Assembly (NCBI GenBank): GCA_022508265.1
Contig: JAFLVP010000016.1
Span: 1 to 39,536, forward strand
DNA length: 39,536 bases
Source: Clostridiales bacterium
Lineage (GTDB): Bacteria; Bacillota; Clostridia; Christensenellales; Borkfalkiaceae
Direction of reading: 5' to 3'
Each line of letters starts with the position of its first letter. The stretch's first letter is position 1. Below are positions 1-39,536 of the stretch, in pieces. Under the pieces are notes generated by a model. The model worked only from the letters and a program-made list of their open reading frames with translations. It was not told the origin of the DNA and ran no database searches. Position numbers and translations under genes: made by a program.

Positions 1-75
1 GAGGCGTAGCGCAGTTGGTAGCGCGTATGGTTCGGGACCATAAGGTCGTGGGTTCAAATCCCGTCGCCTCGACCA
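1..75 (+). tRNA. tRNA-Pro (anticodon CGG), first base outside the window
   Basis: A complete cloverleaf except for base 1. The acceptor strand GAGGCG pairs with CGCCTC at the 3' end, and the missing first base is predicted to be C, pairing with G71. The anticodon stem TATGG/CCATA encloses the loop TTCGGGA, giving anticodon CGG at 33-35. The T-loop TTCAAAT sits at 53-59 and CCA is encoded at 73-75. The 3' tail is duplicated at 243-257. Confidence 0.95.
55..69 (+). repeat. tRNA-Pro 3'-tail direct repeat, copy 1 (within the tRNA)
   Basis: The 15-bp sequence CAAATCCCGTCGCCT, covering part of the T arm and the acceptor 3' strand, recurs exactly at 243-257. A duplicated tRNA 3' end is the usual scar of integration at a tRNA gene. 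Confidence 0.85.
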
Positions 76-242
76 AGCTTGCATAGTGCCATTTTGGCGC
101 TATGCAAGGTTGATTCTGTCAGGCGTTCCCAAGGGATTTGAGGGGAGGCAAGAAAAACGTAGTTTTTCGCAGGTCGGAGGACTCTACCGACGACTTGACA
201 GCCCTCGGTTTGGACTGTCAACCGTGCGCGCCGCTCAAGGCG
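76..242 (+). other. Structured, gene-free segment between the two tRNA-Pro tails
   Basis: No convincing ORF. It holds four consecutive stem-loops: GCATAGTGCCA/TGGCGCTATGC (81-105), GAAAAAC-GTA-GTTTTTC (152-168), GTCGG/CCGAC (173-191) and TTGACAG/CTGTCAA (195-221). The first may be the 3' processing or termination hairpin of tRNA-Pro, although it lacks a T-run. The arrangement of hairpin, structured core and tRNA-tail copy parallels the elements behind tRNA-Tyr near 38485-39157. Confidence 0.6.
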
Positions 243-257
243 CAAATCCCGTCGCCT
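243..257 (+). repeat. tRNA-Pro 3'-tail direct repeat, copy 2
   Basis: Exact 15-bp copy of the tRNA-Pro 3' end (CAAATCCCGTCGCCT), 188 bp downstream of the original. The rest of a tRNA is absent here, so this is a tail fragment and not a second tRNA gene. Confidence 0.85.
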
Positions 258-271
258 AAATTTAATGAGAG

Positions 272-293
272 TTGCCCGCTATATAAGCGGGCA
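272..293 (+). terminator. Stem-loop after the tRNA-Pro region
   Basis: TTGCCCGCT and AGCGGGCAA form a perfect 9-bp stem with a 4-base loop (281-284), followed by TTTAAAAA. The T-run is short, so termination is plausible but not certain. It sits 25 bp before the thyA start codon. Confidence 0.5.
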
Positions 294-318
294 ATTTAAA
301 AAGTGCAAAGGAAAAGTT

Positions 319-1149
319 ATGAGCAGAGCGGACGAAATATTTATTTCGAATATTAAAGATATACTTGAAAACGGTGTTTGGGACACCGACCTTAAAGTGC
401 GCCCGCGCTGGTCGGACGGAGCTCCCGCGCACACGGTAAAAAAATTCGGTATTGTCAACCGCTATAACCTGCAGGAAGAATTTCCTATTCTCACAATCCG
501 CCGCACGGCTTTCCGCTCGTGCGTGGACGAGCTTCTTTGGATATGGCAAAAAAAGAGCAACAACATCCACGATTTAAAGTCGCACATATGGGACCAGTGG
601 GCGGACGAGAGCGGCAGCATAGGCAAGGCGTACGGCTATCAGCTCGGCATAAAGCACAAGTACAATGAGGGCGAGTTCGACCAGGTTGACAGAGTGCTTT
701 TCGACCTCAAGAACAACCCCGCAAGCCGCAGGATAATGACCAATATCTACAATTTTTCCGATTTGCACGAAATGAATTTATACCCTTGCGCGTACTCAAT
801 GACCTTCAACGTCTCGGGCGACACCTTAAACGGAATTTTGAACCAGCGCTCCAACGATATGCTCACAGCCAACAACTGGAACGTTGTGCAGTACGCCGTG
901 CTCCTAATTATGCTTGCGCAGGTTTCAAACCTTAAAGCGGGCGAGCTTATACACGTAATTTCCGACGCGCATATCTACGACAGACACGTTGAAACCGTAA
1001 AAGAAATTATAGAAATGCCTCGTTTCCCCGCCCCAAAACTTGAAGTAGATAAAAGCGTTAAGGATTTCTACGATTTCACGGTCGACAGCTTTAAACTTAT
1101 CGATTATAAATGCAACGAAAAGCAATACACAATTCCTGTTGCCGAATAG
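319..1149 (+). CDS. thyA: Thymidylate synthase (ThyA)
   Basis: Methylates dUMP to dTMP using methylene-tetrahydrofolate, in cytosolic dTTP synthesis. The product is 276 aa, near the usual 264-280. The catalytic cysteine is C157 in YPCAYS (the family more often has PPCH). The phosphate-binding QRS motif follows at about 176-178, and the conserved SDAHIYDRHVE block at about 215-225 contributes nucleotide-binding His and Tyr. I chose the ATG at 319 because GGAAAAG lies just upstream; an in-frame ATG at 265 would add residues from the hairpin DNA. folA follows after 18 bp, giving the classic pairing in which DHFR recycles the dihydrofolate that ThyA produces. Confidence 0.93.
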   Translation: MSRADEIFISNIKDILENGVWDTDLKVRPRWSDGAPAHTVKKFGIVNRYNLQEEFPILTIRRTAFRSCVDELLWIWQKKSNNIHDLKSHIWDQWADESGSIGKAYGYQLGIKHKYNEGEFDQVDRVLFDLKNNPASRRIMTNIYNFSDLHEMNLYPCAYSMTFNVSGDTLNGILNQRSNDMLTANNWNVVQYAVLLIMLAQVSNLKAGELIHVISDAHIYDRHVETVKEIIEMPRFPAPKLEVDKSVKDFYDFTVDSFKLIDYKCNEKQYTIPVAE

Positions 1150-1167
1150 GAGGTTGAATACCCGTAC

Positions 1168-1668
1168 ATGAAAGCAATTGTACATGCCGATAAAAATTGG
1201 GGAATAGGCAAAAACAACTCGCTTATGTTCAAAATTCCCGCAGATATGAAGTTTTTTAAGGAAAAGACCACAGGCAATATAGTCGTCATGGGTAGCAACA
1301 CCTTAAAGTCCCTTCCCCAAGGCAAGCCCTTAAAGGACAGAATAAATATCGTTCTCTATCCCGAAGGCGAGGACAGGGAGGACTGCAAAATAGTACACTC
1401 TTTAAATGAACTGTTTACAGAAATTAAAAAATACCCGCCCGAAAGAGTTTTCGTAATCGGCGGACAGATGATGTATAAAACTCTCCTTGAGTACTGTGAC
1501 GAAGTGCTTGTAACCAAAGTGGAGGCGGAGGGCGACGCCGACGCGTTCTTTGAAAATCTCGATAAAAACGAAAATTTCAAGCTCGTTCACGAGAGCGAAC
1601 CGATAGAGACAAACAGCTATACAATCAAATTTACAACCTATAAAAATTTAAGCGTTAAACCAATATAA
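1168..1668 (+). CDS. folA: Dihydrofolate reductase
   Basis: Reduces dihydrofolate to tetrahydrofolate with NADPH, regenerating the cofactor that ThyA oxidises. The product is 166 aa, typical length. The substrate loop WGIGKNNSL (11-19) and the catalytic acid D26 in PADMKFFK are clear, and VFVIGGQMMY is the NADPH-binding GG segment. Two positions differ from common bacterial DHFR: the usual LPW is LMF, and VMGRKT is VMGSNT. An AGGAGG lies 14-15 nt before the ATG, rather far, so initiation may lean on coupling to thyA. A strong terminator follows at 1677. The substitutions could affect trimethoprim binding, but that is inference. Confidence 0.92.
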   Translation: MKAIVHADKNWGIGKNNSLMFKIPADMKFFKEKTTGNIVVMGSNTLKSLPQGKPLKDRINIVLYPEGEDREDCKIVHSLNELFTEIKKYPPERVFVIGGQMMYKTLLEYCDEVLVTKVEAEGDADAFFENLDKNENFKLVHESEPIETNSYTIKFTTYKNLSVKPI

Positions 1669-1676
1669 TTGTAACT

Positions 1677-1714
1677 GCCGCGGCGTGAAATTTCACGCCG
1701 CGGCTCTTTTTCTC
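1677..1714 (+). terminator. Rho-independent terminator after thyA-folA
   Basis: A perfect stem formed by GCCGCGGCGTG (1677-1687) and CACGCCGCGGC (1694-1704), closed by AAATTT, then TCTTTTTCTC. Confidence 0.92.
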
Positions 1715-1791
1715 ATAAAATGTAATGATTAAGTTTTTTACATTTTGCCTCAATGCTTAAAAATTTCGGCAAAGGGGCGCGGAGAAGTACA

Positions 1792-2565
1792 TTGCAATGG
1801 ATAAATAATTTCACGGGCTGGCAGCTCGCACTGATGGCAACGGCGTTCACTTGGGCGCTGACGGCGGCGGGCGCGGCGTTCGTGTTCTTTTACAAAAAGG
1901 TAAACGAGTCGGCATTTTCGTTTATGATGAGCAGCGCGGCGGGAATAATGCTTGCTTCAACTTTTTTTTCACTGTTAGTTCCCGCTATGGAGCTGGCAAC
2001 AAATTTTTCATGGTTAATACTTACGGCGGGGTTTGTTTTGGGCGGAGCGCTCATTATAGTTATCGACCTCGTTATGGAGAAGTCGAAATTTTTTTCGGGG
2101 AACGAGCAAAAGCGAAGCTGTGTGGTTATGTGTGTTGCCGTAACTATGCACAACATACCCGAGGGCATGGCGGTGGGGGTAGCGTTCGGAGCGCTTGCCG
2201 CAGGGCAGACGGTGGAGGCGGTTGCGGCTATAATGCTTGCGGTCGGAATAGGCATACAAAACTTTCCCGAAGGTATGTGCGTAGCTTTTCCGCTTCGTGC
2301 AAACGGCATAAGCAAGGCGAAGAGTTTTTTCATAGGTCAGCTCTCGGGCGCGGTAGAAATAATTGCGGGGGTTATAGGCGCACTTGCAGTTACCGCAGTC
2401 AGCGGAATACTCCCTTGGGCGCTCGCGTTTTCGGCGGGCGCGATGGTGGCGGTGGTCTGCTCGGAGCTCATTCCCGAAAGCTTTTCACAGGGCAAAATCA
2501 AGGCGACGATAGGCGTAATATTCGGCTTTGCGCTAATGATGATTCTCGACTTGGCGTTCGGCTAA
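1792..2565 (+). CDS. ZIP family metal transporter (GufA-like)
   Basis: Integral membrane protein predicted to import divalent metal (Zn, Fe or Mn) into the cytoplasm. About eight hydrophobic segments are visible. The two ZIP metal-site helices are recognisable as HNIPEGMAVG and QNFPEGMCVAFP; the second carries Gln where many homologues have His. The C-terminal CSELIPES is also typical. I prefer the TTG at 1792: it has GGAG 7 nt upstream and gives the usual GufA N-terminus. An in-frame ATG at 1753 would add 13 basic residues and has no ribosome binding site. A second ZIP protein lies at 35073. Substrate cannot be told from sequence. Confidence 0.88.
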   Translation: MQWINNFTGWQLALMATAFTWALTAAGAAFVFFYKKVNESAFSFMMSSAAGIMLASTFFSLLVPAMELATNFSWLILTAGFVLGGALIIVIDLVMEKSKFFSGNEQKRSCVVMCVAVTMHNIPEGMAVGVAFGALAAGQTVEAVAAIMLAVGIGIQNFPEGMCVAFPLRANGISKAKSFFIGQLSGAVEIIAGVIGALAVTAVSGILPWALAFSAGAMVAVVCSELIPESFSQGKIKATIGVIFGFALMMILDLAFG

Positions 2566-2594
2566 TCAACGGATAAGTAATTAAGAAAATTCTG

Positions 2595-2600
2595 TATAAT
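2595..2600 (+). promoter_or_regulatory. Possible -10 for the SDR-spoVA unit
   Basis: TATAAT lies 27 bp before the SDR start. No good -35 is seen at 16-18 bp, and no clear forespore sigma-G site was recognised, so the sigma factor remains open. Confidence 0.35.
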
Positions 2601-2627
2601 TTTGGCAGTATTCCGCAAGATAGGAAT

Positions 2628-3428
2628 ATGGAAAAAACAAGCTTCAAAAAAACTGCGATAGTAGTGGGCGGCAGCTCGGGGATAGGCTATGAAACCTGCC
2701 TTCATCTTTCGGCACTCGGGTGGAACGTCGTAAATATTTCGCGCACGCCTTGCCAAAATCCAAAGGTTACGAATATCTGCGCCGACGTAACTCATACGGA
2801 TGAATTCCGTTCGGCGCTGACTACCGCTGCAAACGGCGGCATCTCCGCCCTTATTTACAGCGCTGGTTTTTCTATGGCTGCACCAATAGAGCACGCAAAG
2901 CAGGAGGACTTCAGGTATCTGTTTGAAGTCAACTTTTTCGGTGCGCTCACAGCGTTGCAGACGGTCATTCCGTTTATGAAGCAACGGGGTGGGAAAATAA
3001 TTCTCGTAAGCTCATTGGGCGGAGATTTACCCGTCATTTTCGACAGTTTTTATTCCTCGTCCAAAGCTGCACTCGAAATGCTCTGCCGTGCGGCATACGG
3101 CGAACTCAAGCCCTACAACATAAGCGTAACGGCGCTGCTTCCGGGCGGGACCGCAACAAACTTTACATTTAAAAGAAAGGTGTACTCGGACGAGGAGAAT
3201 AAGACGTACTCAAAGAGCGTAAACAGGGCGGTTGCAGCGCTCGCCAATATGGAGCAGAGCGGGATGTCGCCGTCTCAAGTTGCCGACATCATCTACAATA
3301 TTCTCAATTCGGACAAGCCTCCCGTAATAAAGATTTGCGGCGTAAAAAACACAATGTTCAGGCTTGTATCAAGGGTTATGCCCGAAAAGTTAACCTTAAA
3401 AATGAACGACAGGATGTACAATCAATGA
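2628..3428 (+). CDS. Short-chain dehydrogenase/reductase (SDR) family protein
   Basis: NAD(P)-dependent oxidoreductase of the classical SDR fold; substrate unknown. The product is 266 aa. The Rossmann nucleotide motif is GGSSGIG (14-20), the NAG-like motif is YSAG, and the catalytic Ser-Tyr-Lys triad is visible in LVSS and YSSSK. The extended C-terminus with a PPVI segment resembles sphinganine or keto-lipid reductase-type SDRs, but that is weak evidence. Its stop codon overlaps the start of a 26-residue ORF (ATGA), which in turn overlaps spoVAC, so it appears to be the first gene of the spoVA transcription unit and may act in the developing spore. That role is inferred from position only. 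Confidence 0.85.
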   Translation: MEKTSFKKTAIVVGGSSGIGYETCLHLSALGWNVVNISRTPCQNPKVTNICADVTHTDEFRSALTTAANGGISALIYSAGFSMAAPIEHAKQEDFRYLFEVNFFGALTALQTVIPFMKQRGGKIILVSSLGGDLPVIFDSFYSSSKAALEMLCRAAYGELKPYNISVTALLPGGTATNFTFKRKVYSDEENKTYSKSVNRAVAALANMEQSGMSPSQVADIIYNILNSDKPPVIKICGVKNTMFRLVSRVMPEKLTLKMNDRMYNQ

Positions 3429-3505
3429 AACGAGATATAGATTTAACCCGCCGCGACGAGCGGGAGAGCCTTATAAAACCTACCAAAGAGGGGGGCAAGA
3501 AATGA
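3425..3505 (+). CDS. 26-residue basic ORF between SDR and spoVAC
   Basis: Begins MKRDIDLTRRDE and ends KEGGKK, with no hydrophobic segment and 10 Lys/Arg residues. Its ATG overlaps the TGA of the SDR gene, and its own TGA overlaps the ATG of spoVAC, so both junctions are ATGA. This is exact translational-coupling geometry and suggests the ORF is translated. Its own last codons supply the GAGGGGGG ribosome binding site of spoVAC. It may be a true small protein, or a leader that couples spoVAC translation to SDR. I do not recognise it. Confidence 0.5.
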   Translation: MKRDIDLTRRDERESLIKPTKEGGKK

Positions 3506-3951
3506 CGGGAAAAACTCGTGAAAACTACAACGAAAACTACCTAAATTACGTAAAAACCCAGAACCCGCCGACAGACCATTTCAGAAACTGTCTTTCGGCG
3601 TTCGGCGTGGGCGGACTTATCTGCTGTATAGGTCAGTTTATCCGCTATATGCTCGGCTATATCGGTCTTACGGGCGACGAGCTCGCGGGCGCAACCTCGA
3701 TTGTACTCATATTTTTGGGCTGTCTGCTTACAGGCTTCGGCGTGTACGACAGGATAGGAAGACACGCGGGCGCCGGTTCAATCGTGCCCATTACGGGTTT
3801 TGCGAACAGCGTAGCGTCGCCTGCGATAGAGTTCAAAACGGAAGGCTGGATATTCGGTATGGCGGCAAAAATGTTCACGGTAGCAGGGCCCATTATCGTT
3901 TTCGGCGTATTTTCGGGCGTAATAGTAGGACTGATATATTTATTTATCTGA
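3502..3951 (+). CDS. spoVAC: Stage V sporulation protein AC
   Basis: Subunit of the SpoVA inner-membrane channel, which moves Ca-dipicolinic acid into the forespore and releases it at germination; in Bacillus SpoVAC is reported to be mechanosensitive. The product is 149 aa. The N-terminal YLNYVKTQNPP stretch and the membrane helices with GAGSIVPITGFANSV are hallmarks. It is preceded by a strong ribosome binding site (GAGGGGGG) within the overlapping 26-residue ORF and followed 5 bp later by spoVAD. Confidence 0.96.
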   Translation: MTGKTRENYNENYLNYVKTQNPPTDHFRNCLSAFGVGGLICCIGQFIRYMLGYIGLTGDELAGATSIVLIFLGCLLTGFGVYDRIGRHAGAGSIVPITGFANSVASPAIEFKTEGWIFGMAAKMFTVAGPIIVFGVFSGVIVGLIYLFI

Positions 3952-3956
3952 AAATT

Positions 3957-4955
3957 ATGAAAAAACAAGGTAACACTATATTTTTTAAAAACGAGCCGCG
4001 GATAACATCGTTTGCGGCGATATGCGGCAGCAAGGAAAAGGTTGGAATTTTGGGCGAGTACGCGGATATCACGCTCGAAGACGATATGTACGAGGAGAGC
4101 ACCTTTGAAAAAGCCGAGTGCAAGATGCTCACGAACGCCATTGCACTTGCCATAAAGAAGGGTGGCTATGAGGACAGGGATATCGACGCTCTCTTTTCGG
4201 GCGACCTCTTAAATCAGATAATTTCGGCAAGCTTTGCCGCCCGCGACTATGATTTCCCCTTTATGGGTATGTATTCGGCGTGTTCGACTATGAGTGAAAG
4301 CATCTTAATGGGCGCCGCTATGGTCAACGCAGGCTACTGCAACAGAGTAGTTGCTGCAACGGGCTCGCACTTTGCTTCGGCGGAAAGGCAGTACCGTTTC
4401 CCTTTGGAACAGGGAACGACCCGTCCGCCCCAATCGCAGTGGACGGTCACGGGCGCGGGAGGCTGCATAATTGCCGCCGAAGATAAGGGAATAAAGGTAG
4501 TAAGCGGAACGATGGGCAAGGTGGTTGACTACGGCGTAACCGACGTCAACAATATGGGCGCGGCAATGGCGCCCGCGGCGTCGGCGACACTTATTCAGCA
4601 CTTTGTAGACACGAACACCTCGCCCGAGGACTACGATTTAATCTTAACTGGCGATTTGGGCGCTCTCGGCAGCAGAATTTTAAAGGACTTAACCTGGGAA
4701 AAGGGATTTGACATCTCCTCTAACCACGTTGACTGCGGCGAAATCGTGTACAAGGTCATCGAGCGCGAATTTCAGGGCGGAAGCGGTGCGGGCTGCTCGG
4801 CAACCGTCTTAAATTCCTATATTTTATCTAAAATGAATGCGGGACTGTACCGAAGAATATTGTTTGCGGCGACGGGTGCGCTTCTTTCCACAGTTTCATC
4901 GGGACAGGGGGAGAGTATACCCTGCATAAGCCACGCCGTGCAGTTGGAGGTTTAA
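3957..4955 (+). CDS. spoVAD: Stage V sporulation protein AD
   Basis: Dipicolinate-binding, thiolase-fold component of the SpoVA complex, peripheral to the spore inner membrane. The product is 332 aa, usual length. Thiolase-like features include GMYSACSTMSES around the pseudo-active-site cysteine, and GTTRPPQSQWTVTGAGGC, highly conserved in SpoVAD. No clear Shine-Dalgarno precedes the ATG, so translation probably couples to spoVAC. spoVAE starts at the base after the stop codon. Only the AC-AD-AE core is present, as in many clostridia; the extra AA, AB, AF genes of Bacillus are absent here. Confidence 0.96.
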   Translation: MKKQGNTIFFKNEPRITSFAAICGSKEKVGILGEYADITLEDDMYEESTFEKAECKMLTNAIALAIKKGGYEDRDIDALFSGDLLNQIISASFAARDYDFPFMGMYSACSTMSESILMGAAMVNAGYCNRVVAATGSHFASAERQYRFPLEQGTTRPPQSQWTVTGAGGCIIAAEDKGIKVVSGTMGKVVDYGVTDVNNMGAAMAPAASATLIQHFVDTNTSPEDYDLILTGDLGALGSRILKDLTWEKGFDISSNHVDCGEIVYKVIEREFQGGSGAGCSATVLNSYILSKMNAGLYRRILFAATGALLSTVSSGQGESIPCISHAVQLEV

Positions 4956-5339
4956 ATGGAAGGAGAAATTATTGCAATACTTTTACAGTATTTAAAGGCT
5001 TTTGCAGTTGGCGGAAGCATCTGCCTTATAGCGCAGATAGTAATAAATTTTACAGACCTTTCGGCGGGAAAAATTTTAGTGTATTTTATGCTTGCGGGGA
5101 TTGTGTTGACCGCAATAGGGCTCTATCAGCCTCTCGTCGAGTTTGCCGGCGCGGGCGCAACGGTGCCCATTTCGGGCTTTGGATACTTGCTTGCAAACGG
5201 GGCAATGAAGGGGGCGGAGAAGGGCTTTTTCTCGGCAGTAACGGGTTCGCTCGCCGATGCCAGCGCAGGCGTTACAGCCGCCGTCGTATTCTCTTTTTTA
5301 ATGGCGCTCATTTTCAAATCCAGAACAAAACGCAGCTGA
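4956..5339 (+). CDS. spoVAE: Stage V sporulation protein AE
   Basis: Third membrane subunit of the SpoVA dipicolinate channel, 127 aa. Four hydrophobic segments are visible, with the conserved EFAGAGATVPISGFGYLLANG block resembling the related segment in SpoVAC. GGAGG lies 7 nt before the ATG, inside the end of spoVAD. The next gene, yunB, is also sporulation-related. Confidence 0.94.
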   Translation: MEGEIIAILLQYLKAFAVGGSICLIAQIVINFTDLSAGKILVYFMLAGIVLTAIGLYQPLVEFAGAGATVPISGFGYLLANGAMKGAEKGFFSAVTGSLADASAGVTAAVVFSFLMALIFKSRTKRS

Positions 5340-5363
5340 CGGGGTTAAATGTCCGAACCACTT

Positions 5364-5371
5364 CATACAAT
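5364..5371 (+). promoter_or_regulatory. Sigma-E-like -10 element of yunB
   Basis: CATACAAT matches the sigma-E -10 consensus and lies 5 nt before the yunB ATG. The -35 region is unclear. The predicted start site falls within a base of the start codon. Confidence 0.5.
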
Positions 5372-5376
5372 ATGGT

Positions 5377-6042
5377 ATGGGGCGTAAAAAATACAAAAAT
5401 AAAAAATTTCGTCGGTTTAAAGTGCTCGTGGCTATAATCTGCCTGTTGTTTATCGGGGTACTCATCTATTTTCAGCGCAACGTGACGAGGGTCTTGATTT
5501 CCATAAGCGAGGCAACAATCCGTTCGATAACTACCGTAGCTGTTAACGACGCAATTTACTATACCTTAAACGACACTATGCGCTACGAGGACCTAATAAC
5601 CATTGAAAGAGACGAAGGGGGGAGCGTCACCTCAATAACTACCGACAGTCTGAAAATAAACAGAATAGCGAGGGACACGGCGTATCTCTCGCAGGAGAAC
5701 TTAAACAAGATGAGCGCGGAGGGTATTTTAGTGCCTATCGGCGCGCTCACGGGCATAGAGGCGCTTGCAGGCTTCGGGCAGAAAATCAATATAAAGATTA
5801 TACCTATAAGCAACGTAGGGTGCCACTTCGTTTCAAAGTTTACCGAGGCGGGAATAAACCAGACCAAACACTCTCTATACCTTGAAATCGTTTCGGATAT
5901 TTCAATTATTATGCCCTCGAAAAGCACCAACTTTGCTTCTACGATAGAGGTACTCATCTGTGAAAGCGTAATAACGGGCAAAATCCCGGACGTCTATCTT
6001 CAGTCCTCGTTCGCAGGGCACGGCGGAGCGTTGGTTCCATAA
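5377..6042 (+). CDS. yunB: Sporulation protein YunB
   Basis: Mother-cell sporulation protein, 221 aa. In B. subtilis yunB belongs to the sigma-E regulon and its loss impairs sporulation; the molecular function is not established. A short basic N-terminus precedes one membrane anchor (about 15-29), followed by an extracytoplasmic domain with typical blocks: VNDAIYYTL, GILVPIGALTG and NVGCHFVSKFTEAGINQTKHS. No Shine-Dalgarno precedes the ATG, while a sigma-E-like CATACAAT ends 5 nt upstream, pointing to a leaderless transcript separate from spoVA. Confidence 0.93.
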   Translation: MGRKKYKNKKFRRFKVLVAIICLLFIGVLIYFQRNVTRVLISISEATIRSITTVAVNDAIYYTLNDTMRYEDLITIERDEGGSVTSITTDSLKINRIARDTAYLSQENLNKMSAEGILVPIGALTGIEALAGFGQKINIKIIPISNVGCHFVSKFTEAGINQTKHSLYLEIVSDISIIMPSKSTNFASTIEVLICESVITGKIPDVYLQSSFAGHGGALVP

Positions 6043-6072
6043 AAAAAGCGGAGCGCAAAAGCGCTCCGCTTT
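6041..6072. terminator. Bidirectional terminator between yunB and pheT
   Basis: Stem AGCGGAGCGC/GCGCTCCGCT with an AAAA loop, flanked by seven A on the left (a T-run for the minus strand) and TTTATAAA on the right. It serves both convergent units. Confidence 0.9.
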
Positions 6073-6082
6073 ATAAATTGAT

Positions 6083-8494
6083 TTATCTTTGGGTTATATT
6101 GAGCTTGAATTTGAGATTGCCCAAAATCTTCTTTACAAATCCGTCAACCTTGTCCTCAATGGGTTCTTCATTGGGCGTAAAGGTTATTGTAAACGCCATA
6201 GACTTCTTGCCGCTGCCAATCTGCTCGCCCTCGTAAACGTCGAAAAGCTTGATGTTTGAAACGTATTTACAAGCCGAATAAATTTCTTTTTCAATCTGCG
6301 CGCAGGTAATTTCCTTATTGCAGTAAAGCGCCAAATCCCTCGTCTGCTGGGCAAATTTGGAAAGGGGACGGTACTTTAAGGTCTGCGTGTGCGATTTAAT
6401 TTTCTCATAATCGAGCTCGGCAATAAATGCAGCTCTCTCAAGCGCAAGTTCGCGGGAAATTTCGGGGGAAATCAGTCCGAGATAGCCGACTTCCTCGCCG
6501 TCGCACAAAACTCTTGCCGTAACGCCAGCGTGGAGATAGGGCTTTTCCGCCGCCTCGTACTCGAACTTAACGTTGAATATTTCGGCAACCTTTTCTACCG
6601 CACCCTTGAACTCGAAGAAGTCTGATTTTCCCCAACAGCCGAGCGAAAGCATATCGTGCTCTTCGGGGAAGGTGTCAATTGGCAGTTTGTCCGAGATATA
6701 AATTTTGGCAAGCTCGTAAAGTCTGCCCTCCATATTGCCCCGCCTCAAATTTCTGACTATGACGTTCAGCATAGAGGGGGCGAGGGTAGTGCGCATAATT
6801 GACAGCTCCTCGCTTATGGGGTTCAGAATTTTAATAGCCTTTCTCTCTTTGGCGTCCGCAGGAATATGCAGCATATCCAAGTCCTTGGGCGAATAGAAGG
6901 AGTAGGTCGAAATCTCGTACATACCAATCGACGAAAGCCCGTCTTTCAGCTTTAATTCCGCCTTCTGCGCGTCGTTGTAGCCGCCGTTCGTAATCGAAGC
7001 CGAGGGGAGGAAGGTCCCCTTGATATTTTCGTAGCCGTAGAACCTTATTACCTCTTCGGCGATATCGGGATAGCCGTCAATATCCTCTCTGAAGCGGGGG
7101 ATAACAAGCTTCATATTGTCGCCGCTCAAAGTAACCTTGAAATTCAGGTTTTCAAGAATTTCTTTCATCTTCTCCGCGGGCACTTCAATGCCGAGCAGAG
7201 CGTTGATTTTGGAAACGCTTACCGTCATCTCTTTTTGCTTGAGCTTGCTGTACTCGGTGGTAACGTCGAGATGAACGTTCGTAACCGTGCCGCAACCAAG
7301 CTCCTCGATTAGGTGCAGAGCGCGCTTCATTGCGAGCTCGGTTGTGTACTCGTTCACGCCCTTTTCAAAGAGCGCGGAAGAGTCGGAGTGCTGTCCGAGC
7401 GAGCGCGAAGTCTTTCTGATATTGTCACGGGCAAATTTAGCCGACTCGAAGAGAACCTCCGTAGTGTCGTTTTCAATCTCGCTGTTTAAGCCTCCCATAA
7501 CGCCCGCAAGCGCGCAGGGCTTTTTGCCGTCGCAGATTACAAGGTTTTCGGGCGTGAGCGTAAACTCGTTTTCGTCCAGCGTAACTATTTTTTCTCCGTC
7601 CGCCGCTCTTCTGACGACAACCTCGCGCCCTTCGAGCGTCCTCAAATCGAACGCGTGCATGGGCTGACCGAGCTCAAGCAGAATAAAGTTTGTAATATCG
7701 ACTACGTTGCTAATCGAGCGCAGTCCGCAGAGTGCAAGCCTCTTTTTGAGCCAGGTAGGGGAGGGAGCAATCTTAACGTCCTTGACGTAGTGTCCGATAT
7801 ATCTCGGGCAAAGCTCGGGTGCAAGGTCCGTAATCTTGATTTTTTCGTAGTTTCCCTTGACTTCGGTATACGAAGTGTCGGGAGCTTTGATTTTCTTCCC
7901 GAGCACGGCGGCTACCTCTCTTGCAATGCCGTAAACGCTCTGACAGTCGGGGCGGTTGGCGGTTACGCCTATATCGAAAATATAGTCGTCAAGTCCCAAA
8001 ACAGGTTTAACGTCCTCGCCGTTTTTACAATCGTCGGGCAAAAGCAGAAGTCCGAAGTAATCGCCTCCCTCGAACATATCGCCGTTCACGCCGAGCTCAA
8101 CGCCTGAGCAGAGCATACCCTCGGACTCTATTCCGCGGAGCTTGCCTTTCTTAATAGTCATAATGCCTTCAACCGTAATATGGTCCTTGGCGGTTGCATA
8201 TACGGTCGCGCCGACGAGCGCGCAGGGAGCTTTGATGCCCTTTTTAACGTTGTCCGCGCCGCAGCAAATCTGAAATACGCCCTTGTCGCCGCAGTCCACC
8301 TTGCAGACGGAGAGGTGGGTACCCTCAATGGGTTCGCATTCGATAACTTCGCCGACGACGACACCCGAAATGTCCTTGCCTAATTCAATAAGTTCTTCAA
8401 CCTCGAACCCGCAGGAAAAGAGCTTTTCCGTGAGCTTCTCGGCGGAAATATCAATATCTACGTAATCTTTAAGCCAACTGAAAGGAACTTTCAT
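6083..8494 (-). CDS. pheT: Phenylalanine--tRNA ligase beta subunit
   Basis: Beta subunit of the (alpha-beta)2 PheRS that charges tRNA-Phe, and carrier of the editing site for mischarged Tyr-tRNA-Phe. The product is 803 aa. In order: N-terminal MKVPFSWLKDYV, a tRNA-binding/EMAP-like domain (about 40-150), the B3/B4 editing region, B5, a catalytic-like core, and a C-terminal anticodon-binding (ferredoxin-fold) domain containing KFAQQTRDLAL. I chose the second of two close Met codons because AGGAG lies 7 nt upstream of it; the first Met (8500) would be nearly on top of that site. It follows pheS by 14 bp. Confidence 0.96.
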   Translation of the reverse strand: MKVPFSWLKDYVDIDISAEKLTEKLFSCGFEVEELIELGKDISGVVVGEVIECEPIEGTHLSVCKVDCGDKGVFQICCGADNVKKGIKAPCALVGATVYATAKDHITVEGIMTIKKGKLRGIESEGMLCSGVELGVNGDMFEGGDYFGLLLLPDDCKNGEDVKPVLGLDDYIFDIGVTANRPDCQSVYGIAREVAAVLGKKIKAPDTSYTEVKGNYEKIKITDLAPELCPRYIGHYVKDVKIAPSPTWLKKRLALCGLRSISNVVDITNFILLELGQPMHAFDLRTLEGREVVVRRAADGEKIVTLDENEFTLTPENLVICDGKKPCALAGVMGGLNSEIENDTTEVLFESAKFARDNIRKTSRSLGQHSDSSALFEKGVNEYTTELAMKRALHLIEELGCGTVTNVHLDVTTEYSKLKQKEMTVSVSKINALLGIEVPAEKMKEILENLNFKVTLSGDNMKLVIPRFREDIDGYPDIAEEVIRFYGYENIKGTFLPSASITNGGYNDAQKAELKLKDGLSSIGMYEISTYSFYSPKDLDMLHIPADAKERKAIKILNPISEELSIMRTTLAPSMLNVIVRNLRRGNMEGRLYELAKIYISDKLPIDTFPEEHDMLSLGCWGKSDFFEFKGAVEKVAEIFNVKFEYEAAEKPYLHAGVTARVLCDGEEVGYLGLISPEISRELALERAAFIAELDYEKIKSHTQTLKYRPLSKFAQQTRDLALYCNKEITCAQIEKEIYSACKYVSNIKLFDVYEGEQIGSGKKSMAFTITFTPNEEPIEDKVDGFVKKILGNLKFKLNITQR

Positions 8495-8508
8495 AATCAT
8501 TCTCCTAC

Positions 8509-9534
8509 TTACTTGAACTGTCTTAAAAAGCGAACGTCGCCTTCAAACAGCAGTTTCATATTGTTTATGCCGTATTTAAGCATTGCAATTCTCTCGATGC
8601 CCATACCGAACGCAAAGCCCGTGTAGACGTCGGGGTCTATGCCGCAGCCTTCGAGCACACGTCTGTTTACCATACCCGCGCCGAGAACCTCTATCCAGCC
8701 CGTGCCCTTGCACAGTCTGCAGCCCTTGCCGCCGCACTCGAAACAGCTTACGTCGACCTCAACCGAGGGCTCGGTAAAGGGGAAGTAAGAGGGGCGGAGG
8801 CGGGTTTTAACATCCTCGCCGAAGATTTTTCTTGCAAACTCGTCGAGCATACCCTTCAAGTCGCAAAGCGTAATGCCCTTGTCCACGACAAGCCCTTCCA
8901 TCTGCGAGAACATAGGCGAGTGGGTCGCGTCGTCGTCGCTACGGTACACTTTTCCGGGCGACAGAATTTTAATGGGCGGCTTTTTGTTTTCCATAACCCT
9001 TATCTGTCCTGCCGAGGTCTGCGTGCGCAGGAGTAGGGAGTCGGAGAGGTAGAAGGTGTCCTGCGTATCCCTTGCGGGGTGGTCTGCGGGGGTATTCAAT
9101 GCCGTGAAATTGTAGTAATCGTTCTCGATTTCGGGCCCCTCGAAAACTTCAAACCCCATACCCGAGAAAATGGAAACAAGCTCGTCTTTTATAAGGGTGT
9201 TGGGGTGGTGCGAGCCGCTCGGAAAGGCTTTTGCCGGCATAGTAACGTCAACTCTCTCTGCCGCAATTTTTTTCTTCAATTCCTTTTCGCGCAGTTTCTG
9301 TTCGAGCGCGCTGAATTTCTGCTCCGTCCACTCCCGCAAAGAGTTTAAAAGCTTGCCGAGCGTGGGGCGCTCCTCGGGGGGAACGTCCTTCATATTCTTC
9401 ATAAGCGAGGAAATTGCACCCGACTTTCCGAGGAACTTCATCTTGATGTCGTATAGCGATTTGCTCGATTCGACGTCCTTGACCGCCTCGTCAACCTGAC
9501 TTTCGATTTCCTTAATGTTTTTTTGTACGTCCAT
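8509..9534 (-). CDS. pheS: Phenylalanine--tRNA ligase alpha subunit
   Basis: Catalytic subunit of PheRS, 341 aa. An N-terminal coiled coil (about 1-85) contacts tRNA-Phe. The class II core shows motif 2 as [21 protein letters not shown] and motif 3 as [15 protein letters not shown] four-cysteine cluster [12 protein letters not shown] is present at about 265-276, as in several Firmicute PheS. AGGAG sits 6 nt before the ATG. The gene is preceded by a T-box leader and forms an operon with pheT, so expression should rise when tRNA-Phe is uncharged. Confidence 0.97.
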
Positions 9535-9555
9535 AACTATCTCCTGAATAAAAAT

Positions 9556-9752
9556 AAAAACCGCCCCTTATTTCAGGGCGGATTTACCGCGTTACCACCT
9601 GATTTCACGGCAAAATGCCGCCTCAATCGACCCTTTAACGCAGGGATACGTAGCGCACTACTCGAAACCTTTCGCACGCTCGGCTCGCAAGTGAATACCG
9701 CTTTTATCCGATGGGAAACCTTTCAGCCGTGTGCGGATTTCCCTCTCTGAAA
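9556..9752 (-). promoter_or_regulatory. T-box riboswitch leader of pheST (Phe)
   Basis: Read on the minus strand, the leader starts with stem I near AGAGAG (about 9748), contains a probable UUC (Phe) specifier at 9695-9693, the GAGTAG linker, and the T-box AGGTGGTAACGCGG (9600-9587). It ends in a terminator stem CCGCCC/GGGCGG with TTTTTATTTTT (9581-9551). The T-box bulge can pair with the CCA end of uncharged tRNA-Phe to form the antiterminator. T-box, terminator and downstream gene identity are clear; the exact specifier position is less certain. Confidence 0.93.
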
Positions 9753-9801
9753 AGGATGTTATAAAGCGTCTGTCTCGGTCATAGCCTTTAAAGTTAATAA
9801 A

Positions 9802-9830
9802 ATTATAAATAATTAAAAAATTATTGTCAA
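9802..9830 (-). promoter_or_regulatory. SigA promoter of the pheST T-box leader
   Basis: On the minus strand: TTGACA (9830-9825), 17 bp, TATAAT (9807-9802). A consensus match in both boxes, about 50 bp before stem I. Confidence 0.88.
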
Positions 9831-9906
9831 ACGATTTACCTATCATTTAATAAATTGAAACGCATCAACAATTTGTATTATTTTCGAACAAAAGTAAAAC
9901 AAATAA

Positions 9907-9935
9907 TTTACTTAAATTTTTATTTAATGTATAAT
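9907..9935 (+). promoter_or_regulatory. Promoter of the CPBP gene, leaderless geometry
   Basis: TTTACT (9907-9912), 17 bp, TATAAT (9930-9935). The first transcribed base is predicted at 9942, the A of the ATG. There is no Shine-Dalgarno. It faces away from the pheST promoter. Confidence 0.7.
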
Positions 9936-9941
9936 CAATAT

Positions 9942-10889
9942 ATGGAAGAAAAACACCCTCCTTTAAAAACCGTGAATACGGGGCTTGTACCCTCGTCGGG
10001 CGGGCTTGCGTTGAGCCTTACGACGATAGTAAACCTCGTCGTCACTTTAATACTTTTTTTAATAATTCAAGTCCTTTCATTACAGCCGGGTAGCGATAGC
10101 TATATCTACCTTTCTTATATTGCGCCCCAGCTTGCAATTGCAACGGGCGTATTTGCGTCGATGAAGGTCAGAAAACTGCCATTTAGGGATACTTTCCCCG
10201 TAAAGTGCAGTCCCAAATATTATCTCATCGGCGTAATGCTCATTTTCGGGCTTTTGTTCTCTTTGGGTAAGATTTCTCAACCCATCTCGGAATTTTTCAA
10301 GCTTATCGGCTACAACCAAAGGAGTGCGGACGATATTCTGCCCAATCTCTCGGGCGGGCTCGTAGTTCCCGCGCTTATAGTAATAGGAGTGCTTCCCGCC
10401 ATATTCGAAGAGAGCCTGTTTCGCGGGGTAATACTCCGAAGCTGTGAAAGGGGGTGCGGAACGCTCTTTACGGTGCTTCTCGTCGGTATGAGCTTTTCTC
10501 TATATCACACCTCACCCGAACAGACTGTATATCAATTCTTTGCGGGGTGCGTGTTTGCGTTTATCGCGGTGCGCTCGGGCTCGATACTGCCCTCCGTCGT
10601 AATGCACTTTATCAACAACGCACTAATAGTAATATTCGGCGCGTGCGGACTACTCGACGCGGCGGGCAACTTAATTATTCCCTTTACCCTCGATTTATCG
10701 CTTACAATAGCAGGCGGGATATGTCTTGTCGGCGGGCTTGTCTGGCTTATTCTCGATAAAAAATCCGTACCCTACAAAAGGGCGGAGGCAGGCTCTGCAA
10801 AGTCCTTCTTTATAACCGCATCAATAGGGCTTGCAATACTTGTAATTCTTTGGATATCTTCGCTTGTAACGGGGTTCTTTCCGCAATGA
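9942..10889 (+). CDS. CPBP family intramembrane metalloprotease
   Basis: Membrane protein of the CAAX-protease/bacteriocin-processing (CPBP, Rce1-like) family, 315 aa from this start. The three family motifs are present: EESLFRG (E156, E157, R161), SLYHTSPEQ (H189) and MHFINNAL (H222), which bind the catalytic zinc within the membrane. About eight hydrophobic helices are visible. An upstream in-frame ATG at 9855 would place the promoter inside the gene; the TATAAT ending 6 nt before 9942 favours the later start. The gene ends in an ATGA overlap with rlmH. Substrate unknown. Confidence 0.88.
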   Translation: MEEKHPPLKTVNTGLVPSSGGLALSLTTIVNLVVTLILFLIIQVLSLQPGSDSYIYLSYIAPQLAIATGVFASMKVRKLPFRDTFPVKCSPKYYLIGVMLIFGLLFSLGKISQPISEFFKLIGYNQRSADDILPNLSGGLVVPALIVIGVLPAIFEESLFRGVILRSCERGCGTLFTVLLVGMSFSLYHTSPEQTVYQFFAGCVFAFIAVRSGSILPSVVMHFINNALIVIFGACGLLDAAGNLIIPFTLDLSLTIAGGICLVGGLVWLILDKKSVPYKRAEAGSAKSFFITASIGLAILVILWISSLVTGFFPQ

Positions 10890-11323
10890 TTAAGATAAAT
10901 ATAGTTTGCGTCGGCAAAATCAAGGAGGAATTCTACCGCTCGGCGGTGGCGGAATACGTAAAGCGGCTCTCCCGCTTTTGCAAGGTGGAAATAAAGGAAA
11001 TTGCCGAGGGCAAGAACCTTGAAGAGGAGGCGGAGTGTATACTTCGCGCAATTAAAGGTTATTGCTTTGCGCTGTGCATAGAGGGCAAAAAGCTTTCAAG
11101 CGAAGCCCTTGCAAAAGAGGTAAAATCGCTGTGCGATAAGGGCGAAGAAATTACCTTTGTAATAGGCTCGTCCTGCGGGCTTGCAAATGCGGTAAAAGAG
11201 CGGGCGGATTTTAAGCTTTCATTCTCGGATATGACCTTTCCGCACCAGCTTATGCGCGTAATTTTATGCGAGCAAATTTACAGGGCTTTTATGATAAATT
11301 CGGGCTCGGAATATCACAAATAA
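10886..11323 (+). CDS. rlmH: 23S rRNA (pseudouridine-1915 N3) methyltransferase RlmH
   Basis: SPOUT-fold enzyme that methylates pseudouridine 1915 in helix 69 of 23S rRNA on assembled 70S ribosomes. The product is 145 aa, slightly shorter than the common 155-159. The knotted SAM site is visible in FVIGSSCGLA and the C-terminal EQIYRAFMINSGSEYHK is diagnostic. I chose the ATG at 10886, where ATGA overlaps the CPBP stop codon. Longer in-frame starts run into the CPBP gene and lose the conserved KINIVCVGKIKE start. Confidence 0.93.
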   Translation: MIKINIVCVGKIKEEFYRSAVAEYVKRLSRFCKVEIKEIAEGKNLEEEAECILRAIKGYCFALCIEGKKLSSEALAKEVKSLCDKGEEITFVIGSSCGLANAVKERADFKLSFSDMTFPHQLMRVILCEQIYRAFMINSGSEYHK

Positions 11324-11359
11324 TACTACAACTTAAACTCTTCGGCATATTCTATAAAT

Positions 11360-12091
11360 GTGATATATGACCAAGTAAAAGAGTTTTACCAAAGCTTTTC
11401 GGGCAAAAAGTGCGTAATAGGTTATTCATGTCAGGGCAGGGAAATTTTTGCCTTTCACGTAGGCGACGAGTTCGGCAGGCAGTTTGTAGCGGTGTATGCC
11501 GTGCACGCTCGGGAGTGGATAACGGCAAAGCTGGCTATAAAACACGTAAAAAAGGGAATAAAAAGGGGCGGAGGCTGGATAATTCCCCTCTTAAATCCCG
11601 ACGGCGCGATAATTTCGCAGACCTCAAGGCCCCTTTGGAAGGCAAACGCTCGCGGTGTGGATTTGAACTGCAATTTTGACGCCGAGTGGGGCAGCGGCAG
11701 ACTCAACACAACTGTCCGCGGCAGTGAAAACTGCATAGGCGACCAACCTTTTTCGGAGTGCGAAAGTGCGGCGCTCAAAGATTTTACCCTTAAAATCCGT
11801 CCTTTCGTAACTTTAAGCTTTCACACCAAGGGCGAGGAAATTTATTGGGAGTTTTGCGGCAAAGGGGACGCAAGGGGTGCAAAGCTGCTTGAAGATATTA
11901 CGGGCTATAAAGCGAAAAAAATATACGGTTCGGCGGGCGGCTACAAGGATTGGTGCATACAGAAGCTGAAAATCCCCGCTTACACCGTGGAGTGCGGCTC
12001 CGACGGGCTCAAGCACCCCATAAAAAGACTTAAAAAACTGAAAAAGTGCTATAAATTACTCAAAAAATTTACGGATAAATATGGATATTAA
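11360..12091 (+). CDS. M14 family zinc carboxypeptidase
   Basis: Small M14 metallopeptidase, 243 aa, most like gamma-D-glutamyl-diaminopimelate peptidases that trim peptidoglycan peptides. The zinc ligands HxxE appear as HAREW (H49, E52), and the third ligand is probably the His in SFHTKGEE. RGVDLNCNF supplies the substrate-binding Arg-Asn, and TVECG carries the catalytic Glu. There is no signal peptide, so a cytosolic recycling role is possible. The start is GTG with no Shine-Dalgarno; no better start exists, since the frame is closed by the rlmH stop. It overlaps tadA by 11 bp. Confidence 0.82.
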   Translation: MIYDQVKEFYQSFSGKKCVIGYSCQGREIFAFHVGDEFGRQFVAVYAVHAREWITAKLAIKHVKKGIKRGGGWIIPLLNPDGAIISQTSRPLWKANARGVDLNCNFDAEWGSGRLNTTVRGSENCIGDQPFSECESAALKDFTLKIRPFVTLSFHTKGEEIYWEFCGKGDARGAKLLEDITGYKAKKIYGSAGGYKDWCIQKLKIPAYTVECGSDGLKHPIKRLKKLKKCYKLLKKFTDKYGY

Positions 12092-12539
12092 ATTTATGAA
12101 AGCCGCCTTAAAATGCGCAGAAAAGGCGCTTGAAGAGGGCGAAGTACCCATAGGTGCTGTGGTTGTGTGCGAGGGTAAAATAATAGGTCGCGGGCACAAC
12201 CGCAGAACGAAAAAACAGATGGCTACGGCGCACGCCGAAATCGAAGCCATAGATAAAGCCTGCAGAAAGCAAAAGAGTTGGCGGATACCCGAGTGCGAAA
12301 TTTATATAACCTTGGAGCCCTGTCCCATGTGCATGGGCGCGATACTCAATTCACGCATTAAAAAGGTATATTTCGGCGCATACGAGGCAAAGGGCAGGTC
12401 AATGACGGACGAGCTTGCCACGGCAAATCTTCTTAATCATACGGTTGAAGTCGAGGGTGGTGTTATGGAAGAGGAGTGCAAGACAATTCTTTCAACTTTT
12501 TTTGCAGATATGCGCAAAAGATGTAAAAATGCACAGTAA
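12081..12539 (+). CDS. tadA: tRNA-specific adenosine(34) deaminase TadA
   Basis: Deaminates A34 to inosine in the anticodon wobble position of tRNA-Arg(ACG). The product is 152 aa. The zinc-dependent cytidine-deaminase-fold active site is complete: HAE with H51 and proton-shuttle E53, and PCPMC with C81 and C84. The ATG overlaps the end of the carboxypeptidase gene by 11 bp, so translation is probably coupled. Confidence 0.95.
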   Translation: MDIKFMKAALKCAEKALEEGEVPIGAVVVCEGKIIGRGHNRRTKKQMATAHAEIEAIDKACRKQKSWRIPECEIYITLEPCPMCMGAILNSRIKKVYFGAYEAKGRSMTDELATANLLNHTVEVEGGVMEEECKTILSTFFADMRKRCKNAQ

Positions 12540-12571
12540 TAATATTTGTTTTAAAGACGAACTCCATAAAC

Positions 12572-12600
12572 TTGACTTTATAATTAAATAATTATAAAAT
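12572..12600 (+). promoter_or_regulatory. SigA promoter of prs
   Basis: TTGACT (12572-12577), 17 bp, TAAAAT (12595-12600), 32 bp before the prs ATG. Confidence 0.7.
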
Positions 12601-12631
12601 AAACGGGTAATACTCAATTTGAGGGGAGCAA

Positions 12632-13579
12632 ATGATAAATCACGGAAACGAGATAAAGATTTTTTCTGGCAATTCCAACAGACCTCTTGCCGAAGCTATT
12701 GCAAAAAAGCTGAACACAACCTTGGGCGCGATGGAATTAACGCACTTTTCGGACGGCGAAATTTACGTTCGTTTTGAAGAACCCATCCGCGGTATGGACG
12801 TTTTCCTTATTCAGTCAACGAGCAATCCCGTAAACACCAATCTTATGGAACTGCTCATAATGATTGACGCGGCAAAGAGGGCAAGCGCAGGACGAATTAC
12901 CGCCGTAATTCCCTATTACGGCTATGCCCGTCAGGACAGAAAGGCGCGCTCCCGTGAGCCCATAACTTCAAAGCTCGTCGCCAACCTCATAACGAGCGCA
13001 GGTGCGGACAGAGTTCTGACAATGGATTTGCACTGTATGCAAATTCAGGGCTTTTTCGATATACCCCTCGACAATCTCGTGGGCGGACCCACGTTATACA
13101 ATCATTTCAAATCAAAGATAAACGACAATTTAGTGGTCGTCTCCCCCGACATAGGCTCCGTTTCCCGCGCAAGAAAGGTCGCGGCTAAAATGGACGCTCA
13201 AATGGCAATAATAGACAAGCGTCGACCCAAGGCAAACGTAATGGAGGTTATGCACATAATAGGCGACGTGGAGGGCAAGAACTGTCTTTTGGTAGACGAT
13301 ATGATAGACACCGCTGGCACTATAGTTCAGGGCGCAAAGGCTTTAAAAGAGGCGGGTGCAAAGGAAATTTACGCTTGCTGTACTCACGGCGTTTTATCGG
13401 GCCCCGCGATTGAAAGGCTTGCCGACTCGCCAATAACCGAGCTTGCAATACTCGACACAATCGACATTCCCAAGGAAAAAATCCTACCCACTTTTAAAAT
13501 AATTTCCACGGCTCCCATCTTTGCCGCCGCAATCGAAAACGTCTACCTTGATAAATCGATGTCCAAAATATACGACTAA
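12632..13579 (+). CDS. prs: Ribose-phosphate pyrophosphokinase (PRPP synthetase)
   Basis: Makes PRPP from ribose 5-phosphate and ATP for purine, pyrimidine, His, Trp and NAD synthesis. The product is 315 aa, standard for class I. The signature [18 protein letters not shown] binds metal and [16 protein letters not shown] follows, and the PRPP loop is [20 protein letters not shown] stands 4-5 nt before the ATG. pth follows after a weak hairpin at 13592; in Bacillus prs also lies upstream of the pth-mfd region. Confidence 0.97.
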
Positions 13580-13591
13580 CAATTAAGAAGT

Positions 13592-13613
13592 CAAGCCGCA
13601 CAACTGCGGCTTG
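13592..13613 (+). terminator. Hairpin between prs and pth (weak terminator or attenuator)
   Basis: CAAGCCGCA/TGCGGCTTG forms a perfect 9-bp stem with a CAAC loop, followed by TAAAGTTTTA. The poor T-run suggests partial read-through into pth. Confidence 0.5.
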
Positions 13614-13632
13614 TAAAGTTTTAGAGGATAAT

Positions 13633-14196
13633 ATGTATATAATCGTAGGTCTTGGCAACCCCGAAGAAAAGTATTTAAAGACCTTCCACAATATGGGCTA
13701 TATAGCGGTGGGGGACGTTGCCGCTAAACTCGACGTAAAATTCAAGAAAAAGGAGTGCGAGGCGTACGTTGCCGAAGCCAATATAAAGGGCGAAAAGGTA
13801 ATACTCGCCCGCCCCGTAACCTATATGAACGCAAGCGGAAGGGCGGTAAAGCAGCTGCTTGCAAAGTACAAGACGGACGCAAGTCATCTTGTTGTACTTT
13901 ACGATGATTACGATATTCCCAAGGGTAGCGTAAGAATACGTCCCTCGGGCAGTGCGGGTACGCACAACGGTATGCGCTCTGTGATAGCCGAAATCGGCAC
14001 CTCCGACTTTGCCAGAATACGCATAGGTATACACGATAGCGAAGTAAATATCCCCATTATAAATTACGTTCTTTCCGAAGTAAAAAGGGAGGACTACGAG
14101 CTCTTTATTTCCGCCTGTCAAAGGGCGGCGGAGGCGGCAATTTGCCTTGCCGAAGGGCAGAGTATAGAGAACGTAATGACAAAATATAACGGCTAA
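13633..14196 (+). CDS. pth: Peptidyl-tRNA hydrolase
   Basis: Releases peptides from prematurely dissociated peptidyl-tRNA. The product is 187 aa. The N-terminal VGLGNPEEKY, catalytic H19 in FHNMGY, substrate-binding Asn in TYMNASG, and catalytic Asp in LYDDYDIP are all present, with GGxxGHNG replaced by GSAGTHNGMRS. GAGGATAAT precedes the ATG. Its stop codon lies in the first copy of a 13-bp tandem duplication that separates it from mfd. Confidence 0.95.
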   Translation: MYIIVGLGNPEEKYLKTFHNMGYIAVGDVAAKLDVKFKKKECEAYVAEANIKGEKVILARPVTYMNASGRAVKQLLAKYKTDASHLVVLYDDYDIPKGSVRIRPSGSAGTHNGMRSVIAEIGTSDFARIRIGIHDSEVNIPIINYVLSEVKREDYELFISACQRAAEAAICLAEGQSIENVMTKYNG

Positions 14197-14207
14197 ATAT
14201 AACGGCT
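14182..14207 (+). repeat. 13-bp tandem duplication between pth and mfd
   Basis: AAATATAACGGCT occurs twice in a row (14182-14194, 14195-14207). The first copy carries the last pth codons. The second ends just before the TAATG at the mfd start and contains a TATAAC 5 nt before the ATG. Confidence 0.9.
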
Positions 14208-14208
14208 A

Positions 14209-17200
14209 ATGAAAGAAAATTTCTTCACTTATAAAAATTCGGGCGGCGAATATTCAGAGCTCGAAAACGACATCCGACTCGGTACGCCGACGTCGGTTTT
14301 TGGTCTGTCCGAACCTCATAAACACTATATTGCCGCGCTCTCAAACAATAAGACGCTGTATATAACGCCCGACGGGGTTTCAGCGAGAGCAGCGTATGAG
14401 GATATAAAGGTTCTCTCTGGCAAAAACTGCGTTTATCTTCCCGCCAAGGACGACGTCATTTTATACAAGGGCGCGCTCTCAAAGGACGTGGTATTCCGCA
14501 GAATTTCGGCAATTCATAAGATGCTTGCGGGCGCGGACATAGTCGTGTGCGACATAGAAGCTATTATGCAGCTCTTCCCCGAACGGGTGGGGGCGATAAC
14601 CCTTCAGGTAGGCGGCGAATACGACTATACTTCGCTCCCCGAAAGGCTCGTAAAAGCGGGTTATTCAAGAGAGTACGCCGCCGACAGCGAGGGCTGTTTT
14701 GCCGTACGCGGGGATATTCTCGATATATTCCCCGTGGGCGAAGAAAACCCCGTAAGAATTGATTTTTTCGGCGACACGGTTGAAAAAATACGTCCCTACG
14801 ATTTTCAGACGGGCGAGCGGCTTGAAGAAATAGATAGAATAACCCTTGTTTCGGCAACAGACGCAATCTTTACCGCCGAAGATATAGGCGCTGTCGAGAG
14901 CGCATTAAATGCCGAAATCAAAAAGTGTCCGGACGTCAAATCCTACGAGCGCGCCCGCGCAATCTCGGACGACATAAAGACAAAGCTTGCTTTGGGCGTA
15001 CCCTTTTCAGGCGCGGCATTTATAATGCCCCTCTTGAAGTCGTCAAAGACTGTTTTCGACCTTTTAGACAGGGAAACTCTCATAATTTTCGACGAGTGCA
15101 AGGGTATTTCGGACAGAGCGGACGGGCTCTATCAGGAGCATTCAGAGCGCGTTGCCGAACTCAAAAAGGGGGGCGAGGCGTTTTCGTTTTCAAAAAATCA
15201 GCTTTTAGACCCCGAAATTCTCTTATCGGGTTTAACACGCTACAAGTGCATATCGGTGCAGACATTCAACCAAAGCACGATGTTTTTCCGCCCCTTAAAG
15301 ACCTTTAGCTTACGTTCGACGCCCCCGCCGTCCTATTTAAACGACGTGCAGAGCCTCGTCACGGATATTAAAGGGTGGCTTTCAAACGGCTACAAGGTAC
15401 TTGCCTTCACGGGTAGCGTTCAAAGGTACGAAAAGCTGTCCGAGGCATTGACCGACGAATATCTTCCCGTCTATCCCGTCCCCGACCGCGCCGAGGCGCT
15501 CCGAGGAGTTGCCTTGAGCTCTGAAGAGCTTGCGCACGGGCTCATACTTCACGATAGCAAGGTTGCGATAATAGGCAGCGGAGACCTTTACACGAAGGCT
15601 GTAACAAGGCGCATAAAAAAGAGGCGTGGCGATATGTTCGTCGCACCCGAAATAGGCGACTATTGCGTTCACGAAACGCACGGCATAGGTAGAATAACAG
15701 GCACTCAAAAGATTGAATCCACGGACGGTATAAAGGAGTATATCGCCATTGAATACAAGGGCGGAGACAATCTTTACGTGCCCGTTGAGCAAATGGACGT
15801 CCTTTCGAAGTACGTGGGCGAACAAAACCCTGCGCTCTCCAAAATAGGCGGCGTCGAGTTTGAGCGTGTAAAGGAGCGGGTGAAGCAGTCAATAAGAATG
15901 CTTGCCTTCGATTTAAAAGAGCTGTATGCCGAGCGTAGCAGAAAGGTGGGCTACGCCTTCCCCGAAAACGCCGTAATGATGCAGGAGTTCGAGGACGCCT
16001 TTTTCTACGAGGAAACTCCCGACCAACTCGCCTCTATTGCCGAGATAAAGGCGGATATGTGCTCCGAAAAGGTTATGGACAGGCTGCTGTGCGGCGACGT
16101 CGGCTACGGCAAAACGGAGGTAGCCCTCAGAGCAATATATCTGTGTGTTTTGGGCGGCAAACAAGCGGCTTTCATGTGCCCGAGCACGGTGCTCTCCGAA
16201 CAGCATTTCAACACCGCAACCGAAAGGTTTGCGCCGTTCGGAGTACGGGTAGAGGTGTTAAACCGCTTCAAAACTGCGGCTCAACAGACTAAGATACTTC
16301 AAGCCCTTAAAAACGGCGATATAGACCTTATTATAGGCACGCACAGACTTTTATCTTCTGATGTTCAGTTCCACGATTTGGGACTTCTCGTTTTGGACGA
16401 GGAACAGCGGTTCGGCGTAGAACACAAGGAAAAAATCAAGAACGTAAAAAAGGATATAGACTGTCTTACGATGACGGCAACTCCCATTCCGAGAACTCTG
16501 CATATGTCGCTTTCGGGAATACGCGATATAAGCACAATCAACACTCCGCCATTAAAAAGGCTGCCTGTGCAGACCTACGTTTTAGAGGAGAGCGAGCCCT
16601 TAATCCGCGACGCGGTACTCAGGGAAATTTCGCGCGGCGGGCAGGTGTTTATTCTCTACAACAGAGTTGAGAGCATCTCGGCTTTCGCTGGCAGAATACA
16701 AGAAATAATCCCCGAAGGCAAAGTATGCTACGCCCACGGCAGAATGGACAGAGATTCGCTTGAAAAGAGCGTTTATGCATTTTACCGTGGCGAGAAAAAC
16801 GTCCTCGTAACAACTACGATTATAGAAAACGGCATAGACCTTCCCAACGCCAACACGATAATTGTAATCGACGCCGACAGACTCGGCGTATCCCAGCTCT
16901 ATCAGCTTCGCGGCAGAGTGGGAAGGGGTACGCGCATGGCGCAGGCTTACTTTACATTCAAACCGCAAAAGGTTTTAACGAGCGAGGCGACCGAAAGGTT
17001 AAAAGCCATTATGCGCTTTACCGAGCTCGGTTCTGGCTTTAAAATTGCTATGCGAGACCTTGAAATCCGTGGTGCGGGCAACGTCTTGAGCGCTGAGCAG
17101 CACGGACATATGGACAAAATCGGCTACGAGCTGTACTCGAAGCTCCTCAAAGAGGAATTCACTGGAGAAAAACAGTTCTCGTGCGAGCTTGATATAAAGG

Positions 17201-17631
17201 CTACGGCGTATATTCCCGAAAGCTATATAGAGAGCAGTGCGGGGAGGTTAGACTGCTATAAGCAGATAGCCGAAATCCGCTCGGTAGACGACTACAAGCG
17301 GGTTTGCCTCTCCATAGAGGACAACTTCGGAAATATGCCAAACGAGGTTTTAAACCTTATGATAATAGCGGTTTTGAAGTCCTACGCCTCCAAATTCAAC
17401 GTCAAAAAGATAAGCGTAAGCTCAAAGGAGGCGGCTATAGAGCTACCGTCTTTAAACTCACTTGCGGACGAGCGGATAGCCGCCGCGCTTGAAAAATACA
17501 AGGGCGGAGTAACTCTTTCAATGACGACTTGCCCGCTAATTGTATTCAGACCTCGCCTGCTTCCGGCAAAAACAATGCTCGATATGACGAAATTTTTGAA
17601 ATTTGCCGTAAATTTTAGTCAAGCGAGCTAA
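14209..17631 (+). CDS. mfd: Transcription-repair coupling factor Mfd
   Basis: ATP-driven translocase that removes RNA polymerase stalled at DNA lesions and recruits UvrA. The product is 1140 aa. In order: a UvrB-like N-terminal module (about 1-330), the CarD-like polymerase-interaction domain (about 480-540, GDYCVHETHGIGR), the RecG-like motor with Walker A GDVGYGKT (about 628-635) and DEEQRFG (about 730), a helicase lobe with ENGIDLPNANT and QLRGRVGRG, and the C-terminal TRCF domain. The start lacks a Shine-Dalgarno, so initiation may rely on coupling with pth or on a leaderless transcript created by the upstream duplication. Confidence 0.97.
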   Translation: MKENFFTYKNSGGEYSELENDIRLGTPTSVFGLSEPHKHYIAALSNNKTLYITPDGVSARAAYEDIKVLSGKNCVYLPAKDDVILYKGALSKDVVFRRISAIHKMLAGADIVVCDIEAIMQLFPERVGAITLQVGGEYDYTSLPERLVKAGYSREYAADSEGCFAVRGDILDIFPVGEENPVRIDFFGDTVEKIRPYDFQTGERLEEIDRITLVSATDAIFTAEDIGAVESALNAEIKKCPDVKSYERARAISDDIKTKLALGVPFSGAAFIMPLLKSSKTVFDLLDRETLIIFDECKGISDRADGLYQEHSERVAELKKGGEAFSFSKNQLLDPEILLSGLTRYKCISVQTFNQSTMFFRPLKTFSLRSTPPPSYLNDVQSLVTDIKGWLSNGYKVLAFTGSVQRYEKLSEALTDEYLPVYPVPDRAEALRGVALSSEELAHGLILHDSKVAIIGSGDLYTKAVTRRIKKRRGDMFVAPEIGDYCVHETHGIGRITGTQKIESTDGIKEYIAIEYKGGDNLYVPVEQMDVLSKYVGEQNPALSKIGGVEFERVKERVKQSIRMLAFDLKELYAERSRKVGYAFPENAVMMQEFEDAFFYEETPDQLASIAEIKADMCSEKVMDRLLCGDVGYGKTEVALRAIYLCVLGGKQAAFMCPSTVLSEQHFNTATERFAPFGVRVEVLNRFKTAAQQTKILQALKNGDIDLIIGTHRLLSSDVQFHDLGLLVLDEEQRFGVEHKEKIKNVKKDIDCLTMTATPIPRTLHMSLSGIRDISTINTPPLKRLPVQTYVLEESEPLIRDAVLREISRGGQVFILYNRVESISAFAGRIQEIIPEGKVCYAHGRMDRDSLEKSVYAFYRGEKNVLVTTTIIENGIDLPNANTIIVIDADRLGVSQLYQLRGRVGRGTRMAQAYFTFKPQKVLTSEATERLKAIMRFTELGSGFKIAMRDLEIRGAGNVLSAEQHGHMDKIGYELYSKLLKEEFTGEKQFSCELDIKATAYIPESYIESSAGRLDCYKQIAEIRSVDDYKRVCLSIEDNFGNMPNEVLNLMIIAVLKSYASKFNVKKISVSSKEAAIELPSLNSLADERIAAALEKYKGGVTLSMTTCPLIVFRPRLLPAKTMLDMTKFLKFAVNFSQAS

Positions 17632-17638
17632 AAATTAT

Positions 17639-17667
17639 TTGCCATAACTTTTACAATGCTGTATAAT
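17639..17667 (+). promoter_or_regulatory. SigA promoter of the foldase lipoprotein gene
   Basis: TTGCCA (17639-17644), 17 bp, TATAAT (17662-17667), giving a leader of about 70 nt. The leader contains GCGCGCACGCGCG, a GC-rich alternating stretch at about 17695. Confidence 0.75.
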
Positions 17668-17742
17668 AATGAGAGATAAATAATCGGTCAATATGCGCGC
17701 ACGCGCGTTTTACCCTTAAAAACACTTAAATTGGAGCAAACT

Positions 17743-19992
17743 ATGAGAAAGAAAAGAATTGTCAGCGGTGTGATAGCATCTGCACTTGCGTTAAGCGTAA
17801 CGCTCGGCGGCTGTGCGTCGCTTGCTTCGGCAAACAGTATTGCCGATATGAAGCAGACTATCGCAACTGTAAATATATCCAAGGCGGACGACTTCGGCAG
17901 TGAAGGTCTTGACGACTACAAGGATGCTGTAGGTACGACTACGATTTCAAAGCGCGAACTTATTTCGTACTTTTTGAACGTGGGCTATTCCTATATCAAC
18001 AGCGGTTACGGCTACGAAGCTACTTTCAATACGCTCGTAAATTCACTTGTAAATACTGCAGTCATCACGCAGTACTCGGTTATGTACCTACTCAAAGAGA
18101 AAGAGGCGGACGGAAAGAGTTCCGAAACCATTATGAGCGAATACAGCGCAAAGGAAACGCTCTCCGCAAAATACGAGTACGTTCTCGGCGAGGACAGCGT
18201 AGAAGTAAAACTTGCAAAATATTCGTTGCTTTCCGCTATAAATTCGGCAATCGACTCCTACGAAGAAAATCTTTTGGAAGATGAAGACGACGACACTGCT
18301 GGCAGCGATTCGCGCACCACGCCCGCCGGTATCGACACCGAGCAGGACAAGTACTATCCCAGAAAGAAGAATACAAACGGCAAATACGTCGATGAAAACG
18401 GCGTCGAGCTTGCCGATACTGATAAAGACAAGGCGGCAATAGACTACAACGTCTACACGGGCTACGCTGGCTACGAGCTCACCGAAAGCGGCGTATATCA
18501 GGACGACGCACTCAAAGGCACCACGCCCAGCACCCGCAAGAGAGCGTACAACAGCTTCCTTTCAAGCGTAAACTCCTACAACCTTATCGACGTTAAAAAC
18601 GAGAATATGATGGACGTGCTCTCGCTTCAGTATATTCAGGACGAGTACGTAAATCAGCTTGAACAGCGCATCATTAACAAGTACTACGAAGTATACGAAG
18701 AGAAACAGGAAACCGATCTCAAAGACGACGGCAAATACGACTATATCAAGCAGGTTTACGAAGACAAGTTGAAAAATCAGCAGGACACCTATGAGGCAGA
18801 CGGCTTCACTTCCACGCTTGACAGTATGTCGGACAGCTCGTTTATACTCTACTCTCCCAAAACGGAAGGACACGGAGTATATGAACCTGCAAGCGGTAAC
18901 GGCAAGTTCGGCTTCGTCTACAATATTCTGCTTCCCTTCAGCGCAGTTCAGTCCAATTTACTTAGCGAATACAAATCACAGTATGCGGACGAGGACGAGG
19001 ACTCGGGCTACACCGCGGACTATTATATCAAGAGAAACGCGCTTTTAAGGGATATTAAGACGACCGACCAGCGCGCGGCTTGGTTCAACGGCTCCAAGGA
19101 GTATGCGTTCAACGCAAGCGAAAAGGAAGGACTTGACTACTACAAAGGCGGCAGCGATTGGCTGTTCTTTGAAAACAATCTCGCAGGCGGCGACAGATAC
19201 GAAAGCCTTGAAAAGTATGCGGGCAAGTATCCCTACAACGGCAAGGTAGTTGAAAAGGACGACGGCTATATTCTTATTCCCAACAAGCTTTCAATCGACG
19301 CTATGCTCAAGGAATTTTCCGCATATATCGACTACGTTTTGGGCAATTCAAACAATGTTTCGTTTAAGGACGGCTATCAGCTTGGAAAGGAAAACACGGC
19401 TTACTACGCTATTGATGACTTCTACACGGCAGATCACAAAGAAGACGAAGAAAATACCAAGCTTGACTACAGTAAGTTCTTATATGCTTGGGGCGCGGTA
19501 AGCAGCGTAGAAAAGACGGCTATTGCCCTCTACGACAAAACCTCCAACCAGTACAAGGCTATGAGCGCCGTGAACGAGCTTCAATACGCTTATACAACCG
19601 ACACGGGCGTACTTTCCAACTATATCGGCTATTCGGTAGATGCAGCGAAAACAAACTATATCAAGGAGTTCGAGTACGCAGCACAAAAGGTTATAAACGA
19701 AGTGGGCGCAGGCGGCTTTGCGGTTTGCGCGGGCGACTACGGCTGGCACTTAATCTACGTAACCTATGCGTTCGAATCGGATGCAACTACCTTCAGCGCA
19801 GACGAGCTCGATTGGACCAAAATAGACAAAGAGGAAGACTCGTTTGAAAAGCTCTTCTACGAGTGGATAAAGAGCAAGGACATTCCGGATATTACGTCTA
19901 CACGTCGAAACGAGATTTTAACGCAGTTCAATATCGGCAAAACGGTAACCAAATATCAGAAAGCATACCAAGACCTTCTTAATTTGGGCTAA
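17743..19992 (+). CDS. Large secreted lipoprotein, probable PrsA/SurA-like foldase with a degenerate PPIase domain
   Basis: 749-aa lipoprotein. A basic N-terminus and hydrophobic stretch lead to the lipobox LGGC with C24 as lipidation site. The long middle is rich in Asp, Lys, Tyr and predicted helix, with an acidic Glu/Asp-rich linker around 165-190. Near the C-terminus, GDYGWHLIYVTYAF resembles the closing strand of parvulin-type PpiC domains (usual GYHIIKV), which with the position after mfd supports an extracytoplasmic foldase. PrsA-like neighbours of mfd in clostridia are about half this size. I chose ATG 17743, 6 nt after TGGAG; the TTG at 17731 lies inside that ribosome site. Catalytic activity is doubtful. 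Confidence 0.72.
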   Translation: MRKKRIVSGVIASALALSVTLGGCASLASANSIADMKQTIATVNISKADDFGSEGLDDYKDAVGTTTISKRELISYFLNVGYSYINSGYGYEATFNTLVNSLVNTAVITQYSVMYLLKEKEADGKSSETIMSEYSAKETLSAKYEYVLGEDSVEVKLAKYSLLSAINSAIDSYEENLLEDEDDDTAGSDSRTTPAGIDTEQDKYYPRKKNTNGKYVDENGVELADTDKDKAAIDYNVYTGYAGYELTESGVYQDDALKGTTPSTRKRAYNSFLSSVNSYNLIDVKNENMMDVLSLQYIQDEYVNQLEQRIINKYYEVYEEKQETDLKDDGKYDYIKQVYEDKLKNQQDTYEADGFTSTLDSMSDSSFILYSPKTEGHGVYEPASGNGKFGFVYNILLPFSAVQSNLLSEYKSQYADEDEDSGYTADYYIKRNALLRDIKTTDQRAAWFNGSKEYAFNASEKEGLDYYKGGSDWLFFENNLAGGDRYESLEKYAGKYPYNGKVVEKDDGYILIPNKLSIDAMLKEFSAYIDYVLGNSNNVSFKDGYQLGKENTAYYAIDDFYTADHKEDEENTKLDYSKFLYAWGAVSSVEKTAIALYDKTSNQYKAMSAVNELQYAYTTDTGVLSNYIGYSVDAAKTNYIKEFEYAAQKVINEVGAGGFAVCAGDYGWHLIYVTYAFESDATTFSADELDWTKIDKEEDSFEKLFYEWIKSKDIPDITSTRRNEILTQFNIGKTVTKYQKAYQDLLNLG

Positions 19993-20009
19993 TTCGAAAA
20001 AACTGCAAA

Positions 20010-20015
20010 TATAAT
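20010..20015 (+). promoter_or_regulatory. -10 element of uppP, leaderless geometry
   Basis: A perfect TATAAT ends 5 nt before the uppP ATG and no Shine-Dalgarno is present. No good -35 at 16-18 bp; TTGGGC lies 20 bp upstream. Confidence 0.5.
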
Positions 20016-20020
20016 ATATT

Positions 20021-20845
20021 ATGGAAATCAGGCAGGCTGTAATACTCGGCTTAATTCAGGGGCTAACGGAGTTTTTACCCGTGTCCTCGTCGGGGCATAT
20101 CGCTCTTTTTCAGGGACTTTTCCACATAAATGATGACGATATTGCACTGTTTTTCTCGATTATTTTACACCTCGGAACGCTCGTTGCCGTATGTGCGGTA
20201 TTCTGGCGTGATATCTTAGAACTCTTTAAAAAACCCTTTAAAACGCTTTTACTTTTAATTCTTGCAACCATCCCCGCGGGAGTAGTAGGAATACTCTACG
20301 AAATATTCGATTTGGACCTTATCTTCCGCGGTCAATATATGGGAATATTCCTTGCGGTATTTTTCCTCATCACGGCGGGGGTGCTGTTCACAACCGAAAT
20401 GGTAGCAAAAAGGCGCGTCTCGCCCGAATTGCCCCTCTGTATAAAGACAACTATGCCCATGGGTGCGGCGCAGGCGCTTGCGGTTCTCCCGGGAATATCG
20501 AGGAGCGGCTCAACAATTTGCGCGGGCACGCTTGCGGGCTGTAAGAGCGAGGATGTTGCAAAATTTTCCTTTATAATGAGTATTCCAGTAATACTCGGAA
20601 GCTTCGCAGTAGAGCTGTTTAAGGGGCTCAAAAGCGGAGAATTGCAGGCGTCTTTCGAAGCGGGAGGGGCTACGCTCGGTTGGAGCGTCGCACTCGGCTT
20701 CATAATTTCGGCGCTTGCCGGACTTTTTGCAATAAAAGTAATGCTCAAAGTCATAAAAAAAGCAAACTACAAGTGGTTCAGCTTATATCTCGTCCTGCTT
20801 GCAATAGCCTGCTTTGTTTTACACTTCACATACTTTAACGTATAA
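20021..20845 (+). CDS. uppP: Undecaprenyl-diphosphatase UppP (BacA family)
   Basis: Membrane phosphatase that recycles undecaprenyl pyrophosphate to the monophosphate carrier for peptidoglycan; extra copies can confer bacitracin resistance. The product is 274 aa. The N-terminal GLIQGLTEFLPVSSSGH contains the catalytic Glu and the first PSG-like loop, and LPGISRSGSTI is the second conserved loop. About eight membrane helices are visible. It begins 28 bp after the foldase stop codon with its own TATAAT and no ribosome site, so it is probably transcribed as a leaderless mRNA. Confidence 0.96.
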   Translation: MEIRQAVILGLIQGLTEFLPVSSSGHIALFQGLFHINDDDIALFFSIILHLGTLVAVCAVFWRDILELFKKPFKTLLLLILATIPAGVVGILYEIFDLDLIFRGQYMGIFLAVFFLITAGVLFTTEMVAKRRVSPELPLCIKTTMPMGAAQALAVLPGISRSGSTICAGTLAGCKSEDVAKFSFIMSIPVILGSFAVELFKGLKSGELQASFEAGGATLGWSVALGFIISALAGLFAIKVMLKVIKKANYKWFSLYLVLLAIACFVLHFTYFNV

Positions 20846-20873
20846 AAAAAGGAGCGCTTTTCCGCTCCTTTTT
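20844..20873. terminator. Bidirectional terminator, uppP and the XRE gene
   Basis: GGAGCG/CGCTCC stem flanked by seven A and by TTTTTC, lying between convergent genes. Confidence 0.88.
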
Positions 20874-21079
20874 CAATATTCGGTTTTGCCTAATAGAAAA
20901 TCCGTGCTTGTTTCAAAGTATTCGGCAAGGCGTATAAGGGTGTCGAAGTCGCTTTCCCGCTGACCGCTCTCCCAATAAGCTACAAGTCTTGCGGAAACGT
21001 TTAGCTCTTCCGCAAGTTCAGCACGGCTTATACCCGCTTCAGTGCGCAAATTTTTAAGTCTTTCGGCAAATTTATTCAT
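20873..21079 (-). CDS. Small XRE-family transcriptional repressor (68 aa)
   Basis: Single helix-turn-helix domain spanning nearly the whole 68-residue protein: FAERLKNLRTEAGISRAELAEEL followed by the recognition-helix region SARLVAYWESGQ. It has no sensor domain. It is divergent from the ABC operon at 21171, and the shared 90-bp region holds two near-identical palindromes, so it very likely represses both itself and the transporter. I chose the Met that begins the HTH domain. A TATAAT ends 6 nt upstream and no ribosome site exists, fitting a leaderless mRNA. A second regulator of identical length lies at 24607. Confidence 0.88.
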   Translation of the reverse strand: MNKFAERLKNLRTEAGISRAELAEELNVSARLVAYWESGQRESDFDTLIRLAEYFETSTDFLLGKTEY

Positions 21080-21085
21080 AGCGCG

Positions 21086-21091
21086 ATTATA
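21086..21091 (-). promoter_or_regulatory. -10 element of the XRE gene, leaderless geometry
   Basis: TATAAT on the minus strand, 6 nt before the ATG, directly abutting operator 1. The predicted start base is the A of the ATG. No convincing -35. Confidence 0.6.
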
Positions 21092-21104
21092 GAACGTTTT
21101 GTTC
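21092..21104. promoter_or_regulatory. Operator 1 of the XRE/ABC switch
   Basis: GAACGTTTTGTTC, an inverted repeat GAAC-N5-GTTC, immediately upstream of the regulator's -10 element. Near-identical to operator 2. Confidence 0.75.
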
Positions 21105-21112
21105 CGATTTGC

Positions 21113-21141
21113 TTGACTTTGAACATTTTGTTCATTATAAT
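21113..21141 (+). promoter_or_regulatory. SigA promoter of the ABC operon with operator 2 in its spacer
   Basis: TTGACT (21113-21118), 17 bp, TATAAT (21136-21141). The palindrome GAACATTTTGTTC (21121-21133) occupies most of the spacer, so a bound repressor would exclude RNA polymerase. Confidence 0.85.
21121..21133. promoter_or_regulatory. Operator 2 of the XRE/ABC switch
   Basis: GAACATTTTGTTC, GAAC-N5-GTTC, differing from operator 1 at one base. Centre-to-centre distance 29 bp, close to three helical turns. Confidence 0.75.
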
Positions 21142-21170
21142 TATATACAGTTTTAAGTAAGGAGATAACC

Positions 21171-21947
21171 TTGGAAGAAATTTTAAGAGCGCAAAATCTT
21201 AAAAAGACGTTTAAGCTCACTAAAAAGCAACAGCGCAACGAAAAGACCAACCTACCCGTAAAGGTGGCGGTGGATAACCTTTCGTTCAGCGCGTATAAAG
21301 GCGAAATTTACGGCTTGCTCGGACCCAACGGCGCAGGCAAGACTACGACTTTGAGGATGCTTGCGACCCTCATAAAGCCCGACTCGGGCGATGCGTATAT
21401 TCTCGGCAAGAGTGTAAAGGAAAACGAAAAAGAAGTACGCAAAAAGATAGGTTTTTTAACGAGCGAGTTAAAGCTCGAAGATTTTTTTACGCCGTCGTAT
21501 CTGTTTGATTTTTTCAGCGAGCTCTACGGCGTTGAAAAGAGCGTAAAGGACAGAAGAAAGCAAGAGCTTTTCCGTAAATTCGGCATAGACAGGTTTGCGG
21601 ATATTAAATTCGGCAATTTGTCCACGGGTATGAAACAGAAGGTTTCGCTCGTAATTTCAATCGTACACGACCCCGAACTCATAATCTTCGACGAGCCCAC
21701 GAACGGGCTTGACGTGCTTACGGCAAAGGTTGTCACCGATTTTTTGCAGGAGCTGAAAGCAAACGGCAAAACTATAATTCTGTCAACGCACATCTTTTCG
21801 CTTGTGGAAAAGCTGTGCGACAGAGTGTGCGTAATTATAGACGGGAGATCGGTGGCGGAGGATACACTTGAAAATCTGACGAAGGACAGCGCTCTCGAAG
21901 ACACCTTTTTCAGGCTTTACAGAGAAACCACGGGGGAAACCGTATGA
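21171..21947 (+). CDS. ABC transporter ATP-binding protein (NatA-like)
   Basis: Cytoplasmic ATPase of a two-gene ABC exporter, 258 aa. Walker A GPNGAGKT (about 50-57), a signature NLSTGMKQKV with LSTGM in place of LSGGQ, Walker B LIIFDEPTNGLD and H-loop STH are present. Similarity to NatA-type sodium exporters is in overall architecture and partner type; the substrate is not shown by sequence. Translation starts at TTG with AGGAG 7-8 nt upstream. It overlaps the permease gene by ATGA and is controlled by the XRE operator promoter. Confidence 0.9.
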   Translation: MEEILRAQNLKKTFKLTKKQQRNEKTNLPVKVAVDNLSFSAYKGEIYGLLGPNGAGKTTTLRMLATLIKPDSGDAYILGKSVKENEKEVRKKIGFLTSELKLEDFFTPSYLFDFFSELYGVEKSVKDRRKQELFRKFGIDRFADIKFGNLSTGMKQKVSLVISIVHDPELIIFDEPTNGLDVLTAKVVTDFLQELKANGKTIILSTHIFSLVEKLCDRVCVIIDGRSVAEDTLENLTKDSALEDTFFRLYRETTGETV

Positions 21948-23077
21948 ACGTTTTAACGATTATAAAAAAGGAATTTTCCCGCTTTTTCAAGGACAGAAGA
22001 ATGATTATAACTATTCTTTTGCCGGGAATACTCATATACGTTCTCTACTCTATAATGGGCTTGGTCTTTGAAAACGAGAACAAGATAAACGAAAATTTCA
22101 AACCCGCCGCGTACGTAATAAATATGCCCGCGGGCGACTTGGGCGTGGCGCTCTCGTCGGTGCTTCAGATTCCAGAAGAGCAAATGGACACTGAAGCCGC
22201 AAAGAAAAGGGTAGAAGAAGGCTCGCTCGATTTAGCCATAATCTTTTCCGAAAATTTTGATATTTCGGTTGACGGCGCACAAAACAGCATAGAAATCTAT
22301 TACAATTCCGCAAACGAGTATTCTGCAATCGGTTTTGAAATGGTTAGCTATGTTTTGAAAGCTTTCGAACAGCCCAAATTCGTTGTCAACCCGATAGGCG
22401 GAAGCTATGATTTGGCAACCGAGCAGGATTTAGCCGCAAGCTTCCTCTCAACACTCATTCCCATGCTTATGTTTGCGCTTTTAGCGTCAGCCTGCGTCGC
22501 CGTCGCACCCGAATCAATCGCCGGCGAAAAGGAGCGGGGAACTATGGCAACAATGCTGATAACTCCCGTAAACCGTTGGGAGATTGCGCTCGGCAAGATT
22601 ATTTCTTTAAGCTGTTTTGCGCTTTTAAGCGGACTATCCAGCTTCCTCGGCGTAATCTTGTCGCTTCCGAAACTTATGGGCGGACTTGTAAGCAGTGACA
22701 CGGTTTCCTTCTACAACGCTGGCGATTACTTTATGCTGTTCGGCATAATTATCTCCGTCGTGCTCGTAATTATCTCGGCGTTCTCCGTGCTCTCGGCGCT
22801 TTCCAAGAGCGTGAAAGAGGCAGGCGCAATCATTTCCCCATGCATGATTGTAATAATTCTTTTGGGACTCGCGTCTATGTTTATAACTGCCCCTGCAATA
22901 GGTTGGTATTTAATTCCCCTCTTGGGAAGCGGACTTGCAATGTCGGGAGTTATGGCAATGACCGCATCTCCGCTCGGAGTGGTGTTCTCGATACTCTCAA
23001 ATCTCGTTCTCGCCGCCGCCCTAATAGTGCTGCTTGCATTTATGTTTAAAAGCGAAAGAATAATGTTCAAAAAATAA
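21944..23077 (+). CDS. ABC transporter permease (NatB/ABC-2 type)
   Basis: Membrane partner of the preceding ATPase, 377 aa. One N-terminal helix (about 20-40), a large extracytoplasmic domain (about 45-165), then five or six helices, as in ABC-2/NatB permeases. The cytoplasmic motif PESIAGEKERGTMATMLITPVNRWEIALGK is typical of this family. The ATG overlaps the ATPase stop codon, so the two should be made together. Sodium, lantibiotic or drug export are all possible. Confidence 0.9.
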   Translation: MNVLTIIKKEFSRFFKDRRMIITILLPGILIYVLYSIMGLVFENENKINENFKPAAYVINMPAGDLGVALSSVLQIPEEQMDTEAAKKRVEEGSLDLAIIFSENFDISVDGAQNSIEIYYNSANEYSAIGFEMVSYVLKAFEQPKFVVNPIGGSYDLATEQDLAASFLSTLIPMLMFALLASACVAVAPESIAGEKERGTMATMLITPVNRWEIALGKIISLSCFALLSGLSSFLGVILSLPKLMGGLVSSDTVSFYNAGDYFMLFGIIISVVLVIISAFSVLSALSKSVKEAGAIISPCMIVIILLGLASMFITAPAIGWYLIPLLGSGLAMSGVMAMTASPLGVVFSILSNLVLAAALIVLLAFMFKSERIMFKK

Positions 23078-23099
23078 TATATTTTCAAAAATACGAAGC

Positions 23100-23125
23100 C
23101 CCGACTGCTGTTCTGCGCAGTCGGG
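23100..23125 (+). terminator. Stem-loop after the ABC operon
   Basis: CCCGACTGC/GCAGTCGGG with an 8-base loop; the T-run is weak (ATTTGT). The same stem sequence recurs at 26810-26833. Confidence 0.65.
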
Positions 23126-23154
23126 ATTTGTAATATAATAAAAATATTGATTGG

Positions 23155-23283
23155 TTTGGCAAAAAACCACGCTTTTTTGCCAAACACCCAATTTGCGTAT
23201 GCCTACGGCTCACTGGAAGTGAATGCCCGCAATTTTATATTTGTTTGCCCATAATGATTGCGGGCAGAGAAACTTAGTTTCTC
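23155..23283. repeat. Cluster of three hairpins between the ABC operon and SRP RNA
   Basis: No gene is seen here. Hairpins: TTTGGCAAAAAA/TTTTTTGCCAAA (23155-23184, loop CCACGC), TGCCCGCAAT/ATTGCGGGCA (23224-23266) and GAGAAAC-TTA-GTTTCTC (23267-23283). The last resembles in form the GAAAAAC-GTA-GTTTTTC hairpin behind tRNA-Pro. It may be an intergenic repeat element. Confidence 0.6.
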
Positions 23284-23292
23284 AAACTCACG

Positions 23293-23325
23293 AAAAATAG
23301 TCAGCACATAATAGCTGACTATTTT
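23293..23325 (-). terminator. Terminator of the SRP RNA
   Basis: AAAAATAGTCAGC/GCTGACTATTTTT with an 8-base loop, 20 bp downstream of the SRP RNA 3' end on the minus strand and ending in T5. It also works structurally on the plus strand. Confidence 0.85.
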
Positions 23326-23343
23326 TGTGAAAACAATTTAAAA

Positions 23344-23609
23344 CTGTGCAGTCTCCGTTGCCGAAACAGACCGAAGCGTAAACTTTACAGGTAACTCCTA
23401 CAAAGCATCCTTATGGCACACCGACGGGGCTGTTTAGTGCTGCTATATCCCTATCCTGACACGGTTCGCAGCTGTCGGTTGCATAAGACCTTGTAATCAA
23501 CATCCCTTATAAAGCGCAGCCTTCCATCTGCGTCGTCGAAGGAGACAATTCGGTCCTGCTATAGCGGTTTGCAGGTACAGGGCACCGCTAACTCCCCACT
23601 TAGCACAGC
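23344..23609 (-). ncRNA. ffs: Signal recognition particle RNA, large Gram-positive type
   Basis: RNA scaffold of SRP, which with Ffh targets nascent membrane and secreted proteins. On the minus strand the 5' part carries the Alu-domain signature (GTGCTAAGTGGGGAG, then GCGGTGCCCTGTACCTGC) as in Bacillus scRNA. Domain IV reads GTCAGG-ATA-GGGA-TAT-AGCAGC, a GNRA-type GGGA tetraloop (23451-23448) on a three-pair stem above the conserved asymmetric loop. The ends pair: GCTGTGC at the 5' end with GCACAG at the 3' end. About 266 nt, close to the Bacillus length. Ends are inferred from pairing and promoter position. Confidence 0.94.
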
Positions 23610-23615
23610 AGAAAC

Positions 23616-23644
23616 ATTGTAGCAGAAACTTGACTATTTTGCAA
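23616..23644 (-). promoter_or_regulatory. SigA promoter of SRP RNA
   Basis: On the minus strand TTGCAA (23644-23639), 17 bp, TACAAT (23621-23616). The predicted start site is G at 23609. Confidence 0.82.
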
Positions 23645-23672
23645 GCAATTCCTGTAATTTAAAAGGGAATAA

Positions 23673-23702
23673 CTTGACTTTTTTAGGGGGATAATCTAAA
23701 AT
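23673..23702 (+). promoter_or_regulatory. Promoter of the Mrp/NBP35 gene
   Basis: TTGACT (23673-23678), 18 bp, TAAAAT (23697-23702), 24 bp before the ATG. Divergent from the SRP RNA promoter. Confidence 0.65.
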
Positions 23703-23726
23703 AGTTTAAAACTAAGAGGTAAATTT

Positions 23727-24566
23727 ATGGCAGATTGTACTCACGACTGCTCATCATGCGGCAAAACCTGCTCTTCGCGCGAGCAAAAGAGCCTTAAAAA
23801 AGAACCGCATGAAATGAGCGATATTCATAAGGTTATAGCGGTCGTCAGCGGAAAAGGTGGCGTAGGCAAATCTATGACCTGCGCTTTAATGGCTTCGGCG
23901 GCACAGAATTCGGGGCTTGTTACCGCCGTTATGGATGCGGATATCACGGGTCCGTCAATTCCCAAAATGTTCGGTATTCATAAGCGCGCAATGGGCAGTG
24001 AAAACGGTATTCTTCCCGTCGTAACGGAGGGGGGAATACAGGTTATGTCTATGAACGTACTCCTCGAAAACGAAAACGAGCCCGTCGTCTGGCGCGGTTC
24101 GCTCATTTCGGGAACGGTCATGCAGTTTTGGACGGACGTCATCTGGTCGGGCGTAGACGTTATGTTTATTGATATGCCTCCCGGCACGGGCGACGTACCC
24201 TTGACTGTATTTCAAAGCCTGCCCGTAGACGGCATAGTAATAGTCACAACTCCGCAAGATTTGGTGGGTATGATCGTTGAAAAAGCCGTAAATATGGCAA
24301 CAATGATGAATATTCCCATTCTCGGTATTGTTGAGAATATGAGCTATATACAATGCCCCGACTGCGGCAGAAAAATCTCAGTATTCGGAGAAAGCGGAGT
24401 GGACGCAATAGCCCTCGTGCACGGCATAGAGGCAGTCGCAAAACTGCCTATCGACAGAGAGCTTACCAAAGCCGCCGACACTGGCAAAATCGAAGATTTC
24501 GAAAACAACTATCTTGCAGACTTTATGCAAAAGGTAATTGCTCAAACCGAAAAATCAAAGAATTAA
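23727..24566 (+). CDS. Mrp/NBP35 family iron-sulfur carrier ATPase
   Basis: P-loop ATPase of the Mrp/NBP35/ApbC family, thought to assemble and deliver 4Fe-4S clusters in the cytosol. The product is 279 aa. The N-terminal cysteine cluster C4, C8, C11, C15 resembles the NBP35 ferredoxin-like motif. The deviant Walker A is SGKGGVGKS (41-49), followed by MPPGTGD and the C-terminal CPDC pair that bridges the dimer cluster. GAGG lies 8-9 nt before the ATG. It stands alone between SRP RNA and a bidirectional terminator. Confidence 0.92.
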   Translation: MADCTHDCSSCGKTCSSREQKSLKKEPHEMSDIHKVIAVVSGKGGVGKSMTCALMASAAQNSGLVTAVMDADITGPSIPKMFGIHKRAMGSENGILPVVTEGGIQVMSMNVLLENENEPVVWRGSLISGTVMQFWTDVIWSGVDVMFIDMPPGTGDVPLTVFQSLPVDGIVIVTTPQDLVGMIVEKAVNMATMMNIPILGIVENMSYIQCPDCGRKISVFGESGVDAIALVHGIEAVAKLPIDRELTKAADTGKIEDFENNYLADFMQKVIAQTEKSKN

Positions 24567-24570
24567 ACCA

Positions 24571-24605
24571 AACAGCGCGGCGAGTTAAAAACTCGCCGCG
24601 CTGTT
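24571..24605. terminator. Bidirectional terminator, NBP35 and the second XRE gene
   Basis: AACAGCGCGGCGAGT/ACTCGCCGCGCTGTT, a perfect 15-bp stem with loop TAAAA and a T-run. A 23-bp portion (24579-24601) recurs exactly at 25232-25254. Confidence 0.9.
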
Positions 24606-24606
24606 T

Positions 24607-24813
24607 TTATTCGTCTTTAAGTCCCGCAAGGAAATCAATACTTACCCCGAAATACTGTGAAATTTTAATTAAGTTAGTGAGGGTGGGCTCGCATTTATCA
24701 AGCTCCCACAAACTTATTATCGACTTTCCAACGCCGAGTTCTTTTGCAAGCTGAATTTGCCCGCAATTTCGCTCTTTGCGCAATTCTTTGAGTTTTTCTC
24801 CAAACGACTCCAT
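24607..24813 (-). CDS. Small XRE-family transcriptional repressor (68 aa)
   Basis: Single-domain HTH protein, same length as the regulator at 20873 and clearly of the same type: FGEKLKELRKERNCGQIQLAKEL, then GKSIISLWELDK as recognition region, and a C-terminal ISQYFGVSIDFLAGLKDE. It diverges from the zinc-ribbon membrane gene at 24900, and the region between holds two TTCCCA/TGGGAA palindromes, so auto- and cross-repression are likely. I chose the Met at 24813, the usual HTH start; an in-frame Met at 24831 would fall inside operator 1. No ribosome site is seen. Confidence 0.85.
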   Translation of the reverse strand: MESFGEKLKELRKERNCGQIQLAKELGVGKSIISLWELDKCEPTLTNLIKISQYFGVSIDFLAGLKDE

Positions 24814-24822
24814 AAAAATATT

Positions 24823-24840
24823 TTCCCACATTTCTGGGAA
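24823..24840. promoter_or_regulatory. Operator 1 of the second XRE switch
   Basis: TTCCCACATTTCTGGGAA, inverted repeat TTCCCA-N6-TGGGAA, 9 bp upstream of the regulator start codon. Confidence 0.78.
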
Positions 24841-24846
24841 AAATAC

Positions 24847-24875
24847 TTGACTTCCCAGAATACTGGGAATATAAT
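24847..24875 (+). promoter_or_regulatory. SigA promoter with operator 2 filling the spacer
   Basis: TTGACT (24847-24852), 17 bp, TATAAT (24870-24875), driving the zinc-ribbon gene. The spacer is made of operator 2. Confidence 0.88.
24852..24869. promoter_or_regulatory. Operator 2 of the second XRE switch
   Basis: TTCCCAGAATACTGGGAA, with the same half-sites as operator 1, 29 bp centre to centre, the same distance as in the first switch. Confidence 0.8.
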
Positions 24876-24899
24876 GGATAAAAAACAAAGGAGAAAAAT

Positions 24900-25217
24900 A
24901 TGTTTTGTAAAAATTGCGGGGCTGAAATCGACGATAGAGCGGTGGTGTGCCCCAAGTGCGGGGTGGCACAAGGAAAGACGGCGCAAGCGGCTGCGGACGA
25001 TGCTCCCAATGTGGGATTTGCGGTTCTTTGCTTTTTTATCCCGGTTGTAGGTTTAATTCTATATCTAATGTGGCACGAAACTTATCCGTTGAAAGCTAAA
25101 TCGTGCGGTAAAGGTGCCCTTATCGGTGTTATACTTGAAGTAGTCGGCGGTATTTTACTTGGAGTATTATATTCTTGTGTAATTGCCGGTGCAGTTTCCA
25201 GCTACCCGTATTATTAA
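24900..25217 (+). CDS. Zinc-ribbon membrane protein
   Basis: 105 aa. An N-terminal zinc ribbon (CKNCG at 3-7 and CPKCG at 17-21) is followed by a short Ala-rich linker and two hydrophobic segments (about 38-58 and 73-96), separated by HETYPLKAKSCGKG. The layout matches small zinc-ribbon plus DUF-type membrane proteins widespread in Firmicutes, function unknown. AGGAG lies 6 nt before the ATG. Expression is probably governed by the divergent XRE repressor. The unit is bounded by identical terminator stems. Confidence 0.82.
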   Translation: MFCKNCGAEIDDRAVVCPKCGVAQGKTAQAAADDAPNVGFAVLCFFIPVVGLILYLMWHETYPLKAKSCGKGALIGVILEVVGGILLGVLYSCVIAGAVSSYPYY

Positions 25218-25231
25218 AATATAATAGACGA

Positions 25232-25262
25232 GGCGAGTTAAAAACTCGCCGCGCCTTTTTTT
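25232..25262 (+). terminator. Terminator after the zinc-ribbon gene
   Basis: GGCGAGT/ACTCGCC with a TAAAA loop, then GCGCC and a run of seven T. Its core duplicates the terminator at 24579-24601. Confidence 0.88.
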
Positions 25263-25307
25263 ATTTTATCTTTTAGTTATATTCTAAAACCTTTTAGCAA
25301 GTGCCAC

Positions 25308-25336
25308 TTGACAAATTTCAAAGTAAATTTGATAGA
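25308..25336 (+). promoter_or_regulatory. Promoter of the membrane XRE regulator
   Basis: TTGACA (25308-25313), 17 bp, GATAGA (25331-25336). The spacer is filled by the palindrome at 25312-25331. Confidence 0.6.
25312..25331. promoter_or_regulatory. Candidate operator for the membrane XRE regulator
   Basis: CAAATTT-N6-AAATTTG inverted repeat spanning the promoter spacer, suggesting autoregulation. Confidence 0.55.
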
Positions 25337-25378
25337 CAAATCAGAACAGATATGAGAGAATAGGTTTGAGGAATAACT

Positions 25379-26791
25379 ATGACAATTGGCGAAAAAATCT
25401 TAAAATACCGCAAACAAGCGGGATTATCACAGGAAGAGCTTGCCGATAAAATGAACGTAACGCGGCAAAGTATAAGTCTGTGGGAAACCGATCAAACGGT
25501 TCCGTCGCTTGATAATCTTATAATGCTTGCGGAGTTATTTAACATAAGCCTGGACGAGTTATGCGGTACGTCTGCAAAAAGCGCAGATGAGGCACAGTCC
25601 TTAACGCCCGAAAAGCCCGATTGTCTTGTTTGTGCGCAAACTAAGTATTCTGTTGATTTAATCAAATATATAAATAGATTATCGTCAAAAAATTTTTATA
25701 TAACGAGCATTTTTGCCGTAATATTATCAATTTTTTTGGGTATCAGTATTATTATATCGGATGTCAACAGCGTTTATTTAATTATAGTAATATTTGTTGT
25801 AATTATATTTTTAGCATTGATTATACGGGTAAGCCTATCGCTTAAAAAACGCACGGCAGAACTTTTTAAGCTCCGTCCCAACTGCGTTGCAAAAGTCAAG
25901 CTGTTCCAAAATTATTTCGATTTGGAGGTATCTTCGGACAACACTTACTCCCAATCTACCATACAATACAGCGAGGTAAAAAAAGTTATAAACTCCGATA
26001 AATGCATTTTGATTTATTACGGAAATTTCGTCGTTCCCATAGAAAAAAATCTGCCTGACACAAATTACGATTTAATTTTTAAATTACTTAACGTGTCGGG
26101 AGAAAACGCGGGCACAACGCAAAACAGGAAGATTAAAATATTGCTTTTGACGGCGTTTATCATTTCGTTGTCGTCAATCTTTATGGCGCTGATAACCACG
26201 GCAATAAGCAGACAATTTTCGCCGTTGCCCGAATTCCAATATACATTCCCCGAACATATGTGGGTTTTCTTTATCTTCGTTCCGTTGCCGTTGGCTTCGG
26301 CAGTACTTGGCATAGTTTTTTATATTAAAAAGTACAAATGCAAAAAGAATATAATCGCAGGGTTTATAATGTGTGCTTTACTTATGATATACGGCTCGTT
26401 TACGTTTGCTTTCACAGATAAAACCGCGCACGACTTCGGGTACGTTCGTCAGCTCGAGCAGATAATATCCCTCGAACTGCCGGACAGCGGTTACATATCG
26501 CGTGCAAAAAATACAGACAGCACAACGAAATCGGTCGCTATGATAAAATTCGATAATGCTGACGAAATTTACAGCATTGTGTCTACCGACGGGCGTTTTT
26601 CTGACGACACGGACTTTATCCCGTTAAACTTTATAAACGCCTATTACGTTTCAATCACGTCGGGATATGATTATTTTATGCTTTTCGACGCAACAGACAA
26701 TGAAGTAGAGGTCGCGCAACAGCATAGATATATATTCCTCGCTTATAACAAGAACAAAAACATTCTGTTCGTGCTTGATTTTGTGAAGTAA
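25379..26791 (+). CDS. Membrane-anchored XRE-family regulator
   Basis: 470 aa. An N-terminal HTH (about 1-62: EKILKYRKQAGLSQEELADKM, then TRQSISLWETDQTVPS) is joined by a linker to two hydrophobic helices (about 104-148). A soluble segment (about 150-245, VKLFQNYFDLEVSSDN, YcxB-like in appearance) follows, then three more helices (about 258-345) and a C-terminal soluble domain. This puts a DNA-binding domain on a polytopic membrane protein, a one-component sensor design. GAGG lies 8 nt before the ATG. The ligand and targets are unknown; its own promoter spacer is a palindrome. Confidence 0.8.
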   Translation: MTIGEKILKYRKQAGLSQEELADKMNVTRQSISLWETDQTVPSLDNLIMLAELFNISLDELCGTSAKSADEAQSLTPEKPDCLVCAQTKYSVDLIKYINRLSSKNFYITSIFAVILSIFLGISIIISDVNSVYLIIVIFVVIIFLALIIRVSLSLKKRTAELFKLRPNCVAKVKLFQNYFDLEVSSDNTYSQSTIQYSEVKKVINSDKCILIYYGNFVVPIEKNLPDTNYDLIFKLLNVSGENAGTTQNRKIKILLLTAFIISLSSIFMALITTAISRQFSPLPEFQYTFPEHMWVFFIFVPLPLASAVLGIVFYIKKYKCKKNIIAGFIMCALLMIYGSFTFAFTDKTAHDFGYVRQLEQIISLELPDSGYISRAKNTDSTTKSVAMIKFDNADEIYSIVSTDGRFSDDTDFIPLNFINAYYVSITSGYDYFMLFDATDNEVEVAQQHRYIFLAYNKNKNILFVLDFVK

Positions 26792-26807
26792 ATATTGTCA
26801 ATATGGT

Positions 26808-26837
26808 AAGCCCGACTGCAACAGCAGTCGGGCTTTT
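26808..26837. terminator. Bidirectional terminator
   Basis: AAGCCCGACTGC/GCAGTCGGGCTT, a perfect 12-bp stem with an AACA loop and T4, between convergent genes. Confidence 0.88.
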
Positions 26838-26838
26838 A

Positions 26839-27573
26839 CTAATTAAAATCGTGTTTTTCGGGTAAAAATTTCCAATATCGTACGGGCATATAGCCTTTCA
26901 TCTGCTTTTCGTGCGGGCGGGACTCGATATTGACCGAAGAATAGTACTTTTTCCAAAGACTTTCAAAGCTTTTCTCGGTGTCGGAAATTACAATTTCGGG
27001 TTGGTCAAGCGGGCACATTATCCAGTCCGAACCGTTATACAGCCCCGCAATTTTGCGCTTTGTGTCGTGAATTACAAACTTCTGCGCGTTGAACCTTGCA
27101 ACGAAGTGGGGCATAAGTAAATCCGTAATATTGTTGTCGGGGGAGTAGGGGGCGTAGAACGCGCCGCTCTCGCTCTCCATAAACCTCAAAAACCCCTTAA
27201 TTTTGTGAATTTCGTAGGTTACTCTGTTCAAAAGGTCGTTAAAAGCCGCAATTTCGGGTAGATTAAACGCGTTTTTTACGGACATTTTAATCTTGAATAT
27301 AGTTTTGATATACTCAAACGCAATCTGCTCCTTTTTACTGTCGCAACTGCGTAACGCAAGAAGAATATCGTCAACCGCATCTTTGTCGTACTTTGAAATA
27401 CCGTCCGTAATCCGCTTAACTTTTTCAAAATCGGGCTCAACGTTTATAAAATTGCTGTCGAGCGAAATCTGTAAATCGCACTCCGAAGTTATTACGCAAT
27501 TTTCGTCTTTACACCCGTCGAAAACGGCTGTAAAAAAGCTCTCGGGCGAGCCGTCGCAAATATAAATATTCAT
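26839..27573 (-). CDS. TIGR03915-type putative DNA repair/metabolism protein (DUF4130)
   Basis: 244 aa. By sequence style (MNIYICDGSPESFFTAVFDG, HKIKGFLRFMES, MPHFVARFNAQKFVIHDTKR) it matches the family that always partners a TIGR03916 radical-SAM protein, and which in some species is fused to a uracil-DNA-glycosylase-like domain. The biochemical role is not established; a part in DNA repair or modification is the family hypothesis. GAGAGG lies 6 nt before the ATG. Only one base separates it from the radical-SAM gene upstream. Confidence 0.85.
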   Translation of the reverse strand: MNIYICDGSPESFFTAVFDGCKDENCVITSECDLQISLDSNFINVEPDFEKVKRITDGISKYDKDAVDDILLALRSCDSKKEQIAFEYIKTIFKIKMSVKNAFNLPEIAAFNDLLNRVTYEIHKIKGFLRFMESESGAFYAPYSPDNNITDLLMPHFVARFNAQKFVIHDTKRKIAGLYNGSDWIMCPLDQPEIVISDTEKSFESLWKKYYSSVNIESRPHEKQMKGYMPVRYWKFLPEKHDFN

Positions 27574-27574
27574 A

Positions 27575-28828
27575 CTAAACCTCTCCTGTCAGCACGGAAA
27601 TTGCGGTGGAGAAGTCCGAAAACATAGAAATCTGCTCGTTTAACTCGCTTCCGCCCAAAATCTGCAGGCAGTTTTTAACCTCGGAAAATCCGCTTGCTCC
27701 CAAGTATTTCCCACCGCAGGTTATAAAATGCTTTGCACGCTTTAACACTACGCGCATTTTTGCAAGATTTTCAAACTCTATTTTGGAATATTTCCGCGCC
27801 TCTATTATTTTGTACGCACTTTTCAATCCTATTCCGGGTACGCGCAAAAGCACCTCCAAAGGTGCGCGGTTGACCTCCACGGGGAAGAGGTGCATGTTTC
27901 GTAGCGCCCATGCGCACTTGGGGTCGTATTCGGCGCTCAGATTGCAGTCCTCGTCGCAAATTTCCTCCACGTCAAACCCGTAAAAGCGTATAAGCCAATC
28001 GGCCTGATACAGCCTGTGCTCCCGCAAAAGTCCCGCTCCGACGGCAGGAAGCTTATTGGACTGCACCACGGGAATATAGGAGGAATAGTATACCCTCTTC
28101 ATATCCATATTTCTGTACAGCGACTGCGTCAGCTTTAAAATCTGTCCGTCGCTCTCCGGCGAAGCACCCACAATCATCTGCGTAGTCTGTCCCGCGGGAA
28201 GAACCCTTCTGCGCATTTTATTCTGCTTTTCGTAATCGATTGCGTCCTTCAAGCCCTTCATTGGAAGAAGCAGGCTCTGCTTGGTCTTTTGAGGGGCAAG
28301 TAGCTTTAAGGACTGTTCGCTAGGCAGTTCTATATTGTAGCTCATTCTGTCAACGAGTTTTGCCGCCCTCATAACAAGACTTTCGTCCGCGTGCGGTATG
28401 CCCTTCAAGTGAATATACCCGTGAAAGTTGTACTCATACCGTAGCTTTCTGACCGTTTCGCATAAAAGCTCCATAGTTCTGTCAGGGCTTTCGAACACGG
28501 CGGAGGAGAGGAACAGCCCCTCGATATAGTTGCGTTTGTAAAAGTTAATAACAAGTTCGCAAATTTCGTTGGGTGTAAGTCGTGCGCGGGGCGTACTCGC
28601 ACTCTTTCTGTTGGGGCAGTACTCGCAGTCGTAGAGACACTCGTTGCTCATAAGTATTTTCAAAAGCGAAATACACCTGCCGTCGGGTGTAAAGGAGTGG
28701 CAAATGCCCTCCGCAGCCCCGTTGCCGATGCCGCCCTTAACGTTCGCCCTTTTAGAACCCGAGGAGGAGCAGCTCACGTCGTACTTTGCGCCCTTTGTCA
28801 AAATTTCAAGCCTTTTCTCGTCAATCAT
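27575..28828 (-). CDS. Putative DNA modification/repair radical SAM protein (TIGR03916 type)
   Basis: 417 aa. The radical-SAM cluster motif is CLYDCEYC (C64, C68, C71), followed by a TIM-barrel region (HGYIHLKGIPHADESL, IELPSEQSLKLLAPQK). Near the C-terminus a helix-hairpin-helix, VPGIGLKSAYKIIEARK (about 330-346), suggests nucleic-acid binding. The family occurs with the DUF4130 protein encoded next. Its true reaction is unknown. The gene has a consensus promoter with a 12-bp palindrome over the predicted start site. Confidence 0.88.
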   Translation of the reverse strand: MIDEKRLEILTKGAKYDVSCSSSGSKRANVKGGIGNGAAEGICHSFTPDGRCISLLKILMSNECLYDCEYCPNRKSASTPRARLTPNEICELVINFYKRNYIEGLFLSSAVFESPDRTMELLCETVRKLRYEYNFHGYIHLKGIPHADESLVMRAAKLVDRMSYNIELPSEQSLKLLAPQKTKQSLLLPMKGLKDAIDYEKQNKMRRRVLPAGQTTQMIVGASPESDGQILKLTQSLYRNMDMKRVYYSSYIPVVQSNKLPAVGAGLLREHRLYQADWLIRFYGFDVEEICDEDCNLSAEYDPKCAWALRNMHLFPVEVNRAPLEVLLRVPGIGLKSAYKIIEARKYSKIEFENLAKMRVVLKRAKHFITCGGKYLGASGFSEVKNCLQILGGSELNEQISMFSDFSTAISVLTGEV

Positions 28829-28842
28829 ATCATACCAAATAC

Positions 28843-28854
28843 AAACATATGTTT
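28843..28854. promoter_or_regulatory. Palindrome at the start site of the radical-SAM operon
   Basis: AAACATATGTTT, a perfect 12-bp palindrome covering the predicted transcription start (about 28853, minus strand). Possibly an operator. Confidence 0.45.
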
Positions 28855-28859
28855 AATTT

Positions 28860-28888
28860 ATTATAACATTGTATTTTAAGCTTGTCAA
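28860..28888 (-). promoter_or_regulatory. SigA promoter of the radical-SAM operon
   Basis: On the minus strand TTGACA (28888-28883), 17 bp, TATAAT (28865-28860): consensus in both boxes. Confidence 0.88.
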
Positions 28889-28893
28889 CATAA

Positions 28894-28922
28894 TTGACTT
28901 AATATTTTATATGTAGTAAAAT
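28894..28922 (+). promoter_or_regulatory. Promoter of the two-component/ABC region
   Basis: TTGACT (28894-28899), 17 bp, TAAAAT (28917-28922). A second candidate, TGTTATAAT (extended -10), ends near 28940. The leader to the response regulator would be 110-125 nt, AT-rich and without an obvious ORF. Confidence 0.6.
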
Positions 28923-29051
28923 AGAATAGCTATGTTATAATTTGTTGCAATGTGGCTAAATTTCACATACTTTTCATTACAAATTTAAACTTGTTTAATA
29001 AGGGCGTAATATTATAATAAGGATAAGAAGCCAAATCTTAAGGGGGCTATT

Positions 29052-29717
29052 ATGAAAGTGCTTATCGTAGACGATGAGGAGATGATAAGAGGGGTATTGA
29101 GAGAGTACGTCGAATTCGAAGGCGGGGAGGCCTTTGAAGCGGCGGACGGCATGCAGGCTGTCAAGATGTGCCGTGAAAGCGACTTTGACATTATCATAAT
29201 GGACATAATGATGCCGAAGCTTGACGGCTTTTCGGCTGTCAAGGAAATAAAAAAGATTAAAAATATTCCCGTTATTATGCTGTCGGCGCGTGGCGAGGAG
29301 TACGACAAGCTTTTTGGATTTGAAATGGGCGTGGACGATTACGTAACCAAGCCCTTCTCTCCCAAAGAGGTTATGGCAAGAATACGCGCCGTATTAAAGC
29401 GCGTTTCACAAACGGAGGGCGACAAGGATATTATAACCTTTGAAGGGCTCACTATAGATATGGCGGGCAGAAACGTGTACGTAGACGGAGAAAAGGCCGA
29501 TCTTACCCCAAAGGAGTACGAAATTTTATTCTATTTCGTAAAGAACAGGGGCATAGCGCTCACGCGTGAAAAGCTGCTTACGGACGTGTGGGGCTTTGAT
29601 TTCTACGGCGACGACAGAACGGTAGACACGCATATAAAAATGCTTCGTGCAAACTTAAAGCAGTACAGAAAATTCATAATAACCTTGCGCGGGTTGGGAT
29701 ATAAATTTGAAGTCTGA
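29052..29717 (+). CDS. OmpR/PhoB-family response regulator
   Basis: 221 aa. Receiver domain with acidic pocket DDEE (7-10), phosphoacceptor D51 (IIMDIMMPK) and the conserved Lys in VTKPF. The C-terminal winged helix ends in RTVDTHIKMLRANLKQY and TLRGLGYKFEV. AGGGGG lies 7 nt before the ATG. It overlaps the kinase gene by 11 bp and precedes a heterodimeric ABC exporter that may be its target. The signal is unknown. Confidence 0.94.
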   Translation: MKVLIVDDEEMIRGVLREYVEFEGGEAFEAADGMQAVKMCRESDFDIIIMDIMMPKLDGFSAVKEIKKIKNIPVIMLSARGEEYDKLFGFEMGVDDYVTKPFSPKEVMARIRAVLKRVSQTEGDKDIITFEGLTIDMAGRNVYVDGEKADLTPKEYEILFYFVKNRGIALTREKLLTDVWGFDFYGDDRTVDTHIKMLRANLKQYRKFIITLRGLGYKFEV

Positions 29718-31167
29718 AAAATATGCCGAAAAAAGTGCAATACCCCAAAAAATAAAAAGCCTCAACGTTGCAATGTGGGGCTATTTTTGCTTAAACGCAA
29801 TATTAGTAATTTTAATAGTAGTCGTAGGCTTCTACGCAATTGTGGGCATAACGCTTGAAAACAACGCAAGAGACAGGGTTACGCGCGCCGGCAGGGATAT
29901 GGCTGCCGCGCTCAAAACCGGAGTGAGCAGCGATTTGACGGATGAAATACTCAACTATCGCGGCGAAGGCGTAAATTTTTATATCTTCCGCACGGACGGC
30001 AAAAATCTGCAACCGGCAGATTTCGGAGGCGTCTACGACGAGCTGTTCAAAGAAATAGAAAACAGGCTCGGCGACAAAGAAGTGGGCAAGGACAAATTTT
30101 TCCGCACGGGCAATAAAATAAACTACGCGCTCGTCGCAGAAAACAAAAACGGCGAAATACGCTATATACTCGCTTCGTATTCTATGTCAATAGTGCGCGA
30201 AACGGTAGGAACCCTACAATTATGGCTGCTGTTTGCGGGCGGAATTGCAATGCTTTTGGCTCTTCTGTTTTCGTACGAGTTCAGTAAGCACTTGACGCGC
30301 GGACTCAACGTAATGTCCGAAAAGGCGGTAAAGCTTGCGCACGGCGACTACGAAGTGGAGTTCATAAACGCCAACTACAAGGAGATGGCGCAGCTTTCCG
30401 ACAGCTTGAACTACGTGCGCGACGAGGTTAAAAAGAGCGAAGATTTCCAGCGTGAAATACTTGCAAACACCACACACGACTTAAAAACTCCGCTTACAAT
30501 GATAAAGGCGTACGCCTCGATGATAATGGAAATTTCGGGCGACAACCCCGAAAAACGCAATAAGCATTTGCAGGTAATAATTGACGAGTCGGATAGACTT
30601 ACAGGGCTTGTAAACGACGTGTTAAGCGTCTCGAAACTGCGCTCGAATATGGAGGAAATGAACCTCACGGTGTTCGACTTAACCGAGCTTGTGTACGCGA
30701 TAGTCGAAAAATTCGGCTATTTGCAGGAGTCGCAGGGCTACACTTTTATGATAGATATACAGCCCAATCTTTACACCTACGCCGACGAGGAGAAGATATA
30801 TCAGGTTCTATACAATCTTATCGGAAATGCCGCCAACTACACGGGGGCGGATAAGACCGTATACATAAGCTTGAAGAGCAATTTCGACGGAACCATCAAC
30901 GAATTTTTCGTCCGCGATACAGGCAAGGGCATTTCCGAGGAGGAGCTGCCCGAGATTTGGAACAGATATTACCGTGTCAAAGAAAACCATCCCCGCCCCG
31001 TAAAGGGCACGGGACTGGGGCTGAATATAGTAAAGGCGATACTTGAAAATCACTCGTTTGTGTTCGGTGTGGACAGCGAAGTGGGAAATGGCTCGGAGTT
31101 TTGGGTATATTTCCCCGCCGTTCCTCCCGAAGTTTATAACGAAATAAATAATAGCGAAAACAAATAA
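29707..31167 (+). CDS. Sensor histidine kinase
   Basis: 486 aa. Two membrane helices (about 23-46 and 171-191) flank a roughly 125-residue extracytoplasmic sensor. A HAMP-like segment follows (about 192-245), then HisKA with H257 in NTTHDLKTPLTM, and an ATPase domain with NLIGNAANYTG (N box), DTGKGIS and GTGLGLNIVKAI. Translation starts at TTG within the end of the regulator gene (11-bp overlap), implying coupling. It pairs with the preceding regulator. Confidence 0.92.
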   Translation: MKSEKYAEKSAIPQKIKSLNVAMWGYFCLNAILVILIVVVGFYAIVGITLENNARDRVTRAGRDMAAALKTGVSSDLTDEILNYRGEGVNFYIFRTDGKNLQPADFGGVYDELFKEIENRLGDKEVGKDKFFRTGNKINYALVAENKNGEIRYILASYSMSIVRETVGTLQLWLLFAGGIAMLLALLFSYEFSKHLTRGLNVMSEKAVKLAHGDYEVEFINANYKEMAQLSDSLNYVRDEVKKSEDFQREILANTTHDLKTPLTMIKAYASMIMEISGDNPEKRNKHLQVIIDESDRLTGLVNDVLSVSKLRSNMEEMNLTVFDLTELVYAIVEKFGYLQESQGYTFMIDIQPNLYTYADEEKIYQVLYNLIGNAANYTGADKTVYISLKSNFDGTINEFFVRDTGKGISEEELPEIWNRYYRVKENHPRPVKGTGLGLNIVKAILENHSFVFGVDSEVGNGSEFWVYFPAVPPEVYNEINNSENK

Positions 31168-31195
31168 AAATTTTAAAGAGGCAGAATTATAAGGT

Positions 31196-33142
31196 ATGTT
31201 CAAACTCTATAAAAAATTGCGTCCCGTAGATTGGGTGCTTCTTGCCGTGCTTTTGGGGCTTACAATTTTGCAAGTCTACTGTACGATGACCCTCGTAGAT
31301 TTTATGCGCGACCTCGTTCAATCGATACAGTATCTGGGTTACAAAAAAGACCCTGCGCAACTCGGTGAGCTTGGCTACATTGTTCAGACCGTCGGCGGTT
31401 GGGGAAACTGCACTAGAGAGAACCTTACGCGAGTTTTTCAAGAGTTAATGAGCAATCCCGCCTTTTCACAGTTGATAGGCGACGACCCCAAAAAGATTGA
31501 AGAAGCTATCACAATGCTTGTGGGTATTGCAAACGCCGATACGGGGGATATCTGGTTCAACGGCGGTATGATGCTGCTTGTGGCAGCGGGAAGCATGCTT
31601 GCGCAAGTTTCCGTAGGGCTGATAGCCTCGTTTGTGTCGGCAAATTTTTCGCAGAATATCCGCTCGGCAGTCTACAGAAAAGTAGACAGCTTCTCTATTG
31701 CCGAAAACGCCCGTTTTTCAACGCCTTCGCTCATAACGAGAACGACAAACGACGTGCAGCAGGTACAGATGGCGAACATTTTAATGCTTCGTATGGCGGT
31801 TGCCGCGCCCATTACGGCAATTTGGGCGATTTGCAAAATTCAGGCGTCGAGTATGGAGCTCACTTGGGTAACGGTGGTTGCCGTCGCCGTTCTTCTCGTT
31901 TTCCTTTTAATAATGATGCTCTTCGTACTGCCCAAGTTCAAAATCGTGCAAAAGCTCATAGATAAATTAAACGGCGTCTCGCGCGAAAATCTTACGGGCA
32001 TACGCGTTGTCCGCGCATACAACGCCGAGGGCTATCAGGAGGAGAAATTCTCCGTAGCAAACAACAATATTACGAAATTACAGCTATTTACGGGCAGACT
32101 TATGTCTCTTCTTTCGCCCGTAATGATTATAATTATGAACGGCGTTTCGCTTGCAATGTATTGGCTGGGCGCGTCGCTCATAAATAAATCTATCATAGAC
32201 TACGCAACCGTCGTTGCGTTTATGTCGCTGTCCTCGCAGATTATTATGGCGTTTATGATGCTGATGATGATGTTCGTGCTCTGGCCCCGAGCACAGGTTT
32301 CGGCAGACAGAATTAACGAGGTACTCGAAACACCTCTTTCAATCATCGACCCCGAAGAGGAGGCAGAGATAAAGGAGCAGGGCACGGTGGAGTTTAGAAA
32401 CGTATCTTTCCGCTATCCCGACGCCGACAACGACGTAATTCGCGGCATAACCTTCCAAGCCGAACGCGGTCAGACGGTTGCCTTCATAGGCTCCACTGGC
32501 AGTGGAAAATCAACGCTTATAAACCTCGTTCCCCGCTTTTACGACGCAACGGAGGGTGAAGTTTTAGTTGACGGCGTAAACGTCAAGAACTTAAAGCAAA
32601 GAACCTTGCGAAAGCTCATAGGCTACGTTCCGCAAAAGGGCGTGCTGTTCTCGGGCACGGTCAGGGAGAATATAGCCTTCGGCAAGCCCGACTTATCCGA
32701 CGATGAGATAAGAGATGCGGCATTGGTAGCCGAAGCCGACGGATTTGTCTCCGAGATGGAAAAGGGTTACGACTCGGAAATTTCGCAGGGCGGCAAAAAC
32801 GTTTCGGGCGGACAGAAGCAGAGGCTTTCAATTGCCCGCGCCGTTGCGGTTAAGCCCGAAATATTTATCTTCGACGACAGCTTTTCGGCTCTCGACTACA
32901 AGACGGATAAAAAAGTGCGCGAAAATTTGAAAATTGCGGCAGAGGGCGCAACAAAGCTCATTGTCGCACAGCGCATAGGCACCATAATGGACGCCGACCA
33001 AATTATAGTTTTAGACCACGGCGAGGCGGTGGGTACAGGTACTCATAGAGAGCTTTTAATGAGCTGCCCCGTCTACCGTGAAATTGCGCTTTCACAGCTC
33101 TCCGAAAAAGAGCTTGGCATAAGCGCAGAGGAGGTGAAATAA
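31196..33142 (+). CDS. Heterodimeric ABC exporter, subunit with the degenerate ATP site
   Basis: 648 aa, six-helix membrane domain fused to an ATPase. An unusually long extracytoplasmic loop (about 36-115) lies between helices 1 and 2. The ATPase has Walker A GSTGSGKST and signature VSGGQKQR, but Walker B reads IFIFDDSFSALD with Asp in place of the catalytic Glu, and the switch His is Gln (VAQRIGT). These are the expected losses in one half of TM287/288-type exporters. Start ATG 31196 follows AAGG, and the stop overlaps the partner's start (TAATG). Drug or peptide export is likely; the substrate is unknown. Confidence 0.93.
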   Translation: MFKLYKKLRPVDWVLLAVLLGLTILQVYCTMTLVDFMRDLVQSIQYLGYKKDPAQLGELGYIVQTVGGWGNCTRENLTRVFQELMSNPAFSQLIGDDPKKIEEAITMLVGIANADTGDIWFNGGMMLLVAAGSMLAQVSVGLIASFVSANFSQNIRSAVYRKVDSFSIAENARFSTPSLITRTTNDVQQVQMANILMLRMAVAAPITAIWAICKIQASSMELTWVTVVAVAVLLVFLLIMMLFVLPKFKIVQKLIDKLNGVSRENLTGIRVVRAYNAEGYQEEKFSVANNNITKLQLFTGRLMSLLSPVMIIIMNGVSLAMYWLGASLINKSIIDYATVVAFMSLSSQIIMAFMMLMMMFVLWPRAQVSADRINEVLETPLSIIDPEEEAEIKEQGTVEFRNVSFRYPDADNDVIRGITFQAERGQTVAFIGSTGSGKSTLINLVPRFYDATEGEVLVDGVNVKNLKQRTLRKLIGYVPQKGVLFSGTVRENIAFGKPDLSDDEIRDAALVAEADGFVSEMEKGYDSEISQGGKNVSGGQKQRLSIARAVAVKPEIFIFDDSFSALDYKTDKKVRENLKIAAEGATKLIVAQRIGTIMDADQIIVLDHGEAVGTGTHRELLMSCPVYREIALSQLSEKELGISAEEVK

Positions 33143-34938
33143 TGCCGGGACATATGAGATTTGATCCAAACGCGGCAAAGGGCAGCAAAAAGCACCTCTT
33201 TAAGGCAATGAAACCCTATGCGCCGGGTATATTGCTTGCATTCGTATTTATTGCCGCGTCTACGGTCATGGCGGTGCTTGCTCCGCAGTTTGTTAAAAAG
33301 CTTACCAACACCATAGCCGACGGTGCCGCAACCCACGCTATAAATTTAGAGGAAATTGCCAAGATAGGCACAGTCCTTATAATTTTCTATCTTACGGACT
33401 CAATATGCCATTATCTTGCTAACTTTATAATGACTACGGTTACGCAGAGATACGTGCGCCGTATGAGAAACGAAATTTCTCATAAAATAAACCGTGTGCC
33501 CTTAAAGTATTTTGATGCGCACCAGTACGGCGACACGCTCTCTATCATAACCAACGACGTAGACACAGTCGGTCAGTCGATGGATCAGGCAATAGCAATG
33601 TTTATGGCGTCCGTGATGATGCTCGTCGGCGTGTTAATCGCAATGTTTATTACGGCTTGGCAAATGGCGCTCACGGTTATAGCCGTTCTGCCCTTTATGA
33701 TAATACTCATTATGATAATTTCAAAGCTTGCCATGCCGCAATTTGCAAAGAACCAGCGCATCTTGGGCAAGATGAACGGTATAGCCGAGGAGAACTATTC
33801 GGGTCATACGGTAATCAAGGCGTTTGACGCAAGCGACAGAAAGACGGCGCAGTTCGAAAATGCCAATAAAGCGTTGAAAAGGGGAGTGTTCAGGGGTCAG
33901 ACCATTGCAGGCTTTATTCAACCGGCAATGACCTTTATATCCTATTTCTCCTACGCGGCGGTCTGCGTCGTCGGCGGACTTTTGATAAGCAAGGGCGGCT
34001 CGGGCGTAGACCTCGGCACGATATCGGCATTTCTTATGTACGCGCAACTCTTCCAAAGCCCCTTAAACCAGCTTGGTCAGGCTATGAACAACCTTCAGAT
34101 GGCGGCGGGCGCGGCAACCCGCGTGTATGAATTCCTCCAACAGGAGGAGCTATCAGACGAAACGGGCAAGGAGAGAAAACTGCTTGCAAAGGATGGTTCG
34201 GGTTTAATCCGCGGCGAGGTCGAGTTCAAGAACGTAAGATTCGGCTACGACCCCGAAAAAATCATAATTCCCGATTTCTCCGCAAAGGTTGAGGCGGGTA
34301 TGAAGGTCGCAATCGTAGGACCCACGGGTGCCGGTAAAACTACTATGGTAAATCTTTTAATGCGGTTCTACGAGCTTCAGGGCGGCGATATTACTGTAGA
34401 CGGAGTTTCCATAAAGGATATGCCGAGGGAGGAGGTCCACGACATTTTCGGTATGGTCTTGCAGGACACCTGGATGTTCGAAGGCAGTATCCGCGACAAT
34501 ATTCTCTTTTCCAAGAAAGGCGTCTCCGACGACCAACTTGAAAATATCTGCAAGGAGGCGGGCATCTATCATTACGTGCGCACACTCCCCGGCGGACTCG
34601 ACTATGTAATGGGAGAGGACTCCAACGTTTCGGGCGGACAGAAACAGCTGATAACCATAGCCCGTGCAATGGCGGAAAATTCGCCACTTTTAATACTTGA
34701 CGAGGCAACGAGCAACGTAGATACCCGCACCGAAGAGGTAATTCAGCGTGCGATGGATAAACTGACGGAGGGCAGAACGAGCTTTGTAATAGCGCACCGC
34801 CTTTCCACCATCAGAAACGCCGATCTTATCCTCGTTATGAAGGACGGGAATATCATCGAACAGGGCAACCACGAGGCGTTGATGGCAGAAAACGGCTTCT
34901 ACGCCAACCTCTACAATTCGCAGTTTGCAAACGAATAA
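33142..34938 (+). CDS. Heterodimeric ABC exporter, catalytic subunit
   Basis: 598 aa, six membrane helices plus ATPase. Walker A GPTGAGKTT, signature VSGGQKQL, Walker B LLILDEATSNVD with the catalytic Glu, and H-loop IAHRLST are all intact, complementing the degenerate partner. The start ATG overlaps the preceding stop codon and has GAGGAGG 7 nt upstream. A strong terminator follows. Together with the two-component system upstream it forms a sense-and-export locus. Confidence 0.94.
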   Translation: MPGHMRFDPNAAKGSKKHLFKAMKPYAPGILLAFVFIAASTVMAVLAPQFVKKLTNTIADGAATHAINLEEIAKIGTVLIIFYLTDSICHYLANFIMTTVTQRYVRRMRNEISHKINRVPLKYFDAHQYGDTLSIITNDVDTVGQSMDQAIAMFMASVMMLVGVLIAMFITAWQMALTVIAVLPFMIILIMIISKLAMPQFAKNQRILGKMNGIAEENYSGHTVIKAFDASDRKTAQFENANKALKRGVFRGQTIAGFIQPAMTFISYFSYAAVCVVGGLLISKGGSGVDLGTISAFLMYAQLFQSPLNQLGQAMNNLQMAAGAATRVYEFLQQEELSDETGKERKLLAKDGSGLIRGEVEFKNVRFGYDPEKIIIPDFSAKVEAGMKVAIVGPTGAGKTTMVNLLMRFYELQGGDITVDGVSIKDMPREEVHDIFGMVLQDTWMFEGSIRDNILFSKKGVSDDQLENICKEAGIYHYVRTLPGGLDYVMGEDSNVSGGQKQLITIARAMAENSPLLILDEATSNVDTRTEEVIQRAMDKLTEGRTSFVIAHRLSTIRNADLILVMKDGNIIEQGNHEALMAENGFYANLYNSQFANE

Positions 34939-34950
34939 ATTTACAATATT

Positions 34951-34984
34951 AACCCCGCCTGAGCTTGCCTCGGGCGGGGTTTTT
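34951..34984 (+). terminator. Terminator after the ABC exporter
   Basis: AACCCCGCC stem with GGGCGGGGTT, followed by TTTTTATA. Confidence 0.92.
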
Positions 34985-35037
34985 ATAAAAAAATTTAACC
35001 GAAGTTAATAAATTTAAAATAAACGGCAACAATTCGC

Positions 35038-35065
35038 TTGCTTTATAGTGCATACGTGGTATAAT
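35038..35065 (+). promoter_or_regulatory. Promoter of the second ZIP gene, leaderless geometry
   Basis: TTGCTT (35038-35043), 16 bp, TATAAT (35060-35065) with an extended TGG just before it. The -10 ends 7 nt before the ATG; no Shine-Dalgarno. Confidence 0.68.
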
Positions 35066-35072
35066 ACTTTCT

Positions 35073-35933
35073 ATGGACTATCTTGTAATAATCGTAATAA
35101 CGCTCATATCCGGCGTGGTCGGTACGGGACTGGGCGGAGTGATAGGTGCGGTATTAAAACGCGATTCAAATAAAATAGTCAGTTTACTTTTGTCGTTTGC
35201 GGCGGGAATAATGCTTGCGGTAGTGTGCTTTGACTTAATGAACGAGCCCATAGAGATGATGAAGACGGGTACTATGCCCGAATTTACGCCTGTAATCGTC
35301 GTTGTGGCGGTAATTGCCGGTTACGGAGTGGTCTATCTTTTGAACCTGCTAATTGATAAAAAGACAAATCGCGAAGTAAAGCATATCGATGAAAACCACC
35401 CTGCCACAGCCGACGACTTGGACGAGCTTATTCACTCCAATCACTACGAAACGCACAAAAATTCCAAGACCAATTTGTTCGTTGCGGGGCTTGTAATGAT
35501 GTTTGCAATAGCCCTGCACAACCTGCCCGAAGGTATGGTAATAGGCGCGTCATACGCAATTTCAACGGACGCTGCGGCAAGTCTGTTTACGGGAAGCGGC
35601 TTTATTATGGCAGTGGTAATAGGTCTGCACAACCTGCCCGAAGGTATGGCGGTATCCGTGCCCTTAATCTCGGGCGGTATGGGAAAGCCAAAGGCAGTGC
35701 TTTTAACGGCTTTAAGCGGATTGCCTACGGTGCTCGGAGCATTGCTCGGCTATGCTCTCGGCGGAATTAACGATATAATGCTTGTGCTTTCCTTGGGCTT
35801 TGCAAGCGGGGCTATGCTGTACGTCGTTTTCGGCGAACTGCTACCCGAATCCATACTGATGTGGCGCAGTAAGCTGCCCGCGTTCGTGCTCTTTATAGGC
35901 GTGATTGTCGGCTTCCTGCTCGTAATGTTTTAA
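35073..35933 (+). CDS. ZIP family metal transporter
   Basis: 286 aa. About eight membrane helices with two HNLPEGM motifs (His near 149 and 186) that form the metal-transport site, and a His/Asp-rich cytoplasmic loop around 110-135 (KHIDENHPATADDLDELIHSNHYETH) typical of metal-sensing loops in ZIP proteins. It is closer to the ZupT/Zip family consensus than the copy at 1792, which has Gln in the second motif. The metal is unknown. The predicted transcript is leaderless. Confidence 0.9.
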   Translation: MDYLVIIVITLISGVVGTGLGGVIGAVLKRDSNKIVSLLLSFAAGIMLAVVCFDLMNEPIEMMKTGTMPEFTPVIVVVAVIAGYGVVYLLNLLIDKKTNREVKHIDENHPATADDLDELIHSNHYETHKNSKTNLFVAGLVMMFAIALHNLPEGMVIGASYAISTDAAASLFTGSGFIMAVVIGLHNLPEGMAVSVPLISGGMGKPKAVLLTALSGLPTVLGALLGYALGGINDIMLVLSLGFASGAMLYVVFGELLPESILMWRSKLPAFVLFIGVIVGFLLVMF

Positions 35934-35943
35934 ATAAAATAAT

Positions 35944-35971
35944 AAAGTACTCTGTAAATGAGTACTTTTTT
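35944..35971 (+). terminator. Terminator after the second ZIP gene
   Basis: AAAGTACTC/GAGTACTTT with a 7-base loop and T6. Confidence 0.88.
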
Positions 35972-35992
35972 CGTGCAATATATTTAAAATAA

Positions 35993-36016
35993 CGCCCCCG
36001 TCTGTCGACGGGGGCG
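35993..36016 (-). terminator. Hairpin after the SHOCT gene
   Basis: CGCCCCCGTC/GACGGGGGCG with a TGTC loop, immediately downstream of the minus-strand gene; the T-run is weak (GTTATTTT). Confidence 0.65.
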
Positions 36017-36023
36017 CAAATAT

Positions 36024-37037
36024 TTACATTTTATCAATAATGTCCTGTCTCTTTTTCTGATATTCTTCTTCGGTAATAACGCCCTTATCCAACAAGTCCT
36101 TAATTTTTGCCAGTTGTTTCTCGGCGTCGTTTGATACAGGAGCGGAGGGGGTTGCTTGCTTGCTACCCCAACCCGAAGATATTTGCGCGTCGATAAGGTC
36201 AACGTCGCCGTCCGTCAGAGCTTCTAAATCGCCTTTCATAAACAGCTCAATCTCCTTGCGCCTTGCCTGATTTCCGAATATTCCTCCAGCAACCAAAAGT
36301 CCGACTGCCGCAAGAACTGCAATTACCCAAAGTCCCGTAACCGAAATAGGTGCAAACGTACCGCTTGTAAGTCCCGCAACGGTAACGCCGCCAACAAACC
36401 AGGAAAGCCAGAAATCAAGATACAGCGCAGTAATGTACATTACGATACGCAGTCCGAAATAATTTCTGCCGTAGCGCATAGTACTCGTAGCAATAATCGA
36501 GCCAACCGTAACCTGCATAGTGAAAATTATAGATATGCGAAGCATAGTAAAGGTGGTGCCCAAATCGAGGTCTGCAGAAGAATCTTCGATTATCTCGCCT
36601 AAAATTTGCAGCGCAGCGTCGCTGATGATGAATACGGAAATAATCCAAAGCAGAGAGCAAATAGCAATCAGTGCCCAGAAGCCAAACACCACGAACTTAC
36701 GCCAAGGCGCAACGAATTCGCCTTTTGCTGCCTTTCTTCTGTCCCTTTCAAACTCCGTTATCCAGGGAAGGGCCATTCCGCCGCCCGCGCAGACCGCGTA
36801 CACGGAAAATACCAGTCTGAAAAGCCACGCGTGGCGCAATTCGGGCACAACAAATCCCATAATGAACAGTACCGTAGTCAACGCAGCCACCAATATAACT
36901 ACCGTGCGAACGGTGCGGTACAGCTTTGATTTTAACTTGCGGATTTCTCGCAGTGCCTGTCTGTACTCGTCCTGCATCGTGTTGTTTCGGCGATGATATG
37001 AGTTTCCTCCGCCGAAAAACAGATTAAAAAGTCCCAT
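36024..37037 (-). CDS. Polytopic membrane protein with C-terminal SHOCT domain
   Basis: 337 aa. A charged N-terminus with a predicted helix is followed by about six or seven hydrophobic segments (from about 43 to 268), then a soluble tail ending in AEKQLAKIKDLLDKGVITEEE, the SHOCT (short C-terminal) domain. SHOCT domains are thought to mediate oligomerisation or targeting; no enzyme activity is implied. GGGAGG stands 5 nt before the ATG. Its promoter and a roughly 85-nt potentially structured leader are visible upstream. I do not recognise a specific function. Confidence 0.82.
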   Translation of the reverse strand: MGLFNLFFGGGNSYHRRNNTMQDEYRQALREIRKLKSKLYRTVRTVVILVAALTTVLFIMGFVVPELRHAWLFRLVFSVYAVCAGGGMALPWITEFERDRRKAAKGEFVAPWRKFVVFGFWALIAICSLLWIISVFIISDAALQILGEIIEDSSADLDLGTTFTMLRISIIFTMQVTVGSIIATSTMRYGRNYFGLRIVMYITALYLDFWLSWFVGGVTVAGLTSGTFAPISVTGLWVIAVLAAVGLLVAGGIFGNQARRKEIELFMKGDLEALTDGDVDLIDAQISSGWGSKQATPSAPVSNDAEKQLAKIKDLLDKGVITEEEYQKKRQDIIDKM

Positions 37038-37122
37038 AACAACCTCCCATTTTTTTCGCCTAACACTGTGAACATATTAGCACACAATTCTACCGAATTC
37101 TCTCTATTAGGCTGTTTATGTC

Positions 37123-37151
37123 AGTATATCACATAATAGACATTGTGTCAA
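37123..37151 (-). promoter_or_regulatory. SigA promoter of the SHOCT gene
   Basis: On the minus strand TTGACA (37151-37146), 17 bp, TATACT (37128-37123). The spacer contains an imperfect inverted repeat TGACACAAT/ATTATGTGA. The leader carries GCCTAAT/GTTAGGC near its ends. The rest of 37152-37245 is AT-rich with no gene. Confidence 0.75.
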
Positions 37152-37245
37152 GTGTGATTATGTTAGATATTTTTAATAAAATTAACAATTAAATTCCGGC
37201 ATTTATCAAAAAATTATCAACCGTATTTTTTAAATTTAATAACGC

Positions 37246-37275
37246 AAAACAGCACCCGTGTAGGGGGCTGTTTTT
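37246..37275. terminator. Terminator downstream of the lipase gene
   Basis: AAAACAGCACCC with GGGGGCTGTTTTT, loop GTGTA; A-run and T-run on both sides. Confidence 0.82.
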
Positions 37276-37290
37276 ATAGTGTAAAAGTAA

Positions 37291-38025
37291 TTACGTGAGT
37301 ACAATTGCGTGCTTATGGCACGGTAAAGTTTGAATTTGCGGTCGGCATTGCTTTTGCATTTTTTCAAGCTGCTCGATGTAGTTTTCCGCTCTGTGTGAAT
37401 CAATAGGACCGTATTTCGCGTTTTTGCCGATATGTATCAAATTTCCGACGTGCCTGAACCCGAAGATAGCAGGGGGGAGATGAGTAACGATATCCTTGCA
37501 ATTTCTGATAACGTAAAAGTGTTTAAACCGTTCGGAAATCTTGCGTTTAAGACGCCCGTGTACGACGCGCGGACAGCCGAACCCGTATCCGAAAATATTA
37601 TTTGCTATGTCGGCGCGGTGGAATACACAGAACTCATAGCAAAGCAGAGCAAGCGCCGCGCCGTGCGAATATCCCACAATTACAATTCCTTTCACTTTTT
37701 TATTGCAAATCGGACCTTTAAGATATTCTCTCGCAGATTTCCAGACACGCAAAAAGCCGCGGTGGACGTGCCACGTGTTTTCCATATCTTTGTAAGCCTT
37801 TGATGGGAAATCAAAATTATTGCGCCAGTCGACTATTCCGTTGCTGTGCTCAAAAAAGATATACAAAACGTTCCCTCTCATTTCGGAAAAGAAAGACGCA
37901 TCGGTTTTGGGTAGTGTTGTATATTTTACGTTCAGCACTTGTTTAAATAAATCAAGCAAGTTTTCTTGCAATTTTATTCTCCCTTGACAAAATGACTCCG
38001 TGGCATTATATTCAAATATGCTCAT
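37291..38025 (-). CDS. Class 3 lipase-like alpha/beta hydrolase
   Basis: 244 aa. The Lipase_3 pattern is clear: VHRGFLRVWKSA before the active site, nucleophile elbow GYSHG with S120, catalytic Asp D178 in NCKDIVTHLPP and catalytic His H211 in SHRAE. No signal peptide, so a cytosolic or lysis-released enzyme is likely. I chose the Met at 38025; the longer frame from 38127 would run through a terminator hairpin. A CATACAAT lies 14 nt before the start. It sits just beyond the tRNA-Tyr cassette array and may be accessory. The substrate is unknown. Confidence 0.85.
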   Translation of the reverse strand: MSIFEYNATESFCQGRIKLQENLLDLFKQVLNVKYTTLPKTDASFFSEMRGNVLYIFFEHSNGIVDWRNNFDFPSKAYKDMENTWHVHRGFLRVWKSAREYLKGPICNKKVKGIVIVGYSHGAALALLCYEFCVFHRADIANNIFGYGFGCPRVVHGRLKRKISERFKHFYVIRNCKDIVTHLPPAIFGFRHVGNLIHIGKNAKYGPIDSHRAENYIEQLEKMQKQCRPQIQTLPCHKHAIVLT

Positions 38026-38064
38026 CTTTTGTGCGAAAAATTGTATGATTACTTTACAGCATAA

Positions 38065-38094
38065 AAAAAGGACAGGTAAAAACCTGTCCTTTTT
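38065..38094. terminator. Junction hairpin J3
   Basis: AAAAAGGACAGGT/ACCTGTCCTTTTT with an AAAA loop, followed on the plus strand by CGTGGTGGAGCAG. The stem and flank copy the hairpin at the tRNA-Tyr 3' end (39117-39157). Confidence 0.88.
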
Positions 38095-38142
38095 CGTGGT
38101 GGAGCAGTAAATATCAAAATTGTACAATTTGTTTAATTTCTT

Positions 38143-38391
38143 TTAAAAAATATCTTTTTCAGGTTTTATCTGAACATACTTTCCAAGATTAATTCCTTTA
38201 CTAACTTCTCTGTTATATGATTCATATAGTCCAGATTCTTGAATTATATTAGCAATCTTAAAATTTCTATTCACAATAATATCTCCATATTTAATGCCGA
38301 ATAAATGAATCATTAAAACTCGCTCATTGTTAGGTGCATTATCATACATATCCCGCAAAATTTGCCCCAAACTTTTTTCTGAATAAATCAT
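38143..38391 (-). CDS. Small HTH-like domain protein
   Basis: 82 aa, AT-rich coding sequence unlike most of the window. The blocks LGQILRDMYDNAPNNERVLMIHLFGIKYGD and YNREVSKGINLGKYVQIK resemble a small HTH-like family often seen near restriction and other defence genes; that association is from memory and not shown here. GGAGG lies 6 nt before the ATG. It lies between structured repeat R2 and junction hairpin J3, forming one unit of the tRNA-Tyr array. Confidence 0.75.
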   Translation of the reverse strand: MIYSEKSLGQILRDMYDNAPNNERVLMIHLFGIKYGDIIVNRNFKIANIIQESGLYESYNREVSKGINLGKYVQIKPEKDIF

Positions 38392-38484
38392 TTTAACCCT
38401 CCAAAAAATAATTTGCTACATAAATGATAAACAATAATTTACTGTTGTCAAGTATAATATCAATATTTTGAAATATTCATTTAG

Positions 38485-38581
38485 GGGAGGAGGTGGATAT
38501 TGCCGTTTCCCGCAAGCGGGAGCCTCGGCAAACCTTCGTGCTACGCGCTCAGTCGAACAGTGGTTCGAACGCCGAACTCCA
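38485..38581 (-). repeat. Structured repeat R2 with a tRNA-Tyr tail copy
   Basis: About 97 bp. Its plus-strand left end GGGAGGAGGTGGAT (38485-38498) is identical to 14 bp of the tRNA-Tyr 3' end. It shares a 24-bp left block and a 22-bp right block with R1 (39020-39114), with a variable centre. Hairpins: TTGCCG/CGGCAA enclosing CCCGC/GCGGG, and TCGAAC/GTTCGA. GGAGTTCGGC and GCCGAGGCTCC can also pair. Confidence 0.82.
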
Positions 38582-38588
38582 AAACGCA

Positions 38589-38618
38589 AAAAGTAGCACC
38601 CATAAGGGTGCTACTTTT
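38589..38618. terminator. Junction hairpin J2
   Basis: AAAAGTAGCACCC/GGGTGCTACTTTT with an ATAA loop, followed by CGTGGGGGAGCAG, the same flank as J3 and similar to the tRNA-Tyr tail flank. The stem sequence differs from J1 and J3. Confidence 0.85.
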
Positions 38619-38651
38619 CGTGGGGGAGCAGTGATAGTCTAAAACGAACTA

Positions 38652-38909
38652 TTATATTTTTAAAGCTCTATTCTTAAAATAGTCGGAATAATTACACCCA
38701 CAAGCTTTGCACTTATTACATATAAACCAACCGCATTTGGGGCATTTTTTGTTTGATCCTTCGTCTAAAATTTCGCGACAGCTGTAACATCCTGTTATAC
38801 GTCCGGTGTCCAAATTATTTAAATATTTTCCGCTACAAACAGAACAAATTTCGCCTTCATTTTCAACGTAATTCAACTCACATTTTATGCACTTGAATAG
38901 GTTTGCCAT
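38652..38909 (-). CDS. Small multi-CxxC zinc-ribbon protein
   Basis: 85 aa with six Cys pairs or near pairs: CIKC, CSVC, CYSC, CPKC, CNKC and CGC. It probably folds as two or three zinc ribbons. Basic residues are common and there is no membrane segment. I chose the Met at 38909 because GGAG lies 6 nt upstream; the GTG further upstream is part of that site. The gene is AT-rich and sits between repeat R1 and junction J2 as one unit of the tRNA-Tyr array. Function not recognised. Confidence 0.75.
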   Translation of the reverse strand: MANLFKCIKCELNYVENEGEICSVCSGKYLNNLDTGRITGCYSCREILDEGSNKKCPKCGWFICNKCKACGCNYSDYFKNRALKI

Positions 38910-39019
38910 ATTATTCTCCACAATTAAATATATGTTTGTGTCGTATTATAGGCTTTGTTTTACTATTTGTCAAGGAAAATATTAGTGCTGTCAAATGCAG
39001 TAATTTCATTTTTAATAGT

Positions 39020-39114
39020 AGGAGGTGGATATTGCCGTTTCCCAAAGGGAGCCCTCGGCAAAGCTTCGCACATTACGGTGCTCGCGCGAACTGTGGTTCG
39101 AACGCCGAACTCCA
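39020..39114 (-). repeat. Structured repeat R1 with a tRNA-Tyr tail copy
   Basis: About 95 bp, starting with AGGAGGTGGAT (11 bp of the tRNA-Tyr tail). It shares left and right blocks with R2. Hairpins: TTGCCG/CGGCAA around CCC/GGG, and CGAAC/GTTCG. It lies just downstream of tRNA-Tyr on the minus strand. Confidence 0.82.
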
Positions 39115-39116
39115 TT

Positions 39117-39157
39117 CCACGAAAAAGGACAGGTACAAAACCTGTCCTTTTTCGTGG
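39117..39157. terminator. Junction hairpin J1, at the tRNA-Tyr 3' end
   Basis: A perfect 18-bp stem (39117-39134 with 39140-39157), loop ACAAA, containing A5 and T5. The right arm includes the CCA of tRNA-Tyr. The arms match J3 almost exactly. Confidence 0.9.
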
Positions 39158-39239
39158 TGGGAGGAGGTGGATTCGAACCACCGAAGTCGGAGACGTCAGA
39201 TTTACAGTCTGATGCATTTGGCCACTCTGCAATCCGCCC
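39155..39239 (-). tRNA. tRNA-Tyr (GTA)
   Basis: 85 nt with a long variable arm and encoded CCA. Anticodon stem TCAGA/TCTGA encloses CTGTAAA, giving GTA. T arm GGTGG-TTCGAAT-CCACC. The acceptor GGGCGGA against TCCTCCC leaves a C4-U69 mismatch, unusual for a working tRNA. Its 3' tail is copied in R1 and R2. Confidence 0.94.
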
Positions 39240-39275
39240 GAATTAAATTTTTACCCCGCATAAACGGGGTAATTG

Positions 39276-39351
39276 TGGAGCTGGTGATTGGACTTGAACC
39301 CACAACCTGCTGATTACAAATCAGCTGCTCTGCCAGTTGAGCTACACCAGC
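39276..39351 (-). tRNA. tRNA-Thr (TGT)
   Basis: Acceptor GCTGGTG pairs perfectly with CACCAGC; anticodon loop TTTGTAA gives TGT; CCA is encoded. A hairpin ACCCCG/CGGGGT lies between it and tRNA-Tyr (39253-39270). Confidence 0.95.
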
Positions 39352-39368
39352 GAATCCGCCCGTTTGGG

Positions 39369-39444
39369 TGGTGCCTTGGGGTGGAATCGAACCGCCGACA
39401 TATGGATTTTCAGTCCACCGCTCTACCATCTGAGCTACCAAGGC
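39369..39444 (-). tRNA. tRNA-Phe (GAA)
   Basis: Acceptor GCCTTGG pairs with CCAAGGC; anticodon loop CTGAAAA gives GAA; T arm with TTCGATT; CCA encoded. This is the ligand expected for the pheST T-box in the same window. Confidence 0.95.
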
Positions 39445-39471
39445 ATAAAACGCCTTGCGGCGTCAAAAATT

Positions 39472-39536
39472 TGGCGACCCGAAACGGGCTCGAACCGTCG
39501 ACCTCCAGCGTGACAGGCTGGCGCTCTAACCAACTG
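39472..39536 (-). tRNA. tRNA-Asp (GTC), 5' end outside the window
   Basis: The 3' part from the D arm onward is present: anticodon stem CCAGC/GCTGG with loop CTGTCAC gives GTC, T-loop TTCGAGC, and CCA is encoded. The acceptor 5' strand lies beyond the window. Confidence 0.93.

Follow-up and report, generated by a model that had tools for sequence, protein, structure and literature searches.

Tandem one-gene units behind tRNA-Tyr in a gut clostridium: candidate non-autonomous cassettes with serine-recombinase att ends

Behind the 3′ end of a tRNA-Tyr gene, the window (the whole stretch of 39,536 nucleotides analysed here) carries two tandem units with one small gene each. This array is real, and it is one case of a wider pattern in uncultured gut Clostridia. 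With moderate confidence, we read it as two integrative cassettes in tandem, non-autonomous and with a single gene each, that have att ends of the serine-recombinase type and are seated at the tRNA-Tyr 3′ end. We observed the architecture of the array, the linkage of such units to tRNA genes, the copies of the tRNA's own tail within them, the shared ends around unrelated genes, and, at tRNA-Ala, a serine recombinase flanked by these ends as well.

Architecture of the array behind tRNA-Tyr

On the minus strand the array runs from tRNA-Tyr through J1, R1, ORF1, J2, R2 and ORF2 to J3 (Table 1), and all of these parts lie where a preliminary description of the window had placed them. The match that it had drawn between the stem and flank of J3 and those of J1 is a 24-nt exact direct repeat common to both hairpins with their flanks (39160-39137 and 38102-38079), which is why J3 is considered the putative original tRNA-Tyr terminator. 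The tRNA-tail copy in R1 and the 14-bp tail copy in R2 were likewise both found, and the two repeats share a 24-nt exact stretch, which includes the tail copy, and a 46-nt stretch that is 80% identical. The unit lengths, given earlier as 536 and 522 bp, were about right and come to roughly 534 bp (J1 to J2) and 524 bp (J2 to J3) when recomputed as hairpin spacings. The junction sequences are CTCCCACCACGAAAA at the tRNA, then CTCCCCCACGAAAA and CTCCACCACGAAAA. Each ORF is preceded by a tail copy that breaks off at CTCC, and what is left of the tail, (A/C)CCACG, comes after the ORF together with a hairpin; the ORF thus sits within a tail copy.

Table 1. Parts of the array behind tRNA-Tyr, in window coordinates
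Feature	Position	Strand	Remarks
tRNA-Tyr (gta)	39155..39239	-	ARAGORN
tRNA-Tyr 3′ end, CTCCC/ACCA	39163-39155	-	putative primary insertion site; left ends of related elements abut such a CCA elsewhere
J1, terminator-like hairpin, left edge of cassette unit 1	39117..39157	-	18-bp perfect stem
R1, X core, two-hairpin repeat	39024..39096	-	80.7 bits with X covariance model
Partial inverted T-arm copy TTCGAACCAC upstream of R1	39102-39093	-	
Tail copy 1, ATCCACCTCCT	39017..39030	-	equals tRNA-Tyr tail from T-loop onward
Cassette 1 promoter-like TTGACA - 17 nt - TATAAT	38945..38973	-	by eye
ORF1, 85 aa, cysteine-rich, zinc-ribbon-like cargo	38652..38909	-	ATG 38909, stop 38652
Cassette 1 right end, ATAGTTCGTTTTAGACTATCACTGCTCCCCCACG	38619..38652	-	30.6 bits, right-end matrix
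J2, terminator-like hairpin, left edge of cassette unit 2	38589..38618	-	13-bp stem
R2, X core	38492..38563	-	67.5 bits; TTCGAACCAC (inverted T-arm) precedes R2 too
Tail copy 2, ATCCACCTCCTCCC	38485..38498	-	14 nt identical to tRNA-Tyr tail
ORF2, 82 aa, HTH_73 protein, cargo	38143..38391	-	Pfam PF24718, E 6e-27
Cassette 2 right end, ATTGTACAATTTTGATATTTACTGCTCCACCACG, weak	38095..38128	-	11.9 bits, right-end matrix
J3, hairpin	38065..38094	-	13-bp stem; putative original tRNA-Tyr terminator, shifted downstream

The segment from J1 to R1 has a DNA fold with z = -7.7, and none of 200 shuffles was as stable, a result much of which the perfect J1 stem explains. The left part of unit 1 recurs in the same genome behind tRNA-Ala (contig C4), where it occurs with a rhomboid gene and has 89 of 104 aligned columns identical; the first 42 of these columns, from the J1 edge on, match the left edge of that tRNA-Ala's second unit exactly. 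As for the cargo, ORF2 had been called HTH-like and does match an HTH family of Pfam, whereas the zinc ribbons proposed for ORF1 are reflected in its cysteine-rich sequence but not in any Pfam family above the cut-off (best E 0.028). The array is followed by a gene for a class 3 lipase (Lipase_3, E 3e-19; window 37291-38127, minus strand), of which no relative was found in the other fetched tRNA-Tyr loci. A bacterial large SRP RNA lies at window 23344-23608 on the minus strand (Rfam RF01854, 188.5 bits).

The structured repeat and the copies of the tRNA tail

Both R1 and R2 contain a two-hairpin core, X, which was aligned from 19 copies and used to build a covariance model; R1 (E 6e-21) and R2 (E 3e-17) score highly with this model and are themselves among its 19 training sequences. 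With a structure set by hand for the covariation test, 87.4% of cells pair, compared with 78.0% in shuffles and 31.8-45.2% in slid controls, and 29 cells carry changes on both sides, compared with 11.3 in shuffles; the number of pair types was equalled in 37 of 500 shuffles. No Rfam family matches R1 or R2 at the gathering score, and the possibility that R is a known RNA was dropped on that ground.

X is found at E ≤ 0.01 in 73 of 93 genomes of the genus, the window's genome counted. In the latter, all 13 matches at E ≤ 0.05 lie behind a tRNA 3′ end and on the same strand, three of the tRNAs being cut by contig ends and recognised by eye; ten matches are first units and three are second tandem units (second Tyr, second Arg and second Ala). 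When contigs, nearly all from assemblies of uncultured Clostridia, were chosen by the X core pattern alone, 21 of 88 cores among the matches listed lay within 400 nt after a tRNA, the chance level being 0.97% of strand positions. The other 67 have no tRNA in view within 400 nt upstream, so that most copies of X seen outside the window's genome are not tRNA-linked. Thus the tie between repeats and tRNA genes that had been proposed earlier is complete in the window's genome but does not extend to the majority of the listed contigs from other genomes. Similarly, the proposed alternation of repeats with single ORFs holds in the window, but many tRNA-linked X units are without an ORF; tandem units made up of R only also exist. 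The X core occurs, in addition, in several dispersed intergenic repeat families of other genomes, away from tRNA genes (TGTCATTCTGAGCGAG.. and ..GCGCAAATTCACC..; L021, L022, L036, L027 and many of L061-L138).

Tail copies were scored in a pool enriched for X, in which 49 of 293 distinct cores lie at most 160 nt behind a tRNA and 47 were scorable, by taking the best of seven 14-nt frames after X against the tail of the core's own tRNA. The own tail fitted at 11 or more of 14 positions in 28 of the 47 tRNA-linked cores, a level that dissimilar tails of other tRNAs reach in 0.03% of comparisons, and it was strictly the best tail in 31; the earlier expectation that tail copies match the neighbouring tRNA was therefore borne out. 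An inverted tRNA copy before X was strong (16 of 17) in 5 of the 47 cores, and its standing as a constant feature of X units was weakened, since the own tRNA was strictly best in only 9. At three loci (L039, L195 and L204), an extra 5′ half of a tRNA carries X within its T-loop (GGTTCG-X-A(A/T)TCC) and shortly precedes a second copy of tRNA-Thr or tRNA-Arg, which in L039 is truncated by the contig end. Structured inserts of other, longer kinds, ending in ..AAGGCGC(G/A)AATCC, replace X between tail copies at L304:150-300, L019, L032 and L184.

Ends, cargo and recombinases in related genomes

The preliminary description had suggested one-gene cassettes at a tRNA end, and this much stands, but R1 and R2 were dropped as conserved cassette ends once a right-end motif of about 30 nt was found just after each ORF. 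The conserved right end is TTCGTTTTAGGTTACTACTnCTCC followed directly by ACCA. A search with TTTAGGTTACTACTGCTCCACCA, three mismatches being allowed, located it at 18 places in 16 of 93 genomes, with none for the reversed-pattern control, and a shorter pattern gave 53 places in 35 genomes, with 10 in 9 for its control. An ORF ends immediately before the right end in 15 of the 18 places; of the other three, one is a tail copy that follows X, one lies a short way after a tRNA cluster, and one is at a contig end. With a matrix made from 30 right-end-like sequences, loci of the window's genome excluded, only two sites in the 39.5-kb window exceed 3 bits, namely the ends of ORF1 (30.6 bits) and ORF2 (11.9 bits), and the best score in 60 Markov windows was 16.7 bits (median 6.5). 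The ORF1 end, which lies above that best score, is thus secure, and the ORF2 end, which lies below it, is assigned partly by its position.

The left end, (A)AGCAACCTAAAACGAA, is nearly an inverted repeat of the right end, has the look of a terminator-like hairpin by eye, and abuts the intact CCA of tRNA-Ala or tRNA-Tyr in several genomes; in the window, a left-end matrix gives no convincing match to this canonical form. Six elements have both ends and measure 623, 677, 1006, 1092, 1714 and 5436 bp. The 1714-bp element (G004, contig C8) has no tRNA in view, and two of the six have degenerate right ends. No recombinase is present among the scanned ORFs of the five smaller elements (0.6-1.7 kb, all in relatives), which gave a bacterial PH domain; DUF3592; a zinc ribbon; no domain; and an inositol monophosphatase beside an ORF with none. 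The exact right end was found in no viral contig. A separate motif, TCAAGCACCCGCCA, stands before cassette genes or near recombinases (L006:440, L343:84, L345:252, L361:869, L447, L453 and others) and is possibly a replication origin; it is extended by an AGTGCCA-like sequence in 13 of 20 distinct hits and is absent from the window. Its reversed 14-mer gave 14 hits, which were not made distinct, and the short core alone did not go beyond the control.

The genes ahead of the right ends are mostly unrelated and include those for RNase III, ketopantoate reductase (PanE), a glyoxalase, a zinc-ribbon protein and an SDH-type protease; several have no family, some cargo falling in no Pfam family, and two (L344 and L345) are relatives by eye. 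Relatives of ORF1 occur in 19 of 92 other genomes, four at E ≤ 4.5e-8. Two of their sites lie after tRNA-Thr and a terminator without X, one has no tRNA in view, and one relative is flanked by repeated copies of tail plus terminator, next to a tRNA-Leu-like tail; these varied settings are suggestive only, and we did not accept them as proof of transfer. ORF2 has no relative at E ≤ 0.001 in the 92 other genomes of the genus. The same repeats with the same ORFs in all relatives, which the preliminary description had named as evidence against its proposal, is thus not what these genomes hold.

The content behind tRNA-Tyr varies between species, as that description had anticipated. X is present at E ≤ 0.01 in 26 of 56 tRNA-Tyr or Tyr-like loci (fetched stretches of up to 4 kb, some genomes being counted twice). 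One neighbour gene, seen at eight tRNA-Tyr loci, lies 0.9-2.6 kb behind the locus start (the tRNA-Tyr start), and the genes in between differ in part, although a 217-aa protein is common to three of the eight loci. The compared relatives are different species, and an empty site from the same strain was not found; the genomes used include metagenome assemblies.

The largest two-ended element, of 5.4 kb and located at tRNA-Ala (G081), has genes for two proteins: one of 502 aa, in which Resolvase, Recombinase and zinc-ribbon domains are combined, and a 300-aa REP_ORF2-G2P (Rep-like) protein. In G021, a recombinase fragment cut by the contig end lies behind the same left end, also at tRNA-Ala, and is 96% identical to the G081 protein over 403 aa. 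The window's genome, the assembly of which is 94% complete, has three PF07508 matches: two of these proteins are at most about 31% identical to the compared recombinases, among the best hits listed, and the third has no match to them at 1e-10. The fetched stretches around the 30 top-scoring PF07508 loci of the genus, 4 of which have a tRNA, lack the end motif in every case; these top serine recombinases were accordingly rejected as the matching enzyme, and it is G081 and G021 that link the ends to a serine recombinase. Another 20 PF07508 regions comprise 18 from relatives (lengths near 490 aa) and two from the window's genome. Four have a tRNA: G104 (Glu) and G036 (Ser) have it beside the recombinase, G086 (Ser) about 1.1 kb away and G103 (Lys) several kb away. 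In G103, G110, G034 and G036, a terminator comes after the interval with the recombinase, and then an X-like unit and a tail-like copy. Three tRNA-linked recombinases of the genus best match the XisF, CcrB and CcrA models, all under the cut-offs and far under those for Ccr.

The G081 recombinase was confirmed in no viral contig; its relatives show less than 60% identity in 784 of 785 phage records and in all 556 plasmid records, the one remaining phage record falling at 60-80%. Small gut phage contigs, unannotated and 4-13 kb long (MT837257, MT837820 and others), carry relatives at about 40% identity. At L451:5146, the gene for a 485-aa serine recombinase runs right up to a sequence resembling 5S rRNA, which is perhaps another RNA-gene target.

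The preliminary description had pointed to a tyrosine recombinase elsewhere in the genome. Two are present (PF00589, a family found in 20 of 21 genomes searched), and they score best with the XerC/XerD and XerS models, all under the cut-offs; with the integron-integrase model TIGR02249 they reach 106.7 and 59.6 bits, the cut-off being 265. Ten tyrosine-recombinase loci, viewed over about 1.5 kb, contain neither a tRNA nor the end motif. A tyrosine recombinase was rejected as the mover because none of these loci is linked to the ends and the pair in the window's genome is Xer-like by best score, and the recombinase of the complete element is of the serine type. A Y1 transposase (PF01797; 6 of 21 genomes positive) was rejected as well, because none was found in the window's genome.

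A possible mechanism, its rivals and known systems

In the model that we favor, each unit extends over about 530 bp from CC/ACCA to CC/ACCA and consists of a terminator hairpin, an inverted T-arm, X, a tail copy, a promoter with the ORF, and a right end closing in ...CTCC. Insertion at the ACCA end would leave the tRNA intact: the incoming left end would supply the tRNA with a terminator, and the old CCA with its terminator would end up behind the cargo gene. The cassette ends would be att-type ends of a family whose complete member has a large serine recombinase and a Rep-like protein. Having kept an end and lost the recombinase and Rep-like genes, the cassettes would have to be moved in trans, like CIMEs or pseudo-SCC. 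R units would add copies of the tRNA tail, CCA and terminator, which may act as extra landing sites, and the ORFs lie inside R-unit tail copies, split at CTCC. Recombinase action, the crossover point, mobilization in trans and the role of the R units are the parts of this model that we infer. A broader version, which we put forward tentatively and regard as rather doubtful, is genome-wide gene capture in uncultured Clostridia with an integron-like function, in which trans-acting serine recombinases would insert one-gene cassettes behind many tRNAs at once, CC/ACCA would be the entry point, and R-unit tail copies would serve as additional landing sites, letting arrays grow without breaking the tRNA.

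The dispersed copies of the X core in other genomes, the Y1 transposases in some of them and the R-only tandem units would also fit a palindromic repeat of the REP or MITE kind that became established behind tRNAs. The ORFs would then be genes with no connection to it, brought by drift to a hotspot next to the tRNA, and the tail copies would have arisen by slippage or gene conversion. We consider this unlikely: the window's genome has no detected Y1 transposase and only tRNA-linked X matches, and the account leaves unexplained why genes of different kinds have a right end in common, why the left end at the CCA is its inverse, and why a serine recombinase lies between such ends. That last observation also weighs against islands of tyrosine integrases, in which the R-unit block from T-loop to CCA would be a classic tRNA att core and the cassettes eroded island ends. 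The tRNA copies of many such islands start in the T-loop, as the tail copies do here, and tyrosine recombinases are nearly ubiquitous in the genomes searched; however, their ten fetched loci showed no link to tRNAs or to the end motif, and we judge this origin improbable.

An integron-like system, in which a tyrosine recombinase recombines the folded, attC-like R1 and R2 with a tRNA-borne attI, would account for the alternation of ORF and structured repeat, for the foldable R with its covarying stems and for the diverse cargo. Yet the conserved junction lies at the right end of the ORF and not in R, and, as the preliminary description had recognised, no attC core is apparent: 38001-39180 contains one RYYYAAC and one GTTRRRY per strand, more than 500 nt apart and unpaired. 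Together with the low integron-integrase scores of the tyrosine recombinases, these features make such a system very improbable. If the cassettes move as the favored model proposes, they would represent a second bacterial way of collecting single genes, based on tRNA ends and a serine recombinase as opposed to attI/attC and IntI. To our knowledge, large serine recombinases are seldom found at tRNA genes, and the collection of single genes at tRNA ends is little known; recombinases directed to the tRNA end would, as a family, have a further appeal as a tool.

Among known systems, SCC and pseudo-SCC elements use a serine recombinase (Ccr), insert at the 3′ end of a conserved gene (rlmH) that is left intact, have inverted repeats at their ends, form tandem composites and include members without ccr genes. 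The units described here and their relatives may be alike in using a serine recombinase, in inserting at a 3′ end so that the gene stays intact, in inverted-repeat ends, in tandem arrangement and in recombinase-less members; a recombinase is present in the G081 element, partial in that of G021 and absent from the window's cassettes, and of the two ends the window shows right ends only. In contrast to SCC, the target is the 3′ end of tRNAs, the cassettes hold one gene in about 0.5-1 kb, and the R units carry the tRNA's own tail; neither the rlmH site nor ccrA/B/C genes of SCC proper were seen. CIMEs have cargo between att sites, no recombinase and a need for recombination in trans, a design that the cassettes may share, to judge from the five smaller two-ended elements of relatives; the window itself has right ends only. 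Known CIMEs are larger and derive from ICEs with tyrosine integrases, and they differ from these one-gene cassettes in that respect. Tycheposons and other tRNA-linked islands share the tRNA hotspot with remnant elements and cargo, and they have tyrosine recombinases and are longer. The X core is similar to REP and MITE sequences as a short two-hairpin repeat that is dispersed in some relatives, but its copies in the window's genome lie behind tRNAs, the tail of the respective tRNA often being repeated after them, and the Y1 transposase associated with REP sequences was not detected there. Integron cassettes, finally, are similar in having one gene per unit, one orientation, a tandem array and varied cargo, whereas here the unit contains a promoter-like sequence, the conserved end is distinct from the folded repeat, and neither an IntI-type recombinase in the 94%-complete genome nor paired attC cores in the array were found. 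On the best reading of these comparisons, the cassettes would work like pseudo-SCC or CIMEs and not like integrons.
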